Source: Candidatus Sulfotelmatobacter sp.
GTDB lineage: Bacteria; Vulcanimicrobiota; Vulcanimicrobiia; Vulcanimicrobiales; Vulcanimicrobiaceae
Direction of reading: 5' to 3'
NCBI GenBank assembly: GCA_035504415.1
Contig: DATJRY010000013.1
Location: 124,001-188,000, forward strand
DNA: 64,000 nt
Within the stretch, counting starts at the first letter, position 1. Every line of letters starts with the position of its first letter. The notes under the pieces are model-generated. The model was given only the letters and a program-made list of their open reading frames with translations. It was not told the origin of the DNA and did no database searches. A program made the translations under genes and the position numbers. Positions 1 to 64,000 of this stretch are shown here, one piece after another.

Positions 1-1481
1 GCGGCGGCGTGCAAGCCGTCGGGAAACGGAAAGAACCCGTCGCTGGCGCACGCCGCGCCGGCGGCGAAGTCGTGCGCCCGATGGGCGGCGATCTGGACCG
101 CGCTCACACGATTGGTCTGCCCCGCACAGATACCACGCGAAACCCCGTCCCGGACCAACACCACGCCGTTGGACTTGACGTGCCGCACGATATCCCAGGC
201 GAAGACGAGGTCCCGCCACTCGCCGGGGCTCGGCGCCCGCTGGGAGACGACCGTCCAGCGTTCGGCCGGCGACTGCGGGTCGTCGTCCTCGGCCAGCACG
301 CCGCCCAGCGCGCTGCGGACGCGCAGCTCCGCCGCGATCTTCTCCGGCGCGCCGGGGCGAAAGCGCATGATGCGCAGCTGCTTCTTCTTGCGCAAGCGCT
401 CGAGGGCGGCGGGCTCGAACGCCGGGGCTGCGACGATCTCGAGGAAGAAGTCCCACAGCGCGTCGACGGCGGCCGCGTCGACGGTGCCGTCGACGGCGAT
501 GATCCCGCCGTAGGCCGAGACCGGGTCGGCCTGCAGCGCCTCGCGCACCGCCTGGGCGACGTCGTCGCGCTCGGCGACGCCGCAGGGGACGGTGTGCTTG
601 ACGATCGCCGCGCGCCGCATGGCGTCGAACGGCAACGGCGAGGAGCCCGGGGCGAAGCCGTGCTGCGCGCGCACCAACAGACGCAACGTCGCGTCCAGGT
701 CGAGCAAGTTGTTGTACGAGAGCGCCTTGCCGCCCAGTTGCTCGGGCAGCTGCGCCTCGCGCGCGAGGTAGAAGGCGGCGCGATCCTGCGGATTCTCGCC
801 GTAGCGCAGCGGCTGCTCGATCGGAATCGTCAGCGCCAGCGAGCCGGGCAGCTCGTTGGCGACCAGTCCCGACTCGAGGTAGCGCGCGATCGCGCTGTCG
901 TACTCGGCCGTGCGCTCGAAGGCGCGCGTCGCGAAGCTGCGGCGGGTCGCGTGATCGACGCCGCCTCGCCCCAGCGCCGCGATGTACGCGTCGTACTGGC
1001 CGGGATCGCTGAGCACCGTGACGTGATCGAAGTTCTTGGCGGCCGCGCGCAGCAGCGAGACGCCGCCGATGTCGATCTGCTCGATCGCCTCTTGCAGCGT
1101 CGCGCCTTCGCGCGCGACCGTCATCTCGAACGGATAGAGGTTGACGACGACGGTCGCGATGGTCGGGATGCCGTGCTCGCGCGCCTGGGCGCGGTGCTCG
1201 GCGTTCTCGCGGTCCTGCAGGATGCCGCCGAACACGTTGGGGTGCAGCGTCTTGACGCGGCCGTCGAACAGCGACGGATAGCCCGTCAGCTCGCCGACGT
1301 CGCGCACCTCGATCCCCTCGGCCAGCAAGTGGGCGCGCGTGCCGCCGGTGGCGAACAGCGGCGTGCCCGCGTCGGCCAGCGCGCGCGCCAGCGGGACGAC
1401 GCCGGTGCGGTCGTAGACGGAGAGCAGCGCGGCGCCGGCGACCGGCGCGCGCGCGGGCTCAGGTGACGAGCGCGGGTTCAC
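1..1481 (-). CDS. purH: PurH, AICAR transformylase/IMP cyclohydrolase (3' end cut by window)
   Basis: Bifunctional enzyme of the last two steps of IMP synthesis in the cytosol. The minus-strand frame shows the MGS-like cyclohydrolase start (SVYDRTG, LFATGGT) and the family motif GRVKTLHPNVFGG near residues 70-80. The frame stays open to the window edge, where CASDGFFPFPDG matches the C-terminal end of PurH, so only a few tens of residues are missing. I chose the GTG at 1481-1479, which lies inside the last codons of smc (about 23 nt overlap) and suggests translational coupling. It is the last visible gene of the fabF-rnc-smc-purH run. The assignment is firm; the start codon is inferred from spacing. 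Confidence 0.93.
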   Translation of the reverse strand, partial: MNPRSSPEPARAPVAGAALLSVYDRTGVVPLARALADAGTPLFATGGTRAHLLAEGIEVRDVGELTGYPSLFDGRVKTLHPNVFGGILQDRENAEHRAQAREHGIPTIATVVVNLYPFEMTVAREGATLQEAIEQIDIGGVSLLRAAAKNFDHVTVLSDPGQYDAYIAALGRGGVDHATRRSFATRAFERTAEYDSAIARYLESGLVANELPGSLALTIPIEQPLRYGENPQDRAAFYLAREAQLPEQLGGKALSYNNLLDLDATLRLLVRAQHGFAPGSSPLPFDAMRRAAIVKHTVPCGVAERDDVAQAVREALQADPVSAYGGIIAVDGTVDAAAVDALWDFFLEIVAAPAFEPAALERLRKKKQLRIMRFRPGAPEKIAAELRVRSALGGVLAEDDDPQSPAERWTVVSQRAPSPGEWRDLVFAWDIVRHVKSNGVVLVRDGVSRGICAGQTNRVSAVQIAAHRAHDFAAGAACASDGFFPFPDGLHAA

Positions 1482-4400
1482 GGTCGTCCGCCGGCGGAGG
1501 CGGGGCGACGGGCTGTTCGTCGAGGGTCGCGCTGATGATGGAGCTCACGCCGGGCTCCTGCATCGTGACGCCGTACATGCGCTGCGCCAACTCCATCGTC
1601 TTCTTGTTGTGCGTGACGATCAGCATCTGCGCGGTGGTCGAGACGTCGCGGATCTTGGTCGAGAGCCGTTCGACGTTGGCGTCGTCGAGCGCGGCGTCGA
1701 CCTCGTCGAGCAGGTAGAACGGTGACGGCTTGACCGCGATCAGCGCGAAGATCAGCGCCGAGGCCGTCATCGCGCGCTCGCCGCCCGAGAGCGCCGCCAG
1801 GTTGGTCATCTTCTTGCCCGGCGGCTGCACCGAGATCTCGATCCCGGTCTCGCTCAGGTTCTCCGGGTTGGTCTGCCACATCTCGGCCGTTCCGCCCGGG
1901 AACAGCTCGACGAACGTCTCGGTGAACTTCGCGCGCACGGCCTCGAAGGTCTCGTTGAACTGCACCTGACAGGACGCCTCGATCTCGGTGATCGTCGCCA
2001 GCAGGGTCTCGCGCGCGCGGTGCAGATCGTCCATCTGCTCGCGCAGGAAGCGCTCGCGCTCGGTCAGCTCGTCGCGGTCGGCCTCGGCGTTGAGGTTGAC
2101 GTTGGCCTGCAGCCGCACCAGCTCTTCGCGCAGCCGCGGGACCTCGTCGACCAGCTCGTCGGGCTCGCCCTCGTAGCGGGCCAGCACGTCCTGCTGCTCC
2201 TCGTCGGTGGCCGGGTTCTGGGCGAAGGTCTGCTGCAGCATCCCCAGCTCGGCGTCGATCTCCGCCAGACGGCGGCGCCCCGACTCGCCGAGCGCGCCGG
2301 CCTCGCGGTCTTCACTCTGCGCGACGCGCTCGTCGGCCTCGCGCTGGTGCGTCTCGTCGGCCGTCGCTTCGCGCGCGGTGCGGGCGGTCTCGAGCGTCGC
2401 GTCGGCCGCGGCGACGGCGGCGCGCGCGGCGGTCACCGCGGCGTCGAGCTCGGCGGTCTTGGCGCGCAGCGAGTCCAGCTCGCGCATCATCGCCTCGCGC
2501 GCCGACGCGGCGCGCTCTTCGTTCACGTCCAGCAGTCCCAGCCGCGTTTGCGCGCCGTCGCGTTCGGCCGTCAGCGCCGCGATCTGCTCGCGCAGGGCGC
2601 TGCCGGCGGCGACGATCTCGACCTGCTCGGCCTCGACGGCCGCGATGTGCTCGCGCGCCCGCGCCAGCGCGGTTTCCAACCCCTCGCGCTGCGCGGAGAG
2701 GTCGACGTGCTCCTCGGCGACCCGCTCGAGCGCGTGCAGCCGCGCGTGCACCTCGTCGCGCTGCGCGGTGGCGGTGATCCCGTGGGCGGCGGCGGCGCTC
2801 AGCGCCGCGTCGAGCCGCTCGATCTCGCCGACCAGCGCTTCGAGCTGCGTGCGCACGTCGCGCAGCGCGACCTCGGCCTCGTTGGCCAGACGAGTCGCTT
2901 CTTCGCGTTCCGCGGTGGCGGCGTCGAGCTCGCCCTTGGCCGCCGCGCCCTCGCGCACCACGGCGTCGAGCTGCGCGCGCAGCTGCGGGACGCGCTCGCG
3001 CAGCGTCTCGGCTTGCGCGCGCCGCGCCAGGATCGAACGCTCTTTGCGGAAGCGGCCGCCGCTGATCGCGCCACCGCCGCGAATCTCGTCGCCCTCGAGG
3101 GTGACGATCGAGTCGCGGAAGCCCTCGGCGCGTACCAGGCGGACCCCGGTCCGCAGCTCGTCGACGACCAGCACCCGGCCGACCAGATACGCGACGATCC
3201 CACGGTAGCGCGGTTCGGCCCGCACCAGGGTGTGCGCGTACCCGATGACGCCCTCGTGGCCGGCCAGCTGCCCGAGCTCGCGGCCTTCGCGCTGCGCCAG
3301 CGTGTCGAGCGGAAGGAAGGTCGCGCGGCCGAGCTCGCGCTCGCGCAACAGCGCCACCGCCGCTTCGGCGTCTTCCGACGTCTCGGCCACGATGTTCGAG
3401 AGTCCCGCGCCGAACGCGACGTCGAGCGCGCGCGCGTACCGCTCGTCGGTCGAGATCAGGTTGGAGACGACGCCGTGCAGGCCGCGCAGCTGACCGCGCT
3501 GCGCCGCTTCGACGACGGCGCGCGTCCCGTGCGCGTGCCCTTCGAGCGCCGCTTCCAACTCTTCGATGGTGTGCAGGCGCGATTCGGCGCCGGCCAGCTC
3601 CGAGGCCAGCTCGCGGCGGCGGCGCTCGGCGTCGGCGACGCGCTGCGCCGCGGCGTCGCCGCGCTCGCGGGCGACGCGCGCGCGCTCGTGCTGCGCGGCG
3701 ACCTCGGCCTCGTACTTGGCGATCAGCAGCTCGCGCTCGCCGAAACGCGCGCGCGCTTCGTCGGCGCCGCGCGCGTGCGCGTCGCGCTCGGCCTGCGCGG
3801 CGGCGTGCTCGTGCTCGAGCCGGTCGATCTCGGCGCGCGCGCTCTGGATCTGCGCGCGGCGCTCGGCTTCGCTGGCGGCGCGCTGCGCGGCCAACGCTTC
3901 GACGGCGCGCAGCTCCTGGTAGATGCCGTCGAGCGCGCCGCGCGCCTCGGCGACGGCCGACGCGGCCGCCAACTCACGCTCGCGCGCGGCGTCGATCTGC
4001 TCGCTCAGCGGCACCAGCCGCTCTTCGACGCCGGCGATCTGATCGCGCAGCGTCTGGCGCTCCGACTCGACCCGGTCGCGGTCGGCGATCGACGCCGACG
4101 ACTGGCGCTCGAGCCCGTCGCGCCGGCCGACCGCCGCGGCCAGCTCGGCCTCGAGCCGCGCCTGCTCCGCGCGCGCTTGCTGCGCGGCGGCCCGATGGCC
4201 GTCGAGCTCGAGCTCCAGCTCGTAGAGCTTTTCGCGCAGGATCCCGAGCTGCGCGCCCAGCTGCGCCGCGCGGGCCGATGCGGCGGCGCGCTTGTCCTCG
4301 TGCGTCGCCAGCTCGGCGGCGACGCGTTCGCGCTCGGCGCGCCGCGAGGCCGAAGCGCGCAGGAACGAGAGGATCTCCAAATCGCGCAGCCGCGCGGTCA

Positions 4401-5052
4401 CCTTGCGGAAACGCTTGGCGCGTCGCACCTGCGTGTCGAGCTCGGGCGCGCGGCGCTCCAGCTCGGCGATGAGGTCGTTGACGCGGATCGCGTTCTGCTC
4501 GGTCGCCTCGAGACGCCGCAGCGCTTCGTGCTTGCGCGCCAGGAACTTCCCGATGCCGGCCGTCTCTTCGAACAGCGCGCGGCGTTCGGTCGGCTTCGAG
4601 GAGAGGATCGCGTCGATCTGCCCCTGCGAGACGATCGCGTACGAGCCGGGTCCCAACCCCGTGCCCATCAGCAGCTCGTGGACGTCGCGCAAGCGCACCG
4701 GCTCGCGGTTGATGTAGAACTCCGACTCGCCCGCGCGGTACGCGCGGCGGGTGATCTGCACCTGGTTGAAGTCCAGCGGCAGCCCGCGCTCGCGGTTGTC
4801 GAAGGTCAGGGTGACCTCGGCCATCCCCAGCGGCTTGCGGGTGTTGTTGCCGGCGAAGATGACGTCTTCCATCTTCTGCGAGCGCAACGAGCGGGTGGAC
4901 TGCTCGCCCAGGACCCAACGGATCGCGTCGACGAGGTTCGACTTGCCCGAGCCGTTGGGGCCGACGACGGCAGTCGTCCCCTCGACGAAATCGAGCGTGG
5001 TGGCCTCGGCGAACGTCTTGAAGCCGAAGACCTTGAGGGATTCCAGGCGCAT
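1459..5052 (-). CDS. smc: SMC chromosome segregation ATPase
   Basis: Structural maintenance of chromosomes protein, which organises and helps segregate the nucleoid with ScpAB. At 1,197 residues it has normal SMC length. Walker A GPNGSGKSN is at residues 31-39, followed by a long coiled coil rich in Ala, Arg and Glu. A hinge lies around residues 515-670, ending in the glycine-rich RGGGAISGG. After the second coiled coil come the signature LSGGER at 1088 and Walker B FYLLDE at 1112-1117. The proline-rich tail (APPPPADD) is extra. It starts 3 nt after the rnc stop and overlaps purH, so it sits in an operon. Cooperation with the ParAB/parS system elsewhere in the window is expected from knowledge of these families. 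Confidence 0.97.
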   Translation of the reverse strand: MRLESLKVFGFKTFAEATTLDFVEGTTAVVGPNGSGKSNLVDAIRWVLGEQSTRSLRSQKMEDVIFAGNNTRKPLGMAEVTLTFDNRERGLPLDFNQVQITRRAYRAGESEFYINREPVRLRDVHELLMGTGLGPGSYAIVSQGQIDAILSSKPTERRALFEETAGIGKFLARKHEALRRLEATEQNAIRVNDLIAELERRAPELDTQVRRAKRFRKVTARLRDLEILSFLRASASRRAERERVAAELATHEDKRAAASARAAQLGAQLGILREKLYELELELDGHRAAAQQARAEQARLEAELAAAVGRRDGLERQSSASIADRDRVESERQTLRDQIAGVEERLVPLSEQIDAARERELAAASAVAEARGALDGIYQELRAVEALAAQRAASEAERRAQIQSARAEIDRLEHEHAAAQAERDAHARGADEARARFGERELLIAKYEAEVAAQHERARVARERGDAAAQRVADAERRRRELASELAGAESRLHTIEELEAALEGHAHGTRAVVEAAQRGQLRGLHGVVSNLISTDERYARALDVAFGAGLSNIVAETSEDAEAAVALLRERELGRATFLPLDTLAQREGRELGQLAGHEGVIGYAHTLVRAEPRYRGIVAYLVGRVLVVDELRTGVRLVRAEGFRDSIVTLEGDEIRGGGAISGGRFRKERSILARRAQAETLRERVPQLRAQLDAVVREGAAAKGELDAATAEREEATRLANEAEVALRDVRTQLEALVGEIERLDAALSAAAAHGITATAQRDEVHARLHALERVAEEHVDLSAQREGLETALARAREHIAAVEAEQVEIVAAGSALREQIAALTAERDGAQTRLGLLDVNEERAASAREAMMRELDSLRAKTAELDAAVTAARAAVAAADATLETARTAREATADETHQREADERVAQSEDREAGALGESGRRRLAEIDAELGMLQQTFAQNPATDEEQQDVLARYEGEPDELVDEVPRLREELVRLQANVNLNAEADRDELTERERFLREQMDDLHRARETLLATITEIEASCQVQFNETFEAVRAKFTETFVELFPGGTAEMWQTNPENLSETGIEISVQPPGKKMTNLAALSGGERAMTASALIFALIAVKPSPFYLLDEVDAALDDANVERLSTKIRDVSTTAQMLIVTHNKKTMELAQRMYGVTMQEPGVSSIISATLDEQPVAPPPPADDREPALVT

Positions 5053-5055
5053 GCC

Positions 5056-5853
5056 TTAAACGGGCGCTCCGCGGTCGGGCGAACGGGGGGTACGAGGCCG
5101 GCGACGCTTGTCGAGCGCGATGACCCGGCCGTCGTCGTTCGACGCGCGAGCCGTCGATGCCTCAGGATGACGCTGGCGCAGCGTCCCCAGCGCCATCGCG
5201 GCGGCGCTCTGTTGCGCGCTCTTCTTGGAAGGACCGATCCCTTCGCCGAGGATCTCGTCGCCGACGCGGACCTGCGAGGTGAAGCGACGATCGTTGGGCG
5301 GCCCTTCGGCGCGCTCGAAGTAGAGCGGCGTCAGCCGCAGGACGGCTTGCGCGAACTCTTGGAGGTCGGTCTTGGCGTCGCGCTCGTCGTGATGACGGCG
5401 GTCGATCGGGACCAGGTGCTCCTTCTCGAGGAAACGGGTCGTCCGTTCCAGCCCGCCCGCCTCGTAGAGCGCGGCGAGGAAGGCCTCGAACGCGTCGGCC
5501 AGGATCGTCTCGTTGACGCCGGCGCGCTCCATCCCGGTGCCCAGCACGATCAGCTCGCCGAAGTTCAGCCGGCGCGCGGTGTCCGCGCAGGCCGCGCCGC
5601 TGACGATGGTCGCCTTGCGCCGCGTCAGCTCGCCTTCACTGGCCTGCGGATACTTCGCCATCAGCCAACGCGAGGCCACGAAGCCCAGGATCGCATCGCC
5701 GAAGAACTCCAGCCGCTCGTTCGAGATCAGCGACTGCTCTTTGGCCGCGCTGGCGTGCACGAACGCGGCCTCGATCGCGGCGCTCTTCGCCTCTTCGACG
5801 CCGACGCTCTTGAGCAGCGCGCGTAAGCGCGCGCGCCGTTTCTCGCCCGGCAT
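5056..5853 (-). CDS. rnc: Ribonuclease III
   Basis: Endonuclease that cuts double-stranded RNA in rRNA and mRNA processing. The catalytic signature NERLEFFGDAILGF is at residues 45-58. A second acidic cluster follows, and a double-stranded-RNA-binding domain covers about residues 150-228. At 265 residues it is slightly longer than the usual 220-250 because of an Arg/Pro-rich tail (RRRPRTPRSPDRG). The rnc-smc order is common in bacteria. The ATG lies just next to a palindromic repeat copy (5860-5886) that fills the gap to fabF. Confidence 0.96.
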   Translation of the reverse strand: MPGEKRRARLRALLKSVGVEEAKSAAIEAAFVHASAAKEQSLISNERLEFFGDAILGFVASRWLMAKYPQASEGELTRRKATIVSGAACADTARRLNFGELIVLGTGMERAGVNETILADAFEAFLAALYEAGGLERTTRFLEKEHLVPIDRRHHDERDAKTDLQEFAQAVLRLTPLYFERAEGPPNDRRFTSQVRVGDEILGEGIGPSKKSAQQSAAAMALGTLRQRHPEASTARASNDDGRVIALDKRRRPRTPRSPDRGAPV

Positions 5854-5859
5854 GCTAAC

Positions 5860-5886
5860 GGCGCTCCGCCCCAGGCTGCGCGCCCC
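5860..5886 (+). repeat. Palindromic repeat family A, copy 1 (partial)
   Basis: The segment starting GGCGCTCCGCCCC and ending CTGCGCGCCCC matches the first half of two longer copies at 9349-9408 and 10816-10874 (the latter inverted). It sits in the short fabF-rnc gap. The second, hairpin-forming half is not recognisable here. Confidence 0.55.
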
Positions 5887-5914
5887 GATGTATCTGCGCT
5901 CGGTCCATCACCGT

Positions 5915-7168
5915 TTACTCGTGTTTCGCGAACACGACGCTGGTGTTGTGACCGCCGAAACCGAAGCCGTTCGACATCGCGATGCGCAGGTCGGGCGCCT
6001 TGCGCGGCACGTTGGGAACGTAGTCGAGCGTGCAGGCCGGATCGGGCGTCTCGTAGTTGGTCGTCGGCGGGATGATGCCGTGCTGCAGCGCCAGCACCGT
6101 CGCGATCCCTTCGATCGCGCCGGCGGCGCCGAGCAGATGGCCGTGCATCGACTTGGTCGACGACACCGCCAGCCCGGCGTGGGCGTGGTCGCCGAAGACG
6201 TGCTCGATCGCCTGCGACTCGGCGGCGTCGCCGAGCGGCGTCGAGGTGCCGTGCGCGTTGATGTAACCGACCGTGTCGGGCGCGACCTCGCTGCGCGCCA
6301 GCGCGCGCCGCATCGCCAGGATCACGCCCTTGGACTCGGGGTCCGGCTGCGCGATGTGATACGCGTCGGCCGACTGCCCGTAGCCGAGCACCTCGGCGTA
6401 GATGCGCGCGCCGCGCGCGATCGCGAACTCGCGTTCCTCGAACACGACGACGCCGGCGCCTTCGCCCAGCACGAAGCCGTCGCGATCGGCGTCGAACGGC
6501 CGCGAGGCCTTGGTCGGCTCGTCGTTGCGCGTCGACATCGCCTTCATCGTGCAGAAGCCGCCCATCGCCGTCGGGATCACGGTCGCTTCGCTGCCGCCGG
6601 TGACGACCGCGATCGCTTCACCGAGCACGATCTTGTCGTACGCGATCGCGAAGCCGTCGTTGCCGCTGGCGCAGGCGCTCGAGACGGCGAACACCGGACC
6701 GCGCAGGCCGAAGGTCATTGAGACCTGCGCCGAGGCGGCGTTGGCCATGAGCATCGGGACGAAGAACGGCGAGATGCGATCCCACTTCTCTTCCGGCGCC
6801 ACCGCCTTGACGGTGTCTTCGACGGTGATGATGCCGCCGATTCCGGTCGCGATGATCGAGCCGGTCTGCACCCGCACGTCGTCGTCTTCGGGGAAGTTGG
6901 CGTCGGCCATCGCCTCGCGCGCGGCGACCAGCGCGAACTGGGTGTAACGGTCCATGCGGCGCGCATCGCGGCGGCCGATCAGCGCGTCGGGGTCGAAGTC
7001 CTTGACCTCGGCGGCGATGCGCGTGGGCAGCTTGGTCGAGTCGAAGCGCGTGATCGGGCCGGCGCCGCTGCGGCCGTTGATCAGCGCATCCCAGAACAGG
7101 GGGACGGAATTACCGAGCGGCGTGACCGCTCCCAGCCCCGTGATGACGACGCGACGACGTTTCTCCAA
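5915..7168 (-). CDS. fabF: 3-oxoacyl-ACP synthase II (FabF)
   Basis: Condensing enzyme that elongates acyl-ACP with malonyl-ACP in type II fatty acid synthesis. The active-site Cys166 lies in SSACASGND. The two catalytic histidines are in NAHGTSTPLGD and KSMHGHLLGAAG. Length 417 is typical. The start is a TTG at 7168 that gives the expected N-terminus (RRVVITGLGAVTPLG), with a GGGG stretch upstream as a weak ribosome site. The gene often found directly upstream, acpP, is absent; the P450 gene is divergent instead. rnc follows after a 61-nt gap containing a repeat. Confidence 0.96.
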   Translation of the reverse strand: MEKRRRVVITGLGAVTPLGNSVPLFWDALINGRSGAGPITRFDSTKLPTRIAAEVKDFDPDALIGRRDARRMDRYTQFALVAAREAMADANFPEDDDVRVQTGSIIATGIGGIITVEDTVKAVAPEEKWDRISPFFVPMLMANAASAQVSMTFGLRGPVFAVSSACASGNDGFAIAYDKIVLGEAIAVVTGGSEATVIPTAMGGFCTMKAMSTRNDEPTKASRPFDADRDGFVLGEGAGVVVFEEREFAIARGARIYAEVLGYGQSADAYHIAQPDPESKGVILAMRRALARSEVAPDTVGYINAHGTSTPLGDAAESQAIEHVFGDHAHAGLAVSSTKSMHGHLLGAAGAIEGIATVLALQHGIIPPTTNYETPDPACTLDYVPNVPRKAPDLRIAMSNGFGFGGHNTSVVFAKHE

Positions 7169-7253
7169 AACAAGCCCCGATTCTCAGGTCGCTTCCATGC
7201 CCCTCCCCGCCGAGCGGCAACCCGGATTCCGTCACCTCAGACCGCGGGTGCGG

Positions 7254-7259
7254 TATGCT
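7254..7259 (+). promoter_or_regulatory. -10 box (TATGCT) 8 nt before the P450 start
   Basis: TATGCT fits the TANNNT pattern and lies 8 nt before the ATG at 7268, so transcription would begin at or next to the start codon. A GGAGG just before the ATG is an alternative signal. No convincing -35 was seen. Confidence 0.4.
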
Positions 7260-7267
7260 CGGAGGCA

Positions 7268-8641
7268 ATGACCAGCGCGACCCGTCTCCCGGTCCCGCCC
7301 GGACCGTCGACGTTCACCGCCTTGACCCAGCTGGGGACGCTGCGCGGCAGCCTCACCCGGGTGCCCGGTTTTCTCGACCGCTCGGCTCGCCAGTACGGCC
7401 CGGTCACGTCGTGGCGGATGCCCAAGGCGCGCTGGTGGCTGTTCGACGACGCCCCCTCGGTCGAACGGATCCTGACCGCCGACGCCACCACCATCATCAA
7501 AGGACGCGGCACGCAGCGGCTGCGCCGGCTGCTGGGAGACGGCCTGCTGACCAGCAGCGAGCCGCTCCACCTGCGCCAGCGGCGCCTGGTCCAGCCGGCC
7601 TTCCATCGCGAGCGGGTCGCCGGCTACGCCGCGACGATGATCGACCTGACGCGTCAGCTGGCCGATCGCCTCCACGACGGCGAGACGGTCGAGATCGACG
7701 CGCTGATGAACCGGCTGACGCTGCGCATCGCGGCCAAGACGCTGTTCTCGATCGACGTCGCGGACGACGGCGACACGATCGGCCGCGCGCTGACCGAGGT
7801 GCTGGCGGTCTTCCCGGCCTCCCTCTCGGCCTACGGCGAGCTGCTCGACCACCTGCAGTGGCACCCGATCACGCGCCGCTTCAACGCCGCCCGCGCGCAG
7901 ATGGACGCGGTGATCGCCAAGGTCATCGCCCAGCGGCGCGCCGCCGGCAACCCGGACTATGGCGACCTGCTCTCGATCCTGTTGACCTCGACCGACGAGG
8001 ACGCAGGGGCGATGCCCGACGCGCTGGTCCGTGACGAAGCGCTCACGCTGCTGCTGGCCGGTCACGAGACCACCGCCAACGCGCTGGCCTGGGCGTGGGA
8101 TCAGCTCGCCCGGGCGCCGGAGGCCGAGGCGCGCCTGCACGCCGAGCTCGACCAGGTGCTCGGCGACCGCGACCCCGAGCCGGCCGACGTCCCGCGGCTC
8201 ACGTTCGCCCGCGAGGTGATGTCGGAGTCGATGCGGCTGCGCCCGCCGGCCTGGCTGATGGGCCGCTTCTCGCTCAAACCGCTGCAGCTGGGCGGTTGGG
8301 ACGTGCCGGCCGGCTCGGTCCTGTTCGTCTCGCCGTTCGTCACCCACCGCAACCCGCGCTATTGGAAGGAACCCGACGCCTTCCGGCCCGAGCGCTGGTC
8401 GAACGGCGAGACGGCCGACCTGCCGCGCGGCGCCTACTTCCCGTTCGGCGGCGGCACCCGCATCTGCATCGGCGAGGCCTTCGCCTGGACCGAGGGCGTG
8501 TTGCTGCTCGCGACGCTGGCCCGGCGTTTCCGTTTCACCGCCCTGGACGCCGCCCCGGTGCCGCTCGACCCCTTGGTCACCCTGCGGCCCGGTCGGAAAA
8601 TCCTCATGCAGGTCGCATCTCGGCAGCCCTCGCCGGCCTGA
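7268..8641 (+). CDS. Cytochrome P450
   Basis: Haem-thiolate monooxygenase of 457 residues. The I-helix oxygen-binding motif AGHETTANA, the K-helix ESMRLRP (ExxR) and the haem loop [12 protein letters not shown] with axial Cys400 are all present. No N-terminal membrane anchor is evident, so it is likely soluble and needs separate redox partners, none of which are in the window. It is transcribed away from fabF. Substrate cannot be told from sequence; the fabF neighbourhood makes a lipid substrate conceivable but unproven. Confidence 0.93.
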
Positions 8642-8650
8642 GCATTTCCG

Positions 8651-9013
8651 TCAGAGGCACCCGTGCCCGTAGGGCGTCCACCACATGAAGCCGGCGGCGG
8701 CGCTGACGGCCAACAAGCCGGTCGGGACGCCTACCTGTACGAGCGGAAGCCGGAGCACGACCCGGACCTGCGGGCTGCCAAGGCCCTGAAGCGCCGCCGA
8801 CCCGAGGAAGGCGATGATCCCGGCTACCAAACCGACCAGCACGCCGAAGCCGAGCGCGAGCGTCGTCGAGCAGTTGCCGTCGCCGGTGATGCTCGGGTCG
8901 TACAGGTACTCCCGCGCGACGTTGGCTACGAAGAAGGCCGAGGCAATCGCGAATGCCGTGAGGCCGGCTCGGGCCGCACGCCGGGCCAACGGTACGAACG
9001 GCCGGAGCGGCAT
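8651..9013 (-). CDS. Small three-helix membrane protein, unknown
   Basis: A 120-residue protein with about three hydrophobic segments (near residues 15-33, 50-70 and 92-108), Arg-rich at the N-terminus. No known family was recognised. Hydrophobic periodicity and convergent placement 9 bp from the P450 stop support it as real rather than a shadow frame. Two loop cysteines (one in GNCST, one near the C-terminal GHGC) could be extracytoplasmic. It is transcribed away from rpmA. Confidence 0.65.
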
Positions 9014-9030
9014 GGGAGCACGTTCTCGGT

Positions 9031-9060
9031 TTGACCCGAAGGCCCCGCGTCTGGTATGAT
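9031..9060 (+). promoter_or_regulatory. rpmA promoter giving a near-leaderless mRNA
   Basis: -35 TTGACC (9031-9036), 18-nt spacer, -10 TATGAT (9055-9060). Transcription start is expected about 7 nt on, at 9066-9068, while the L27 start codon is at 9070, leaving a 5' leader of 0-4 nt and no room for a Shine-Dalgarno site. Confidence 0.75.
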
Positions 9061-9069
9061 GCCGCGGCT

Positions 9070-9363
9070 ATGTTCCGGTTCGACCTCCAGCTGTTCGCGT
9101 CCAAGAAGGGCGCCGGGTCCACGCGCAACGGGCGCGATTCCAACGCGCAGCGTCTGGGCGTCAAGCGCTTCGGCGGCGAGCTGGTCATCCCGGGCAACAT
9201 CATCGTCCGCCAGCGCGGCACGAAGTTCTATCCCGGCGTCGGCACGATGATCGGCAAGGATCACACGATCTTCGCCGTGGTCGAGGGCCACGTGACGTTC
9301 TCGAGCTCGCGTAACCGCCAGCACGTGAACGTGGTCCCGGCGTCTTACGGCGCTGCGCCCTAG
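9070..9363 (+). CDS. rpmA: Ribosomal protein bL27 with cleavable-type N-terminus
   Basis: Large-subunit protein whose N-terminus reaches the peptidyl-transferase centre. The 97-residue product has the L27 core ([29 protein letters not shown]). It begins FRFDLQLFA then SKKGAGST. This resembles the Firmicutes-type extension removed by the Prp cysteine protease after a LQ-F-F-A-like site. The longer upstream frame from 9031 is rejected because the promoter overlaps it. rplU and prp, the common upstream partners, are not here. obgE follows, as in many genomes. Confidence 0.95.
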
Positions 9364-9408
9364 GCTGCGCGCCCCCCACGGCTTCGCCGCGGGGCCCCCG
9401 ACTCGACC
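9349..9408 (+). repeat. Palindromic repeat family A, copy 2
   Basis: A 60-nt element covering the last codons and stop of rpmA and part of the rpmA-obgE gap. It begins GGCGCTGCGCCC and contains a hairpin of the form CCCACGGC-TTC-GCCGCGGG with one mismatch. It aligns along its length with the inverted copy at 10816-10874. Confidence 0.65.
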
Positions 9409-9479
9409 TCGCAACGACATGGTCGGGACGGCACGATCCCACGGCGCTCGGTCCATGACCAGCGCCGCTTTCGTCTAGC

Positions 9480-10757
9480 GTGCAGTTCATCGACGAGGCC
9501 ACCATCGCGGTGGCGGCGGGCAAGGGCGGCGACGGCGTCGTCGCGTGGCGCCGCGAGAAGTACGTCCCCAAGGGTGGACCGGCCGGCGGTGACGGTGGGC
9601 GCGGCGGCGACGTCGTGCTGTTGGCCGACCCCGAGCTCGGAACGCTGGTCGACTTCCGTTTCAAGAAGCAGTTCGCGGCCGACTCCGGCAAGCCGGGCTC
9701 GACGTCGAACAAGTCGGGCCGCGCGGGCGAAGACCTCGAGATCCGGGTCCCGGTCGGCACGCTGGTCACCCGCACCGAGCTCGATGCCGAAGGCGCCCGC
9801 GGCCACTCGCGCCTGTTCGCCGACCTGAGCGAACCCTATCAGCGCGTGCGCGTCGCCAAAGGCGGCCGCGGCGGGCTGGGCAACCAGCACTTCGCCACCG
9901 CCGCGCGCCAAGCGCCGCGCTTCGCGTACAACGGCGAGCCCGGCGAGCGCTGCGAGCTCAAGCTCGAGCTCAAGCTGCTGGCCGACGCGGGACTGGTCGG
10001 ACTGCCGAACGCCGGCAAGTCGACGCTGCTCTCCGTCGTCAGCGCGGCGCGGCCGAAGATCGCCGACTATCCGTTCACCACGCTCGAGCCGCAGCTGGGC
10101 GTCGTGCGCGTCGCCGAGTTCGAGTCGTTCGTGATGGTCGACGTGCCGGGGCTGATCGAAGGCGCGCACGAGGGCGCGGGCCTGGGCGACCGGTTCTTGC
10201 GCCACGTCGAACGCACGCGCGTGCTGGTCCACTTGATGGACGGCGCCAAGCCGCTCCACGACGTGCTGCACGACAAGGCGACGATCGAAGCCGAGCTGCA
10301 AGCGTGGAACCCGGCGCTGCTCGAGCGCCCGATGCTGCCGGTCATCACCAAGCTCGATCTGCCCGACGCGCGCGCGACGTTCGAGGCGCTGCGCGAGGAC
10401 ATCCCCAACTTGCGCGGCATCTCGGCCGCGACCGGTGAAGGCGTGCGCGAGCTGCTCTACGCGGCCTGGGAGACGATTCGCAACACGCCGCTGCCCGCAC
10501 CGGTGCACCCGGAGCCCGCGCAGATCGAGCTGGTTGCCGACGAGCCGTTCGCCATCCACGTCGAAGACGGCATCTACGTCGTCAGCGGCGAGCGGGTCGA
10601 ACGCCTGGCGCGCATGACCGACTTCGACTCCGACGAAGCGCTGGCGCGCTTCGAACAGATTCTCGCCAAGATGGGCGTCGAAAAGCGCCTGCGCGAGCTG
10701 GGCGTGCGCGAAGGCGACACGGTGCGCATCGCCGGCGTCGAGTTCGACTACAGCTAG
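9480..10757 (+). CDS. obgE: GTPase Obg
   Basis: Essential ribosome-assembly GTPase. The glycine-rich Obg fold fills residues 1-160 (KGGDG, PAGGDGGRGG, KGGRGGLGN). The G domain follows with P-loop GLPNAGKST at 174-182, switch I DYPFTTLEP, and DVPGLIEGAHEG. The usual NKxD appears as TKLD. A C-terminal OCT domain covers about residues 345-425. Length 425 is normal. The start is a GTG at 9480 with no clear Shine-Dalgarno site. It follows rpmA after a 116-nt gap that holds a palindromic repeat. Confidence 0.96.
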   Translation: MQFIDEATIAVAAGKGGDGVVAWRREKYVPKGGPAGGDGGRGGDVVLLADPELGTLVDFRFKKQFAADSGKPGSTSNKSGRAGEDLEIRVPVGTLVTRTELDAEGARGHSRLFADLSEPYQRVRVAKGGRGGLGNQHFATAARQAPRFAYNGEPGERCELKLELKLLADAGLVGLPNAGKSTLLSVVSAARPKIADYPFTTLEPQLGVVRVAEFESFVMVDVPGLIEGAHEGAGLGDRFLRHVERTRVLVHLMDGAKPLHDVLHDKATIEAELQAWNPALLERPMLPVITKLDLPDARATFEALREDIPNLRGISAATGEGVRELLYAAWETIRNTPLPAPVHPEPAQIELVADEPFAIHVEDGIYVVSGERVERLARMTDFDSDEALARFEQILAKMGVEKRLRELGVREGDTVRIAGVEFDYS

Positions 10758-10815
10758 CAGCATGTTGGCAGACCGAGCGCAGCAGCATCGCGCATCGTTT
10801 GTGCGTTCAATGCGA

Positions 10816-10874
10816 GGTCAAACGTGGGGGCCCCATGCGCAGCATGGGGGGCGCGGAGCCCGGGGCGGAGCGCC
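10816..10874 (-). repeat. Palindromic repeat family A, copy 3
   Basis: Inverted relative to copy 2. It contains a perfect 8-bp stem CCCCATGC-GCA-GCATGGGG and the shared flanks. It abuts the nadD start, so its GGGGCGGAG end may serve as the ribosome site. Confidence 0.65.
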
Positions 10875-11480
10875 TTGAAACTTGGCATTTTCGGCGGGTC
10901 GTTCGATCCGGTGCACAACGGGCATCTGTTCGTCGCGGAAGCGGTTCGTGAGGCGGCGGGACTCGATCGCGTCTTGTTCGTGCCGACGCGCGAAGGGAAG
11001 CACTACCGCAACGGTGCGATGAGCGCGACGACCGCGCAGCGCACCGAGATGATTCGCCTGGCGATCGCGGCCAACGTCACGTTCGGGATCGACGAGAGCG
11101 ACCTCGATCACGACGCCAGCGGCTACACCGCCGATCTGCTGCCGCGCCTGCAGGCGCGCTATCCCGAGGCGACGCTGACCTTCGTCGTCGGCGGCGACTC
11201 GCTGGTGCGCTCGCAATGGCAGCGGCTCGACGAGGTCGTCGACGCGGTCGAAGCGTTCGTCGTCGCGCCGCGCGGCGAGGTCACCGAGACCGACCTCGAC
11301 CGCGCCCTGAGCGAGCTCGACCCCGCCCGGCGCGCCAAGATCCGGATGCTCGACCTGCCGCTGGTCGCCGAGTCGGCGACGCTGATTCGCGCGCGGCTCG
11401 CCGAAGGGAAGAGCGTGCGCTATCTGGTGCCCGAGACGGTCTATCGCTACATCGGCGAACGGGGGTTGTACCGGTCGTGA
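10875..11480 (+). CDS. nadD: Nicotinate-nucleotide adenylyltransferase
   Basis: Adenylates nicotinate mononucleotide in NAD synthesis. The signature GGSFDPVHNGH is at residues 6-16, and the C-terminal SATLIRAR corresponds to the family's SxTxIR motif. With the TTG start at 10875 the protein is 201 residues, the usual size. Starting further upstream would translate the palindromic repeat into unrelated sequence. GGAG lies 4 nt before the TTG. The stop overlaps the lysA start by 3 nt (GTGA). Confidence 0.95.
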   Translation: MKLGIFGGSFDPVHNGHLFVAEAVREAAGLDRVLFVPTREGKHYRNGAMSATTAQRTEMIRLAIAANVTFGIDESDLDHDASGYTADLLPRLQARYPEATLTFVVGGDSLVRSQWQRLDEVVDAVEAFVVAPRGEVTETDLDRALSELDPARRAKIRMLDLPLVAESATLIRARLAEGKSVRYLVPETVYRYIGERGLYRS

Positions 11481-12721
11481 CCGACGAGACGCTCGCGCTC
11501 GACGGCCAGCTGGGCGGCGTCCCCGCCCGCGAGCTGGCCGAGACCTACGGCACGCCGCTGTTCCTCGTCGATCTGGACGTGCTCGACCTGGAGATCGCGC
11601 GGCTGCTCGAAGCGTTCGAGCCCCACCGCATCGGCGTCGCGTACGCGGCCAAGGCGTTCTTCTGCACCGCGCTGGCCGAGCGGCTGGCCGAGACCCCGCT
11701 GCGGCTGGACGTCTGTTCGCTCGGCGAGCTGGTGACCGCCGAGCGCGGCGGCTTTCCGGCCGGGCGCATCTACTTCCACGGCTGCGGCAAGACCGCCGAC
11801 GAGTTGCAGGCCGTCGTCGACCGGCGCGTCGCGTTCGACGTGATCGACAACCGCGAAGAGCTCGAGCGGCTGGCGTCGCTGGCGAGCGGCGTCCCGGTGC
11901 CCGTGCCGGTGATGCTGCGCCTCAACACCGGGATCGAAGCGCACACGCATGCGTTCATCCGCACCGGCGGCGAGAACACCAAGTTCGGGTTCGCGCTCGG
12001 CGAGGTCCCGGCGGCGCTCGCACGGCTCGCCGAGCTGCCGCAGTTGCGCCTGATCGGCCTGCACTCGCACATCGGCTCGCAGATCGCCGACCTCGCGCCG
12101 TTCTTGGCCAACCTCGACGAGCTGTTGGCGGCGGCCGACCGCGCGCGCCAGCTCGGCTTCCCGATCGAGGAGCTGATCTGCGGCGGCGGCATCGGCGTGG
12201 AGGAAGGGCCCGACGACCCGCGACCGGTCGATCTCGACGCGCTCGGCGCGGCGCTGGGCGGACGGGCAGCCGAGCGCGGCTACGCGCTGGCGGTGGAACC
12301 CGGGCGCGCCGTGATCGCGCGCGCCGGCTCGTCGCTCTACCGCGTCATGGCCGTCAAGACGCAGGGGCGCCGGCGCTTCGTCGTCGTCGACGGCGGGATG
12401 ACCGATAACCCGCGCCCGGCGCTGTACGGCGCGCGCCACCTCCCCGAGGTGCTGGCCGCCGCCGCGCTCGGCCCCGACGAGCCGGCCACGCTGGTCGGCC
12501 GCTCGTGCGAGAACGACGAGATGGGCGACTACGTCTTGCCGCGCGACCTCGCCGCCGGCGATCTGCTCGCGCTGCGCATCACCGGCGCCTACACCTACAG
12601 CATGGCGAGCAACTACAACCGGTTCGGCCGGCCCCCGGTCGTTTTCGTCCGCGACGGAAATCACCGCCGCGTCGTCCGCGGGGAACGTGCGGACGACGTG
12701 TTGCGGCTCGATCTGTTCTAG
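11477..12721 (+). CDS. lysA: Diaminopimelate decarboxylase
   Basis: PLP enzyme converting meso-diaminopimelate to lysine. The PLP lysine is probably Lys59 in AYAAKAFF. HSHIGSQI, GGGIGVEEG, EPGRAVIA and a catalytic-Cys segment GRSCENDEMG are present, followed by GAYTYSMASNYNRF. Length 414. The GTG at 11477 overlaps the nadD stop. It lies in the plus-strand run rpmA-obgE-nadD-lysA-maf. Confidence 0.95.
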   Translation: MTDETLALDGQLGGVPARELAETYGTPLFLVDLDVLDLEIARLLEAFEPHRIGVAYAAKAFFCTALAERLAETPLRLDVCSLGELVTAERGGFPAGRIYFHGCGKTADELQAVVDRRVAFDVIDNREELERLASLASGVPVPVPVMLRLNTGIEAHTHAFIRTGGENTKFGFALGEVPAALARLAELPQLRLIGLHSHIGSQIADLAPFLANLDELLAAADRARQLGFPIEELICGGGIGVEEGPDDPRPVDLDALGAALGGRAAERGYALAVEPGRAVIARAGSSLYRVMAVKTQGRRRFVVVDGGMTDNPRPALYGARHLPEVLAAAALGPDEPATLVGRSCENDEMGDYVLPRDLAAGDLLALRITGAYTYSMASNYNRFGRPPVVFVRDGNHRRVVRGERADDVLRLDLF

Positions 12722-12766
12722 CGCGCGCATTTTCTGTGTTTTGACGCAGATCGACGCGGAGATGTT

Positions 12767-13426
12767 GTGCTCGTGCGCGCGCGTACGTACACTGAGAACA
12801 TCGCACACGTCACGCCTCTCGACGCGGTCGCTCTGGCTAGCGCGTCGCCTCGTCGCCGCCAGTTGCTCGGATCGCTCGGGCTGCGCGTCAGCGTCGTCTC
12901 CAGCTCGTACGTGGAGACGCCGTTGCCGGATCTCGACCCGCGCGAGCTCGCGCTGCGTCATGCCGCCGGCAAGGCGCGCGGCGCGGCAGCGTCCGACCAC
13001 CTGATCGTCGCCGCCGACACCGTCGTCGACCTGGACGGGGAAGCGCTCGGTAAGCCCAGCGACGTCGCCGAGGCGCGCGGGATGCTCAGGCGTTTGGTGG
13101 GCCGCTGGCACGTCGTGCACACGGCCTTCGCGCTCCGCGACGACGCCTCGAACAGGTCCTTGGTGGAAGTCCTGTCGACGCGTGTAAAGTTTGCCGATAC
13201 AAATGAGGAGACGGTCGCCGCGTACGCCGCGAGCGGCGACGGTCTGGACAAAGCCGGCGCGTACGGCATCCAAGGTTTCGCGGCGACCCTGGTGGAGCGG
13301 ATCGACGGCGACTACTTCACCGTGGTGGGCTTCCCACTCGCTGCTTTCGCCGCCGCCCTGCCCCGCATCGGATATCGTCTACTGCCCCCCGCCGCACCGG
13401 CGGTCCATCCCGAGGTCCACGCATGA
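12767..13426 (+). CDS. maf: Maf family nucleotide pyrophosphatase
   Basis: House-cleaning nucleoside-triphosphate pyrophosphatase linked to septum control. The N-terminal signature ALASASPRRRQLL, the catalytic DTVVDLDGEALGKP and the C-terminal GDYFTVVGFPL are all characteristic. The first 15 residues before PLDAVALASAS look non-conserved, so the GTG start at 12767 is uncertain. The stop overlaps the mreB ATG by 4 nt, a common maf-mreBCD arrangement. Confidence 0.92.
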   Translation: MLVRARTYTENIAHVTPLDAVALASASPRRRQLLGSLGLRVSVVSSSYVETPLPDLDPRELALRHAAGKARGAAASDHLIVAADTVVDLDGEALGKPSDVAEARGMLRRLVGRWHVVHTAFALRDDASNRSLVEVLSTRVKFADTNEETVAAYAASGDGLDKAGAYGIQGFAATLVERIDGDYFTVVGFPLAAFAAALPRIGYRLLPPAAPAVHPEVHA

Positions 13427-14511
13427 GTCTGCTGGGAACGTTCCGGGCGACCTTCAGTCCCGACATCGGCATCGATCTCGGGACGGCGAACACCGTTGTC
13501 TACTCGCACGACGAGGGGATCCTCGTGAGCGAGCCGTCGGTGGTCGCGTACCGGACCAGCGACGACACGATCCTCGCCATCGGCCAAGCCGCCAAGGAGC
13601 TCGACGGCCGGGCCCCCGGGCGGGTTCGGGTCGTGCGGCCGCTGCGCGGCGGGACCATCTCCGACTTCCGCGGCGCCCACGCGTTGGTCAAGACGCTGGT
13701 CGACCGGGCGCTCAGCTCGCGTTCGCGGCTGGCGCCGCGCGTGATCGCCTGCGTGCCGGGCTGTGCGACCGACATCGAGTGCAAGGCCGTCGAGGAAGCG
13801 ATCCGCGCCGCCGGTCCGCGCACCACGACCTTCGTGCCGCAGGCGGTCGCCGCCGCGGTCGGGGCCGGCCTCGACATCACGGGGACGCGCCCCTCGATGG
13901 TCATCGACATCGGCGGCGGCACGACCGAGATCGCGGTCCTCACCCTGAGCGGCGTCGTCGCGATGCACTCCCTCAAGATCGGCGGCGACACGCTGGACGC
14001 CGCGATCGCGGCGCGGCTGCGCGCCGAGTACTTCGGGATCGGACCGCTGACGGCTGAGCGCCTCAAGATCGAACGCGGCTACGCCGGGCGCGCGCCCGGC
14101 CGCGAGCCGGCCATCGCCGCCGGAACCGATCTGGCCGGGCTGCGCCCGGGCAAACGGTTCGTCGACGAGTCGCTGATCGGCGAAGCGATGCGGGACGGCA
14201 TCGACAAGATCGCCCGCGCCGCTTGGTCGATCCTGGAAGCGACGCCGCCGGACTTGGCGGGCGAGCTGCTCGAAGTCGGCATCGTGCTGACCGGCGGCGG
14301 CGCGCTGATCCCCGGCCTCGCAGGCGAGATCGGCGCACGCACGAACGTGCCGACGACGGTCGCGGATGATCCGCTCGGCTGCGTCGCACGCGGAGCCGGC
14401 GAGATCCTCGCGTCGCCCGGTTTGCTCGAACGGCTGCGGCCGCACGCCGACCGGTTGACGAGGTGGTACCAATCTTTACGTATCGGGATGAGAGAAAGCT
14501 ATTCGCGGTAA
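13423..14511 (+). CDS. mreB: Rod-shape protein MreB
   Basis: Actin-like filament protein guiding lateral wall growth. The phosphate-1 loop DIGIDLGTANT is at the N-terminus; phosphate-2 VIDIGGGTTEIA and the adenosine motif LTGGGALIPGL follow. Length 362 is slightly above the usual 335-350. It overlaps maf by 4 nt and mreC by about 49 nt, so maf-mreBCD-mrdA is one tight operon. Confidence 0.97.
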   Translation: MSLLGTFRATFSPDIGIDLGTANTVVYSHDEGILVSEPSVVAYRTSDDTILAIGQAAKELDGRAPGRVRVVRPLRGGTISDFRGAHALVKTLVDRALSSRSRLAPRVIACVPGCATDIECKAVEEAIRAAGPRTTTFVPQAVAAAVGAGLDITGTRPSMVIDIGGGTTEIAVLTLSGVVAMHSLKIGGDTLDAAIAARLRAEYFGIGPLTAERLKIERGYAGRAPGREPAIAAGTDLAGLRPGKRFVDESLIGEAMRDGIDKIARAAWSILEATPPDLAGELLEVGIVLTGGGALIPGLAGEIGARTNVPTTVADDPLGCVARGAGEILASPGLLERLRPHADRLTRWYQSLRIGMRESYSR

Positions 14512-15296
14512 TCGGAGCGATCATCGTCGCCGCGCTGATCGCACTGCTGCAACTCGACTTCGCTCGCGCCGGACGTCCCTCACCGCTCACCATCACCGTC
14601 ACCTCGATCAGCACGTACCTGCAGCTCGCCCTCTCCGCCGTCGCTGACGGCGTGCGCAACGGCTGGCAGACGGCCGTGCACACGCCCGGGCTCGCGGCCG
14701 ACAACGCTCGGCTGCGCGCGGAGAACGTCTCGCTGCGCGCACGCAACGACGAGCTGCAAGAAGAGCTGGCCCGCGTTCCGGCCGCCGACGATCTCGCCAC
14801 CGCCCGGCTCGCGCATCCGAACGGCATCGCCGCGACGGTGATCGGCTACGATCCCGAGGCGACGCTGCAGGCGCTGACGATCGATCGCGGCGGCAAGGAC
14901 GGCGTGCAGCGCGACGACGGCGTCATGACCGGGGACGGCGTCGTCGGCCGCGTCGTCGAGGTCGACCCGCTCTCGTCGAAGGTGCTGCTGGTGACGGACC
15001 CCACCTCGAAGCTGCCGGCGGTCGTGCAGCGCGGGCGCTGGTGGTCGATCGCCGTGGGCACCGCGACGCACGTCAAGCTGCAGTACATCTCGCAGGACGC
15101 CAAGCTGCGCGTCGGCGACCGCGTCGTCACCGGCGAAGGCCGCTCGTTCCACGCCGGCGTGCTGATCGGCCGCATCCGCGAGCTCGATCCCGTCCCCGCC
15201 GGCGCGCTCGACCAGACCGCCGTCGTCCAACCCGCCGTGAACCTCACCGCACTCTCCCGTGTCCTCGTTCTCCCGCACGACGTATCGCAGCGTTGA
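14463..15296 (+). CDS. mreC: Rod-shape protein MreC
   Basis: Bitopic periplasmic scaffold of the elongasome. One transmembrane helix lies near residues 14-30, then a short coiled coil (NARLRAENVSLRARNDELQEEL), then the beta-rich domain with GKDGVQRDDGVMTGDGVVGRV. Length about 277. The GTG start at 14463 lies within mreB; the alternatives inside the frame would shorten the cytosolic tail. Confidence 0.94.
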   Translation: MVPIFTYRDERKLFAVIGAIIVAALIALLQLDFARAGRPSPLTITVTSISTYLQLALSAVADGVRNGWQTAVHTPGLAADNARLRAENVSLRARNDELQEELARVPAADDLATARLAHPNGIAATVIGYDPEATLQALTIDRGGKDGVQRDDGVMTGDGVVGRVVEVDPLSSKVLLVTDPTSKLPAVVQRGRWWSIAVGTATHVKLQYISQDAKLRVGDRVVTGEGRSFHAGVLIGRIRELDPVPAGALDQTAVVQPAVNLTALSRVLVLPHDVSQR

Positions 15297-15807
15297 GATC
15301 GCCGTCGGGCCGGCCTATTGGCCGGCCCTCGGCTGGACCTCACTGCTCGCGCTGCTGCAGACGACGCTGATCCCGCTGCTGGCCTTCCGCCAAGCGGTGC
15401 CCTCGCTGGTCACCATCGCGGTCGTGCTGTTCGCGGTGCGTGCCGGCGCGCGCCGCGGTGCCGCGCTCGCGATCCCGGCCGGCGTGCTCGAAGACGTCTT
15501 CACCGGCGGCGCCGGCGGCTGGACGCTCTCGACGACGCTGGTCGCGCTGCTCGTCGGCGGCTTCTCGCGCCGCATGTTCGCCGACGGCGTCGTCGCGCCC
15601 GCGGTGTTGTGCGGCGGCGCCTCGTTCGTGCGCGACGTCATGTACTGGATCTTCCAGCGCGCGGTCGGCTATCCGGCCGGCTACGCCGTGCAGCACGTGC
15701 ACACCGCGCTGTGGCGCGCGCTGCTGACGGCACTGGTCGCCTTCGTCTGGCTCACGCTGCGCGGCCGCTTCGTCCACGACAAGACCACCGTCGAGAGGTA
15801 CCCGTGA
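15259..15807 (+). CDS. mreD: Rod-shape protein MreD
   Basis: Polytopic membrane partner of MreC in the elongasome. The 182-residue product has about five hydrophobic helices and the DVFTGGAGGWTL loop typical of MreD (D-x-x-x-G). The GTG start lies inside the mreC end, and the stop overlaps the mrdA GTG by 3 nt. Identification rests on topology, size and position. Confidence 0.9.
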   Translation: MSSFSRTTYRSVEIAVGPAYWPALGWTSLLALLQTTLIPLLAFRQAVPSLVTIAVVLFAVRAGARRGAALAIPAGVLEDVFTGGAGGWTLSTTLVALLVGGFSRRMFADGVVAPAVLCGGASFVRDVMYWIFQRAVGYPAGYAVQHVHTALWRALLTALVAFVWLTLRGRFVHDKTTVERYP

Positions 15808-17669
15808 GCAGCGGCACGCTCCCCGCCGGCGAGCGCGCGTTCCCGCGCGTGGTCGCCTTCGTGCTGGTGCTCGTTCTCGCGCTGATCGCGCTGATCGTGC
15901 GCTTGGTCCAAGTCCAACTGCTGCAAGGCGAGGTCTACGCCGACAAGGCGCGCGCCAACCAAATCGAGGTCGTTCCGGTCGCCGCGCCGCGTGGCCTGAT
16001 CGTCGATCGTACCGGCAAGGTGCTGGTCCGCTCGCGGCCCTCGTTCGTCTGCGCCCTGATCCCCTCGCAGGTCACCAACGTCGACGGCACGCTGCGCGCG
16101 CTCGCCGGCGTGCTCGGGATCCCCGAAGACACGCTGCGCCATCGCCTCTTCCACCACCACGACATCAACTACACCAGCTTCGACCAGATCCAAGTCGGCG
16201 AACCCAACGGGCCGGTGATCCTCGCCGACGACCTCACGCCCGCGCAGATGGCGCGCCTGGCGGAAGCGCAGAACGACCTGCAAGGCGTCGACATGGAAGA
16301 GCAGCCGGTGCGCAACTATCCGTACGGCAAAGAGGGCGCGCACCTGTTCGGCTACGTCGGCGTCATCGACGAAGAGGAGTACGCGCAGCGCAAGCGCGAC
16401 GGCTACTCGCCCAACGACGTCGTCGGCAAGGACGGTCTCGAGCGCGCCTACGACACCTGGCTGCACGGCCGCGCCGGCGGCGGCCAGATCGAAGTCAACG
16501 CGTCGGGTGCCCTCGTGCGCCGCCTCAAACCGCTCGATCCCATCCCGGGCGACACGCTGGTCACCACCATCGATTGGCGCCTGCAAACGCTGGTCGAAGA
16601 CAATCTGCGCGCCGAGCTCAAAAAGTGGGGCGCCCTGCGCCACGAGCGGCTCGCTGGCGCGGTCGTCGTGCTCGACCCCTACACCGGCGCCGTCCTCGCG
16701 ATGGCGTCGATGCCCGAGTTCAACCCCAACGCCTTCGCCACGCCGATCGATCCCAAAACCTACAACGCGCTGCTGCGCGACAAGCTCAACCCGCTCTACG
16801 ACCGCGCCATCGGCGCCGCCTCACCGACCGGCTCGACCTTCAAGATGGTCACCGGCTCGGGCGCGATCAGCAGCGGCGTCATCAAGCCGCATCAGATCCT
16901 CTACGACACCGGCTACTGGAATTGCTACGGCAACGTCTTCCGCGACCTGGCCGCCGGCGGATTGGGCAACGTCGGCTTCGAGAAAGCGCTGGCGGCTTCG
17001 TCCGACGGCTACTTCTACCAAGTCGGCTATCGCCTGGGCAACGATCGTCTGCGCTATTGGGCCACCCAGTACGGTCTCGGCTCGCGGCTGGGGATCGATC
17101 TGCCCGGCGAGTACCCCGGCAACTGGCCGACCGAAGCCTGGATGGAAGCCACCTTCGGCAAAGGCTACCATCTCGAAAAAAGCGACGCGTGCCAACTCGC
17201 CATCGGCCAAGGCGCGATGCAAGCGACGCCGCTGCAAATCGCCGACGTCGCCGCCACCGTCGTCAACGGCGGCACGCTCTACCGTCCGCACATCGTCGAG
17301 GAGATCCGCTCACCGCGCGGACACGTGCTGCGCACCTTCGATCACGAGATCATCCGCAAGGTCCCGGTCACCCAGGAATCGCTGCGCGAAGTGCGCGCCG
17401 GCATGTCGCAGGTCACCCAGCCGTGGGGCACTGCCTACGGCCTCGCTATCCCCGGTATGCCGTTCTCCGGCAAAACCGGCACCGCCGAAACCGGCGGCGG
17501 CAAAGGCGCCAACACGACGTGGTTCGTCGCTTGGGCGCCCTCGAGTCATCCCAAGTTCGTCATGGCGGTGTACATGGAAAAATCGGGCGGCTATGGGGCG
17601 AACGTTGCGGCGCCGATTGCGCAGCATGTCATTGCCGGGTATTACCATATCAAGATTCCGCCGATTTAG
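15804..17669 (+). CDS. mrdA: Penicillin-binding protein 2, class B transpeptidase
   Basis: Cross-links peptidoglycan during elongation. The GTG start at 15804 gives a short cytosolic tail and a single membrane helix (residues about 12-30). The dimerisation domain begins APRGLIVDRTG. The transpeptidase domain has STFK (Ser344-Lys347), SSD in place of S-x-N, as seen in PBP2-type enzymes, and KTGTAE beginning at Lys557. Length 621 matches the family. The partner glycosyltransferase RodA is not directly downstream; a large inverted repeat is. Confidence 0.95.
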   Translation: MSSGTLPAGERAFPRVVAFVLVLVLALIALIVRLVQVQLLQGEVYADKARANQIEVVPVAAPRGLIVDRTGKVLVRSRPSFVCALIPSQVTNVDGTLRALAGVLGIPEDTLRHRLFHHHDINYTSFDQIQVGEPNGPVILADDLTPAQMARLAEAQNDLQGVDMEEQPVRNYPYGKEGAHLFGYVGVIDEEEYAQRKRDGYSPNDVVGKDGLERAYDTWLHGRAGGGQIEVNASGALVRRLKPLDPIPGDTLVTTIDWRLQTLVEDNLRAELKKWGALRHERLAGAVVVLDPYTGAVLAMASMPEFNPNAFATPIDPKTYNALLRDKLNPLYDRAIGAASPTGSTFKMVTGSGAISSGVIKPHQILYDTGYWNCYGNVFRDLAAGGLGNVGFEKALAASSDGYFYQVGYRLGNDRLRYWATQYGLGSRLGIDLPGEYPGNWPTEAWMEATFGKGYHLEKSDACQLAIGQGAMQATPLQIADVAATVVNGGTLYRPHIVEEIRSPRGHVLRTFDHEIIRKVPVTQESLREVRAGMSQVTQPWGTAYGLAIPGMPFSGKTGTAETGGGKGANTTWFVAWAPSSHPKFVMAVYMEKSGGYGANVAAPIAQHVIAGYYHIKIPPI

Positions 17670-17695
17670 CGTTTAGCGCTTCCGTTGGCGTGGCG

Positions 17696-17833
17696 GCTGG
17701 TGGTGCGCAGTACGCCGGCGGGGACGCTCCCTACGCGCTTCCTGCGCTTCGGTCGCTCCGCGCTCCATCGCTCCCGGCCCTCCGGGCCTCCGCGATTCCG
17801 CGAGGCCCCGCCGGCGTACTGCGCACCACCAGC
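17696..17833. repeat. 28-bp perfect inverted repeat with 82-nt loop
   Basis: Arms at 17696-17723 and 17806-17833 are exact reverse complements. The loop contains a smaller GGCCC-TCC-GGGCC hairpin. It lies between the convergent mrdA and dehydrogenase genes. It may act as a two-way terminator or be a miniature mobile or REP-like element; no T-tract follows either arm. Confidence 0.85.
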
Positions 17834-17855
17834 TGACGAGATTGCGGACCGCGCT

Positions 17856-19046
17856 TTACGAGGTCGGATCCAAGATGATCTTTGTATAGCCGTCCGCGCG
17901 GGCGTCGAATTTTACGAAGGCGTCCGGCGCGTCTTTTAGCGGCAGGCGGTGGGAGACGATCGTGCTTGGCTTGAGTTTGCCGTAGACGATCGCGTCGCGG
18001 AGGTGGTCGTGATAGCGCTTGTCGTGGTCGCGGCCGGTGCCGATGATGATGCCTTTGCGGAACAGCGTGCCCCATGGGATCGGGTAGCGGCCGTGTTTCG
18101 CGTTCTCGTCGCCGGGCGAGTCGGGGTCGTTGTCGGTGAACACGCCGATGATGCTCAGGCGGCCGGCGGGCTTGAGGAGTTGCGCGAGGTCGTCGATGAC
18201 GGTGGTCGGATGCTCTTGGCTCCAATTCTTGGGGTCGCGGGCTTGGAAGCCGATGGCGTCGATGCAGACGTCGGCGCCGAGGTTGGCGTTTTCGCCGCGC
18301 CAGGCGACGCCGGACTTCTTCTTCGAGATTTCGCTCAGGATGCGATCGACGGCGTCGCCTTCGCGCAAGTCGATCGGAATGGCGCCGAGCTCGCCGGCTT
18401 TGGTGAGGCGTTCGGGGACGGCGTCGGCGACGAAGACTTGGATCGCGCCGCGGTAGAAGGCGCACATCGCGCTGAGCAGGCCGATGGCGCCCGCGCCGTA
18501 GATGACGACGACGTCGCCCGACTGGACGTGGGCGAGCTCGGTGGCGTGGTAGGCGGTGGGCAGCGCATCCGCCAGCAGGACGAAGTCGTGTTCCCAGGCG
18601 TCGAGGGGTTCGCCGGGAAGTCGCAGACAGTTCTCGTCGGCGAAGGGAACGAGCAGCTTCTGTGTTTGCGCGCCGGTGTAGCCGCCCATGTTCGGGTAGC
18701 CATAGGCGGCGCCGGCGGCGCCGGGGTTGGTCGTCAGGCACAAGCCCGAGAAACCGTGCACGCAGTTGGCGCAGAAGCCGCAGCAGATGTGGGTTGGCAC
18801 GACGACGCGATCGCCCGCGCGCACGTTGACGACGGCGTCGCCGACCGCTTCGACCACGCCGAGGGGCTCGTGGCCGATGATCAGCGGTTTGCCGCCGCCC
18901 AGGCGGCCTTCGTAGATGTGCAGGTCGGTGCCGCAGATCGCGGTCGACGTCAGCCGGAGGACGACATCCGTGGGACGTTTGAGCGACGGTTCGTCGATGT
19001 CGTGGATCGCGAGCGTGCGAACGCCCTCGAGCGCAACTGCTTGCAT
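17856..19046 (-). CDS. Zinc-dependent alcohol dehydrogenase, formaldehyde-dehydrogenase-like
   Basis: MDR-family dehydrogenase of 396 residues. Catalytic zinc site: CGTDLHIYEG and the GHEPLG motif. A structural-zinc loop carries several cysteines (CCGFCANCVHGFSGLC). The Rossmann motif is GAGAIGLL. The long insert AAYGYPNMGGYTGAQ, with its PNMGG motif, is typical of glutathione-independent formaldehyde dehydrogenases and related enzymes. Substrate is inferred only. A TATGAT box lies 9 nt before the ATG, so the transcript is probably leaderless. It converges with mrdA across a big hairpin. Confidence 0.9.
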   Translation of the reverse strand: MQAVALEGVRTLAIHDIDEPSLKRPTDVVLRLTSTAICGTDLHIYEGRLGGGKPLIIGHEPLGVVEAVGDAVVNVRAGDRVVVPTHICCGFCANCVHGFSGLCLTTNPGAAGAAYGYPNMGGYTGAQTQKLLVPFADENCLRLPGEPLDAWEHDFVLLADALPTAYHATELAHVQSGDVVVIYGAGAIGLLSAMCAFYRGAIQVFVADAVPERLTKAGELGAIPIDLREGDAVDRILSEISKKKSGVAWRGENANLGADVCIDAIGFQARDPKNWSQEHPTTVIDDLAQLLKPAGRLSIIGVFTDNDPDSPGDENAKHGRYPIPWGTLFRKGIIIGTGRDHDKRYHDHLRDAIVYGKLKPSTIVSHRLPLKDAPDAFVKFDARADGYTKIILDPTS

Positions 19047-19055
19047 GGCGCCATC

Positions 19056-19061
19056 ATCATA
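19056..19061 (-). promoter_or_regulatory. -10 box TATGAT, 9 nt before dehydrogenase start
   Basis: Reading on the minus strand: GGG-TATGAT-GATGGCGCC-ATG. The 9-nt gap equals that of rpmA, mnmG and ada. No TTGACA-like -35 was seen 17-18 nt upstream. Confidence 0.65.
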
Positions 19062-19065
19062 CCCG

Positions 19066-19737
19066 CTAGCCGGCGAGCATGGGGAGCACCCGCCGGATTT
19101 CGTTGGCGCGCGCGTCGTCGCGGTCGGTCAGGCCGCGGTCGATGAGGTCTTCGCGATGGGCTTGCTGCAGGCCGAAGGCGGCGGCCAGCGCGACGGTGCC
19201 GTCGGTGTCGCGCAGGGCGCGTTCGAGCAAGGCGACGTCGCCGCGGCGCGAGGCGCCGTCGATCGCCGCGTACCGTTCGGGAACGGCGTACGATGCGTAC
19301 GCGCGCTCGAGAGTCGGCAACACGATCGGGCCCTCGCAGTTGGCGAGCGATTCGATGGCGACGACGCGCAGGTCGTCGGTCTCTTCGTCGAACGCTTTGG
19401 CCAGCACCGACGCGCTCCACGCGTCGCCGACGATGCCAAAGCCTTCGAGGACGCGCCGGCGCTCGTCGTTGGAGAGCACCTCGACGTCGGCGCCGATGAG
19501 CGAGGGCCAGGTGATCGCGCGGGTGGTGGCGATGACGGGGCCGGTCGTTTCGGGTTCGGCGCTCGCGGTCGGCGCTGCCGGCTGCGCGCGGCGGAACGCC
19601 GGCAGACGCAGCGTGTAGTCGTGCGGGATCAGGTACTGCAGCGCCAAGAAGCCGACGCCGATCACGGCCAGCAGGATTCCGGCGAATGCGAACTCACCGA
19701 AGCCCTCGAAGGCCAGCATCGGCGCGGGTATGGGCAC
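19066..19737 (-). CDS. Membrane-anchored HEAT-repeat-like protein, unknown
   Basis: A 223-residue protein with an N-terminal hydrophobic helix (EFAFAGILLAVIGVGFLAL) followed by a soluble region. The second half contains alpha-helical units resembling HEAT repeats (DDLRVVAIESLANCEGPIVL, VPERYAAIDGASRRGDVALL, DGTVALAAAFGLQQ). It probably faces the cytosol as a protein-binding platform. The GTG start shares one base with the stop of the DUF11-like gene, so the two are translationally coupled and likely act together. An ATG at 19719 is the alternative start. No function can be assigned. Confidence 0.75.
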   Translation of the reverse strand: MPIPAPMLAFEGFGEFAFAGILLAVIGVGFLALQYLIPHDYTLRLPAFRRAQPAAPTASAEPETTGPVIATTRAITWPSLIGADVEVLSNDERRRVLEGFGIVGDAWSASVLAKAFDEETDDLRVVAIESLANCEGPIVLPTLERAYASYAVPERYAAIDGASRRGDVALLERALRDTDGTVALAAAFGLQQAHREDLIDRGLTDRDDARANEIRRVLPMLAG

Positions 19738-22700
19738 TACGTCGTCGGCGTTGCTTCGAGCGCGGCGCGCAGCGCGGTCCGTACGTCGCGCAACGCGGCG
19801 TCGAGGGTGGCGTTCTGCGCGCCGGCCAGGACGCGATGGAACTCTTCGCTCGGCAGCGCGGCGACGTTGGTGAACGTCGCGATCAGCGCGTTGCGGTAGA
19901 CGCCGACGGCGTCGTCGCCGGTCGGCGCGACCATCCGCGAGGGGAGCAGTTCGGCCAGCACGAGCCAGGGCCGTGGACTGCCGAGCGGATCGTTCTCGAG
20001 CGTCGCGAGGTCGGCGGTGATGCGGTCGAGCGCGATCGGGCCGTCGAGCACGATCGCGGCGTCGCCCGGGCCTTCGTCGGCCGCGGGATGCGCGTCGTGG
20101 AGCGCGTCGATCAGCTCGACGAGCGTGGTGCGGCTGGCGCGGTCTTCGAGGTCCTTCGCGGTCAGCGCGTAGCGCGGCATGCGCATCTTGATGAACAGGC
20201 GGTCGACGACCCCGCGCAGCGCATCGCGGGCGGCGGCGAGCTTGGCGGGCACCGCGCCGTTGACGCCGACGAACGCGCTCGGGAGCAGGGTGCGAATCGC
20301 GAACAGGTGCGTGACCAGGCCGCCGTAGTCCGATTGGTCGAGAAAGCCCAGCGCGCGTTCGAGGCTCTCGCGGGTGAACGTCAGGCGCACGCCCGGCACG
20401 GTCGCGATGGAAGCGGGCGCGACGGCCGGCGCCGCGGCTGCGGCGGGGGCGACCTCCTCGGCCACCACGGCGACCTCGACCGCGGTGAAGGCGGGGGCCG
20501 GCACGATCTCGATCGCGGGCGGCGCGTCGTCGGCCGTCGCCGCCGGCGGCGGCGCGACGGCGATCGCCGGCTCCGCGTGCGCGTCGGTGAAGCGCGCGTC
20601 GATCGCGTCGTCGGGGCTGCGGTAGGCCGCGCGCTCGGGGGCGGGCGGCGCGGACGGCGGCGGTGGGGCCGGCGGCAGCGCCGCGCGCGGCGGTGGGGGC
20701 GGAATCTCGGCGGCGCGGCGCTGTTCGGTGACGTCGCGGATGACGTCGGCCGTGCGCGGGGCCACCCCCGCGACCGAGAACGGCAGGCCGGTCGCACGCA
20801 CGGCGAACGCGGGCGTCGAGCGCACGCGCACGGCGGGCGCGGTCAAGCTCAGGGCGCCGCCGCCGTCCCACGCCAGCTCGACGTGCGGGTCGATCAGCGT
20901 GCCGGCCGGCAACGGCGTGTTGACGATGGCGGCGTAGCGCACGACGACTTCGGTGCCCGGATCGACGTCCTCGAGGACCAGGCCCGTCTTCGACCACAGC
21001 ACCGAGCCGCCGTCGACGTCCAGCAGCGGCACCTCGTTGATCGCGGTCGAGCCGGGCAGGTAGGCGGTCTGGTTGGGGACCATGCCGCGGATGGTCAGCC
21101 GGCTGGCGGCGCCGTCACCGGTGTTGCGGACGGTCAGCCGCACGTACAGCGGTTCGCCGGCGTCGACGGTATCGGCCGGCTGCGTGCGCAGCTGCGCGCC
21201 CTCGTCGAAGCGCGGCTCCGCGATGGTCGCGATCGTGACCGGCGCCAGCGCCAGCGGGAGCAGGCCGACCGCTTCGACGCGGCCGCTGACGGTGATCGTC
21301 GTGCCGCGCGGCACCAGCGGGGCGAGCCGCAGGCGCAGCGTCGCTTCGGCGCGCGCGCCCGGGCCGACGTCGCCGAACAGCAGGGTCGTGCCGACGCGGG
21401 TCGCCCCGTCGATCGACTCGATGCGCGCGTCGCCGGCGATCTCGAGCGCCAGCCGCACGTCGCGCGCGGCGTCGGTCCCCTCGTTGACGAGCACGATCTG
21501 CAGGTCGCCGTGGCCGCTGGGCCGCAGCGCGTCGCCGGCCGGATACACGATCGACGAGCTGGTGGGCGCGAAGCGCGGGCGCGAGCGCACGACCAGGTCG
21601 ATCTGACCGAGCGCGATCGCCGGTGTCTGTTCGCTCTCCAGCCGCGCGCGCAGTCGAATCGGGAGCCGGTCGGCGATCGGCGAGGCGACCGTGCCCAGCA
21701 GCGTGAACGTGCGCGAGGCGCCCGGCGCGAGCGTGCCGACGTCGATGCCCGTCGCTTGCACGCGTGCCTCGCCGCCTTCGTCGGCGTAGCGCAGCGACTG
21801 CACCGACGGATCGGTGTCGATCGCGATGCGCACACCGGTCGCCTGCGCGGTGCCGTCGTTGGCGATGCGGATGCTGGCGCGCACCTCGCCGCCGGGGACG
21901 ACCTGCGCCGGGCCTTCGAGGACCAGCACGTTGCGCGCATCGAGGAAACGCGGCGCGGAGCGGACGATCAGCGTCCGCTCGAACGGACGCGCGCCGCCCG
22001 ACCACTGCAGCTGCGCGGTGACCGGCAACGGCGTGCCGTCGGCGGCCGGCGAGACGACGTACGCGTCGATCGCGGCTTCGATGCGGCGCCCCGCTTCGAC
22101 GCGCGGAAAGACGAACGCGCCGGGCGTATCGGTCTCGCCGACGGAGCGCCCGTCGAGCGCACGCGAACCGGGCGCGTAGCGCAGCCCTTCGGGCAGCGTC
22201 AAACGGATGCGCACGTCGTCCGCCGCGCAGGTGCCGGCGTTCTCAGCGATCAGCGCGACGCGCACGCGCCGGCCGGGCTCGACCTCGCTGGGCGCGTCGA
22301 GCACCAGGCGCGTCGCGTCGGTGTCGAAGCGGCTCGCGCTGCGGACGGTCAGCTCGGCGCGCGCCAGCTCGAACTCGGCGGTCTCGCTCGACGCGACGGC
22401 GCCGCTGAGCACCAGCCGCGTGTTGTCGTCGAGCGGCGAGTCGATGCGCGCGCGATACTCGACGACCACTGTCGCACCGGGCGCCAGCGCCGGCGTCGCG
22501 ACCGTCGCGTTGCCCAAGCCGAACGGCTCGCCGGCGCGCTCGTCGAGCGCCGCTTCGCGGCCGTCGACGCGGGTGCTGCCGGGGACGTAGCTCGTGCGCT
22601 CGGGGACCGGCAGGACGATGACGACGTCGTGCGCGGTCGCGTGGCCGCTGTTGTGAACGCGCGCGACGATGTGGACGTCTTCGCCGGGCTCGGCGACGCG

Positions 22701-23186
22701 TACCGGCTCGAGCACGGTGAAGGTGTCGGGGTTCTGGAGGATCGGCGCGCTCTGCACGCGCAGCCGCACCACGTTCGAGCCGATGACGTCGGTCTCGTTG
22801 GCAACCAGTGCCGCCTGCAGCGCCAACACGGCGCCGTTCTCGATCGTCGGCGCGACGGCGTACGCCAGCGCGATGCGCCGCTCGACGCCGGGCGGGACCT
22901 CGCCGACGTCGACGCCGCTGGGAACCAGCAACGCGGTCTCGCCGCGCACGTCGTCGAGCGGCCGATCGTCGACCTTCGCGCTGCCGGCGACGTAACGCAA
23001 TCCGTCAGGGAGGTTGAAGCGTACGCGCAGGCCGGTCGCCGGCGCCCCGCCATAGTTGTAGAACGCGAAGGTCGCGCGCACGGTCGTTCCAGGTTCGACC
23101 ATACGATCGGGAGAAACGACCAGCGTTCGTAGCCCTTCGGGGAGCGACGGCGCACCCGGGCCGAAAACGTCCGTCAGGGTTCGCAT
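19737..23186 (-). CDS. Six-repeat DUF11-like protein with helical C-terminus, no signal peptide
   Basis: A protein of about 1,149 residues. Residues about 20-800 consist of six beta-sandwich units of roughly 125 residues. Each opens with a pattern like xPGxxVRxxxxxxNxGxAxAxxVRxxxxLPxGLRYxPGS and ends with VRSxPRF. Such units resemble DUF11/CARDB-type adhesion domains. A Pro-rich linker follows (IPPPPPR and APPPPSAPPAPE, about residues 825-850), then an Ala-rich stretch and a roughly 220-residue helical domain starting near residue 930. No signal peptide or membrane helix is seen, which is odd for such repeats. I prefer the ATG at 23186; an ATG at 23243 would overlap the divergent aminotransferase start. 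It is coupled to the HEAT-like gene downstream. Confidence 0.8.
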   Translation of the reverse strand: MRTLTDVFGPGAPSLPEGLRTLVVSPDRMVEPGTTVRATFAFYNYGGAPATGLRVRFNLPDGLRYVAGSAKVDDRPLDDVRGETALLVPSGVDVGEVPPGVERRIALAYAVAPTIENGAVLALQAALVANETDVIGSNVVRLRVQSAPILQNPDTFTVLEPVRVAEPGEDVHIVARVHNSGHATAHDVVIVLPVPERTSYVPGSTRVDGREAALDERAGEPFGLGNATVATPALAPGATVVVEYRARIDSPLDDNTRLVLSGAVASSETAEFELARAELTVRSASRFDTDATRLVLDAPSEVEPGRRVRVALIAENAGTCAADDVRIRLTLPEGLRYAPGSRALDGRSVGETDTPGAFVFPRVEAGRRIEAAIDAYVVSPAADGTPLPVTAQLQWSGGARPFERTLIVRSAPRFLDARNVLVLEGPAQVVPGGEVRASIRIANDGTAQATGVRIAIDTDPSVQSLRYADEGGEARVQATGIDVGTLAPGASRTFTLLGTVASPIADRLPIRLRARLESEQTPAIALGQIDLVVRSRPRFAPTSSSIVYPAGDALRPSGHGDLQIVLVNEGTDAARDVRLALEIAGDARIESIDGATRVGTTLLFGDVGPGARAEATLRLRLAPLVPRGTTITVSGRVEAVGLLPLALAPVTIATIAEPRFDEGAQLRTQPADTVDAGEPLYVRLTVRNTGDGAASRLTIRGMVPNQTAYLPGSTAINEVPLLDVDGGSVLWSKTGLVLEDVDPGTEVVVRYAAIVNTPLPAGTLIDPHVELAWDGGGALSLTAPAVRVRSTPAFAVRATGLPFSVAGVAPRTADVIRDVTEQRRAAEIPPPPPRAALPPAPPPPSAPPAPERAAYRSPDDAIDARFTDAHAEPAIAVAPPPAATADDAPPAIEIVPAPAFTAVEVAVVAEEVAPAAAAAPAVAPASIATVPGVRLTFTRESLERALGFLDQSDYGGLVTHLFAIRTLLPSAFVGVNGAVPAKLAAARDALRGVVDRLFIKMRMPRYALTAKDLEDRASRTTLVELIDALHDAHPAADEGPGDAAIVLDGPIALDRITADLATLENDPLGSPRPWLVLAELLPSRMVAPTGDDAVGVYRNALIATFTNVAALPSEEFHRVLAGAQNATLDAALRDVRTALRAALEATPTT

Positions 23187-23241
23187 CCTGCGCCCCCGTT
23201 CGGCGGTCCTGTGCCGCCGCCCTCGCTTGTAGTAGGTTTCC

Positions 23242-24441
23242 ATGACGACGATCGCCCATCACGCCGACTTCCTCTGCGAGGCGGTCTCCCGTCTCGGGAG
23301 CGAGAGCGCCTTCGAGGTCCTCGCCCGCGCCAAAGCGCTCGAGGCCCAGGGCCGCCGCGTCGTGCACATGGAGATCGGCGAGCCGGACTTCGACACGCCC
23401 GAGCACGTCAAGCGCGCCGGTATCCAGGCGATCGAAGAGAACTATAGCCACTACAGCCCCTCCGCCGGCATCATGGAGCTGCGCGAGACGATCGCCGACT
23501 ACGCCACGCGCTTTCGCGGACTCGTGACGCCGTTCACACCGGAGCACGTCGTGGTCGGGGCCGGCGCGAAGCCGATCATCTGGAACCTGCTCTCGGCGCT
23601 GCTCGACCCGGGCGACGAGCTGGTCTACACCAGCCCCTCGTATCCCGCCTACGCCTCCGCGGCCGGCTACCTCGAAGCCAACGCGATCCCGATCCACCTG
23701 CTCGAGTCGCGCAATTGGCGGCTCGACCTCGACGAGCTGGCCGCCAAGGTCGGGCCCAAGACGAAAGCCCTGGTCATCAACTCGCCGCACAATCCGACCG
23801 GCGGCGTGCTCACGCGCGAGGACCTCGAGGCGATCGCGGAGCTGGCGCACCGGCACGATTTCCTGGTCATCGCCGACGAGATCTACTCGCGCAACATCTA
23901 CGACGCGCCGTTCGTCTCGATCACGCAGATCCCCGGGATGCAGGACCGCACCGTCATCGTCGACGGCTTCTCGAAGGCCTACGCGATGACGGGCTGGCGG
24001 CTGGGTTACGCGATCGCGCCCGAGCCGATCGCGCGCATGATCACGCTCTTCAACAACAACACCTTCTCGTGCGTCGCGACCTTCGTACAGCGCGCCGGGA
24101 TCGCCGCGCTGACCGGCGACGATGCGCCGGTGCAGCGCATGAACGCGATCTTCCGCCAGCGGCGCGACGCGATCGTCGGCGGTTTGAACGCGCTGCCCGG
24201 CGTGAGCTGCACGATCCCCGAAGGCGCGTTCTACGCCTTCCCCAACGTCTCGCAGATCACGACCGACGACAAACACCTGGCGGCCTGGCTGTTGCAGCAC
24301 GCCGGCGTCGCGTGCCTGGGCGGTTCGAGCTTCGGCCCCGCCGGCAAAGGCTATCTGCGCTTCTCGTACGCCGCCTCGGTCGACGACATCACCTGGGCGC
24401 TCGCGCAGCTCCGCGAGCACCTCCCGAACTATCGCCAGTAA
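23242..24441 (+). CDS. PLP-dependent class I/II aminotransferase
   Basis: Fold-type I aminotransferase of 399 residues in the aspartate-aminotransferase-like family. Visible motifs are YSHYSPSAGIMELR, NSPHNPTGG (substrate and cofactor contacts), IADEIYS (Asp to the PLP ring) and the Schiff-base lysine in VDGFSKAYAMTGWRLG. A C-terminal arginine motif is YLRFSYA. Substrate cannot be told. It is divergent from the DUF11-like gene, whose longest possible start would overlap this ATG at a CATG palindrome. Confidence 0.93.
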   Translation: MTTIAHHADFLCEAVSRLGSESAFEVLARAKALEAQGRRVVHMEIGEPDFDTPEHVKRAGIQAIEENYSHYSPSAGIMELRETIADYATRFRGLVTPFTPEHVVVGAGAKPIIWNLLSALLDPGDELVYTSPSYPAYASAAGYLEANAIPIHLLESRNWRLDLDELAAKVGPKTKALVINSPHNPTGGVLTREDLEAIAELAHRHDFLVIADEIYSRNIYDAPFVSITQIPGMQDRTVIVDGFSKAYAMTGWRLGYAIAPEPIARMITLFNNNTFSCVATFVQRAGIAALTGDDAPVQRMNAIFRQRRDAIVGGLNALPGVSCTIPEGAFYAFPNVSQITTDDKHLAAWLLQHAGVACLGGSSFGPAGKGYLRFSYAASVDDITWALAQLREHLPNYRQ

Positions 24442-24488
24442 TCCCACCGCAACGCCGCCGCAACATTGCCGTGCCGAGCATCAGCCTG

Positions 24489-24791
24489 ATGCCGAAGACC
24501 ACGACCGCCGACGTCTATGCGCTCGTCCTCACCATCCGAGAGGCGAGCGATCTCCAATCCAACCGGATCGACGGAATCGATCGGCGCCTCGGGTCGCTCG
24601 AGACTCGGGTCGGGTCGCTCGAGACTCGGGTCGCGTCACTCGAGATGCGGGTCGAGCGCGGCTTCGACCGCACCGACGAGCGCTTCGACACCATCGACCG
24701 GCGGTTCGACGCGCTGACCGCGGAGATGCGTGCGGGCTTTGAGGACCTCGGTCGCGCGCTGCGACGTCGCGGCCCCAAACGCGACGACTGA
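24489..24791 (+). CDS. Small coiled-coil protein with heptad duplication
   Basis: A 100-residue, highly charged helical protein. Residues about 30-55 contain GSLETRV-type heptads repeated three times, encoded by near-identical 21-bp direct repeats between 24590 and 24655. Further units RGFDRTDERFDTIDRRFDAL follow, and a basic C-terminus ends GPKRDD. It likely forms an oligomeric coiled coil. The start is uncertain: an in-frame GTG at 24471 adds six residues. No function is known. Confidence 0.65.
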   Translation: MPKTTTADVYALVLTIREASDLQSNRIDGIDRRLGSLETRVGSLETRVASLEMRVERGFDRTDERFDTIDRRFDALTAEMRAGFEDLGRALRRRGPKRDD

Positions 24792-24796
24792 GCCGC

Positions 24797-25114
24797 GTGC
24801 CGTTCACCGATCGCCCGCGTACTGCTGCTGACGCGGCGTTCGTCGTCGCGCTGCACGGGCTGGCACACGCGCGCGGATACGTGGTCGCGTATGCGTTGCA
24901 GCGCATGATCGCGCGCGCGTTCGATGAGCACGGTGCGCACAAGCTGTACGCCGAGGTCGTCGCCCACAACGCCGCGTCACGGCAGCTGTGCGAGAAGGCC
25001 GGCTTCGTGCTCGAAGGCGTCTGGCGCGACGGTTTTCGCGACGACGACGGACGGTATCACGACCTGTGCGCGTACGGATTGCTCGCAGCGGATCGTTCGC
25101 GCGCAACGCGCTGA
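24797..25114 (+). pseudogene. GNAT acetyltransferase remnant (internal deletion)
   Basis: The 105-codon frame starts like a RimJ/RimL-type GNAT (RPRTAADAAFVVALH) and then jumps to the acetyl-CoA-binding half (HARGYVVAYALQRMI) and the C-terminal NAASRQLCEKAGFVLEGVWRDGF...DLCAYGLL. Around 70 residues of the middle, including most of the first strands, are missing compared with the usual 170-180. The reading frame is intact, so a small active variant cannot be excluded, but an in-frame deletion product is the simplest reading. Confidence 0.6.
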
Positions 25115-25156
25115 GCCGCCCCGCGCAGCCCCTACCGGTCGGTCGGCGGGCATCGG

Positions 25157-25185
25157 TTGCGTGGGTGGTGGGCTCGTGGTAGTAT
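25157..25185 (+). promoter_or_regulatory. Promoter of the zinc-ribbon gene
   Basis: -35 TTGCGT (25157-25162), 17-nt spacer, -10 TAGTAT (25180-25185). It predicts a 5' leader of about 108 nt ending in AGGAG 9 nt before the GTG, unlike the leaderless promoters nearby. Confidence 0.55.
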
Positions 25186-25300
25186 CCACGCATAGTCGAC
25201 CGGTTCTCGATCCCCGCGCGGTCCCGTCTCCGTGGCATCACCACCTGTAGGTCACTGTAGCGAGTCGAAACCAGGCAACAACCCCTAGGAGTCTTCTCGC

Positions 25301-25636
25301 GTGTATACCGATGAACAGCTGACCTGCACCGACTGTGGTGCGGCGTTCGTTTTCAGCGCCGGCGAACAACAGTTCTTCGCCACGAAGGGCTTTCAGAACA
25401 AGCCGAACCGGTGTCCCGACTGCCGTACCGCGCGCAAGAACGCGCGCGCGAGCTCGGGCGGCGGCGGTGGCTATGGCGGTAGCGGCGGTGGCGGCCGCGA
25501 ATACGGCGGCGCGCGCGAGATGTACTCGGTGACGTGCAGCAGCTGCGGGCAGCAGGCCGAGGTGCCGTTCCAGCCCCGTGGCGACAAGCCGGTCTACTGC
25601 CGCGACTGCTTCCAGTCGCAGCGCTCGTACCGCTAA
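25301..25636 (+). CDS. Double zinc-ribbon protein with glycine-rich linker
   Basis: A 111-residue protein. The N-terminal ribbon has Cys9, Cys12, Cys38 and Cys41; the second has Cys79, Cys82, Cys100 and Cys103. They are separated by a Gly/Ser/Tyr-rich linker (residues 52-72) like those of RNA-binding proteins. Function is unknown; a nucleic-acid-binding or stress-regulator role is inferred. GTG start with AGGAG at 25287-25291. It is monocistronic: it has its own promoter and a terminator right after the stop. Confidence 0.85.
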   Translation: MYTDEQLTCTDCGAAFVFSAGEQQFFATKGFQNKPNRCPDCRTARKNARASSGGGGGYGGSGGGGREYGGAREMYSVTCSSCGQQAEVPFQPRGDKPVYCRDCFQSQRSYR

Positions 25637-25658
25637 CCACCCAGCCGCATCGGCTGCG

Positions 25659-25692
25659 CAGGACCGCCCATCCGTGGCGGTCCTGTTCGTTT
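25659..25692. terminator. Bidirectional intrinsic terminator
   Basis: A 10-bp perfect stem, CAGGACCGCC and GGCGGTCCTG, with a 7-nt loop, followed by TTCGTTT on the plus strand. It separates the convergent zinc-ribbon and thiD genes and can serve both. Confidence 0.8.
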
Positions 25693-26462
25693 CACGGCGC
25701 GAGCCGGCGCACGAACGTCCCCGCGAACGGCTCCGCGCGCGCGAGCGCCGCCCGCACCTGCGCGCGTCCGTGCTCGACGGCGTCGCGCACGCACGCGCCG
25801 CGCGCCAGCGCGGCCGCGGTCGCAGCGGCCAGCAGATCGCCCGTCCCGCGGAGCGTTCCGGGCAGCCGCGCGGCATGCAGCTCGCGCAGCGCGCCGTCCA
25901 CGGCCAGCACGTCGACCGGCTCGCCGGCCAAATGCCCGCCCTTGACCAACACGGCGCGCGCGCCGAGCGCGTGCAACGCGCGCGCCGCCTCGCGCATCGA
26001 GGCGAGGTCCGTGACCGGACGGTCGAGCAAACTCCCGGCTTCGTCGAGGTTCGGGGTCAGCACGTCGGCCAACGGCACCAGCTCGGCGCGCAGCGCCGCG
26101 CGCGCCGGCGCGTCGGCCAGCACTCCGCCGCCGGTCGCGGCGGCGACCGGATCGACCACCACCGGCACGCCCGGAAAGCCGCGTACGCCGCGCGCGACCG
26201 CGCGCACCGCGTCGGCCGAGAGCAGCGCGCCGACGTGAAACGCGCCGACGCCGGCGGCATGCAACGCCGCGAACTGCGCCTCGATCGCGCTCGCCGCGAC
26301 GTCCGCGCGCGCCAGGACCCCGGCGGCATCCTGCGCGCTGACCCCGGCGACGACGCAGACGGGCCGCACGCCCTCGGCGGCGAGCACCAGCAGCGCGTGG
26401 GTCAGGCCCGCGAAGCCCAGCGGGTGGGTGGTTCCGATGGTCGCGACGACGGGCGCGCTCAT
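25692..26462 (-). CDS. thiD: Hydroxymethylpyrimidine/phosphomethylpyrimidine kinase
   Basis: Ribokinase-fold enzyme phosphorylating HMP and HMP-P in thiamine synthesis. It has FHVGALLSADAVRAV, VVVDPVAAATGGGVL, LTPNLDEAGSLL, LVKGGHLAG and the anion-hole GTLRGTGDLLAAA, with a probable catalytic Asp in GTGD. 256 residues. The ATG overlaps the thiE stop (ATGA). It ends at the bidirectional terminator. No TPP riboswitch was recognised in this operon. Confidence 0.92.
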   Translation of the reverse strand: MSAPVVATIGTTHPLGFAGLTHALLVLAAEGVRPVCVVAGVSAQDAAGVLARADVAASAIEAQFAALHAAGVGAFHVGALLSADAVRAVARGVRGFPGVPVVVDPVAAATGGGVLADAPARAALRAELVPLADVLTPNLDEAGSLLDRPVTDLASMREAARALHALGARAVLVKGGHLAGEPVDVLAVDGALRELHAARLPGTLRGTGDLLAAATAAALARGACVRDAVEHGRAQVRAALARAEPFAGTFVRRLAP

Positions 26463-27082
26463 CCCCAGCGCGCGACGAGCGCGCGGGCCGCGGCTGCCGG
26501 ATCCGCGACCGTCAGCGCCGAGAGGACGGCGGCCATGGCTGCGCCGGTCTCGCGTGCGCGCTCGATCGTCGCCGGCCCGATGCCGCCGATCGCCGCGCAC
26601 GGCACCGGACTGGCGGCCACCACGGCACGCGTCCCCGAGATCCCGATCGGCAGCCCGGCGTCGTGCTTCGAGCCGGTCGCGAACACCGGCCCGACGCCGA
26701 CGTAGTCGATCAGCGCCGGATCGACCCGCGCCGCTTCTTGCGGCGTGCCGCACGAGAGCCCGATGATCTGGCGCGGCCCCAGCGCCGTGCGCAGCTCGGC
26801 CAGATCGTATTGCGCCGCGTCTTCCTGACCCAGGTGAACGCCGTCGGCCAACCGCGCCAGCCCGACGTCGTCGTTGAGGATCGCGATGCCGCCCGCCGCG
26901 CGCACCCGATCGACCAGTGCGACCAGGGTCGTGCCGTCGATGCCGTCCTTGGCGCGGATCTGGATCAGCCGGATGCCGCCGCGCAACAGCGCTTCGATGA
27001 ACGCGATCGGCTCGGCCGACGCCGGATCGACCAGCGCGTAGATGCCGTGCAGACGGGCGCGTAGCGCGTGCCGATGGTCCAT
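26459..27082 (-). CDS. thiE: Thiamine-phosphate synthase
   Basis: Joins HMP-PP and thiazole phosphate. It shows the TIM-barrel motifs IQIRAKD, LNDDVGLARLADGVHLGQED, GLSCGTPQEA, DYVGVGPVFATGSK and AIGGI. The 207-residue length is normal. It starts 1 nt after the stop of the secreted-protein gene and overlaps thiD. Thiazole-branch genes (thiG, thiS, thiH) are not in the window. Confidence 0.93.
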   Translation of the reverse strand: MDHRHALRARLHGIYALVDPASAEPIAFIEALLRGGIRLIQIRAKDGIDGTTLVALVDRVRAAGGIAILNDDVGLARLADGVHLGQEDAAQYDLAELRTALGPRQIIGLSCGTPQEAARVDPALIDYVGVGPVFATGSKHDAGLPIGISGTRAVVAASPVPCAAIGGIGPATIERARETGAAMAAVLSALTVADPAAAARALVARWG

Positions 27083-27083
27083 C

Positions 27084-27905
27084 TCAGTGCGGCCGCGCGA
27101 TCGCCACCGTCAGCGCGAACGGCGCGTCGGCGCCTGCGCGCAGCGCCGGCGCCAACGTGAGCTGCCAGGCGCGCAACGGTTCGGCGAAACGGGGCGCGGT
27201 GAACGCCATGGAGCCGGTGTAGCGCGCGCGGGGCGCCAGCGGCACGCCTTCGAACAGCTGGTGATCGGTCACGGTCCAATCGCGGTTCGCCAACGGATGG
27301 TAGATGCCGCCGCGATCGTCCCGCAGCACGCTGCGCCCGTACGGCAACAGCGTGACGAAGCCGCTGCCGCGGTTGACGAACGTCAGCACGACGTCGACGC
27401 GATCGGGGTAGAAGTCGAGCTTCTTGACCGCCACTTGCACGCCGTCCTCGCCGGCGCGCGCGTCGGTCGCGTAGGCGCGATACGGTTTGCCGGGATCGTC
27501 GATCCGCGCGACGCCGCGGTCCTGCGTCGCGCCCAACGGAACGGTCACCTCGGCCTCGCGGCGCGCATCGCTGGCGTGATCGAGAAACGCGACGCGCTCG
27601 CGCACGAAATACACGCGCGCATGGGCGTTGCCGCGGGCGCCGAGCAGCTGCGCCCGCTCGAGCCGGAACGCATCGGCGAGGTAGACGCTGCGATATGCGC
27701 TCGCCGCGCCGAAGTACGCGCGCTCGCGATCGTCGAGCAGCGCGAAGGCGGCACCGTAGCGCTGCGCGCGCAGCGCGCCCAGGTACCGCCGCACGGTCGC
27801 GGTCATCGCGTCGCGCGGAGCGGGCACGTACGCCGGCAACGGCGCGGCGGCCAGCGTCACGAGCGCGAGCAGCGCGCTCGTCGCACGCGCCGCCCGCCCC
27901 GTCAC
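27084..27905 (-). CDS. Secreted protein of unknown function
   Basis: 273 residues with a signal peptide (ATSALLALVTLAAAPLPA, cleavage expected near residue 25). The following helical region (VRRYLGALRAQRYGAAFALL) resembles NTF2-like or DUF4878-type domains. The second half is beta-rich (VAVKKLDFYPDRVDVVLTFVNRGSG) and looks like a DUF4352/immunoglobulin-like fold. No catalytic motif was seen. The GTG start overlaps the parB stop (GTGA) and thiE follows after 1 nt, so it is in the par-thi operon. Confidence 0.75.
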   Translation of the reverse strand: MTGRAARATSALLALVTLAAAPLPAYVPAPRDAMTATVRRYLGALRAQRYGAAFALLDDRERAYFGAASAYRSVYLADAFRLERAQLLGARGNAHARVYFVRERVAFLDHASDARREAEVTVPLGATQDRGVARIDDPGKPYRAYATDARAGEDGVQVAVKKLDFYPDRVDVVLTFVNRGSGFVTLLPYGRSVLRDDRGGIYHPLANRDWTVTDHQLFEGVPLAPRARYTGSMAFTAPRFAEPLRAWQLTLAPALRAGADAPFALTVAIARPH

Positions 27906-28771
27906 GCCTCGCCCAACAGCAGGTCGACGATGCGCAGCAAGTCGTCGGCGTCGGCGTACCGCAGCTCGATCGTGCCGCCGCGCTCCTGCGTGAGCAGCCG
28001 TACCTGGGTCGCGTACTTGTAGCGCAAGCGTTCGACCACGTTTTCGGCGTCGGCGTCACGCGGCGCCGCGGGCTTGGTGCTCGGCCGCGCGCGCGCCGGC
28101 GCGTCCTGCTGCGCCAGCCGCTCGAGCGCGCGCACCGAGAGCTCGTCCGCGACGGCGCGGCGCGCGACGCCTTCGCGCCGTTCGGCCGGCAGCGCGAGAA
28201 TCGCGCGCGCGTGCCCGGCGCTCAGTTTGCGTTCGCGCACTAGCGCCTTCACGCTGTCGGGCAGCGAGAGCAGCCGCAGCGCGTTGGCGATCGCGGGCCG
28301 GCTGCGGCCCATCCGCTGCGCGACCTGCTCTTGGGTGAAGTCGTGCGCTTCCATCAGGTGCGCGAAGCCCATCGCCTCCTCGAGCGGATCGAGGTTCTCG
28401 CGCTGCAGGTTCTCGATGATCGCGACCTCGAGCGACTCGCGGTCGTCGGCGGCGCGCACCAAGGCGGGGACCGTCTCCAAGCCGGCGGCCTGCGCGGCGC
28501 GCCAGCGGCGCTCGCCGGCGATCAGCTCGTAACCCTCGCCGTGCACGCGCACGATGAGCGGGACCAGCACGCCGAAGGTCGCGATCGAGTCGCGCAGCTC
28601 GGCCAGGGCGCCGGGGTCGAACGTCTGGCGCGGCTGGCGCGGGTTGGGGCGGATCTTGGCGACGGGGATCTGCGGTAGGTCGCGCTTGGGCGCCGCGGCG
28701 GTGACGTCGGCCGTCCCGCCCTCGCCCAGCAGCGCGCCCAACCCGCGACCCAGCCCGCGGCGAGCGGTCAC
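27902..28771 (-). CDS. parB: Chromosome partitioning protein ParB
   Basis: parS-binding CTPase clamp. Conserved GRGLGALLG at the N-terminus, then IRPNPRQPR, the CTP-binding GERRWRAAQ, ENLQRENLDPLEEA and a helix-turn-helix region (EQVAQRMGRSRPAIANALRLL). The C-terminal dimerisation domain is present. 289 residues. The GTG overlaps the parA stop by 4 nt. Candidate parS sites lie just upstream of cca at 31031-31083. Confidence 0.96.
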   Translation of the reverse strand: MTARRGLGRGLGALLGEGGTADVTAAAPKRDLPQIPVAKIRPNPRQPRQTFDPGALAELRDSIATFGVLVPLIVRVHGEGYELIAGERRWRAAQAAGLETVPALVRAADDRESLEVAIIENLQRENLDPLEEAMGFAHLMEAHDFTQEQVAQRMGRSRPAIANALRLLSLPDSVKALVRERKLSAGHARAILALPAERREGVARRAVADELSVRALERLAQQDAPARARPSTKPAAPRDADAENVVERLRYKYATQVRLLTQERGGTIELRYADADDLLRIVDLLLGEA

Positions 28772-29580
28772 TCCGCGTCCCCGCCGACCGGGACGTCGCG
28801 GCCCGGGGTGGCCAGCTCGCGCGCCAACGCGAGGTACGCCTGCGCGCCCCGGCTCTTGACGTCGAACAGGATCGCCGGCTTGCCGTACGAGGGCGCCTCC
28901 GAGAGGCGGATGTTGCGCGGGATTTGGGTCTGGAAGACGCGGTCGGGGAAGTAGCGGTTGACCTCCTCGAGCACTTCGGTCGCCAGCTTGGTGCGGCCGT
29001 CGAACATCGTGATGAGCACGCCGCTGATGATCAGGTCGGGGTTGAGGCCTTCCTTCACCCGGCGCACGATCGCGATCAGCTGGCTGAGCCCTTCGAGCGC
29101 GTAGTACTCGGCTTGAACCGGGATGATGACCTCACTGGCCGCCGTCAGCGCGTTGACCGTCAGCAGCCCGAGCGAGGGCGGGCAGTCGATCAGGACGACG
29201 TCGTAGGTAGAGAGCACGGTTTCGAGCGCGGCCTTGAGGCGGGTCTCGCGTTGCTGCGTGGCGACCAGCTCGATCTCGGCGCCGGCCAGATTGAGCGTCG
29301 CGGGGACGATGCCGAGGTTCTCGATCTCGGTCGGATGCACGACCTCGGTGATCGCAGCGTGCTGTAACAGCACGCTGTACACGTCGCGCTCGACCGCCCG
29401 CTTGTCGACACCGAATCCCGTCGTGGTATTGCCCTGCGGGTCGATGTCGACGACGAGGACCCGGCGCCCCATCAGCGCCAGCGACGCACCGAGATTGACG
29501 GCGGTGGTCGATTTGCCGACCCCGCCTTTTTGGTTGACGATCGCGATGACGCGCGCCGTCGTGGGAACTACCGCGGACAA
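28768..29580 (-). CDS. parA: Chromosome partitioning ATPase ParA (Soj)
   Basis: Deviant-Walker ATPase that moves ParB-parS complexes. NQKGGVGKSTTAVNLG contains the signature lysine; VDIDPQGN, LIDCPPSLGLLT and VQAEYYALEG are also present. 270 residues, lacking the N-terminal helix-turn-helix of plasmid ParA, so chromosomal type. A TTG at 29580 is the most likely start, 9 nt after the cca stop. Confidence 0.95.
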   Translation of the reverse strand: MSAVVPTTARVIAIVNQKGGVGKSTTAVNLGASLALMGRRVLVVDIDPQGNTTTGFGVDKRAVERDVYSVLLQHAAITEVVHPTEIENLGIVPATLNLAGAEIELVATQQRETRLKAALETVLSTYDVVLIDCPPSLGLLTVNALTAASEVIIPVQAEYYALEGLSQLIAIVRRVKEGLNPDLIISGVLITMFDGRTKLATEVLEEVNRYFPDRVFQTQIPRNIRLSEAPSYGKPAILFDVKSRGAQAYLALARELATPGRDVPVGGDAE

Positions 29581-29589
29581 CGAACCGAC

Positions 29590-30996
29590 CTATCCGGATA
29601 CCGAGAAGCGTTCGTCGGCATAGTGCGACGCGCGCTCGGCGAGCAGGCCCGCCTCGTTCCGAGACGGGTCATCGGTGACCTCCTCGAAAAGCGCGCGCAG
29701 CACCTCTCCCACCCGCGGGTCGCCGCGGAACCCCGGCGGCGCCAGCCCTTTGCGTACGAACAAGTCGATCACGTCGCTCCCCGAGATCGCCAGATCCGCG
29801 ATCTGCAGCGGTGGCCGCTCGGCGATGACGGCCCCGATGCGAGCCTCGAAGCGCTCGTTGTCGTCCTCGCGCTTGGGCATCCCCGAGCCGGCGATGTCGG
29901 CCCAGCGTAGCGCGAACAGGCGCCCGAGGTGCTCGATCCCGATGCGCCGGATGAAGCGCCGCAGCGTCCGGTCGACGGCGTCCGGATCGGCGGCGTACAT
30001 GTGCTGCCGCACCAGGTGCGCGACGGTGTCGATCGTGTCGTTCGGCAAGCGCAGGCGCGCCAGCATCGGCCGGACCAGGTCCGCGCCGATGTGCTCGTGG
30101 CGGTAGAAGGTGTTCCCGCGCCCATCGGGGCGCGGCGCGGCGGCCCGCGGCTTGCCCACGTCGTGCAGCAGCGCCGCGAGCCGCAGCGTCAGATCGCCCG
30201 GCGGAGCCGCGTCCAGGGTGGCCAGGTTGTGGCGGTAGACGTCGTAGGCGTGCCACTCGTTCTGGTCGACCCCGACGCCCTCGAGCAGCTCCGGCCACAG
30301 GCGCCCCAGGAGCCCCGTCGTGCGCAGGATCTCTAGGCCGACCGACGGGCGCGGAGCGGTCATCAGCTTGGCGATCTCCTCGCCGATGCGCTCGGCGGAG
30401 ACCGTGTCGAGGAGCGCCGCCGCGGCACCGATCGCCGCCTCCGTGCGCGGCGTGAGGACATACCCGAAGCGGGCCGCGAACTGCGCGGCGCGCAGCATCC
30501 GCAACGGGTCCTCGACGAAGGCCGCCTCCTCGACGATGTCGATCCGGCCGGCTCGGATGTCCTCGATCCCGCCGTAGGGGTCGATCCGGGCGTCGTCCGA
30601 CAGCCGCCGGGCGATCATGTTCATGCGGAAGTCGCGACGACGCAGGTCGTCCTCGAGCGGAATCTCCGGGCCCGCCTCGACCGCGAAGTCGGTGTGCCCG
30701 GGACCGGTCGACCGCTCCCGGCGCGGCAGCGCCACATCGGCCTCGCCGGCGGAGTGCCGGAACTTGAGGACCGAGAACGAGGCCCCGACGACGTCGACCC
30801 TGCCGACCGAGCGCAGGCGCTCCAACAGCTCGTCGAGCGAGAGGCCGGTGACGACGTAGTCGAGGTCCTTCGGCGGCCGCTCGACCCCGTCGAGCTGCGC
30901 GCGCAGCTCGTCGCGCACGCGACCGCCGACCGCGTAGACGGCGTCGGCGGGCAGCACGGAGACCAAGACGTCGTCGATCGGATGGCGCACGGGCAC
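29590..30996 (-). CDS. cca: CCA tRNA nucleotidyltransferase with HD domain
   Basis: Adds or repairs the 3' CCA of tRNA. Class II nucleotidyltransferase head with GGRVRDEL and DLDYVV (metal-binding DxD), then RRRDFRMNMIA, DPYGGIEDI and EDPLRMLRAAQFAARF. A central HD domain has LLHDVGKP and RHEHIGA. Length 468 from the GTG at 30996. A TACAAT box only 5 nt upstream makes the upstream in-frame ATG at 31038 unlikely; GTG 30990 is another candidate. The gene splits the usual rsmG-parA adjacency. Confidence 0.92.
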   Translation of the reverse strand: MPVRHPIDDVLVSVLPADAVYAVGGRVRDELRAQLDGVERPPKDLDYVVTGLSLDELLERLRSVGRVDVVGASFSVLKFRHSAGEADVALPRRERSTGPGHTDFAVEAGPEIPLEDDLRRRDFRMNMIARRLSDDARIDPYGGIEDIRAGRIDIVEEAAFVEDPLRMLRAAQFAARFGYVLTPRTEAAIGAAAALLDTVSAERIGEEIAKLMTAPRPSVGLEILRTTGLLGRLWPELLEGVGVDQNEWHAYDVYRHNLATLDAAPPGDLTLRLAALLHDVGKPRAAAPRPDGRGNTFYRHEHIGADLVRPMLARLRLPNDTIDTVAHLVRQHMYAADPDAVDRTLRRFIRRIGIEHLGRLFALRWADIAGSGMPKREDDNERFEARIGAVIAERPPLQIADLAISGSDVIDLFVRKGLAPPGFRGDPRVGEVLRALFEEVTDDPSRNEAGLLAERASHYADERFSVSG

Positions 30997-31001
30997 CGCC
31001 C

Positions 31002-31007
31002 ATTGTA
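31002..31007 (-). promoter_or_regulatory. -10 box TACAAT before cca
   Basis: TACAAT lies 5 nt before GTG 30996 and 11 nt before GTG 30990. Either gives a nearly leaderless transcript for cca-parA-parB. No good -35 was seen. Confidence 0.45.
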
Positions 31008-31030
31008 CCGCTCGTCGCCAACCGGGCGAA

Positions 31031-31046
31031 AGTTCCACGGGAAACT
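31031..31046. promoter_or_regulatory. Degenerate parS-like palindrome
   Basis: AGTTCCACGGGAAACT agrees with the parS consensus TGTTTCACGTGAAACA at 12 of 16 positions and keeps the GAAAC half. It is 37 bp from the better site at 31068. Confidence 0.4.
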
Positions 31047-31047
31047 T

Positions 31048-31072
31048 TGCTCTGTCCTACAGAGCTTTGTTT
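31048..31072 (+). terminator. Stem-loop with T-run between the two parS-like sites
   Basis: GCTCTGT-CCT-ACAGAGC followed by TTTGTTT on the plus strand. Both flanking genes are on the minus strand, where only AAAGTTT follows, so it may be structural rather than a terminator. Confidence 0.45.
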
Positions 31073-31083
31073 AACGTGAAACT
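31068..31083. promoter_or_regulatory. Probable parS site
   Basis: TGTTTAACGTGAAACT matches parS at 14 of 16 positions. It lies directly upstream of cca-parA-parB, where parS sites commonly cluster. ParB binding is inferred. Confidence 0.7.
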
Positions 31084-31091
31084 GCTGCTTG

Positions 31092-31400
31092 CTAGTGGAC
31101 TGCTTTGCGGGCGGAGGCGTGGGCCTCGTCGAGGGCCGCGACCGCGGCGGTGCGCACATCGTCGAGCGCGGTCTGCGCGGCGTGGAAGGCCGAGTCGACG
31201 GCGGCCTGGGCCGAGGCAAAGATGTGGTCGACCTGGGCCGCGCTCGGCGTCCCCGCCAGCGCGCCGCGCGTGCAGTCGAAGACCTGGTCGAGGGTGCCGC
31301 TGGTCGCCCCGAACACCCCAGCCACGGCCTCATGGGTCTCGCCGACGACCCCATCGAGCGCGACGGCGGCCGGAGCGGAAGGAGCTGGCGTCTGCGGCAT
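31092..31400 (-). CDS. Small alanine-rich helical protein
   Basis: A 102-residue protein with a Pro/Ala-rich start (MPQTPAPSAPAAV) followed by an amphipathic helical stretch (FASAQAAVDSAFHAAQTALD, VRTAAVAALDEAHASARKAV). It looks like phasin or apolipoprotein-type helices, but no family was recognised. AGGGGG precedes the ATG. It sits between rsmG and the parS-like sites in the origin cluster, an unusual place for a new gene. Confidence 0.6.
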   Translation of the reverse strand: MPQTPAPSAPAAVALDGVVGETHEAVAGVFGATSGTLDQVFDCTRGALAGTPSAAQVDHIFASAQAAVDSAFHAAQTALDDVRTAAVAALDEAHASARKAVH

Positions 31401-31441
31401 GCCCCCTGTACGCCGCTCGGGTTGCCGGTGTTTCGCGCCGT

Positions 31442-32131
31442 TCAGTCGAGGCAGAGCGGTCGCTTCGCGGGGACGCCGTTGCGGCGCGGGAAGCGCGGGC
31501 CGGTCGGCGCCCGCTTCTCGAGCACCAGCACCCGGCGCTCGCCGCCGAGGATCCGTTCCTCGACCAGCTCCGCGCCCAGCACCAGTGCCGCGTCGGCGAC
31601 GGCGTTGCGCTCGCGCGGTTCGAGGCTGCCGCGTTGCAACAGCGCGCGTCCGCCGATCGCGAGGAAGGGCACCGTCAGCTCCGCGACCGCCGGCGCGCTC
31701 GACACGGCCCGGGCCGTGGCGGTACGGAACACCTCGCGCAGGTCGGGCCAGCGGGCCGCTTCCTCGGCGCGTTCGGCCACCACCTCGCCGGTGAGACCGA
31801 GCGTGGCCAGGGCTTCCCGCAAGAACGCCGCTCGCTTGGCGATCGGCTCGATCAGCGTCATGCGCGCGCCGGTCGCAATCGCCAGCGGGATCCCGGGCAA
31901 CCCGTTCCCGGAACCGACGTCGACCAGCGGGCCGACGACGTCGCCGGCCAGCCTCAGCGCGTCGAGGATGTGCTCGGCGAAGGCGCTCCCCTCGCGCGCG
32001 CCGGTCAGGTTCATGCGCCGGCTCGCCGCCAGCACGAGCGCGGCGTAGACGGCCAGCCGCTCTGCCAGCCGGGGTTCGACACCGGCGACCGACAACGAGG
32101 CCAGCGCCGCCCCGTCCGGCAGCGGCGTCAT
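31442..32131 (-). CDS. rsmG: 16S rRNA (guanine-N7) methyltransferase RsmG
   Basis: Methylates G527 of 16S rRNA. It has MNLTG, VDVGSGNGLPGIPLA (SAM-binding motif I), LIEPIAKRAAFLRE (motif II) and TARAVSS. 229 residues. The ATG overlaps the mnmG stop by 4 nt, the standard gidA-gidB pair. Confidence 0.95.
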   Translation of the reverse strand: MTPLPDGAALASLSVAGVEPRLAERLAVYAALVLAASRRMNLTGAREGSAFAEHILDALRLAGDVVGPLVDVGSGNGLPGIPLAIATGARMTLIEPIAKRAAFLREALATLGLTGEVVAERAEEAARWPDLREVFRTATARAVSSAPAVAELTVPFLAIGGRALLQRGSLEPRERNAVADAALVLGAELVEERILGGERRVLVLEKRAPTGPRFPRRNGVPAKRPLCLD

Positions 32132-33987
32132 GCCGGGCTGGCGTGCCGGTGCAGGTGGACGCTGAGCAAGGCCAGGTCGGCCGGCGTGATCCCCGGGATG
32201 CGGCCGGCGGCGCCGAGCGTGCGCGGCCGGGTGCGGCTGAGCTTTTCGCGCCCTTCGCGCGAGAGCGCCCGGACCGCGCCGTAGTCGAGGTCGCCCGGAA
32301 CGACGACGGCCTCGTCGCGAGCGGCCCGCTCGATCGTCGCCTGCTGACGGCGCACGTAGCCGTCCATCTTGATCTCGATCGCGACCCGCTCGCCGATCGG
32401 CGGCGACAGCGGGGTCGGGAAGCGGTCGGCCACGTCCGGATAGTCGAGGTCCGGGCGCCGCAGCGCGTCGGCCAACGTGGCGCCGGGCAAAAGGGTTGTC
32501 CTGCCAATGGTGACGGTGCCCAGCCGGGTCGCCTCGGCGGCCTGCCGGCCCGTCACGATGGCGTCGCGGCGGGCGCGGAACGCCTCCCAGTCCGCCGCGT
32601 CGACCAAGCCGACCGCATGCGCGAGCGGCGTCAGGCGCTGGTCGGCGTTGTCGTGCCGCAGCACCACCCGGTGCTCCGCCCGCGAGGTCAGCATCCGGTA
32701 GGGCTCGTCGACCCCGCGGGTGACCAGGTCGTCGATCAGCACCCCCACGTACGAGGTCTCGCGGCCCAGCCGCAGCGGCGGGCGCCCGTGCGCGCGCAGG
32801 GCCGCGTTCGCGCCGGCGATCAGGCCCTGGGCCGCCGCCTCCTCGTAGCCGCTGGTCCCGTTGAGCTGGCCGCAGTGGAACAGGCCGGCGACGCGGCGTG
32901 TCTCGAGGCTCGGATCGAGCTCGGTCGGGCTGACGTAGTCGTACTCGACGGCATAACCGGCCCGCAGCATGACGACCTCGGCGAACCCCGGCAGCGTGCG
33001 CAGCAGCGCCAGCTGCACCTCAGCCGGGAGGGACGTCGAGAAGCCGCCGACATAGAAGGTCGGCTCGTCCCAGCCTTCGGGCTCGACGAAGACCTGGTGC
33101 GACGGATTGTGGGCGAACTTGACGACCTTGTCTTCGATCGAAGGGCAGTAGCGCGGTCCGATCCCGCGGATCAGATCGAGGCCGTAGAGCGGCGAGCGAT
33201 GCAAGTTCTCGCGCACCAACGCATGGGTGCGCTCGTTGGTGTCGACGATCCAGCACGGCAACTGCGGCCCGGCGAACGCCGCCGCGCTCCGGTGCGAGAA
33301 CGGCAGCGGCACCGCGCTGGGCGCCTGCACGCGCATCGCCTGCAGATCCAGCGTCGCGCGATCGACGCGCGGCGGCGTCCCGGTCTTGAGTCGCGCGAGC
33401 GGAAAGCCCAGCCGGGCCAATGCGCCGGAGAGCCCGAGCGCGGGCGCTTCGCCGAAACGGCCTTCGCTGCGGACCTCGTCGCCGCGGAACGTCTTGCCCC
33501 CCAGGAACGTCCCCGTCGCGAGCACGACGTTCGGCGCGCGCAGCGTGCGACCGTCGGCCAGTACGACGCCGCGCACCGCGCCGGCGACGACGTCGAGCTC
33601 TTCGGCCATCCCCGCCACCAGTTGGAGGTTCGGCTGCCGCTCGACCTCGGCCCGCGCCTCGCGCACGTACGCCGGCTTGTCGGCCAGCGCGCGCAGCGCA
33701 CGCACCGACGGTCCCTTCGATTCGTTGAGGAAGCGCGCGTGCAGCGAGACGCGATCGGTGATGCGCGCCATCGCCCCGCCGAGCGCGTCGATCTCGCGCA
33801 CCAGCTGCCCCTTGGCGCTGCCGCCGATCGACGGGTTGCAGGCCAGCGTGCACACGCGCGCCGGGTCGCCGGTCACCAGCAGCGTCGGCGCGCCCAGGCG
33901 TGCGGCAGCCAGGGCGGCTTCGAGGCCGGCATGGCCGCCGCCGACCACGATCACTGCGGCGTCGGCGCCGTCCGGTCGTTTCGTCAC
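32128..33987 (-). CDS. mnmG: tRNA uridine 5-carboxymethylaminomethyl modification enzyme MnmG
   Basis: FAD-dependent partner of MnmE in wobble-uridine modification. FAD motif VIVVGGGHAGLEAALAAAR at the N-terminus; NPSIGGSAKGQLVREIDALGG, GTFLGGKTFRG and TGTPPRVD follow, and the C-terminus matches the family (GIPGITPADLALL). The GTG at 33987 gives 619 residues. A longer start at 34014 is in frame, but a TACGAT box lies exactly 9 nt before 33987, inside that extension, so the shorter start is preferred. Confidence 0.95.
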   Translation of the reverse strand: MTKRPDGADAAVIVVGGGHAGLEAALAAARLGAPTLLVTGDPARVCTLACNPSIGGSAKGQLVREIDALGGAMARITDRVSLHARFLNESKGPSVRALRALADKPAYVREARAEVERQPNLQLVAGMAEELDVVAGAVRGVVLADGRTLRAPNVVLATGTFLGGKTFRGDEVRSEGRFGEAPALGLSGALARLGFPLARLKTGTPPRVDRATLDLQAMRVQAPSAVPLPFSHRSAAAFAGPQLPCWIVDTNERTHALVRENLHRSPLYGLDLIRGIGPRYCPSIEDKVVKFAHNPSHQVFVEPEGWDEPTFYVGGFSTSLPAEVQLALLRTLPGFAEVVMLRAGYAVEYDYVSPTELDPSLETRRVAGLFHCGQLNGTSGYEEAAAQGLIAGANAALRAHGRPPLRLGRETSYVGVLIDDLVTRGVDEPYRMLTSRAEHRVVLRHDNADQRLTPLAHAVGLVDAADWEAFRARRDAIVTGRQAAEATRLGTVTIGRTTLLPGATLADALRRPDLDYPDVADRFPTPLSPPIGERVAIEIKMDGYVRRQQATIERAARDEAVVVPGDLDYGAVRALSREGREKLSRTRPRTLGAAGRIPGITPADLALLSVHLHRHASPA

Positions 33988-33996
33988 GCGCGCATC

Positions 33997-34002
33997 ATCG
34001 TA
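33997..34002 (-). promoter_or_regulatory. -10 box TACGAT, 9 nt before mnmG start
   Basis: TACGAT-GATGCGCGC-GTG on the minus strand is nearly the same arrangement as at the dehydrogenase gene (TATGAT-GATGGCGCC-ATG). It implies a leaderless mnmG mRNA. Confidence 0.6.
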
Positions 34003-34066
34003 GCATGCGTTCACAACCGGCGCCCGCGCGAGTTAGTCCGACCTGGCCGACGGGCAACTCGGGACG

Positions 34067-34462
34067 GTGGAGGAGCGCTGGCGCCTCGAGGCGAGGCTCG
34101 ACGAGGTCGCAATCGCACGGCGCGGCGTGCGCAAGGCGCTCACCTGCGCCGGCGTCGACGCCGACTTGGTCGCGCTCGGCGAGCTCGCGACCGGGGAGCT
34201 GGTCGCGAACGCGATGGAGCACGGCCGGGGCTCGACCGTCGACGTCGCGCTGCGCACCTGCCCGGAGTCGGTCGTCCTCGCCGTCACCAACGAGGGCGCC
34301 GCGTTCGAACGAAGCTTCCCGACGGCCGCCTTTCTGCAGGACGCCGAGCGCGGACGCGGCCTCGCCTTGCTGGCCGCGTTCGGGTGCGACCTGTTGATCG
34401 CGTGCACGCCGCCGCGGCACTGCACCGTCACCGCGCGGATCCCACTGCACGCGGCGCGCTAG
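34067..34462 (+). CDS. RsbW-like anti-sigma-factor ATPase domain protein
   Basis: 131 residues with a stand-alone GHKL/HATPase fold: N-box ELVANAMEHG, VTNEG (G1-like) and ERGRGLALLAAFGCD (G2 region). Such proteins phosphorylate anti-anti-sigma factors or bind sigma factors; no sigma factor or STAS antagonist lies in the window, so the partner is unknown. The start is GTG 34067. Divergent from mnmG, and its stop shares a CTAG with the convergent ada stop. Confidence 0.82.
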   Translation: MEERWRLEARLDEVAIARRGVRKALTCAGVDADLVALGELATGELVANAMEHGRGSTVDVALRTCPESVVLAVTNEGAAFERSFPTAAFLQDAERGRGLALLAAFGCDLLIACTPPRHCTVTARIPLHAAR

Positions 34463-35502
34463 CGCACGTTCGCTTCGCGCGCCAGCAGCGCACGCTTGCG
34501 CTCGAGCCCCCAGCGATACCCGCGCAACGCACGGTCGCTGCCGACCACGCGATGACACGGCACCGCCAGCGCGACCGGATTCGCCGCGCAGGCGGCCGCG
34601 ACGGCGCGCGCGTTGTGCGGCTCGCCCAGTGCGGCCGCCAGCGCGGCGTACGTCGTCGTCTCGCCGCTACGCAGCGCGCGCAGCGCGCGCCAGACGCGGC
34701 GTTGAAACGCGGTGCCGCGCACGTCGAGCGGCAGCGTCAGCTCGTGGTCCGGTCGATCGACGGCGCGCACCACCGCCGCCAGCGCGTCGCGAACGTCGGC
34801 CGGCGCCGCGTGTAGCTCGGCGTGCGGAAAACGCTTGCGCAGCTCGGCTTCGAGCGCGCGCGCGTCGTCGCCCAGCTCGATCGCGCACACGCCGCGCGGC
34901 GTGGTCGCGACGAGCACCGTGCCCAGCGCGCAGGGCGCGCTCGCGTACGCGATCCGTTGGCCTTTGCCGCCGGCGCGAAACGTCGAGGGCGTCATGCCCA
35001 GCGCATCGTCGTCGTACGCGCGGCTGGGCGAACCGAAACCGGCGTCCAGCAGCGCGTCGGTGACGCGCGACCCGGCTCCGAGCTCGGCTCGCAGCCGCTC
35101 GGCGCGGCGCGCGCGCCGGTACTCGCCGGGCGTGACACCGACGATCTGCCGGAACACGCGCTGAAAATGAAAGCGGCTCAGGCCGACGTGCTGCGCGATC
35201 GCATCGAGCGGCGGCGGCTCGGCCGCGTCGAGCAGCGCGCATGCGCGTGCGATCGCCCGCGCGCGCGCCGCGTCCGGCTGCGTGTCGGGCTCGCAGCGTT
35301 TGCACGCGCGAAAGCCCGCCCGCCGGGCGGCGCCGGCGTCGTCGAAGGCGACGACGTGCTCGCGCCGCGGCGTGCGCGCGGGGCACCCGCTGCGGCAGTA
35401 GATGTGCGTCGTCGTCACCCCGAACCGGAAGCGTTCGTCGCGCTTGCGGTTCACGATGTGCTCCCAGCGGCGCTCGTCGATCGGTTCCACGGTCTGCGTC
35501 AT
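34459..35502 (-). CDS. ada: Ada, DNA alkylation repair regulator and methyltransferase
   Basis: Takes methyl groups from DNA and activates the adaptive response. N-terminal zinc/acceptor domain with Cys36, Cys40, Cys67 and Cys70 (YCRSGCPAR, CKRC). AraC-type helix-turn-helix (LDAIAQHVGLSRFHFQRVFR). C-terminal methyltransferase with PCHRV, acceptor Cys316. 347 residues, the full fused form. ATG 35502 is chosen because TAGCAT lies 9 nt upstream; a GTG at 35505 is adjacent. It interrupts the otherwise canonical mnmE-mnmG order. Confidence 0.95.
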   Translation of the reverse strand: MTQTVEPIDERRWEHIVNRKRDERFRFGVTTTHIYCRSGCPARTPRREHVVAFDDAGAARRAGFRACKRCEPDTQPDAARARAIARACALLDAAEPPPLDAIAQHVGLSRFHFQRVFRQIVGVTPGEYRRARRAERLRAELGAGSRVTDALLDAGFGSPSRAYDDDALGMTPSTFRAGGKGQRIAYASAPCALGTVLVATTPRGVCAIELGDDARALEAELRKRFPHAELHAAPADVRDALAAVVRAVDRPDHELTLPLDVRGTAFQRRVWRALRALRSGETTTYAALAAALGEPHNARAVAAACAANPVALAVPCHRVVGSDRALRGYRWGLERKRALLAREANVR

Positions 35503-35511
35503 CACGACCCG

Positions 35512-35517
35512 ATGCTA
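35512..35517 (-). promoter_or_regulatory. -10 box TAGCAT, 9 nt before ada start
   Basis: Minus strand reads TAGCAT-CGGGTCGTG-ATG. The spacing equals that of rpmA, mnmG and the dehydrogenase gene. No Ada box was identified. Confidence 0.5.
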
Positions 35518-35564
35518 CGCCGCGGGGCTGCGCCGGCGCGTCCCGCGCCTTGCGCGCGCATCGG

Positions 35565-36911
35565 CTACTTGCCGATGCAGAAGCGGGCGAAGATCCCGTC
35601 GAGCAGGGCCTCGGTCGCGGCGGCGCCCGTCAGCTCGGCCAGCGCGGCGACCGCCGCGGCCACGTCCGGTGCGGCCAGGTCGAGCGGTTCGCCGGCCGCC
35701 ACGGTCGCCGCGGCCAGCGCCAACGCCTCGGCCGCGCGCGCGACGGCGTCGGCCTGCCGGGCCGAGGCCAGATGCGGCCGGCTCAGGTCCAGCAGCTCGC
35801 CGCGCCAGCCGGCGGCCGCGATCGCTGCGCGCACGGCGGCCAAGCCGGCCGGGTCCTGCACCGAGCCGTGCAGCGCGTCGGTCTCGGCCGGATCCCGTTC
35901 GCGAAAGCCGGCGTCGCCCAGGTCGCTCTTGTTGAACAGCACGACGCGCGGCCGCTCGCGGGTGCTCGTCAGCACGGCCCGGCTGTCGGCGTCGAGCGGA
36001 CGCGAGCCGTCGACGACCACCAGGGCCAGCGCCGCGCCGGCCAGCGCCCGCTCGGTCCGGTCGATCCCGATCCGCTCGAGCGGGTCGGCGGTCCGGCGCA
36101 GACCCGCCGTGTCGAGCACCCGGACCGCGACGCCGTCGATCGTGAAACGCTCCTCGATCACGTCGCGGGTCGTCCCGGGGACGTCCGAGACGATCGCCCG
36201 ATCCTCGCCCAGCAGCCCGTTGAGCAACGAGGACTTGCCGGCGTTCGGCGGCCCGACGATTGCCAGCGAGAGTCCCTCGCGCACCAGGCGGCCGCGTTCC
36301 CAGTCGGTGACCAGTCCCGCCAGCGCGGCCTGCGCAGCGCCGACGGCGTCGGCGACCGCGGCGCGCGCGGGCTCGGGAACCTCGTCGGGATAGTCGATCG
36401 CACCGGCCAATTGCTCGAGGATCGCCGTGAGCGGCGCGCCGACCGCCTCGACCGCCGCCCGCAGCCCGCCCGCCAGGTTGGCGTGCGCAGCGCGCGCGGC
36501 CGCCCGCGACTCGGCCGCGATGACGTCGGCGACCGCCTCCGCGGCGCTCAGGTCGAGCTTGCCGTGGACGAAGGCGCGCCGGGTGAACTCACCCGGTCCG
36601 GCCGGCCGCGCGCCGGCGTGGAGGCACGCGCGCAGCGTCTCGCCGGCGATCAGCGGGCTGCCGTGCACGTGCAGCTCGAGGACGTCCTCGCCGGTGACCG
36701 TGCGCGGCGCGTCCATGGCGATCGCCAGGCCCCGGTCGAGCACCGCGCCCTGGGCGTCGAGGATCTCGCCGTAGGTGGCGACCCGGTCGCGCAGCGCCTG
36801 CGCGCTGCGGAAGACGCGCGCGGCGATGGCCCGGGCCTCCGGGCCGCTGCAACGGACGATCGCGATCGCGCCGCGGCCCGGCGGGGTGGCGATCGCCGCG
36901 ATCGTCTCCAT
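35565..36911 (-). CDS. mnmE: tRNA modification GTPase MnmE
   Basis: Works with MnmG on wobble uridines. N-terminal folate-binding domain (ATPPGRGAIAIVRCSG), helical domain, inserted G domain with P-loop GPPNAGKSSLLN, GTTRD and DTAGLRRT. It ends FARFCIGK, the C-x-GK motif that binds at the active site. 448 residues. Last gene of the rpmH-rnpA-yidD-yidC-jag-mnmE operon. Confidence 0.96.
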   Translation of the reverse strand: METIAAIATPPGRGAIAIVRCSGPEARAIAARVFRSAQALRDRVATYGEILDAQGAVLDRGLAIAMDAPRTVTGEDVLELHVHGSPLIAGETLRACLHAGARPAGPGEFTRRAFVHGKLDLSAAEAVADVIAAESRAAARAAHANLAGGLRAAVEAVGAPLTAILEQLAGAIDYPDEVPEPARAAVADAVGAAQAALAGLVTDWERGRLVREGLSLAIVGPPNAGKSSLLNGLLGEDRAIVSDVPGTTRDVIEERFTIDGVAVRVLDTAGLRRTADPLERIGIDRTERALAGAALALVVVDGSRPLDADSRAVLTSTRERPRVVLFNKSDLGDAGFRERDPAETDALHGSVQDPAGLAAVRAAIAAAGWRGELLDLSRPHLASARQADAVARAAEALALAAATVAAGEPLDLAAPDVAAAVAALAELTGAAATEALLDGIFARFCIGK

Positions 36912-36923
36912 CGAGGTCCGCCG

Positions 36924-37556
36924 TTACTCGGCGGCCGGCGCGTCCTTCGGGAACACCACCAGCCGGCGCTCCGGCTCGACGCCTTCGGACTCGGTGCGCA
37001 CGAACGGCGAGTCGGCCAACGCGAGGTGGACGATCTTGCGTTCGGAGGGCAGCATCGGCTCGAGCTTGATCGGCCGCTGCTCGCGCACGACGCGTTCGAG
37101 CGTCGCCAGCGCCAACGTCTTGAGCTGATCGGCGCGGCGCGCGCGGTAGCCTTCGGCGTCGATCGTGTAGTAGTGCCGGTTGTTGCGCGAGCCGGCGTTG
37201 ATGATGTTGTTGTAGATCAGGTTGAGCGCTTCGAGCGTCTTGCCTTCGCGGCCGATCAGCGCGGCCAGCTTGGGCCCGCGCACCTCGAAGTACTCGCCCT
37301 CGCTGCGCGCGATGTAGACGATCTCGACGTCGTCGAGTCCCATCTTGCCGAGGATCTCCTCGAGCAGCGCGCGGGCCGGCTTCGCCGCTTCGGGCTCGAC
37401 CGACGGCGTCGCCGGCTCGAGCATCGGTCCGCGCGGCGGTCCGCTGCGGCGCGGTCGCCCCTCGCCCTCGCTGCCGCTGCGGCGCGGGGCCGGGCGGCTA
37501 CCGGGCCGACGCCCGCCCGAACGGCGGCGTCCGCCTTCGAAATCCTCGTGACTCAT
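36924..37556 (-). CDS. jag: KH/R3H RNA-binding protein Jag (KhpB)
   Basis: Cytosolic RNA-binding protein linked to wall growth. KH domain around EVRGPKLAALIGREGKTLEALNL and R3H domain YRARRADQLKTLALATLERVV...LPSERKIVHLAL. The usual Jag_N domain is replaced by a 45-residue Arg/Gly/Pro/Ser-rich tail (GGRRRSGGRRPGSRPAPRR). 210 residues. The ATG overlaps the yidC stop. Confidence 0.9.
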   Translation of the reverse strand: MSHEDFEGGRRRSGGRRPGSRPAPRRSGSEGEGRPRRSGPPRGPMLEPATPSVEPEAAKPARALLEEILGKMGLDDVEIVYIARSEGEYFEVRGPKLAALIGREGKTLEALNLIYNNIINAGSRNNRHYYTIDAEGYRARRADQLKTLALATLERVVREQRPIKLEPMLPSERKIVHLALADSPFVRTESEGVEPERRLVVFPKDAPAAE

Positions 37557-38428
37557 CGCCGCGACCGCTTCTTCGCGCGGTAGGTGCGCTTCCCGTTGGT
37601 GGCCGCATCGCCGTCGGCCTTGCCGGCCGGTCGGGCCGGCGACCCCTGCAGCGCTTTCTTGCCGTTGCCGCTCTCGGCGACGGCCGGCGCGGCGTTCGCG
37701 CTCGCGAGCGCCTTGCCGCCCAAGCCGATGCCGAACTTGCGGAACATGTAGAACTGCTGCGCGACGGTGAACACGTTGGTCGCCAGCCAGTAGATGTACA
37801 GCGCCGACGCCCAGCGGTACTTGAAGCCGAAGAACGCGATCATCGCCGGCGAGACGAAGGCCATGATCTTCTGCGTCTGCGCCTGTTGCGGATCTTGCGA
37901 GGGCGGGCTGCCGTACCGCACGGTGAAGTACATCGAGACGACGTAGAGCACGAGCAGGAAGATGTCCGGCACCGCCAGGCTGCTCGCGAAGAGCGTGTAG
38001 TGCAGCATGCCGTTGACGGCCGCCGCCATCGGCGAGCCGATCCACAGCCAGTGCTCGGTGGTGAAGTCGCTGATCCGCGACTGGATCGCCCAGTACAGCC
38101 CGATCAGGATCGGGAACTGGATCACCATCGGCAGGCAGCCCGCCAGCGGGTTGACGTTGTGCTCCTTGTAGAGCGCCATCATCGCCTGGTTCTGGGCTTG
38201 CTGATCGTTCTTGTACTTGGCGCGGATCTGCGCGATCAGCGGCTGCACCTTCTGCATCTCCGCCATCGAGCGGAACTGCATCGCGGCCAGCGGCCACAGC
38301 ACGATGCGAACGACGAGCGCGAGGACGATCAGGGCCCAGCCGTAGGACGGGATCACCGCGTGGATCCCGGTCAACACGTTGCCGAGCCCGTGGACCAGCG
38401 GGTCGAAGAAGACGTTGGTGGCGAGCAC
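37553..38428 (-). CDS. yidC: Membrane protein insertase YidC
   Basis: Inserts proteins into the inner membrane. 291 residues with the five-helix core, conserved membrane Arg (ALVVRIVLWPL), the cytosolic helical hairpin (QKVQPLIAQIRAKYKND) and GCLPMVIQFPILIGLYWAI. A basic tail ends GKRTYRAKKRSRR. It lacks the large periplasmic P1 domain of proteobacterial YidC, although the cell is a diderm. GTG 38428, 5 nt after yidD. Confidence 0.93.
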   Translation of the reverse strand: MLATNVFFDPLVHGLGNVLTGIHAVIPSYGWALIVLALVVRIVLWPLAAMQFRSMAEMQKVQPLIAQIRAKYKNDQQAQNQAMMALYKEHNVNPLAGCLPMVIQFPILIGLYWAIQSRISDFTTEHWLWIGSPMAAAVNGMLHYTLFASSLAVPDIFLLVLYVVSMYFTVRYGSPPSQDPQQAQTQKIMAFVSPAMIAFFGFKYRWASALYIYWLATNVFTVAQQFYMFRKFGIGLGGKALASANAAPAVAESGNGKKALQGSPARPAGKADGDAATNGKRTYRAKKRSRR

Positions 38429-38433
38429 GGGCG

Positions 38434-38667
38434 TCAGGGGGCCTTTCGAATGCGCAAGGGGACCGGGTCGAAGCCGCCCGGATGCCAGGGTCCGCAACGC
38501 AGCAGACGGCGCACCGCCATCGTACCGCCGTGCAGGGCCCCGTGTTTCTGGATCGCCTCGCTGGCGTACTCCGAGCAGGTCGGCGCGAAGCGGCACGCCG
38601 GCGGCAGCACGGGTGAGACGAGAAGCTTGTACAGGCGCAGCGCGCCGAGGAGGGCCGAGCCGATCAT
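38434..38667 (-). CDS. yidD: Membrane protein insertion efficiency factor YidD
   Basis: 77-residue small protein with the family core [37 protein letters not shown] and [13 protein letters not shown]. It overlaps rnpA by 4 nt. Confidence 0.95.
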
Positions 38668-38987
38668 GCCGCGGCGCCGAGGGCGCGGGCGACCTCGCCC
38701 TGGAGGACCGGGAAGCCCAGCTCGCCGGCGCCCGGCCGCGCGATCACGACGATGTCGCGCCAGGGTGGCGCGGCCAGCGGGTAGCGGTCGAGGATCGCCT
38801 TGAGGCGGCGGCGCAGGCGGTTGCGGACGACCGCACCGCCGACGGTCCCGGCCACCGTGATCCCGACCCGGCTGCGGCCTCGCCCATCGGCGAGGAACCA
38901 GGTCAGGTATGGTCCGGCGACCCGCTTCCCCCGGCGGGTGACGCGGCTGAAGTCGCCTCGGCGCCGCAGGGAGTCGTAGGCCCGCAC
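38664..38987 (-). CDS. rnpA: Ribonuclease P protein component
   Basis: Protein subunit of RNase P. The signature [12 protein letters not shown] follows AVV; upstream is [21 protein letters not shown] 38987 gives 107 residues and starts 4 nt after the rpmH stop, while longer frames would run through rpmH. Confidence 0.94.
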
Positions 38988-38991
38988 GGGA

Positions 38992-39126
38992 TCACACCGC
39001 CAGGCGGTGACGCCCCTTCTTGCGGCGCGCGGCAAGGACGCGGCGGCCGTTCTTCGTCTGCATGCGGGCGAGGAAGCCATGAACGCGCTTCCGGCGCCGG
39101 TTGTGCGGCTGATAGGTCCGCTTCAC
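38992..39126 (-). CDS. rpmH: Ribosomal protein bL34
   Basis: 44-residue, highly basic protein beginning [17 protein letters not shown] and ending [10 protein letters not shown], the typical L34 sequence. GTG start at 39126 with AGGAG about 10 nt upstream. First gene of the minus-strand operon, divergent from dnaA. Confidence 0.97.
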
Positions 39127-39524
39127 GGAACGAGTACTCCTAGGCTGGGGCGCGGCCAGGCCTGCCCCGTCGGGTGCGACACGTCAGTATACGGGCTCGG
39201 GCCCCCGAGCGTCAAGGAAAGGCGGCGTTCTGCGAATCGTTCGCGACTTGTCCACAGCGGTGGAGAGGGCTGTGGATGAATCATGAGGGGCAAGCGTCGC
39301 GGATGCCGCTGCGATGCGGGTTCCTGCCGTATTTCGAGAGCCGGGGAAAGTGGTGGATACGTCGGGCGGACCTCGGCCGGACGCGACCGGCCCGCCTGTG
39401 GATAAGTGGAGAAGTCCGGGGGAAAACCGCGCAGGAAGCCTCCCCCGCCGGGCCAATCCCCGTTGCTCATTCTCCCCCAGCGACGTTTGCCTGCTGGGCG
39501 GATCATGCAGTGGACGGTAACGGT
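39127..39524. other. Probable oriC region with DnaA boxes
   Basis: The 398-nt rpmH-dnaA gap holds a perfect DnaA box TGTGGATAA (39397-39405, minus-strand TTATCCACA). One-mismatch boxes are TTGTCCACA (39248-39256) and TGTGGATGA (39271-39279). GGTGGATAC (39352-39360) is a weaker box. Position between rpmH and dnaA is classic for origins. No long AT-rich unwinding element was seen here; a short AT-richer stretch lies before dnaN. Confidence 0.75.
39186..39215 (-). promoter_or_regulatory. rpmH operon promoter
   Basis: -35 TTGACG (39215-39210), 18-nt spacer, -10 TATACT (39191-39186). It gives a leader of about 52 nt with an AGGAG ribosome site before the rpmH GTG. Confidence 0.8.
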
Positions 39525-40880
39525 ATGAACCAGACCAGCACGACGGTGCCACAGGATCTTTGGACCGCGGCACTCGACCGGCTCGAGCCTCGGTACAACA
39601 AACCGGTTTTCGAAATGTGGCTCAAGCCGATGCGGCTGGTCGACCTCACGCCCTCGGAGATCGTCCTGGCGGTGCAGACGACGTTTGCCCGCGATTGGGT
39701 CGAGAACCGGCTCAAGGGCGACATCACCGCCGTCCTGCACGAGCTGCTGGGCGCCGAGGTCGCGCTGCGCGTGGTCGTCGATCCGGGGGCCGAGACCCAT
39801 ACGCCGGCAACCGCGGTCCCGGCGGCCAAAGCGGCCCCGACCGACGACCTGCGCATCGGGCACCTCAACCCGCGCTACACCTTCGACGACTTCGTCATCG
39901 GGAACTCGAACCGGTTCGCGCACGCCGCCGCGTTGGCGGTGGCCGACGCGCCGGCGATGGCCTACAACCCGCTGTTCTTGTACGGCGGCGTGGGGCTGGG
40001 CAAAACGCACTTGATGCATGCCATCGGGCACCGCGTGCTGGCGCACAATCCCAGCGCCAACATCGTGTACGTCTCCTCGGAGAAGTTCACCAACGAGTTC
40101 ATCATCGCGATCAAAAACAATCAGACGGTCGAGTTCCGCAACCGCTACCGGCACGTCGACGTGCTCTTGATCGACGACATCCAATTCCTCGAGGGCAAGG
40201 AGCAGACCCAAGAGGAGTTCTTCCACACCTTCAACTCGCTGCACGAAGCGCAAAAGCAGCTCGTCATATCGAGCGACCGCCCGCCCAAGGAGATTCAAAC
40301 CTTGGAGTCGCGGCTGCGTTCGCGGTTCGAATGGGGCCTGCTCACCGACATCCAGCCGCCGGACTTCGAGACGCGCGAGGCGATCTTGCGCAAGAAGGCC
40401 GAGACCGAGAAAGTACCGGTTCCGGACGAAGTCTTGGCATTTATCGCCAAGGTTATCCCGTCGAATATCCGAGAACTTGAGGGTTCGCTCATCCGCGTGG
40501 TCGCGTTCGCGTCGTTGACGAAGTCCGCGATCACGGTGGAGCTCGCCTCCGAGGTTCTCAAGAACGCCGTGGCCCAGGCCCCGATGCACCGCGTCACCAT
40601 TCCCTTGATCAAAGAACGCGTCGCCAAACATTACGGCATCTCGATCAAGGAGATGGAGGCGCAGCGCCGGGATCAGCGTGTGACGCTGCCGCGCCAAATC
40701 GCGATGTACATCGCCTGGCAGCTCACCGGCGCGTCACTGCCGCAGATCGCGCGCGAGTTCGGCAAGAAGGACCACACGACCGCGATGTACGCGCGCGACA
40801 AGATCGCCGACATGATGGACGCCGACGAAGCGTTCCGCAACAAGGTCCGCTCGCTGGTCTCCCAGATCCAGACGGAATGA
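39525..40880 (+). CDS. dnaA: Replication initiator DnaA
   Basis: AAA+ ATPase that opens oriC. Domain I (residues about 1-80), short linker, Walker A GGVGLGKTH, Walker B LLIDDIQFLEGKE, sensor region, and domain IV with the DnaA-box-reading DHTTAMYARDKI. 451 residues. ATG 39525; the upstream frame is rejected since it crosses the DnaA boxes. Followed by a strong terminator. Confidence 0.97.
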   Translation: MNQTSTTVPQDLWTAALDRLEPRYNKPVFEMWLKPMRLVDLTPSEIVLAVQTTFARDWVENRLKGDITAVLHELLGAEVALRVVVDPGAETHTPATAVPAAKAAPTDDLRIGHLNPRYTFDDFVIGNSNRFAHAAALAVADAPAMAYNPLFLYGGVGLGKTHLMHAIGHRVLAHNPSANIVYVSSEKFTNEFIIAIKNNQTVEFRNRYRHVDVLLIDDIQFLEGKEQTQEEFFHTFNSLHEAQKQLVISSDRPPKEIQTLESRLRSRFEWGLLTDIQPPDFETREAILRKKAETEKVPVPDEVLAFIAKVIPSNIRELEGSLIRVVAFASLTKSAITVELASEVLKNAVAQAPMHRVTIPLIKERVAKHYGISIKEMEAQRRDQRVTLPRQIAMYIAWQLTGASLPQIAREFGKKDHTTAMYARDKIADMMDADEAFRNKVRSLVSQIQTE

Positions 40881-40883
40881 GGT

Positions 40884-40914
40884 GGCTTCATCGCTCTGAA
40901 CGAGCGCTGAAGCC
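40884..40914 (+). terminator. Hairpin just after dnaA stop
   Basis: Outer arms GGCTTCA and TGAAGCC plus an inner CGCTC/GAGCG stem. There is no T-tract. It precedes the main terminator. Confidence 0.5.
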
Positions 40915-40915
40915 T

Positions 40916-40943
40916 TCGCGGTCCTCGCTGCGCTGCGGTCCGC
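40916..40943 (+). repeat. Dispersed repeat family B, copy 1
   Basis: 28-nt unit starting TCGCGGTCCTCGC and ending GGTCCGC. It matches 26 of 28 positions of the unit inside the 3' end of lpxC (59019-59046). Its end overlaps the dnaA terminator stem. Confidence 0.6.
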
Positions 40944-40968
40944 CACAAGTGGCGGGCCTTTCTTTTTC
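40937..40968 (+). terminator. Intrinsic terminator of dnaA
   Basis: Stem GGTCCGCCAC/GTGGCGGGCC closing on a tight loop, followed by TTTCTTTTTC. It separates dnaA from dnaN. The rest of the 373-nt gap (40969-41253) shows no gene; it has a GC-rich stretch with short pyrimidine runs and an AT-richer patch near 41195-41220 that may hold the dnaN promoter. Confidence 0.85.
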
Positions 40969-41253
40969 TCAGCGTGTCGCAGATGGGTGGGGAGGCCGGC
41001 CCTGCCCAATCCACCTTTCCCTCCCCGCGCTGGGCACAGGGCACCCTATGCCCCGTGGAAAAACGGGATCGTCGCGTGTGACGGGGATAGCGGGGACACG
41101 GGACGGACCGGGTCCACACCCTCGACGGACCGCGAACCCCTGCGGCACATGGCGGAAGGCGTTTGTCCCCGCTGTGCACCGCCTTACTGCTAGTACGACG
41201 ATTCTTCTTTAACTTATGACACGGCGCCCAGACCGCGTCGGGACGGTGGATCA

Positions 41254-42369
41254 GTGAAGTTCACGTGCAGTACCAAGGACATCGCTTCGGCCGTCGGCGC
41301 CGCGAGCAAGGTCGTCAACGCGCACACGACGGTGCCGATCCTCTCGAACGTGCTGCTGACCGCCGCTGACGACGGCATCCGCGTGCGCGCGACCGATCTC
41401 GAGCTGACGCTCGAACAGTCCTTCCCGGCGGAGATCGCGGAGGCCGGCGCCGTCACCGTTCCGGCCAAGCTCTTCAGCGGCTACCTGGGCAACTTACCGG
41501 CCGGCCTGCTCGAGCTGACCGGCTCGTCCTCGCGCGCCTCGGTCAAAGCCGAACGCTCGAACTACGACTTCCACGCGCTCCCGGCCGACGAGTACCCGCC
41601 GCTGCCGGCGGCGCAGAAAGGCGCGAGCTTCGCGCTGGGCGCCAAACGCTTCCGCGACGGCGTCAACGCGACGATCTTCGCGGCGTCGAGCGAAGAGGCG
41701 CGCGGCGCCGTGCTGATGGGCACGCTGCTCGAGCTCGACGGCGACCGCATCACGCTGGTCGCGACCGACGGCTACCGCCTCGCGCGCTGGACCTCGACGC
41801 TGGACCGGCCGATCGAGGGCAGCGCGCGGTACATCGTCCCCTCCCGCGCGCTGAACGAGGCGGCGCGCAATCTGGGCACTGCCGACGAAGTCGAGGTCAC
41901 CGCCCTGGGCGCGCAGGCCAATCAGCTGCAGTTCACCGCCGGCACCACCTCGATCGTCGTGCGGCTGGTCGACGGGCAGTACCCGAACTACCAGCAAGTG
42001 ATCCCGGCCAAGTTCGACCGCCGCGTCGTCGTCAACACGCAGGGGCTGATCGGCGGCTTGCGCCGCGCCGAGCTGGTCGCCGGCGACCGCGCCTCGATGG
42101 TCAAGCTCGAAGTCGCCAACCAGACGCTGATGATCACCGCCAAGTCCGACGTCACCGGCAACGCCTACGAAGAGCTCGAAGTCGAGCAGACCGGCGACGA
42201 TCTGGCGATCGCGTTCAACGCGCGCTACTTGGTCGAGATCCTCAACCACGTCGACTCGCCGCAGACGATCCTCGAGTTCTTGGGCCCGCTCTCGCCGGCC
42301 GCGATCCGTCCCTTCGAACCGGCCGACGGCGGCGAACAGCTCTACGTGTTGATGCCGCTGCGCCAGTAG
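41254..42369 (+). CDS. dnaN: DNA polymerase III beta clamp
   Basis: Sliding clamp of 371 residues with three beta-clamp domains (MKFTCSTKDIA start, LVATDGYRLAR, ending YVLMPLRQ with the conserved MPLR). GTG start with GGTGG upstream. Between dnaA and recF as in most bacteria. Confidence 0.96.
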   Translation: MKFTCSTKDIASAVGAASKVVNAHTTVPILSNVLLTAADDGIRVRATDLELTLEQSFPAEIAEAGAVTVPAKLFSGYLGNLPAGLLELTGSSSRASVKAERSNYDFHALPADEYPPLPAAQKGASFALGAKRFRDGVNATIFAASSEEARGAVLMGTLLELDGDRITLVATDGYRLARWTSTLDRPIEGSARYIVPSRALNEAARNLGTADEVEVTALGAQANQLQFTAGTTSIVVRLVDGQYPNYQQVIPAKFDRRVVVNTQGLIGGLRRAELVAGDRASMVKLEVANQTLMITAKSDVTGNAYEELEVEQTGDDLAIAFNARYLVEILNHVDSPQTILEFLGPLSPAAIRPFEPADGGEQLYVLMPLRQ

Positions 42370-42430
42370 CCGTGGGACCGCTCGATGCGCTCGAGCACGT
42401 CGGCGGCTTCGATCACCACGCCTGGGGACC

Positions 42431-43501
42431 ATGAAAGTCGAACGGCTGCGGCTCGGAGCGTTTCGGAACTACGAGAGCCTCGACTTCGCGCCGGAGTCGG
42501 GGCTCAACGTTCTGGTCGGCGCGAACGCGCAAGGCAAATCGAACTTGCTCGAAGCGTTGGCGATGCTCGCGACGGGGAAGTCGTTTCGCGCCAAACGCGA
42601 CGCCGAGCTGATTCGCGAAGGCGCCGAGCGCGCGGAGGTCGCGGGCGAAGCGCGCGTCGCCGCCGGCGAGATGCTGCTGCGCTGCACGATCGCGCGCACG
42701 CCGGTCGGGGTGCGCAAGAGCTTCGAGGTCAACGGCGGCGCGGTCGGGTTCGGGCGCTTTCTCGGACGCACGCGCGTGGTGACGTTCGTGCCGGCCGACT
42801 TGCAGCTCGTGGCGGGCGGGCCGGCGCTGCGGCGCTCGTTCCTCAACGGCGCGCTGGCGCAGCTCTCGCCGACCTACTACCGCGACCTCGCGCTCTACCA
42901 GAAGATCATCCAGCAGAAGGCGGCGCTGTTGCGCGGCGCGATCGCGCCCGACCGCGAGCTCCTGCTGGCCTACAACGACGAGCTGATCCGGCCCGCGAGC
43001 GCGCTGATCGCGGCGCGGCGCGCGTTCGTCGACGAGCTGGCGGCGGCGACCGCGGCGATCTACGGGCGCTGGGCGGGCACCCGCGAGCGGCTCGGGGTCA
43101 CCTATGCGGCCAGCCCCGAGGGCGACGTCGGCGAAGCGCTGGCTTCGCACGTCGAGTCCGAGCTGCGCCGGCGCACGACGCTGGTCGGGCCGCACCGCGA
43201 CGACCTGCGGCTGCTGGTCGACGGCCGGCCGCTGGCGGCGTTCGGCTCGCAAGGGCAGCAGCGCACGGCGGTGCTCGCGCTCAAGGTCGGCGAATACGAC
43301 GTGATGCGCACCCGCACGGGCGACGCGCCCATTCTGCTGCTCGACGACGTGCTCAGCGAGCTCGATGCCGACCGCGCGGCGGGGTTCTTGGGCGCCGTCT
43401 CGGGCTACGAACAGGCCTTCCTGACCGCGACCGAGGTGCCGCCGGATCTGGGCGGGGCGGCGATCTGGGCGATCCATGCCGCGGCGGTGAGCCGGTGCTG
43501 A
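42431..43501 (+). CDS. recF: Recombination protein RecF
   Basis: SMC-like ATPase of gap repair. RLGAFRNYESLDF start, Walker A GANAQGKSN, signature SQGQQRTAVLALK and Walker B ILLLDDVLSELD. 356 residues. It follows dnaN after 61 nt and overlaps the next gene. Confidence 0.95.
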   Translation: MKVERLRLGAFRNYESLDFAPESGLNVLVGANAQGKSNLLEALAMLATGKSFRAKRDAELIREGAERAEVAGEARVAAGEMLLRCTIARTPVGVRKSFEVNGGAVGFGRFLGRTRVVTFVPADLQLVAGGPALRRSFLNGALAQLSPTYYRDLALYQKIIQQKAALLRGAIAPDRELLLAYNDELIRPASALIAARRAFVDELAAATAAIYGRWAGTRERLGVTYAASPEGDVGEALASHVESELRRRTTLVGPHRDDLRLLVDGRPLAAFGSQGQQRTAVLALKVGEYDVMRTRTGDAPILLLDDVLSELDADRAAGFLGAVSGYEQAFLTATEVPPDLGGAAIWAIHAAAVSRC

Positions 43502-44346
43502 AGCTCGGGCAGGTCCTGGACGGCTGGCGGCCGCGCGCCGACGCCGGCGGTGACCCGCTGGTGGCGGTGCGGGCGGCGTGGCCGGACCTGGTCGGCGCCG
43601 ACGTCGCCCGCGCGGCGACCCCGGTGGCGCTCGAGCGCGACGTGCTGGTCGTGCTGACCACCTCGCCGGCCTGGTCGCACCAGCTGGCCTTTCTCGAGCC
43701 CGAGATCGTGCGCGGCCTGCGCGCGTTGCCCGCGACCCGCACGCTGGAGCGGCTGCGCTTTCGCGTCGGGACCATTCGCAGCCGGACCGCCGGCGCCGGC
43801 GGGCGCGGCGGTCCGCGGCGCGGCGCGGGCGCCGGTGCGCCGGCCCAGCCACCGGCCAAGACGCTCGACGAGGCACTGGCGCGGCTGCGCCGAGCCGTCG
43901 ATCATGCGCGCAGCGCCCACCAGGCCGCCGGCGGGACGTTCTGCACGCTCTGCGACGCCCCGGTCGACGCCGGTCCGACCTGCACGCCCTGTCGCGACGA
44001 CGTCCGCCGGCGGCGTACCTTCGCCTGCGAGCGCCTGCTCTACGAAGCGCCGTGGCTGAGCGCCGAGGAGGTGCTGGTGCTGGTCGAGGGGTTGACGCCG
44101 GAGGCGTACGACGCGATCCGCAAGCGGTTGTTGCGCTCGTGGTGGGACGAGCTGGTGCGGGCCAACAAGCTGCACAAGCTGCGCCAACCGATCGACCGGG
44201 TGCGGCTGCGCAAGCTGGCCAGCTCGCTGGTGCTGCTGGAGACGCGGATCGAGCCGACCCGGCTGGAGCTGGACTCGCCGCTGCGCCGCAATACGCTGGG
44301 CGAGCTGTTCGACTTCGTGCGCGCGATCGAGACCGGTTCCGAGTGA
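43495..44346 (+). CDS. dciA: DciA-like (DUF721) helicase loader with zinc-ribbon-like extension
   Basis: Residues about 1-92 match DUF721/DciA (AVRAAWPDLVGADVARAATP, LVVLTTSPAWSHQLAFLEPEI). DciA loads the replicative helicase in bacteria without DnaC/DnaI, and the recF-gyrB slot is where it sits in actinobacteria. A Gly/Ala/Pro linker (about 93-122) leads to a helix and a four-cysteine cluster, Cys150, Cys153, Cys163 and Cys166, then a helical C-terminal domain to residue 283. DciA is usually much shorter, so this is a fusion or extension. GTG 43495 overlaps recF. Confidence 0.82.
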   Translation: MLKLGQVLDGWRPRADAGGDPLVAVRAAWPDLVGADVARAATPVALERDVLVVLTTSPAWSHQLAFLEPEIVRGLRALPATRTLERLRFRVGTIRSRTAGAGGRGGPRRGAGAGAPAQPPAKTLDEALARLRRAVDHARSAHQAAGGTFCTLCDAPVDAGPTCTPCRDDVRRRRTFACERLLYEAPWLSAEEVLVLVEGLTPEAYDAIRKRLLRSWWDELVRANKLHKLRQPIDRVRLRKLASSLVLLETRIEPTRLELDSPLRRNTLGELFDFVRAIETGSE

Positions 44347-46278
<1,932 letters not shown>

Positions 46279-46284
46279 GGCCGC

Positions 46285-46314
46285 GTTCATCGGGACTTCC
46301 AGGTCCCGATGAAC
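46285..46314. terminator. 12-bp perfect hairpin after gyrB
   Basis: GTTCATCGGGAC-TTCCAG-GTCCCGATGAAC. It has a strong stem but no T-tract. It may be a terminator, attenuator or protein site between gyrB and tamB. Confidence 0.65.
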
Positions 46315-46363
46315 AGCGCGCACGAAGGTTTGCCGCCATGCGCCCCCGGGGACGACGGAAGCG

Positions 46364-49300
46364 GTGGTCGGCCTGAAGGCGTCGCGGAGAGCGGTGATCC
46401 TCACCGCCGTCGTCGCGGCGCTGCTGATCGCGGTCGTGCTCGCGCGTCACCTCATCGCGCGCGCGCTGATCGAAGGGATCGTCTCGCTGGCGACGGGCTA
46501 CCAGGTCCGGATCGGCGACGAGCGGCTGGGCATGTCGCACGGGACGTTCTTCAACGTGCACGTCGTCAAGAACGGCGATCCGGTCCTCTCGGCCGAGCGC
46601 GTCGACGTCGACTACGCCCTGCGCGACATCTTCCCGGGCGGCGCGCACCGCTACGGCTTCGCGGCGATCGCGATTCAGCGCCCGGTCCTGACCATCACCC
46701 GGCATACGGACGGCAGCCTCACCTTCACCCGCCCCGGCGGGACGCCGGCGGCCCCGCCGCCGCCCACGCGTCAGGCCGCCGCACCGCTGTACTTCACCGC
46801 TCGCCTGCGCGACGGTGAGATCCGCCTGGTCGATCAAGCGCCCAACGCGCGCGACCTGGCCGTGCAGACGATCGACGATCTCTCGCTCGACGCGTCGGTG
46901 AAGTCCGACGCGCGCACCACCGCCAAGATCGACGGCATCCTGGTCGCGCGTCCGCACGCCGGCGCGCCGCTGGCTCGTTACCCGCTCTCGGTGCGGGTGC
47001 TGATCGACGTCCCGCGCGGAATCGCGCTCGATCGCATCCGCGCCGCGCACTTGCCGATCCGCGGCGTGCTCGGATTCCTGGTGCACACCAAGGCGGTGCG
47101 GTTCGACGACGGGCTGGTCGACGACGTCGACGTCGACGCGTACGCGCTGGCGCCGAAAGCGGGCGAGTCGTTCGCGTATCAGCTCGGCGGCAGCGCCGCG
47201 TTCTCCGGCGCGCGCATCGCGGTCGGCGCGCTGAGCCGGCCGATTCGCGACTTGCACGGCCCGTTGATCTTGACCGACGGCGCGGTCGCCTTCCCGTCGG
47301 TCGGCGGCGAGCTGGCCGGTATCCCGCTGCGCGGCCGCGGTGCGCTCTACGGGCTGTTCACCGTGCCGACGTTTCGCTTCGGCATCGCCGCCGACGGCGA
47401 CGTCGCGCAGTTGCGCACGCTGTTCTCGTTCGCGAACCGCTTGCCGCTGCGCGGCCCGATCCACCTGCGCACCCTGATCGCCTCGCAGCTCAGCAACCCG
47501 TTGATCCGCACCTGGGTGAACGCGCCGCGACTGGCCTACGACCGCTATCCGTTCGAGGGACTCAACGGCGTCGTCGACTACGCCGCGAACGCGGTCGTGC
47601 TGCACGGTTTCGACGCGCAGTTCGGCCACGCGCACATCATGCTCGGCGGCGACGTCGACATCGGCAAAGCCGGCGCCGGTGACCGGCTGACGTTCATCGT
47701 CCACGCGTCCGGCGAGGGCGCGCAGTTTCCGTATACCGACGCGGTCGCGCCGGACGCGCACGTTGGGTTGACCGCGATCGTCGAGCAGCCGCCGAAGGCG
47801 GGTTTCGACGCGCGCGGGACGCTGGCGCTCGACGGCGGGACGACCGGCGGCGCGACCTTCGACTTGGACCAGTTCGGCGTGGGGACGTTCGGGCCGTTCG
47901 CGTTCGCGCGCGCCGACGGCTCGACGCTCAGCGGCGGCTTCCAGCTGGAGCGGCCGATCTCGGCGAGCGCGGGTTGGCTGCACGTGCGCCGGTACCGGCT
48001 GGCCGCGAAGCGCGCGCCGGCGCTCCCCGGGGTCCGTCTTCCCGGCCTGCCGCCGATCTCGGGGGTGCTGGACGGCGACCTGGCCGCGGCCGGCACGCCC
48101 AGCACCTTCGGCTTGGCGGGCCGGGTGGCCGGCAGCGACGTGCGCGCCTTCGGCGTCGCGCTCGGCAACGGCAGCGTCGAGCTGGGCGGGACCTTCAACG
48201 AGCTGCTGATGCGCAACATCGCGGTGGCGGGGCCGGTCGGGCACTTCAACGGCGTGGGCGCCGTCAGCCAGAGCACGGTCGCGTTCGAAGGCAACTACGA
48301 CGGCGATCTGGCCGCGCTCGATCGATTCGTCCCCGGCGCGCACGCGCGCGGCCCGGTGCACGGCGAGCTGCGCACCGCCGTGATCGGCAACCGCGTCGTC
48401 GTGCAGACGGCCGGCGTCGACCTGCGCGGCGGCACCGTGCACGGCATCCCGCTCGAGCAGATGGCCGGGACGATCGAGATCCAGGGCAAGACGATCCGCA
48501 TCGTGGCCGCCGACGGGACCGTGGCGCAAAGCCCGGTCGCGGCGGCCGATTTGGGCGGCCCGTTCCTGGTGTCGGTGCCGGGCGCGCCGGCGTCGGCGCT
48601 CAAGCCGGCCGGCCTGCCGTTGGACGCCGGCGCGCTGGCGATCTTCGGCCGCGCGGACCTGCGCGACGGACCGCACTTCGAGGGTGTCGTCGCGCTGAGC
48701 GACGGCCGCGCCGCGGGGTACCCGATCAGCGGCGGCGCCGAGTTCGCGTTGAACGGCACGAACGCGCACATCCGGCACGGCGTCGGTGCGCTGGGCGACA
48801 CCTACGGCGACTTCTACGGCAACGTGACCGGGATCGGCGCCCGTGACGCCTACGACCTGCGCGCGCGCATTCCGATCGGCGACGTGGCCCAAGTCGCGCG
48901 CACCGCGCGACTGCCGGTCCACACGCTCGAAGGATCGTTCAGCGCGCGCGTGCACGTCGGCGGCAGCGGCGCGCGCCCACGGATCGCCGGGACGGTCACG
49001 GCGTCGGAAGGCTCGTACAACGGCCTGGCCTTCCGCGACGCGAGCGCGCAGGTGGTCGCCAGCCCCGCCGGCATCGACGCCAGCGCGGGCACCATCACCG
49101 TCGGTTCGACGCAAGTCGCGCTCGACGCCAGCTACGCCGGCAGCGCGCTGTTCGTCCAGGCGCGCAGCGCCGACCTCGACCTCGCCGACTTCGACGATTA
49201 CTTCGACGAGGCCGAGATGCTCGATGGCCGCGGCCGCGCCGCGATCGCGTTCAGCGACGACGGACAAGGCGCGCGCAGCTACGGGCGCGTCGCGCTGACC

Positions 49301-51625
49301 GGGCTGCGGTTCCAGCGGTTCCGCATCGGGACGACCGATGCGACCTGGTCGACCCGCGCCCGCACGATCACCGCCAGCGCGTCGGTCGACGGGCCGGGCG
49401 GCGCGGGCCGCGTGCAAGGGACGATGGTGGCCGCGTCGGGCGACCCGGTCACCGCCTTCCGGCGCGCCGACTATCGCGGCTCGTTCGCGCTCACCGACGT
49501 CGACTTGCCGACCTGGTTGCCGGCGCTCGGCTTCACGCAAGTGCCGGTGCTCGGCCAAGTCGACGCCTCCGGCAGCGTTTCGGGCCGTTGGCCGCGCCTG
49601 GCCGCCGACGTTCAGGCGAGCCTGCAGAACGGACGCGTCGACGGGTTGTCGATCGCCAGCGCGCAACTGCACGCACGCAGCGACGGCCGCCGTGTGGTGC
49701 TCTCCGAGGGCGCCGCCGACTTGGGCTTCGCGCGCTTCAACGCCAGCGGTTCGGCGGGCTTCGGCTTGAACGATCCGCTCGATCTCTCGTTGCAGACCGA
49801 CGTGCCGGACATCGCGGTCGCGCTCGCGACGCTGCGGCCGAAGGCCGCGCGCCCGCCGATCGGCGGCGCGCTGCAGGCCGACCTGGTCGTGCGCGGGACG
49901 CGCCGCGCGCCGCGCGCGACGATCGGCTTCGCGCTCAGCGACGCGCACTACGCGACGCTCTCGGTGCCGCGCGTGCTCGGCAGCGCGGCCTATGACGGGA
50001 CGACGCTCGAGATCCAAGACGCCGAGGCGACCTTCGCCAAGGGCAGCGTGCTGGTCGCGGGCTCGCTCCCCTTCAGGCTCCCGAGCGCGGGCAACGCGCG
50101 GCCGATGCTCTCGAACGGGCCGTTCTCGTTCACGCTGGCGCTCGACGACCTGGATTTGGCGCCGTTCGGCGGGTTCGTCCCGGGACCGCAGACGGTGCTG
50201 GGCGGCACGCTCGACGGACGGCTCGCGATCGAAGGGACACCGCGCGCGCCGCGCGTCGCCGGCACGATCGCGCTCAGCGGCGGCAGCTACCGTTCGCAGC
50301 TCGACACCGCGCCGATCAAGGACGGCGTCGCGAAGCTGGCGTTCTCCGGCACCAGCGTCGCGCTGCAGGCGCTGCACGCCGACGTCGGCGGCGGCACCGT
50401 CGACGGCAGCGGTCAGCTCGATCTGCCGTTCGGCGGCGTGCGCGCGCGCGGCTACTCGATCTCGATCACCGCGCGCGGCGCGCGCATCGACGCGCCGCAG
50501 TTCGGCCGCGGCATGTTCGACGGCGACCTCACGCTCAAGAGCGGCCCGCGTCTGCCCGAGCTCAGCGGCAAGGTCACGGTCAGCAACACCTCGATCCCGT
50601 TCGCGACGATCTTACGGCTCGCCACCGGCGCGGGCGCGAAGACGGGACAGTCGGTCGGACCGCCGTTCGACTTGGCGTTCAACCTGGTCGCCGACGTCGG
50701 CAAGAACGTCGCGGTGCAATCGCAGAACCCGTTCATCGACGTCGGCGTCACCGGCGGGCTGACGATCGGCGGCACGTTGACCGCGCCGACGCTCGACGGC
50801 AAGCTCTCGGCGACGCCGGGCGGCGTCGTCTCGACCTACAACCGCGCCTTCCGCGTGCAACAGGCGACGGTCGCCTTCGACCCGGAACGCGGCCTCGATC
50901 CGTTCCTCGACCTGCGCGCCTTCGCGCACATCAGCAACCCCGACCCCGACCCGACCCGCAACGCGATCGGCAGCGCCGACATCACGATCACCGTGCGCGG
51001 CTACGCCGACGAGCTGGCAACCGGCGGCGGCATCACCTTCGCCTCGAGCCCGCCGTACTCGCAAGAACAGATCGTCGGGCTGCTGCTCGACGCGTCGGTG
51101 TTCGGTGCGATCAACTTCGGCCAACAGCAGAACGGCGTGTTCTTGCGCGGCGCGCCGGGCGAGAACGATCCGCTGCTGCCGCCCGGCGTGACCGTCTATC
51201 AGGCCGGCGTCATCTCGTTCAACCAAGAGGCGTTCTCGATCCTCAACGGTCAGCTGACGGCGCGCTTCCTGGCGCCGATCGAACGCTATCTGATCGGTGC
51301 GTCGGGGCTCTCGGACGTCGAGCTGACCGTCGACTACGGCGGCGGCATCGGCGTCGAGCTGCTCAAGCAGATCGGCAAACGCGACATCTACGCCAGCCTG
51401 AGTCAGAACTTCACCCGCCCCAACCGCACCGCGGTCGGCTTCACCGCGCGGCCCGACGCGGCGACCTCGATCGACCTGAACTTCTTCGAGCAGTCCGGCG
51501 TGCCGTCGTACTTACCGGAGACCTACGGCGGTTCGCCGTTCTACAGCCTGGTGCGCGTGCAGGGGATCCAGGCGCTCTCGGGCCGCCAGGGCTTCCAGTT
51601 CTCGATCGTGCGCAAGTACCCGTAG
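46364..51625 (+). CDS. tamB: TamB-like translocation/assembly or lipid-transport protein
   Basis: A 1,753-residue protein with one N-terminal membrane helix (VILTAVVAALLIAVVLA) and an AsmA-like start. A very long beta-repeat body follows, and a C-terminal DUF490/TamB domain has ASSPPYSQEQIVGLLL and ends in a membrane-type beta segment. Such proteins form grooves spanning the periplasm and are linked to outer-membrane biogenesis and phospholipid transport. GTG start. No TamA is adjacent; bamA is the next plus-strand gene. Confidence 0.9.
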   Translation: MVGLKASRRAVILTAVVAALLIAVVLARHLIARALIEGIVSLATGYQVRIGDERLGMSHGTFFNVHVVKNGDPVLSAERVDVDYALRDIFPGGAHRYGFAAIAIQRPVLTITRHTDGSLTFTRPGGTPAAPPPPTRQAAAPLYFTARLRDGEIRLVDQAPNARDLAVQTIDDLSLDASVKSDARTTAKIDGILVARPHAGAPLARYPLSVRVLIDVPRGIALDRIRAAHLPIRGVLGFLVHTKAVRFDDGLVDDVDVDAYALAPKAGESFAYQLGGSAAFSGARIAVGALSRPIRDLHGPLILTDGAVAFPSVGGELAGIPLRGRGALYGLFTVPTFRFGIAADGDVAQLRTLFSFANRLPLRGPIHLRTLIASQLSNPLIRTWVNAPRLAYDRYPFEGLNGVVDYAANAVVLHGFDAQFGHAHIMLGGDVDIGKAGAGDRLTFIVHASGEGAQFPYTDAVAPDAHVGLTAIVEQPPKAGFDARGTLALDGGTTGGATFDLDQFGVGTFGPFAFARADGSTLSGGFQLERPISASAGWLHVRRYRLAAKRAPALPGVRLPGLPPISGVLDGDLAAAGTPSTFGLAGRVAGSDVRAFGVALGNGSVELGGTFNELLMRNIAVAGPVGHFNGVGAVSQSTVAFEGNYDGDLAALDRFVPGAHARGPVHGELRTAVIGNRVVVQTAGVDLRGGTVHGIPLEQMAGTIEIQGKTIRIVAADGTVAQSPVAAADLGGPFLVSVPGAPASALKPAGLPLDAGALAIFGRADLRDGPHFEGVVALSDGRAAGYPISGGAEFALNGTNAHIRHGVGALGDTYGDFYGNVTGIGARDAYDLRARIPIGDVAQVARTARLPVHTLEGSFSARVHVGGSGARPRIAGTVTASEGSYNGLAFRDASAQVVASPAGIDASAGTITVGSTQVALDASYAGSALFVQARSADLDLADFDDYFDEAEMLDGRGRAAIAFSDDGQGARSYGRVALTGLRFQRFRIGTTDATWSTRARTITASASVDGPGGAGRVQGTMVAASGDPVTAFRRADYRGSFALTDVDLPTWLPALGFTQVPVLGQVDASGSVSGRWPRLAADVQASLQNGRVDGLSIASAQLHARSDGRRVVLSEGAADLGFARFNASGSAGFGLNDPLDLSLQTDVPDIAVALATLRPKAARPPIGGALQADLVVRGTRRAPRATIGFALSDAHYATLSVPRVLGSAAYDGTTLEIQDAEATFAKGSVLVAGSLPFRLPSAGNARPMLSNGPFSFTLALDDLDLAPFGGFVPGPQTVLGGTLDGRLAIEGTPRAPRVAGTIALSGGSYRSQLDTAPIKDGVAKLAFSGTSVALQALHADVGGGTVDGSGQLDLPFGGVRARGYSISITARGARIDAPQFGRGMFDGDLTLKSGPRLPELSGKVTVSNTSIPFATILRLATGAGAKTGQSVGPPFDLAFNLVADVGKNVAVQSQNPFIDVGVTGGLTIGGTLTAPTLDGKLSATPGGVVSTYNRAFRVQQATVAFDPERGLDPFLDLRAFAHISNPDPDPTRNAIGSADITITVRGYADELATGGGITFASSPPYSQEQIVGLLLDASVFGAINFGQQQNGVFLRGAPGENDPLLPPGVTVYQAGVISFNQEAFSILNGQLTARFLAPIERYLIGASGLSDVELTVDYGGGIGVELLKQIGKRDIYASLSQNFTRPNRTAVGFTARPDAATSIDLNFFEQSGVPSYLPETYGGSPFYSLVRVQGIQALSGRQGFQFSIVRKYP

Positions 51626-51638
51626 CGCGCGGTCGTCG

Positions 51639-52193
51639 TCAGCGCCGGCGGCGCGCCTCGACGCCCACCGATCCGGTCGTCACCGTGATCGCGACGGTGA
51701 CGTGCTGCCCGTTCGCGTCGGAGATGGTCGCGCTGCACGTCCCCGCGGCCGTGCCGGTCACCGTGAACGTCTGCGCGGGACCGGTGCCCGCGCTCGGGCT
51801 GACGGCGGCGACCCCCGAGCACGTGTCGTTCTCGTTGAAGGCGCCGCCGTAGCTCAGCTCTTGGACTTGCGTCGTCAACGCGAACGTCGGACCGGTCCCG
51901 CTCAGCGCGAGCGAGGTGGGGTTCGCGGTCAACGGGCTCGGCGTCGGGGTGGGCGTGGGCGTGGGCGTGGGCGTCGGTGTCGCCGTGGGCGTCGGGGTGG
52001 ATGTCGGTGTCGGCGTGGGTGTCGGCGCGGCGGTGGGCGTCGCGCTCGCCCGCGGGGTCGGCGTCGCGGTCGCGGTCGGCGTCGCGGTCGGTACCGCGAG
52101 ATCGCGCGGCGGCGCGGTGGTCGGCCCGCATGCGGCCAGCACGCCCGCGGCGAGCCACGCGCAGATGGCAAGGCGGCGTTCGGCAGTGCGCAT
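51639..52193 (-). CDS. Lipoprotein with Thr-Pro repeat linker
   Basis: 184 residues. Signal peptide with lipobox LAAC (Cys22), then a roughly 60-residue Pro/Thr/Ala repeat (TPTPTPT-type) and a C-terminal beta-sandwich resembling bacterial Ig-like domains (TANPTSLALSGTG, TFTVTGTAAGTCSATISDANG). Probably anchored in the outer membrane with an extended stalk. It converges with tamB (13 bp apart) and is divergent from bamA. Promoter TGGACA-18-TATATT lies 7 nt before the ATG. Confidence 0.82.
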   Translation of the reverse strand: MRTAERRLAICAWLAAGVLAACGPTTAPPRDLAVPTATPTATATPTPRASATPTAAPTPTPTPTSTPTPTATPTPTPTPTPTPTPSPLTANPTSLALSGTGPTFALTTQVQELSYGGAFNENDTCSGVAAVSPSAGTGPAQTFTVTGTAAGTCSATISDANGQHVTVAITVTTGSVGVEARRRR

Positions 52194-52200
52194 CAGAGCG

Positions 52201-52230
52201 AATATAGCCCCGTCCGCACCGGGCTGTCCA
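52201..52230 (-). promoter_or_regulatory. Lipoprotein gene promoter, near-leaderless
   Basis: -35 TGGACA (52230-52225), 18-nt spacer, -10 TATATT (52206-52201), then 7 nt to ATG 52193. The remaining gap to bamA (52231-52407) shows no gene. Confidence 0.65.
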
Positions 52231-52407
52231 TCGGTACGATCGGATTGGCAGGAGCGGCCTGCTCTAAAGGCCTGTGGCCGGGAGCGTCGTACCCAGGGGA
52301 CCGGGAACGCGCGCCCCCCGCTGCGCGTTACTCCAGTCATCCACGCCGACCGGCGGTCGCCCCGCGCCCCCGCGGTCCTCAGCTTCGTCACGAAGGACGT
52401 CTCCCGC

Positions 52408-54642
52408 TTGTTCGAACGGTTTCGCCGCGCGTCGCGCCTGATGCTCGCCGTGCTCGCGTTCCTTGGTCTCCTAGCGCCTCAGGCGTACGCGGCCAACGCA
52501 GCACCTACGGTCGTTTCGGTCACGGTTACCGGCAACACCCACGTCCCGACCGATCGAATTCTCGCGGTCGTTCGCACGAAAGTCGGTGATCCGTTCGATC
52601 CCGCGGTCGTGCAGGAGGACCTGCGCGCGATCGCCGCGCTCGGCTTCTTCGCCGACCAGGCGCCGCCGGTGATTCGCCAGCGGCCCGACGGCGTCGCCGT
52701 GACCTTCCGCGTCATCGAGAATCCGGTCGTCACCGCGATTCACTTCGAGGGCAACAAGAGCGTCTCGGCCGACACGCTGCTGGCGCTGATGGACACCGCG
52801 GTCGGCCAAGTCTTCAACATCTCGACGTACCAGCAAGACGTCCTGAAGATCAACAGTTACTACAACAAGATCGGCTTCGGCGGTCAGGTGCCCTCGCACG
52901 TCGTCGACGTCAACATCACGCCCGACGGCGTGCTGACGCTCAAGCTGCAAGAAGGCCTGACGGTTCGTCAGGTCATCATCACCGGGCCGCCCGAAGGCGA
53001 CCCGCTGCTGCCGCCCAACCTGATCAAGGCCGCGCTCGTGACCAAGCCCGGCAGCCCGTTCTCCGACGAGCAGCGCGACAAGGACTACGACGCGCTCAAG
53101 GCGCTCTACGAGAAGTACGATCTCAAGATCGGCGACCTCGAGGCCGGCGTCGATCCGACCACGATCGACGAGAAGACCGGCACCGCGGACGTGCGCTACA
53201 CGATCAGCGTGCTGCGCGTCGGCGCGATCGAGATCACCGGCAACACCAAGACGCACGACGACGTCATCCGCCGCGAGCTGCGCTTGCGGCCGGGCATGGT
53301 GGTGACCGACAGCGCGCTGCGCCGCGACTACGACCGCCTCAACAACCTAGGCTTCTTCGAGAAGATCGACTTCCAGGCCAAGCCCGGACCCGATCCCAAG
53401 CGGCCGGGCCTGGTCACGCTGAACTGGCAGGTCAAGGAGCAGCGCACCGGCACCGCGACGTTGGGCGCCGGCTACTCGGGCGGTATCACCGGCACCGGTC
53501 TGACCGGCAACCTCTCGTACCAGCAGAACAACATCAACGGCACCGGCGACGGCGGCGCGATCCGCATCGAGCGCGGCGCGCGCATCTCCGACGCGCAGCT
53601 CTCGGCGACGATTCCGTACCTGGGCAACACGCCGGCCTCGCAGAAGTACAGCCTGGGCGCGACGATCTTCGATCAGTCGCAGACCAACTACTATCCGGTC
53701 TACTACGACTGCGGAGCGGGCTCGGGCGTCGACGTGACCTGCCCGACGACCGGCATTCCGGTCGCGATCGTGCCGCCCAACGCGACCCAGTACTCGCTGG
53801 TCAACGGGATCATCTCGACCTATCAGACCAGCTCGCGCGGCATCACCGTCAACCTCGGGCGCCGCCTGACCGACATCTTCCACGTCAGCGGCGGCCTGAA
53901 CATCGAGTCGGTCGCCTCGCAGGCGACGGTCCCGTTGCCGTACGCGTTCACCTCGAACCCCGGCAACGAGCTGTCCGGCTGCGTCAACGAGTTCGAAGGC
54001 TGCAACACCGCCAGCGACGCGCTGGGCGTGGTCGCGCCGTCGATCGCCGAGATCGACTCGACCAAGGCCTATCCGCTGCACAGCGTCGTGTTCGGGTTCG
54101 GCGCCGACTCGCGCGACGACGTGTTCAACCCGACCCGCGGTTGGCTCGTCAACCTCAGCGACGAGCTGAGCGAACCGTCGTTCGGCTCGGCCTTCCACTA
54201 CGATCTGCTCGTGGCCGACGTCGCGAAGTTCTTCCCGATCGGCAAGGGCTGGACGCTGGGCATCCACGGCGTCGACGGCAGCTCGACCGGCGCGCTGCCG
54301 ACGAACAAACTGTTCATCTTCTCGGACCAGCAGCTGCGCGGCTACGAGGACCCCTTCTACGGGACCGACGAGCTGCTCGGCCAGATCGAGCTGCGCATCC
54401 CGCTGACCAAGGATCGCAAGTTCTCGATCGTGACCTTCGGCGACGACGGCGCGGTCCGCATCCGCGGAGCGACGCTGGGCGGGGTGTTCGATCCCGCTCT
54501 CGCGAACTACACCTGGCACGGTGACGTCGGCGTGGGTGTCCGCTTCGACGTCCCGCAGCTCGGGCTGCATACCCTGCGCCTCGACTTCGCCAAGGGCAGC
54601 CTCGGAACGCACACCTCGTTCGGCATCGGCCAGAGTTTCTAG
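52408..54642 (+). CDS. bamA: Outer-membrane protein assembly factor BamA
   Basis: Inserts beta-barrels into the outer membrane. TTG 52408 gives a good signal peptide (basic start, LMLAVLAFLGLLAPQAYA). Four POTRA domains fill about residues 30-370. A 16-strand-type barrel has the L6 motif LRGYE and a terminal Phe (IGQSF), the usual beta-signal. 744 residues. ATG 52441 is an alternative start. First gene of the skp-lpx operon, which starts 3 nt after its stop. Confidence 0.94.
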   Translation: MFERFRRASRLMLAVLAFLGLLAPQAYAANAAPTVVSVTVTGNTHVPTDRILAVVRTKVGDPFDPAVVQEDLRAIAALGFFADQAPPVIRQRPDGVAVTFRVIENPVVTAIHFEGNKSVSADTLLALMDTAVGQVFNISTYQQDVLKINSYYNKIGFGGQVPSHVVDVNITPDGVLTLKLQEGLTVRQVIITGPPEGDPLLPPNLIKAALVTKPGSPFSDEQRDKDYDALKALYEKYDLKIGDLEAGVDPTTIDEKTGTADVRYTISVLRVGAIEITGNTKTHDDVIRRELRLRPGMVVTDSALRRDYDRLNNLGFFEKIDFQAKPGPDPKRPGLVTLNWQVKEQRTGTATLGAGYSGGITGTGLTGNLSYQQNNINGTGDGGAIRIERGARISDAQLSATIPYLGNTPASQKYSLGATIFDQSQTNYYPVYYDCGAGSGVDVTCPTTGIPVAIVPPNATQYSLVNGIISTYQTSSRGITVNLGRRLTDIFHVSGGLNIESVASQATVPLPYAFTSNPGNELSGCVNEFEGCNTASDALGVVAPSIAEIDSTKAYPLHSVVFGFGADSRDDVFNPTRGWLVNLSDELSEPSFGSAFHYDLLVADVAKFFPIGKGWTLGIHGVDGSSTGALPTNKLFIFSDQQLRGYEDPFYGTDELLGQIELRIPLTKDRKFSIVTFGDDGAVRIRGATLGGVFDPALANYTWHGDVGVGVRFDVPQLGLHTLRLDFAKGSLGTHTSFGIGQSF

Positions 54643-54645
54643 ACC

Positions 54646-55455
54646 ATGGAGAACCTGATCACGCGTGGGCGCTTGGCCGCCCTCGCCTTCGCAGTCGGCA
54701 CCGCGGTGCTGGCGACGACCGCCGTCGGAGCGACCGACGTGACCGACATCGGCACGCTCGACCAGAGCGTGCTGGGGTCGATTCCCGCCTTCCAGTCGGC
54801 GAATCGGCAGCTGCAGCAGTACGGCGCCACCCTCCAGAAGCAATATCTGGCGCGGGCGCAGCACGCCTCGCAAGCCGACCAGCAGAAGCTCGCCAGCGAG
54901 TTCCAGGCGAAGATGTCCGACAAGCAGCGCGCGCTGGTCGGGCCGCTGATGCAGAAGGCGCAGATCGCCGTCGCGTCCGTCGCCTCCTCGAAGAATCTGA
55001 GCGTCGTGCTCGACAAGCGCATGGTCGTGGTCGGCGGTCAGAACATCACCGGCAACGTCCGCGACCTGCTGACCGGGATCGGCGATCCGGTGCCCCCGGT
55101 CTCCACGCCGCCGCCATCGCACGTCGGCTTCGTCGACCAGCAGCAGATCGACGCGACCCCCAAGGTCAAAGCCGCGAGCGACGACTTCGTCCAGTTCAAG
55201 GCGCAGCAGGACAAGATCTTCGGCGACAAGCTCAAGAGCGCGCACACCGACGCCGATCGCGACGCGGTGCTCAAGGACTACCGCAAGACGCTCGACGACC
55301 GCCAGAACGCGACGCTCAAGCCGGTCATCGACCAGACGCGCAGCGCGATCGCCGACGTCGCGCGCAGCAAGGGCCTCGTGCTCGTCGTCGACCGGGCCGA
55401 CATCATCTACGGCGGCACCGACATCACCTCGGACGTCACCGCAAAACTGAAGTGA
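54646..55455 (+). CDS. Skp/OmpH-like periplasmic chaperone, duplicated domain
   Basis: 269 residues with a signal peptide (LAALAFAVGTAVLATTAVGA). Two OmpH-type units follow in tandem, each a helical coiled coil ending in a VVLDKR...ITGNV or VVDRAD...ITSDV strand pair. Skp holds unfolded barrel proteins for BamA; position right after bamA supports this. The duplication is unusual. The stop overlaps the next GTG. Confidence 0.85.
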   Translation: MENLITRGRLAALAFAVGTAVLATTAVGATDVTDIGTLDQSVLGSIPAFQSANRQLQQYGATLQKQYLARAQHASQADQQKLASEFQAKMSDKQRALVGPLMQKAQIAVASVASSKNLSVVLDKRMVVVGGQNITGNVRDLLTGIGDPVPPVSTPPPSHVGFVDQQQIDATPKVKAASDDFVQFKAQQDKIFGDKLKSAHTDADRDAVLKDYRKTLDDRQNATLKPVIDQTRSAIADVARSKGLVLVVDRADIIYGGTDITSDVTAKLK

Positions 55456-56768
55456 TCCGCGGCGCGCGTTCGATCGCCGGCTCTCTCGCCGCGGTTGCCG
55501 CCGCGGCGCTGCTCTCGTCGTGCGCTCGCCCGGCACCGGCACCGCCCGGCTCGAACGCGATCGGCTACGTCGACATGACGCTGCTGGTCCAGAAGCACCC
55601 GCTCTACGATCAGCTGGCGCGCTACGATCGCTCGCTCGAGGCGTTCGACCTCAGCCAGACGGTGCCGCAGGCCGGCGTTCCCGACGCCGAGCTGCGCCGG
55701 CGCGAAGCGGAGCTCGAGCGCGAGCTGCACGACGCCGCCGACCGCACCCAGAAGCTGCTCGACCAGAAGCAGCAGCAGTACCAGACGCAGGAGCAGCAGG
55801 CCATCGCGGCCGCGCTGCGCGGCGCCGGCTTCGGCGGCCCGAGCGCGGCGCAGATCGCGGGCAGCGTGACCTCGACCGCGCAGCAGCAGCAGAGCACCGT
55901 CGCGACGCAAGTGCAGCACGATTACAACAGCTACCGCGAGACGCTGCAGTCGCAGGACCGCGCGCAGATGATCGCCGCGCAGAAGGCGCTGGCGGCGCGA
56001 GCGGACCGCACCTATCGCGCGCAGGCCGAGCAGCTGCAGGCCAAGGAGTCGGCGCTCTCGCTGCAACTGGCCAGCGCCGACGCGCCGACGCGCCTGGCGC
56101 TCAAGACCAAGCTGTCCTCGCTGGCGCTCGACGACGCGACGCGCGAGGACGCGCAGAAGCAGCTCCAGGACCTGGACCGGAAGGAAGCCGACCAGGTCGC
56201 CGCGATGCGCAATCGCGATCAGCAGACGCTGGCCGCGCTGCAGACGCAGCTCAAAGCCCAGGTCCAGCGCGATCTCGATACGCAGATCGCTTCGATCTCG
56301 AAGCGATCGCTGACCTCGCTGGCCCAGCGGCAGAAGACGCTGGCCGCGCAGATCACCCCGTTCAGCGCCAACGCGGTCGGCACGAAAGGCCAAGTCAACC
56401 CGAGCCTGCCGGCGCCGCTGCGGGCGCGCATCCAGCAGCTGCACGACGACTATCAGAAGCGCTTCCAGAGCGACGCCAAGACGACCATCGCGGACTTCCA
56501 GAAGACCCGCGAGGACCTCTCGCGCCGGTACGCCGAGCTGCACGGGATCGACGCCGGCGCCGACAGCGGCGCGCAGGCGCAGATCGCCGACCTCAAGCGC
56601 AAGCGCGACGACCTCTACGGTGAGATCACCGGCCAGATCGATCGCGAAGTCAAGCTGATCGCGCAGCAGCGCGGTATTTCCGTCGTCCTCTCGGACGTCG
56701 TCGCACCCGCCGGCGGAGTCGACCTCACGCCGGACGCTCTCAAGGACATCGAAAGCCTCCACCAATGA
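55452..56768 (+). CDS. Long Skp/OmpH-like lipoprotein
   Basis: 438 residues. Lipobox LSSC near residue 24, then GYVDMTLLVQKHP (OmpH start), a very long Gln/Ala/Arg-rich coiled coil, and the OmpH end (GISVVLSDVVAPAGGVDLT). Much longer than Skp (about 160 residues). Lipid anchoring would tether the chaperone to a membrane. GTG start; the stop overlaps the following ATG. Confidence 0.82.
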   Translation: MIRGARSIAGSLAAVAAAALLSSCARPAPAPPGSNAIGYVDMTLLVQKHPLYDQLARYDRSLEAFDLSQTVPQAGVPDAELRRREAELERELHDAADRTQKLLDQKQQQYQTQEQQAIAAALRGAGFGGPSAAQIAGSVTSTAQQQQSTVATQVQHDYNSYRETLQSQDRAQMIAAQKALAARADRTYRAQAEQLQAKESALSLQLASADAPTRLALKTKLSSLALDDATREDAQKQLQDLDRKEADQVAAMRNRDQQTLAALQTQLKAQVQRDLDTQIASISKRSLTSLAQRQKTLAAQITPFSANAVGTKGQVNPSLPAPLRARIQQLHDDYQKRFQSDAKTTIADFQKTREDLSRRYAELHGIDAGADSGAQAQIADLKRKRDDLYGEITGQIDREVKLIAQQRGISVVLSDVVAPAGGVDLTPDALKDIESLHQ

Positions 56769-57172
56769 GACTCGCACCCGCGCTCTTCGCCGCCGGCTTG
56801 TTGGCCCTGTCCGCTTGCTCGAACAACGCATCGAGCAGCGGCATCGGCCTGATCGACTCGCAGCGCATTCAGGCGAACTGGCCGAAGTTTCAGAACTACC
56901 AGAACCAGTTGGCGGTGGACGCGCAGACGATCGAGCGTTCGAAGGGCTCCGCCAACCAGAAGCTCAAAGAGCGCGCCGAGCTGCAGCAGAAGTTCTTGCA
57001 GGCGCAGACCGAGCTGACCGACGACGTCACCAAGGCGGCGCAGCAGGTCGCGAACGACAAGCACCTGACCTACGTGTTTACCCGCGAGTACGTGGGCTAC
57101 GGCGGCGTCGACATCACGCCGGACGTCGAGAAGGTTCTCCAGATCGTGGAGAAGCCGTCGCCCACGCCGTGA
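56765..57172 (+). CDS. Short Skp/OmpH-like lipoprotein
   Basis: 135 residues. Lipobox LSAC near residue 18, GIGLIDSQRIQANWPKFQNY start, coiled coil, and the C-terminal VGYGGVDITPDV motif shared with its two upstream paralogues. It overlaps lpxD by 4 nt. Third of three skp-like genes in a row. Confidence 0.85.
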   Translation: MRLAPALFAAGLLALSACSNNASSSGIGLIDSQRIQANWPKFQNYQNQLAVDAQTIERSKGSANQKLKERAELQQKFLQAQTELTDDVTKAAQQVANDKHLTYVFTREYVGYGGVDITPDVEKVLQIVEKPSPTP

Positions 57173-58194
57173 CGCTCGCCCTGGGCGCGTTCGCCGAACG
57201 CACCGGCGGCCGCGTCGTCGGCGATCCCTCGGTGCTGGTCGAGCGGGTCGCCGCCGTCGACGACGCCGGGCCCGGCGCGCTGACCTTCGCGGTCGACGCG
57301 CACTATCTCAAAGTCGCGCTGGCATCGAGCGCCGCCGCCGTCCTCACCGACGCCAAGCTGCTGCGCGAGGGCGAACGCTACGCCAAGCCGATCCTGGCCG
57401 TCGACAACACGCGGGTCGCGCTGGCGCGTCTGCTGGCCGCGTTCGAACCGCCGCGTCCGCGCGGCCCGTTCGTCGACCCCAGCGCCGTCGTCGACCCCAG
57501 CGCGTCGATCGGCGCCGACGTTTGGATCGGACCCAACGTCGTGGTCGGGGCGCAGGCCCGGGTCGGCGATCGCACCGTGCTCGCCGCCGGCGTCGTGCTG
57601 GGCGCGGGCGCCCGGGTCGGCGCCGACGCGTACTTCCACCCGCGCGCCTACTTGGCGCACGGCTGCATCGCCGGCGACCGCGTCATCCTGCAAGCGGGCG
57701 CCGTGGTCGGTGCGGACGGCTTCGGCTGGGCCTTCGACCAGGGTCGGCTGCAGAAGATCCCGCAGGTCGGGATCGTCGAGCTGGGCGACGACGTGGAGAT
57801 CGGTGCCAACTCGTGCGTCGACCGGGCCCAGACGGGCGTCACCGCGATCGGCGAGGGCAGCAAGATCGACAACCTGGTCCAGATCGGCCACAACTGCCGC
57901 ATCGGCAAGCACACCGCGATCGCGGCCCTGACCGGGCTGGCCGGGACGACCACCATCGGCGACTACGTCCAGGTCGGCGGTCACTCCGGCTTCCGCGGCC
58001 ACATCACCGTCGGCGACCGGGTCACCGTCTCGGGCAACGCCATGGTCTGGGGCGACGTCGCCCCCGGCGCGACCATCAGCGGTCAGCCGGCGCACGACCA
58101 CCGCGAGGAGATCCGACTCCAGGCGTACCTCCGCCGCCTGCCGAAACTGTTCGCCCGGGTCGACGCGCTCGACGGCGGCCCACCGAAGAGCTGA
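57169..58194 (+). CDS. lpxD: UDP-3-O-acylglucosamine N-acyltransferase LpxD
   Basis: Third step of lipid A synthesis. N-terminal uridine-binding domain, then a left-handed beta-helix of hexapeptide repeats (IGADVWIGPNVVVGA) with GFGWAF, ELGDDVEIGANSCVDRA and IGHNCRIG (catalytic-His region). 341 residues. GTG 57169. Confidence 0.95.
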   Translation: MTLALGAFAERTGGRVVGDPSVLVERVAAVDDAGPGALTFAVDAHYLKVALASSAAAVLTDAKLLREGERYAKPILAVDNTRVALARLLAAFEPPRPRGPFVDPSAVVDPSASIGADVWIGPNVVVGAQARVGDRTVLAAGVVLGAGARVGADAYFHPRAYLAHGCIAGDRVILQAGAVVGADGFGWAFDQGRLQKIPQVGIVELGDDVEIGANSCVDRAQTGVTAIGEGSKIDNLVQIGHNCRIGKHTAIAALTGLAGTTTIGDYVQVGGHSGFRGHITVGDRVTVSGNAMVWGDVAPGATISGQPAHDHREEIRLQAYLRRLPKLFARVDALDGGPPKS

Positions 58195-58196
58195 CG

Positions 58197-59069
58197 TTGC
58201 AGTATCAGTCCACGTTGCGCGACGCGATCGGCTTCGAGGGAGTCGGTCTCCACACCGGCGCCCCGGCGCGCGTCCGCGTCCTCCCCGCCCCGGCCGGCCA
58301 CGGCCTGCGCTTCCGCCTCGACGACGCGGTCGAGTTTCCCGCGCGCGCCGACTACGTGGTCGAGACCGTGCGGGCGACCGTGCTGGGGTCGGGCGAGCAC
58401 CGCGTCTCGACGGTCGAACATCTGCTCAGCGCGCTGCTGGGCTGCGGTGTCGACAACGCGCTGATCGACGTCCACGGGCCGGAGATCCCGGTCGAGGACG
58501 GCAGCGCCAAGGTCTTCGCCGACGCCATCGACGCCGTCGGCCTGGCGCCGCAGCGCGAGGCGCGGGTGCGCTGGATCCCGACCCAGACGCACGTCTTTCG
58601 CGACGGCGACAAGCTGCTGGTGATCGCGCCGGCCTCGAGCTTCCGCGTGCGCATGACGGTCGACTACCCGCCGCCGGTCGGCGCGCAGTACGTCGAGGCC
58701 GAGATCGTGCCCGAGCAGTACCGCGCGCAGGTGGCCCCCAACCGCACGTTCGGCTTCCAGCACGAGATCGAGGCGCTGATCCGCCGCGGCTTGGCGCTGG
58801 GCGGGACGCTCGACAACGCGGTGGTGTTCGGTCCGGACGGCCCGCTGGCGCCGTTGCGCGCGCCGAGCGAGCCGTGTCGGCACAAGATCCTCGACCTGGT
58901 CGGCGATTTCGCGCTGCTCGGCGCCTACCCGCAGTGCGAGGTCGTCGCGATCAAGAGCGGTCACAAGCTCCACTGCACCGCCGTGCGCGAGCTGGTGGGT
59001 TCGCCTGCGGCGAACCCGTCGCGGTCCTCGCTTCGCTCCGGTCCGCTTACCGCCGGCGAACCGGTCTAG
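58197..59069 (+). CDS. lpxC: UDP-3-O-acyl-N-acetylglucosamine deacetylase LpxC
   Basis: Zinc deacetylase, the committed step of lipid A. Zinc ligands in STVEHLLSAL and HKILDLVGDFALLG; catalytic His in GHKLH. FEGVGLHTG start. 290 residues from TTG 58197. The last roughly 23 residues (GSPAANPS...TAGEPV) are encoded by a palindrome and a dispersed repeat and are probably not native LpxC sequence. Confidence 0.95.
   Translation: MQYQSTLRDAIGFEGVGLHTGAPARVRVLPAPAGHGLRFRLDDAVEFPARADYVVETVRATVLGSGEHRVSTVEHLLSALLGCGVDNALIDVHGPEIPVEDGSAKVFADAIDAVGLAPQREARVRWIPTQTHVFRDGDKLLVIAPASSFRVRMTVDYPPPVGAQYVEAEIVPEQYRAQVAPNRTFGFQHEIEALIRRGLALGGTLDNAVVFGPDGPLAPLRAPSEPCRHKILDLVGDFALLGAYPQCEVVAIKSGHKLHCTAVRELVGSPAANPSRSSLRSGPLTAGEPV
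58997..59017 (+). repeat. 9-bp palindrome inside lpxC 3' end
   Basis: GGGTTCGCC-TGC-GGCGAACCC. The GGCGAACC arm recurs at the very end of the gene, so an alternative larger hairpin is possible. Confidence 0.75.
59019..59046 (+). repeat. Dispersed repeat family B, copy 2 (in lpxC)
   Basis: 26 of 28 positions equal the unit after dnaA (40916-40943). Here it is translated as part of the LpxC tail. Confidence 0.6.
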
Positions 59070-59075
59070 CCCAGC

Positions 59076-59549
59076 ATGGCCGCCTACGACGTGCGCGAGA
59101 TCATGCGGATCTTGCCGCACCGCTACCCGATGCTCTTGCTGGACCGCATCCTCGAGCTCGAGCCGATGGTCAGCGCGCGCGGCTACAAGAACGTCAGCGT
59201 CAACGAGCCGATGCTGACCGGCCATTTCCCGCTCAACCCGGTGCTGCCGGGCGTCTACATCATCGAAGCGCTGGCGCAGCTGGCCGGCACGACGATCTTG
59301 AAGCCGGGCGATCAGAGCCGCAAGACGCCGTACCTGGCCGGCGTCGACGGCTTCCGCTTCCGCCGCCCCGTCATCCCGGGCGACCGGCTCGACATGTGGG
59401 CCCGCGTCGCCCGCGTCAAGCTCAACATGGGCGTCGTCGTGGTCGAGGCGAAGGTCGGCGACGAGCTGGTCTGCGCCGGCGAGCTGATGTTCTCGGTCGT
59501 CAGCGATCCGGGCGCGTTCGGCGTCGACGCGACGGTGCTGCACCTGTGA
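59076..59549 (+). CDS. fabZ: 3-hydroxyacyl-ACP dehydratase FabZ
   Basis: Hot-dog dehydratase of fatty acid synthesis. LPHRYPMLLLDR, catalytic His in GHFPLNPVLPG and Glu in IIEALAQLAG. 157 residues. Its place between lpxC and lpxA is common; it competes with LpxA for 3-hydroxyacyl-ACP. The stop overlaps lpxA. Confidence 0.96.
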   Translation: MAAYDVREIMRILPHRYPMLLLDRILELEPMVSARGYKNVSVNEPMLTGHFPLNPVLPGVYIIEALAQLAGTTILKPGDQSRKTPYLAGVDGFRFRRPVIPGDRLDMWARVARVKLNMGVVVVEAKVGDELVCAGELMFSVVSDPGAFGVDATVLHL

Positions 59550-60319
59550 TCCATCCGACCGCCGTCGTCCACCCCACCGCGAAGATCGGCGTCGACGTCG
59601 AGATCGGGCCATACTGCATCGTCGGCGCGAAGGTCGCCATCGGCGCGCGCTCGCTGCTGCTGGCGCACGTCGTCGTCAACGGCCGCACCACCATCGGCGA
59701 GGACTGCGAGATCCACCCGTTCAGCACGGTGGGCGGCCCCTCGCAAGACCGCAAGGCCGTCGTCGGTGAAGACGCCGTCACGACGATCGGCGATCGCACC
59801 GTGATCCGCGAGTACGTCTCGATCAACCGCGGCACCGCCGATGCCGGCGGCGTCACCTCGGTCGGCAACGACTGCCTGTTGCTCGGCTACACGCACGTCG
59901 CGCACAATTGCCGCATCGGCGACCACGTCACGATGTCGAACTTGGCGCAGCTGGCCGGACACGTCGTCGTCGAGGACCACGCCTCGATCGGCGCGATGGC
60001 TGGCGTCCACCAGTTCGTGCGCATCGGCCGCTTCGCGTTCGTCGGCGGCTACAGCAAGATCGTGCGCGACGTTCCGCCGTTCTTCTTGGCGGAAGGGAAC
60101 CCGGCCGAGGTCTACGGGCTCAACGCCGTCGGCCTGCGTCGCGCCGGCTTCTCGCGCGAGGCGTTGGGCGAGCTCAAGGACGCGTACAAGACGATCTACC
60201 GCTCGGAGCGCAACGTCTCGCAGGCCGTTTCGGTGCTGCGCGAGACGGTGTCGACGGACGAGGGACGCACGTTGCTGGCGTTCCTCGAAGCCTCGTCCGA
60301 CCGCGGGATCACCAAGTAG
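59546..60319 (+). CDS. lpxA: UDP-N-acetylglucosamine acyltransferase LpxA
   Basis: First step of lipid A. Hexapeptide beta-helix from IHPTAVVHPTAKIG, YVSINRGTADAGGVT, catalytic-His segment YTHVAHNCRIGD and the C-terminal helical domain (GLNAVGLRRAGFS). 257 residues. GTG 59546 overlaps the fabZ stop. Confidence 0.96.
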   Translation: MIHPTAVVHPTAKIGVDVEIGPYCIVGAKVAIGARSLLLAHVVVNGRTTIGEDCEIHPFSTVGGPSQDRKAVVGEDAVTTIGDRTVIREYVSINRGTADAGGVTSVGNDCLLLGYTHVAHNCRIGDHVTMSNLAQLAGHVVVEDHASIGAMAGVHQFVRIGRFAFVGGYSKIVRDVPPFFLAEGNPAEVYGLNAVGLRRAGFSREALGELKDAYKTIYRSERNVSQAVSVLRETVSTDEGRTLLAFLEASSDRGITK

Positions 60320-60331
60320 CGGTCGCGCGCC

Positions 60332-61441
60332 GTGCGCGTCTTCGTGAGCACGGGCGAGGCCTCGGGAGAGCTGCTCGCCGCCGACCTGTTGGGTGCGATG
60401 CGCGCGCGCGTCGCGCTCGAGGCCGAGGGCATCGGGAACGAGCGCCTGGAGGCCGCCGGCGTGCGGCTGGTGCAGCGCACGCGCGGCTGGGCGTCGCTGG
60501 GGCCGATCTCCGCGCTGCGCAAGATTCCGCGCTTGTACGCGATCATGCTGCGCACGGCGTGGCAGCTGCGCCGCCGGCCGCCGGACCTGGTACTGCTGGT
60601 CGACTTCGGCGCCTTCAACGTGCGCTTGGCGAAGACGCTGCGGCAGCTCGGGTTTCGCACGCCGATCGTCTACTACGCGCCGCCCGCGGCGTGGCTCGAC
60701 AACGTCAAGCGCGCCTATCAGGTCGCGCGGCTGTGCGATCCGCTCACGCTGTTCCGTCACCAAGCGGACTTCTATCGCGGGCTCAAGCTCCCGATCGGGT
60801 TCGTCGGCCACCCGCTGGTGAGTACCATCGGCGCCCGCCCGCCGCTGCCGCCGCCGCCGGCCAACGGCGGCCTGATCGCGATCCTGCCCGGCAGCCGCGG
60901 CGGGGAGATCGAACGCCACGCGCCGCGGCTGCTCGACGCGCTGGCGCGCGTGCGCGAGCTGCGCCCGAACGTGCGCGCGCTGCTGGTCGCGGCCGACGAC
61001 GACGCGCAGCGGCACCTCGAGCATCTGCTCGCGCTGCGCTCGCCGCTGCCGGTCGAGATCGTGCGCGACACGCGTGACGCGCTGCGCCGTGCCGACGCCG
61101 CCGCCATCGCGTCGGGGACGGCGGTCCTCGAGGCGGCGCTGGTGCAGACGCCGGCGCTGGCGCTGTACGTGCTCTCCGAAGCGCAGGCGAAGATCGCCCG
61201 CCGCGTCTATCGCGGCGCCTACATCACGCTGCCGAACCTGGTGCTCGACGAGCCGCTCGTCCCCGAGCTGCTGCAAGAGGCCGCGACGCCCGCCGCCTTG
61301 GCCGACGCGCTGGTCGCGCTGCTGGCCGCACCCGACCGGCAGCTGGCCGGCTACGCGCGCCTGCGCGAGGCGCTCGGGCCGCCCGACTCGCTGCAGCGCA
61401 ACGCGGCCTGGGTGCTCGAGCGCGTCAGCGGGCCGGTGTGA
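60332..61441 (+). CDS. lpxB: Lipid-A-disaccharide synthase LpxB
   Basis: GT19 glycosyltransferase joining lipid X and UDP-diacylglucosamine. STGEASGELLAADLL, YYAPPAAW, GHPLV, ILPGSRGGEIERH and SGTAVLEAALVQTPALALY. 369 residues. GTG 60332. No lpxI or lpxH lies between lpxA and lpxB. Confidence 0.95.
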   Translation: MRVFVSTGEASGELLAADLLGAMRARVALEAEGIGNERLEAAGVRLVQRTRGWASLGPISALRKIPRLYAIMLRTAWQLRRRPPDLVLLVDFGAFNVRLAKTLRQLGFRTPIVYYAPPAAWLDNVKRAYQVARLCDPLTLFRHQADFYRGLKLPIGFVGHPLVSTIGARPPLPPPPANGGLIAILPGSRGGEIERHAPRLLDALARVRELRPNVRALLVAADDDAQRHLEHLLALRSPLPVEIVRDTRDALRRADAAAIASGTAVLEAALVQTPALALYVLSEAQAKIARRVYRGAYITLPNLVLDEPLVPELLQEAATPAALADALVALLAAPDRQLAGYARLREALGPPDSLQRNAAWVLERVSGPV

Positions 61442-62178
61442 CCGTGCGCATCTACCATACCAGCGACCTGCACGATCACCGTGACGTCGCCGCGCCGTTG
61501 ACGGCGCTGCGCGACGCGCGGCCGGGGATGTACGTCGACTGCGGCGACAGCTTGCGCGGCTCGCAGACGATGTATCACCGGCACGAACCGATCGTCGACG
61601 AGCTCGACCGCGCGGCGATCGACGTGCAGGCGATGGGCAACCGCGAGTTCCACTACCTGTTCGGCGCCGTCGGTGCGCGGATCGCGCGCATGCGCCACCC
61701 GGTCGTATGCGCGAACCTGGTCGACACCAAGGGGCGCGCGCTGCCGTTCACCGCCGACCGCGTGTTCGCACGCGACGACGCCGGCACGCCGTGGTCGGTG
61801 CGCTTCTTCGGGTTGCTGGTCGTGCAGTACCCGAGCGGCTCGCCGTGGGAACGGCTGTTCGGCTGGCGGTTCCTGGACCCGTTCGACGTCGCCGCGCGCA
61901 TCGCCGCGACGACGCCGCCGGAGACGACGCTGATCGCGCTCTCGCACTTGGGCTTGCGTGCCGACCGGCTGTTGGCGCAGCGCGTACCGCGCCTGGAGCT
62001 GATCTTGGGCGGCCACAGTCACGACACGCTGCACGAGCCCGAGCTGGTCGGCGGCGTGCCGATCGTGCACGCCGGCCCGTACGGCGCGTATGCGTCGCGG
62101 ACCGAGCTGACCAAGGACGCGAACGGGCGCGCGCGGATCGCCGACTTCGCGCTGGAGCCGCTGCGCGCCGGTGCGTGA
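61438..62178 (+). CDS. Cytosolic UshA/5'-nucleotidase-like metallophosphoesterase
   Basis: 246 residues with calcineurin-like metal motifs: D10-x-H12 (TSDLHDH), GDS around Asp37, GNRE at 67-70 (His of GNHE replaced by Arg), LSH170 and GGHSH (193, 195). Only the catalytic domain of the UshA family is present, without signal peptide or the C-terminal substrate domain, so it should act in the cytosol. It overlaps lpxB and the next gene by 4-8 nt. UshA hydrolyses UDP-sugars and LpxH is also a metallophosphoesterase, so hydrolysis of UDP-diacylglucosamine to lipid X is a reasonable inference. Confidence 0.8.
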   Translation: MTVRIYHTSDLHDHRDVAAPLTALRDARPGMYVDCGDSLRGSQTMYHRHEPIVDELDRAAIDVQAMGNREFHYLFGAVGARIARMRHPVVCANLVDTKGRALPFTADRVFARDDAGTPWSVRFFGLLVVQYPSGSPWERLFGWRFLDPFDVAARIAATTPPETTLIALSHLGLRADRLLAQRVPRLELILGGHSHDTLHEPELVGGVPIVHAGPYGAYASRTELTKDANGRARIADFALEPLRAGA

Positions 62179-63253
62179 GGTCTTGTTCGTCACCAACGGG
62201 CACGGAGAAGCCGCCATCGCCGCTCGCATCGCGGCCGAGCTGCGCGCGCGCGCGCCGCTGGCGACACGGCACTTCGCGCTGGTCGGCGAGCGGCTGGGCG
62301 GCGGCGACTTCGCCGACGTCGGTCCACAGCGCGCGTTGCCGTCCGGCGGGCTGGTGGCGATGGGCAACCTCGCGGCGTTCGCGCGCGACCTGGGGGCCGG
62401 CTTCGTGCAGCTGTTCGCGCGCCAGGTGCGCTTCCTGCGCGCGGCGCGTGGGCGCTATGCGGCGATCGTCGCGGTCGGCGACGCCTACGCGTGCGCGCTG
62501 GCGCGCCTGGCCGGCGGCCCGCTGGTGTACGTGGGTACCGCCAAGAGCGTCTACGTCGCACCGTACGGGCCGGGCGAGCGGCGCATCATCGCGGCGGCGC
62601 GGCGGGTTTTCGTGCGCGACGCGGCGACCGCGGCCGCGCTGTGCGCCCAGGGCGTCCCGGCCGAGGCGCCGGGCAACGTCATCGTCGACCTGCTGGCGTC
62701 GGACGAACGCGTCGACTGGCGGGGAACGCCGCGCGTCGCGGTACTGCCCGGCTCGCGCGAGCGCGCGTACGCCGACGCGCGGCAGCTGGCCGCGGTGATC
62801 GCGCGCGTGCGCGCCGGCGCGCCGCAGCTCGACGCGGTGCTCTCGATCGCGCCCAATCTCGACCCGGCGCGCTTCGCGCCCGCCCTCGCCGCCGGTCCGC
62901 TGCGGGCATGGCCGGGGCCGCTGGGCGCGCTGCTGCCGGAGGCGACGCTCGTGCTCGGCCAGAGCGGGACCGCCAACGAGGCGGCCGCGGCCGCCGGCGT
63001 CCCGGTCGTCGCGCTCGAGCTGGCCGGCGCGCGCCGTGACGCCTGGTACCGCAAGCGCCAGCGCGGGCTGCTCGGCGACGCGTTGCTGATCGCGCCCGGC
63101 GATGAGGCGGGCGCCGCCGCCGCCGTCGCGGCGCTGCTGGCCGACCCCACTCGGCGCGCCCGGATGGCCGCCGTCGGCCGCGAGCGGATGGGGTCGCCGG
63201 GCGGGGCCGCCGCGATCGCCGGCGCGATCGCCGAGCTGGCGGTGGCGGCGTGA
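62171..63253 (+). CDS. LpxB-related glycosyltransferase (lipid-A-disaccharide synthase-like)
   Basis: 360 residues, GT-B fold. VTNGHGEAAIAARIA start, YVGTAKSVYVAPYG, VLPGSRERAYAD and GQSGTANEAAAAAGVPVVALEL parallel LpxB motifs. It resembles the LpxB-related family known from cyanobacteria and other phyla, whose function is unknown. A tandem pair with lpxB suggests a second sugar transfer in envelope lipid synthesis. GTG 62171 overlaps the phosphoesterase gene. Confidence 0.82.
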   Translation: MREVLFVTNGHGEAAIAARIAAELRARAPLATRHFALVGERLGGGDFADVGPQRALPSGGLVAMGNLAAFARDLGAGFVQLFARQVRFLRAARGRYAAIVAVGDAYACALARLAGGPLVYVGTAKSVYVAPYGPGERRIIAAARRVFVRDAATAAALCAQGVPAEAPGNVIVDLLASDERVDWRGTPRVAVLPGSRERAYADARQLAAVIARVRAGAPQLDAVLSIAPNLDPARFAPALAAGPLRAWPGPLGALLPEATLVLGQSGTANEAAAAAGVPVVALELAGARRDAWYRKRQRGLLGDALLIAPGDEAGAAAAVAALLADPTRRARMAAVGRERMGSPGGAAAIAGAIAELAVAA

Positions 63254-64000
63254 AGGCCGCGACGCTCGGCCTGGCCGGGTCGATCGCGCTGATCCCGCTG
63301 CTGGGCCAGCTGGTCGTCCTCGATCCGACCCGGCCGCCGATGCCGATCCTGCTGCCGCGCGGAGCCGCCCTTCTCGTCGCGCTGCTGTTCGCGCTCGCGC
63401 TGCTGGCGGTCGTCCCGGCCACCCTGCGCTCGTTGCGCCGGGACGGGCTGACGTTCGTTCTGATCGGGAGCGGCGCGGCGACCACGTTGGCAGGGATCAC
63501 CGGCTTCGACCCGGTGACGGGCGTGGGGCTCGGGCTGTTCGTGTTCCTGATCGGCGGTGCCGGTTTGGCGCTGGCGCGCGAGGCGGACGCGGCCGTGACC
63601 CGGCTGATCGTGCGGACGTTTCTGTGGTCGGCGACGGCCGCCGCCGCGCTGGCGCTGGTCATGGTGCTGGTGCGCCGGCCGGTCGCGCTGTTCGCCTTCG
63701 CCAACGGCCGGGCGGTGGGGACGTTCCTGAATCCCAACGAGCTGGCCGGCTACGCGCTGGTCGGCCTGGGCATCGCGCTCCCCCTGGCGATCGGTTCGCG
63801 CGGGCGCGACCGGCTCGCCGTCGCCTGCGCCGTGCTGCTGGCGGTGGCGCTGGCGGCCACCTTCTCGCGCTGGGGTGCCTTCAGCGCCGTCTGCGGCATC
63901 GCGACCTATGGGTTGCTCGCCCGGCAGCGCCGCTTGCTGGTGGCCGCATTGCTCATCGGGCTGGCCGGGCTGACGCTCGACGCGACGTTGGGCAGCCTGC
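63250..64000 (+). CDS. O-antigen ligase/polymerase-type membrane protein (5' part)
   Basis: Runs off the window after about 250 residues. At least six hydrophobic helices and the motif GTFLNPNELAGY, typical of the WaaL/Wzy (O-antigen ligase) family, are visible, followed by FSRWGAFSAV. GTG 63250 overlaps the previous stop. If a ligase, it would attach O-antigen to lipid A core; a polymerase is equally possible. Confidence 0.75.
   Translation, partial: MKAATLGLAGSIALIPLLGQLVVLDPTRPPMPILLPRGAALLVALLFALALLAVVPATLRSLRRDGLTFVLIGSGAATTLAGITGFDPVTGVGLGLFVFLIGGAGLALAREADAAVTRLIVRTFLWSATAAAALALVMVLVRRPVALFAFANGRAVGTFLNPNELAGYALVGLGIALPLAIGSRGRDRLAVACAVLLAVALAATFSRWGAFSAVCGIATYGLLARQRRLLVAALLIGLAGLTLDATLGSL

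Follow-up and report, generated by a model that had tools for sequence, protein, structure and literature searches.

The window analyzed here, a DNA stretch of 64,000 nucleotides, carries lpxD, lpxC, fabZ, lpxA and lpxB in this order upstream of the candidate gene, which is followed by a gene related to lipid-A-disaccharide synthases (Table 1). LpxB needs lipid X, which is the product of the LpxH step. The initial annotation had stated that these five genes are present and that no lpxH, lpxI or lpxG lies in the cluster, and this held when examined by open reading frames and profiles. The GTG start of the candidate overlaps the TGA of lpxB by 4 nt (GTGTGACC) and its 3' end is in turn overlapped by the next gene, so that the three genes are tightly packed. 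On the outer sides of the cluster, the provisional reading of the gene downstream of the TIGR03492 gene is a membrane protein resembling O-antigen ligase, and three consecutive genes between bamA and lpxD (54646-57172), whose order is kept throughout the class, were, again provisionally, assigned as Skp/OmpH-like periplasmic chaperones.

Table 1. Coordinates of the lpx genes, the candidate and its Arg69 codon within the window
Feature	Position	Strand	Basis
lpxD	57169..58194	+	frame, synteny
lpxC	58191..59069 (exact start undetermined)	+	frame, synteny
fabZ	59076..59549	+	ORF, synteny
lpxA	59546..60319	+	frame and start; same order in relatives
lpxB, lipid-A-disaccharide synthase	60332..61441	+	PF02684 219.7 bits; TIGR00215 189.9 bits (cut-off 190.25)
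candidate UDP-2,3-diacylglucosamine pyrophosphatase	61438..62178	+	ORF, GTG start, 246 aa, UshA-type catalytic domain only
Arg69 codon (GNRE; LpxH-type His-to-Arg)	61642..61644	+	position; invariant in two alignments
TIGR03492 lipid-A-disaccharide-synthase-related gene	62171..63253	+	TIGR03492 182.5 bits (cut-off 219.2); synteny

A short UshA-type domain with arginine in the GNH(E/D) motif

The description of the candidate as a UshA-type domain of 246 residues overlapping lpxB, without a signal peptide or a C-terminal domain, was also confirmed by the open reading frame, a structural model and profiles. Its N-terminus is the first beta strand with no signal peptide ahead of it, the C-terminal nucleotide-binding domain of UshA is lacking, and no transmembrane helix was seen. 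The AlphaFold2 model is a single compact domain (pLDDT 95.0, pTM 0.93), for which Foldseek gave YunD, E. coli UshA and CD73 as the best PDB matches with TM scores (by query) of 0.73-0.81; a sequence search of the PDB likewise gave matches of the UshA/5'-nucleotidase type. The profiles matched were SoxB, 5'-nucleotidase and UshA, and only Metallophos families were matched among Pfam-type profiles. In hhalign comparisons the candidate aligned with E. coli UshA at 99.9% (E 1.2e-33), covering the whole catalytic domain, but with E. coli LpxH at only 1.2%, the BLASTP E value for the latter being 0.56. Neither the LpxG profile NF033458 nor the LpxI_C profile PF06230 matched the candidate, it was not detected by the LpxH profile TIGR01854, and no acyl-binding lid of the LpxH type could be identified in it.

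The motifs of the candidate are D10-x-H12, G36-D37, G67-N68-R69-E70, H170 and G192-H193-S194-H195, and the seven metal-ligand positions expected from LpxH and UshA (D10, H12, D37, N68, H170, H193 and H195) show little or no variation in the alignments. The initial annotation had listed these motifs with GNRE in place of GNHE, which holds as an observation, but it had taken GNRE as a defect, which does not hold: GNRE is the hallmark of LpxH. Among metallophosphoesterases, replacement of the catalytic histidine of GNH(E/D) by arginine is reported only for LpxH (PMC3087551, PMC5016852), where the arginine (Arg80 in P. aeruginosa, Arg81 in another species) grips the phosphate of lipid X (PMC5016852). 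E. coli LpxH reads GNRDF and E. coli UshA reads GNHEF, while the candidate reads GNREF. Arginine was found in 75 of 76 distinct sequences from the phylum, which had been collected by whole-protein similarity and not chosen by motif, and a chance or decayed GNRE was therefore rejected. The phylum also has long UshA paralogues (about 490-530 aa); six of these all read GNHEF, and each of the five with a complete N-terminus begins with a hydrophobic, signal-like stretch. We consider GNRE the strongest single mechanistic clue to an LpxH-type role, the role of Arg69 itself being inferred.

The lone exception, from genome G079 (L022/L084), is an orthologue with GNHE. This genome has an extra gene between lpxA and lpxB, which was checked as a possible replacement enzyme and, read by eye, looks to encode an S41-type (Ctp) peptidase.

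Absence of the known enzymes and distribution of the candidate

The LpxH step is known for being carried out by non-orthologous enzymes, namely LpxH, LpxI and LpxG, and the absence of each was judged with a curated profile (TIGR01854, PF06230 and NF033458, respectively). The search of the whole genome suggested by the initial annotation gave no LpxH, LpxI or LpxG over the cut-off in the genome of the window, which is 95.7% complete, and the same was true of the 148 other genomes of Vulcanimicrobiota ("Eremiobacterota"), 149 in all. LpxH (E. coli, over the cut-off) and LpxI (Caulobacter) were detected as positive controls. The absence of LpxG is less well calibrated because no control genome exceeds its cut-off, there being no Chlamydia among the controls. 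Weak matches to the LpxG profile, of about 26-84 bits against a cut-off of 350, appeared in 28 of the 149 genomes; they are generic YkuE/YaeI-type phosphoesterases in some deep lineages, of a kind also matched in the control B. subtilis, and almost no genome of the window's class has them. In the window's own genome the LpxG profile had no match even at E<=1e-5, and the other phosphoesterases found there are CpdA/SpdA-like, YfcE-like, TIGR00282 and SbcD-like. A hidden LpxH, LpxI or LpxG in this genome was thus rejected for want of a profile match over the cut-off, although an unknown further enzyme is not excluded because these tests rest on curated profiles.

The candidate has a homologue in 142 of the 149 phylum genomes and in 84 of the 85 good ones, and LpxB was found in 141. 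Four of the seven homologue-negative genomes also lack a detectable LpxB, a joint absence that could reflect assembly gaps around the cluster. In one genome (G141) the first match was weak, yet a GNRE protein is present; in another (G144), whose lpx contig breaks off about 4 kb past lpxB, the homologue was not resolved. As to whether lpxB-adjacent homologues occur in relatives lacking the three known enzymes, a check that the initial annotation had also proposed, they are lpxB-linked throughout: the homologue directly follows lpxB in 31/31 fetched loci of the window's class, far beyond chance, and 57/60 fetched loci across the phylum have it together with lpxB on one stretch; in the other classes it shares a contig with lpxB, at a distance of about 0.4-4 kb. 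In almost every locus of the phylum the next gene after the candidate is the TIGR03492 gene. It is glycosyltransferase-like and of unknown function, and its coupling to the candidate across Vulcanimicrobiota leaves room for the possibility that a second LpxB-like enzyme acts in the same pathway.

In Vulcanimicrobium alpinum, a cultured member of the phylum (Eremiobacterota/Vulcanimicrobiota), LPS covers the outer membrane and the 3-OH fatty acid iso-C14:0-3OH is present (PMC9758169). Of the 149 genomes, 147 lack KdsC, and Kdo may be either absent in Vulcanimicrobiota or made differently, as in cyanobacteria. In deep lineages (L062:11017-13178; also L064, L073 and L074), a Gfo/Idh oxidoreductase resembling UDP-GlcNAc 3-dehydrogenase lies between fabZ and lpxA, and the lpx cluster of L062 also has a DegT aminotransferase, the pair being GnnA/GnnB-like. 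It is possible that lipid A of these lineages is amide-linked (GlcN3N), in which case the substrate there may carry an amide-linked acyl chain.

We also scanned 84,980 species genomes for AM[AT]xGNREF, which yielded 84 stretches and 76 homologues; since this sample was picked by the motif, it says nothing on how often GNRE is kept. Many of the carrier records are without a phylum name, and for these the placement rests on locus content or the tree. The carriers are essentially Vulcanimicrobiota, Armatimonadota (including Zipacnadia, Fimbriimonadia and Chthonomonadia) and WS1; the few titled as other phyla are labels of metagenome-assembled genomes whose loci have the gene order of Vulcanimicrobiota, except for one outlier from Muiribacteriota. 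In Armatimonadota the homologue is not beside lpxB. There it follows kdsD and/or kdsC, identified by TIGR00393 and TIGR01670, in 33 of 51 loci, with no kds gene found nearby in the remaining 18, and the KdsC adjoining it is intact. When 50 further carrier genomes outside the first phylum set were profiled for LpxC, LpxI and LpxH, LpxC was present in 48, LpxI was missing in 49 and LpxH exceeded the cut-off in none, while four had sub-threshold LpxH-like proteins with GNHD, resembling LpxH2. The single LpxI-positive carrier is the Muiribacteriota genome, whose homologue of 434 aa sits on a very long branch outside the clade described below.

In a maximum-likelihood tree the GNRE proteins, the Muiribacteriota outlier aside, form one clade (support 99/93) that splits into an Armatimonadota side (99/96) and Vulcanimicrobiota (98/90), with the UshA paralogues apart. 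A recent horizontal pick-up was rejected, as the tree follows the phyla. The tree is consistent with a single event in which a UshA-type ancestor was recruited before Vulcanimicrobiota and Armatimonadota diverged, the gene then being inherited vertically; with one such recruitment the arginine of the candidate would be convergent with that of LpxH.

A proposed fourth class of the LpxH step and its rivals

These observations led us to propose that the candidate serves Vulcanimicrobiota and Armatimonadota as their UDP-2,3-diacylglucosamine pyrophosphatase and represents a fourth class of enzyme for the LpxH step, a reading that we regard as very likely (probability roughly 0.82) in the absence of activity or complementation data. 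The family, the motif, the co-occurrence with lipid A genes, the complementary absence of the known enzymes, the two LPS gene contexts and the single clade are shown, whereas the substrate, the position of the cut, the metal, the role of Arg69 and catalysis are inferred. The claim of a new enzyme for this step, made in the initial annotation, is thus supported in silico with high but not conclusive confidence, as activity is unshown. Its further claim that the solution is unrelated to the known ones is too strong, because the calcineurin-like metallophosphoesterase superfamily includes LpxH and LpxG as well as the candidate, which differs from them in family. We found no description of the candidate family in the open literature searched, subscription papers and preprints being outside our coverage.

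In the proposed mechanism, a catalytic domain of the UshA/5'-nucleotidase type would have lost its signal peptide and its nucleotide-binding C-terminal domain, and because of this loss the enzyme would share the cytosol with its substrate. D10, H12, D37, N68, H170, H193 and H195 would hold two divalent metals, which would activate a water molecule for attack on the alpha-phosphorus of UDP-2,3-diacyl-GlcN, the atom at which LpxH and LpxG also act. Arg69, replacing the catalytic histidine, is predicted to form a salt bridge that neutralizes the beta-phosphate, the part played by Arg80/81 in LpxH. The products released would be UMP and lipid X, the latter passing to LpxB, which the overlapping gene encodes.

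Several other explanations can be considered. The candidate could be another hydrolase of the LPS pathway, for example one acting on a phosphate or pyrophosphate of Kdo or lipid A, with lipid X made by an unrecognized fifth enzyme. It is kdsD/kdsC, rather than lpxB, that adjoin the gene in Armatimonadota, and an unknown family would be invisible to absence tests by profile. On the other hand, in the window's phylum the gene adjoins lpxB and KdsC occurs in only 2/149 genomes, while the KdsC next to the gene in Armatimonadota is intact; this pattern in both phyla therefore indicates a common role in early lipid A synthesis, not in the removal of Kdo phosphate, and the arginine signature points to the LpxH substrate. 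We regard this explanation as unlikely, and its specific form, replacement of the Kdo-8-phosphatase, was rejected on the same distribution of KdsC.

It is still less probable that the candidate is a mere housekeeping enzyme like UshA, a cytosolic nucleotidase or UDP-sugar hydrolase linked to lpx genes only to clear UMP or to tune UDP-GlcNAc. Its top matches in both sequence and fold are indeed 5'-nucleotidases and UshA. UshA, however, binds nucleotides with its C-terminal domain, which the candidate does not have, and the catalytic histidine of GNHE, kept in the UshA paralogues of the phylum, is arginine in the candidate; moreover, such a role would not explain why the candidate accompanies lipid A genes almost without exception or why LpxH and LpxI are absent. 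The remaining possibility, that a divergent LpxG/YaeI-like or LpxH2-like phosphoesterase encoded elsewhere performs the step, draws some support from the weak LpxG matches (28/149) and from the LpxH2-like GNHD proteins (4/50 further carriers). It is all but excluded, since the window's genome has no LpxG match at E<=1e-5 and such weak matches are nearly absent from its class; LpxH2 in P. aeruginosa is no substitute for LpxH (PMC3087551).

The fourth-class reading can be put more boldly: the enzyme likely arose when an ancestor shared by Vulcanimicrobiota and Armatimonadota recruited a member of the UshA/5'-nucleotidase family, and the His-to-Arg change that defines LpxH likely evolved in it independently, its activity again being inferred. 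The LpxH step is essential in most bacteria that make LPS and is a current antibiotic target. If the proposal is true, a fourth class closes a gap in the lipid A pathway of two bacterial phyla, and two metallophosphoesterase families have converged at one residue, histidine to arginine, on one substrate. The role proposed for the arginine of LpxH, recognition of the beta-phosphate, would then become directly testable, and annotators would gain a motif, a short UshA domain with GNREF, for the missing gene.

Comparison with known systems

The candidate shares with LpxH (TIGR01854) the superfamily, the seven metal-ligand positions, the cytosolic location, the size of about 240 aa, the GNR(D/E) motif with arginine for the catalytic histidine, and the co-occurrence with lipid A genes, but there is no detectable sequence relation between the two and the core of the candidate is of the UshA type. 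With the UshA/5'-nucleotidase family (E. coli UshA, CD73, YunD and SoxB) the relation is reversed: the candidate is homologous to their catalytic domain over its whole length, but differs in lacking the signal peptide and the C-terminal nucleotide-binding domain, in having GNRE instead of GNHE, and in its lipid A/LPS gene context. Chlamydia LpxG (NF033458), which replaces LpxH, likewise belongs to the calcineurin-like superfamily but has an N-terminal transmembrane helix and GNHD (PMC4807358), unlike the candidate, and LpxI (PF06230) catalyzes the same pathway step as that proposed here for the candidate but comes from an unrelated family.
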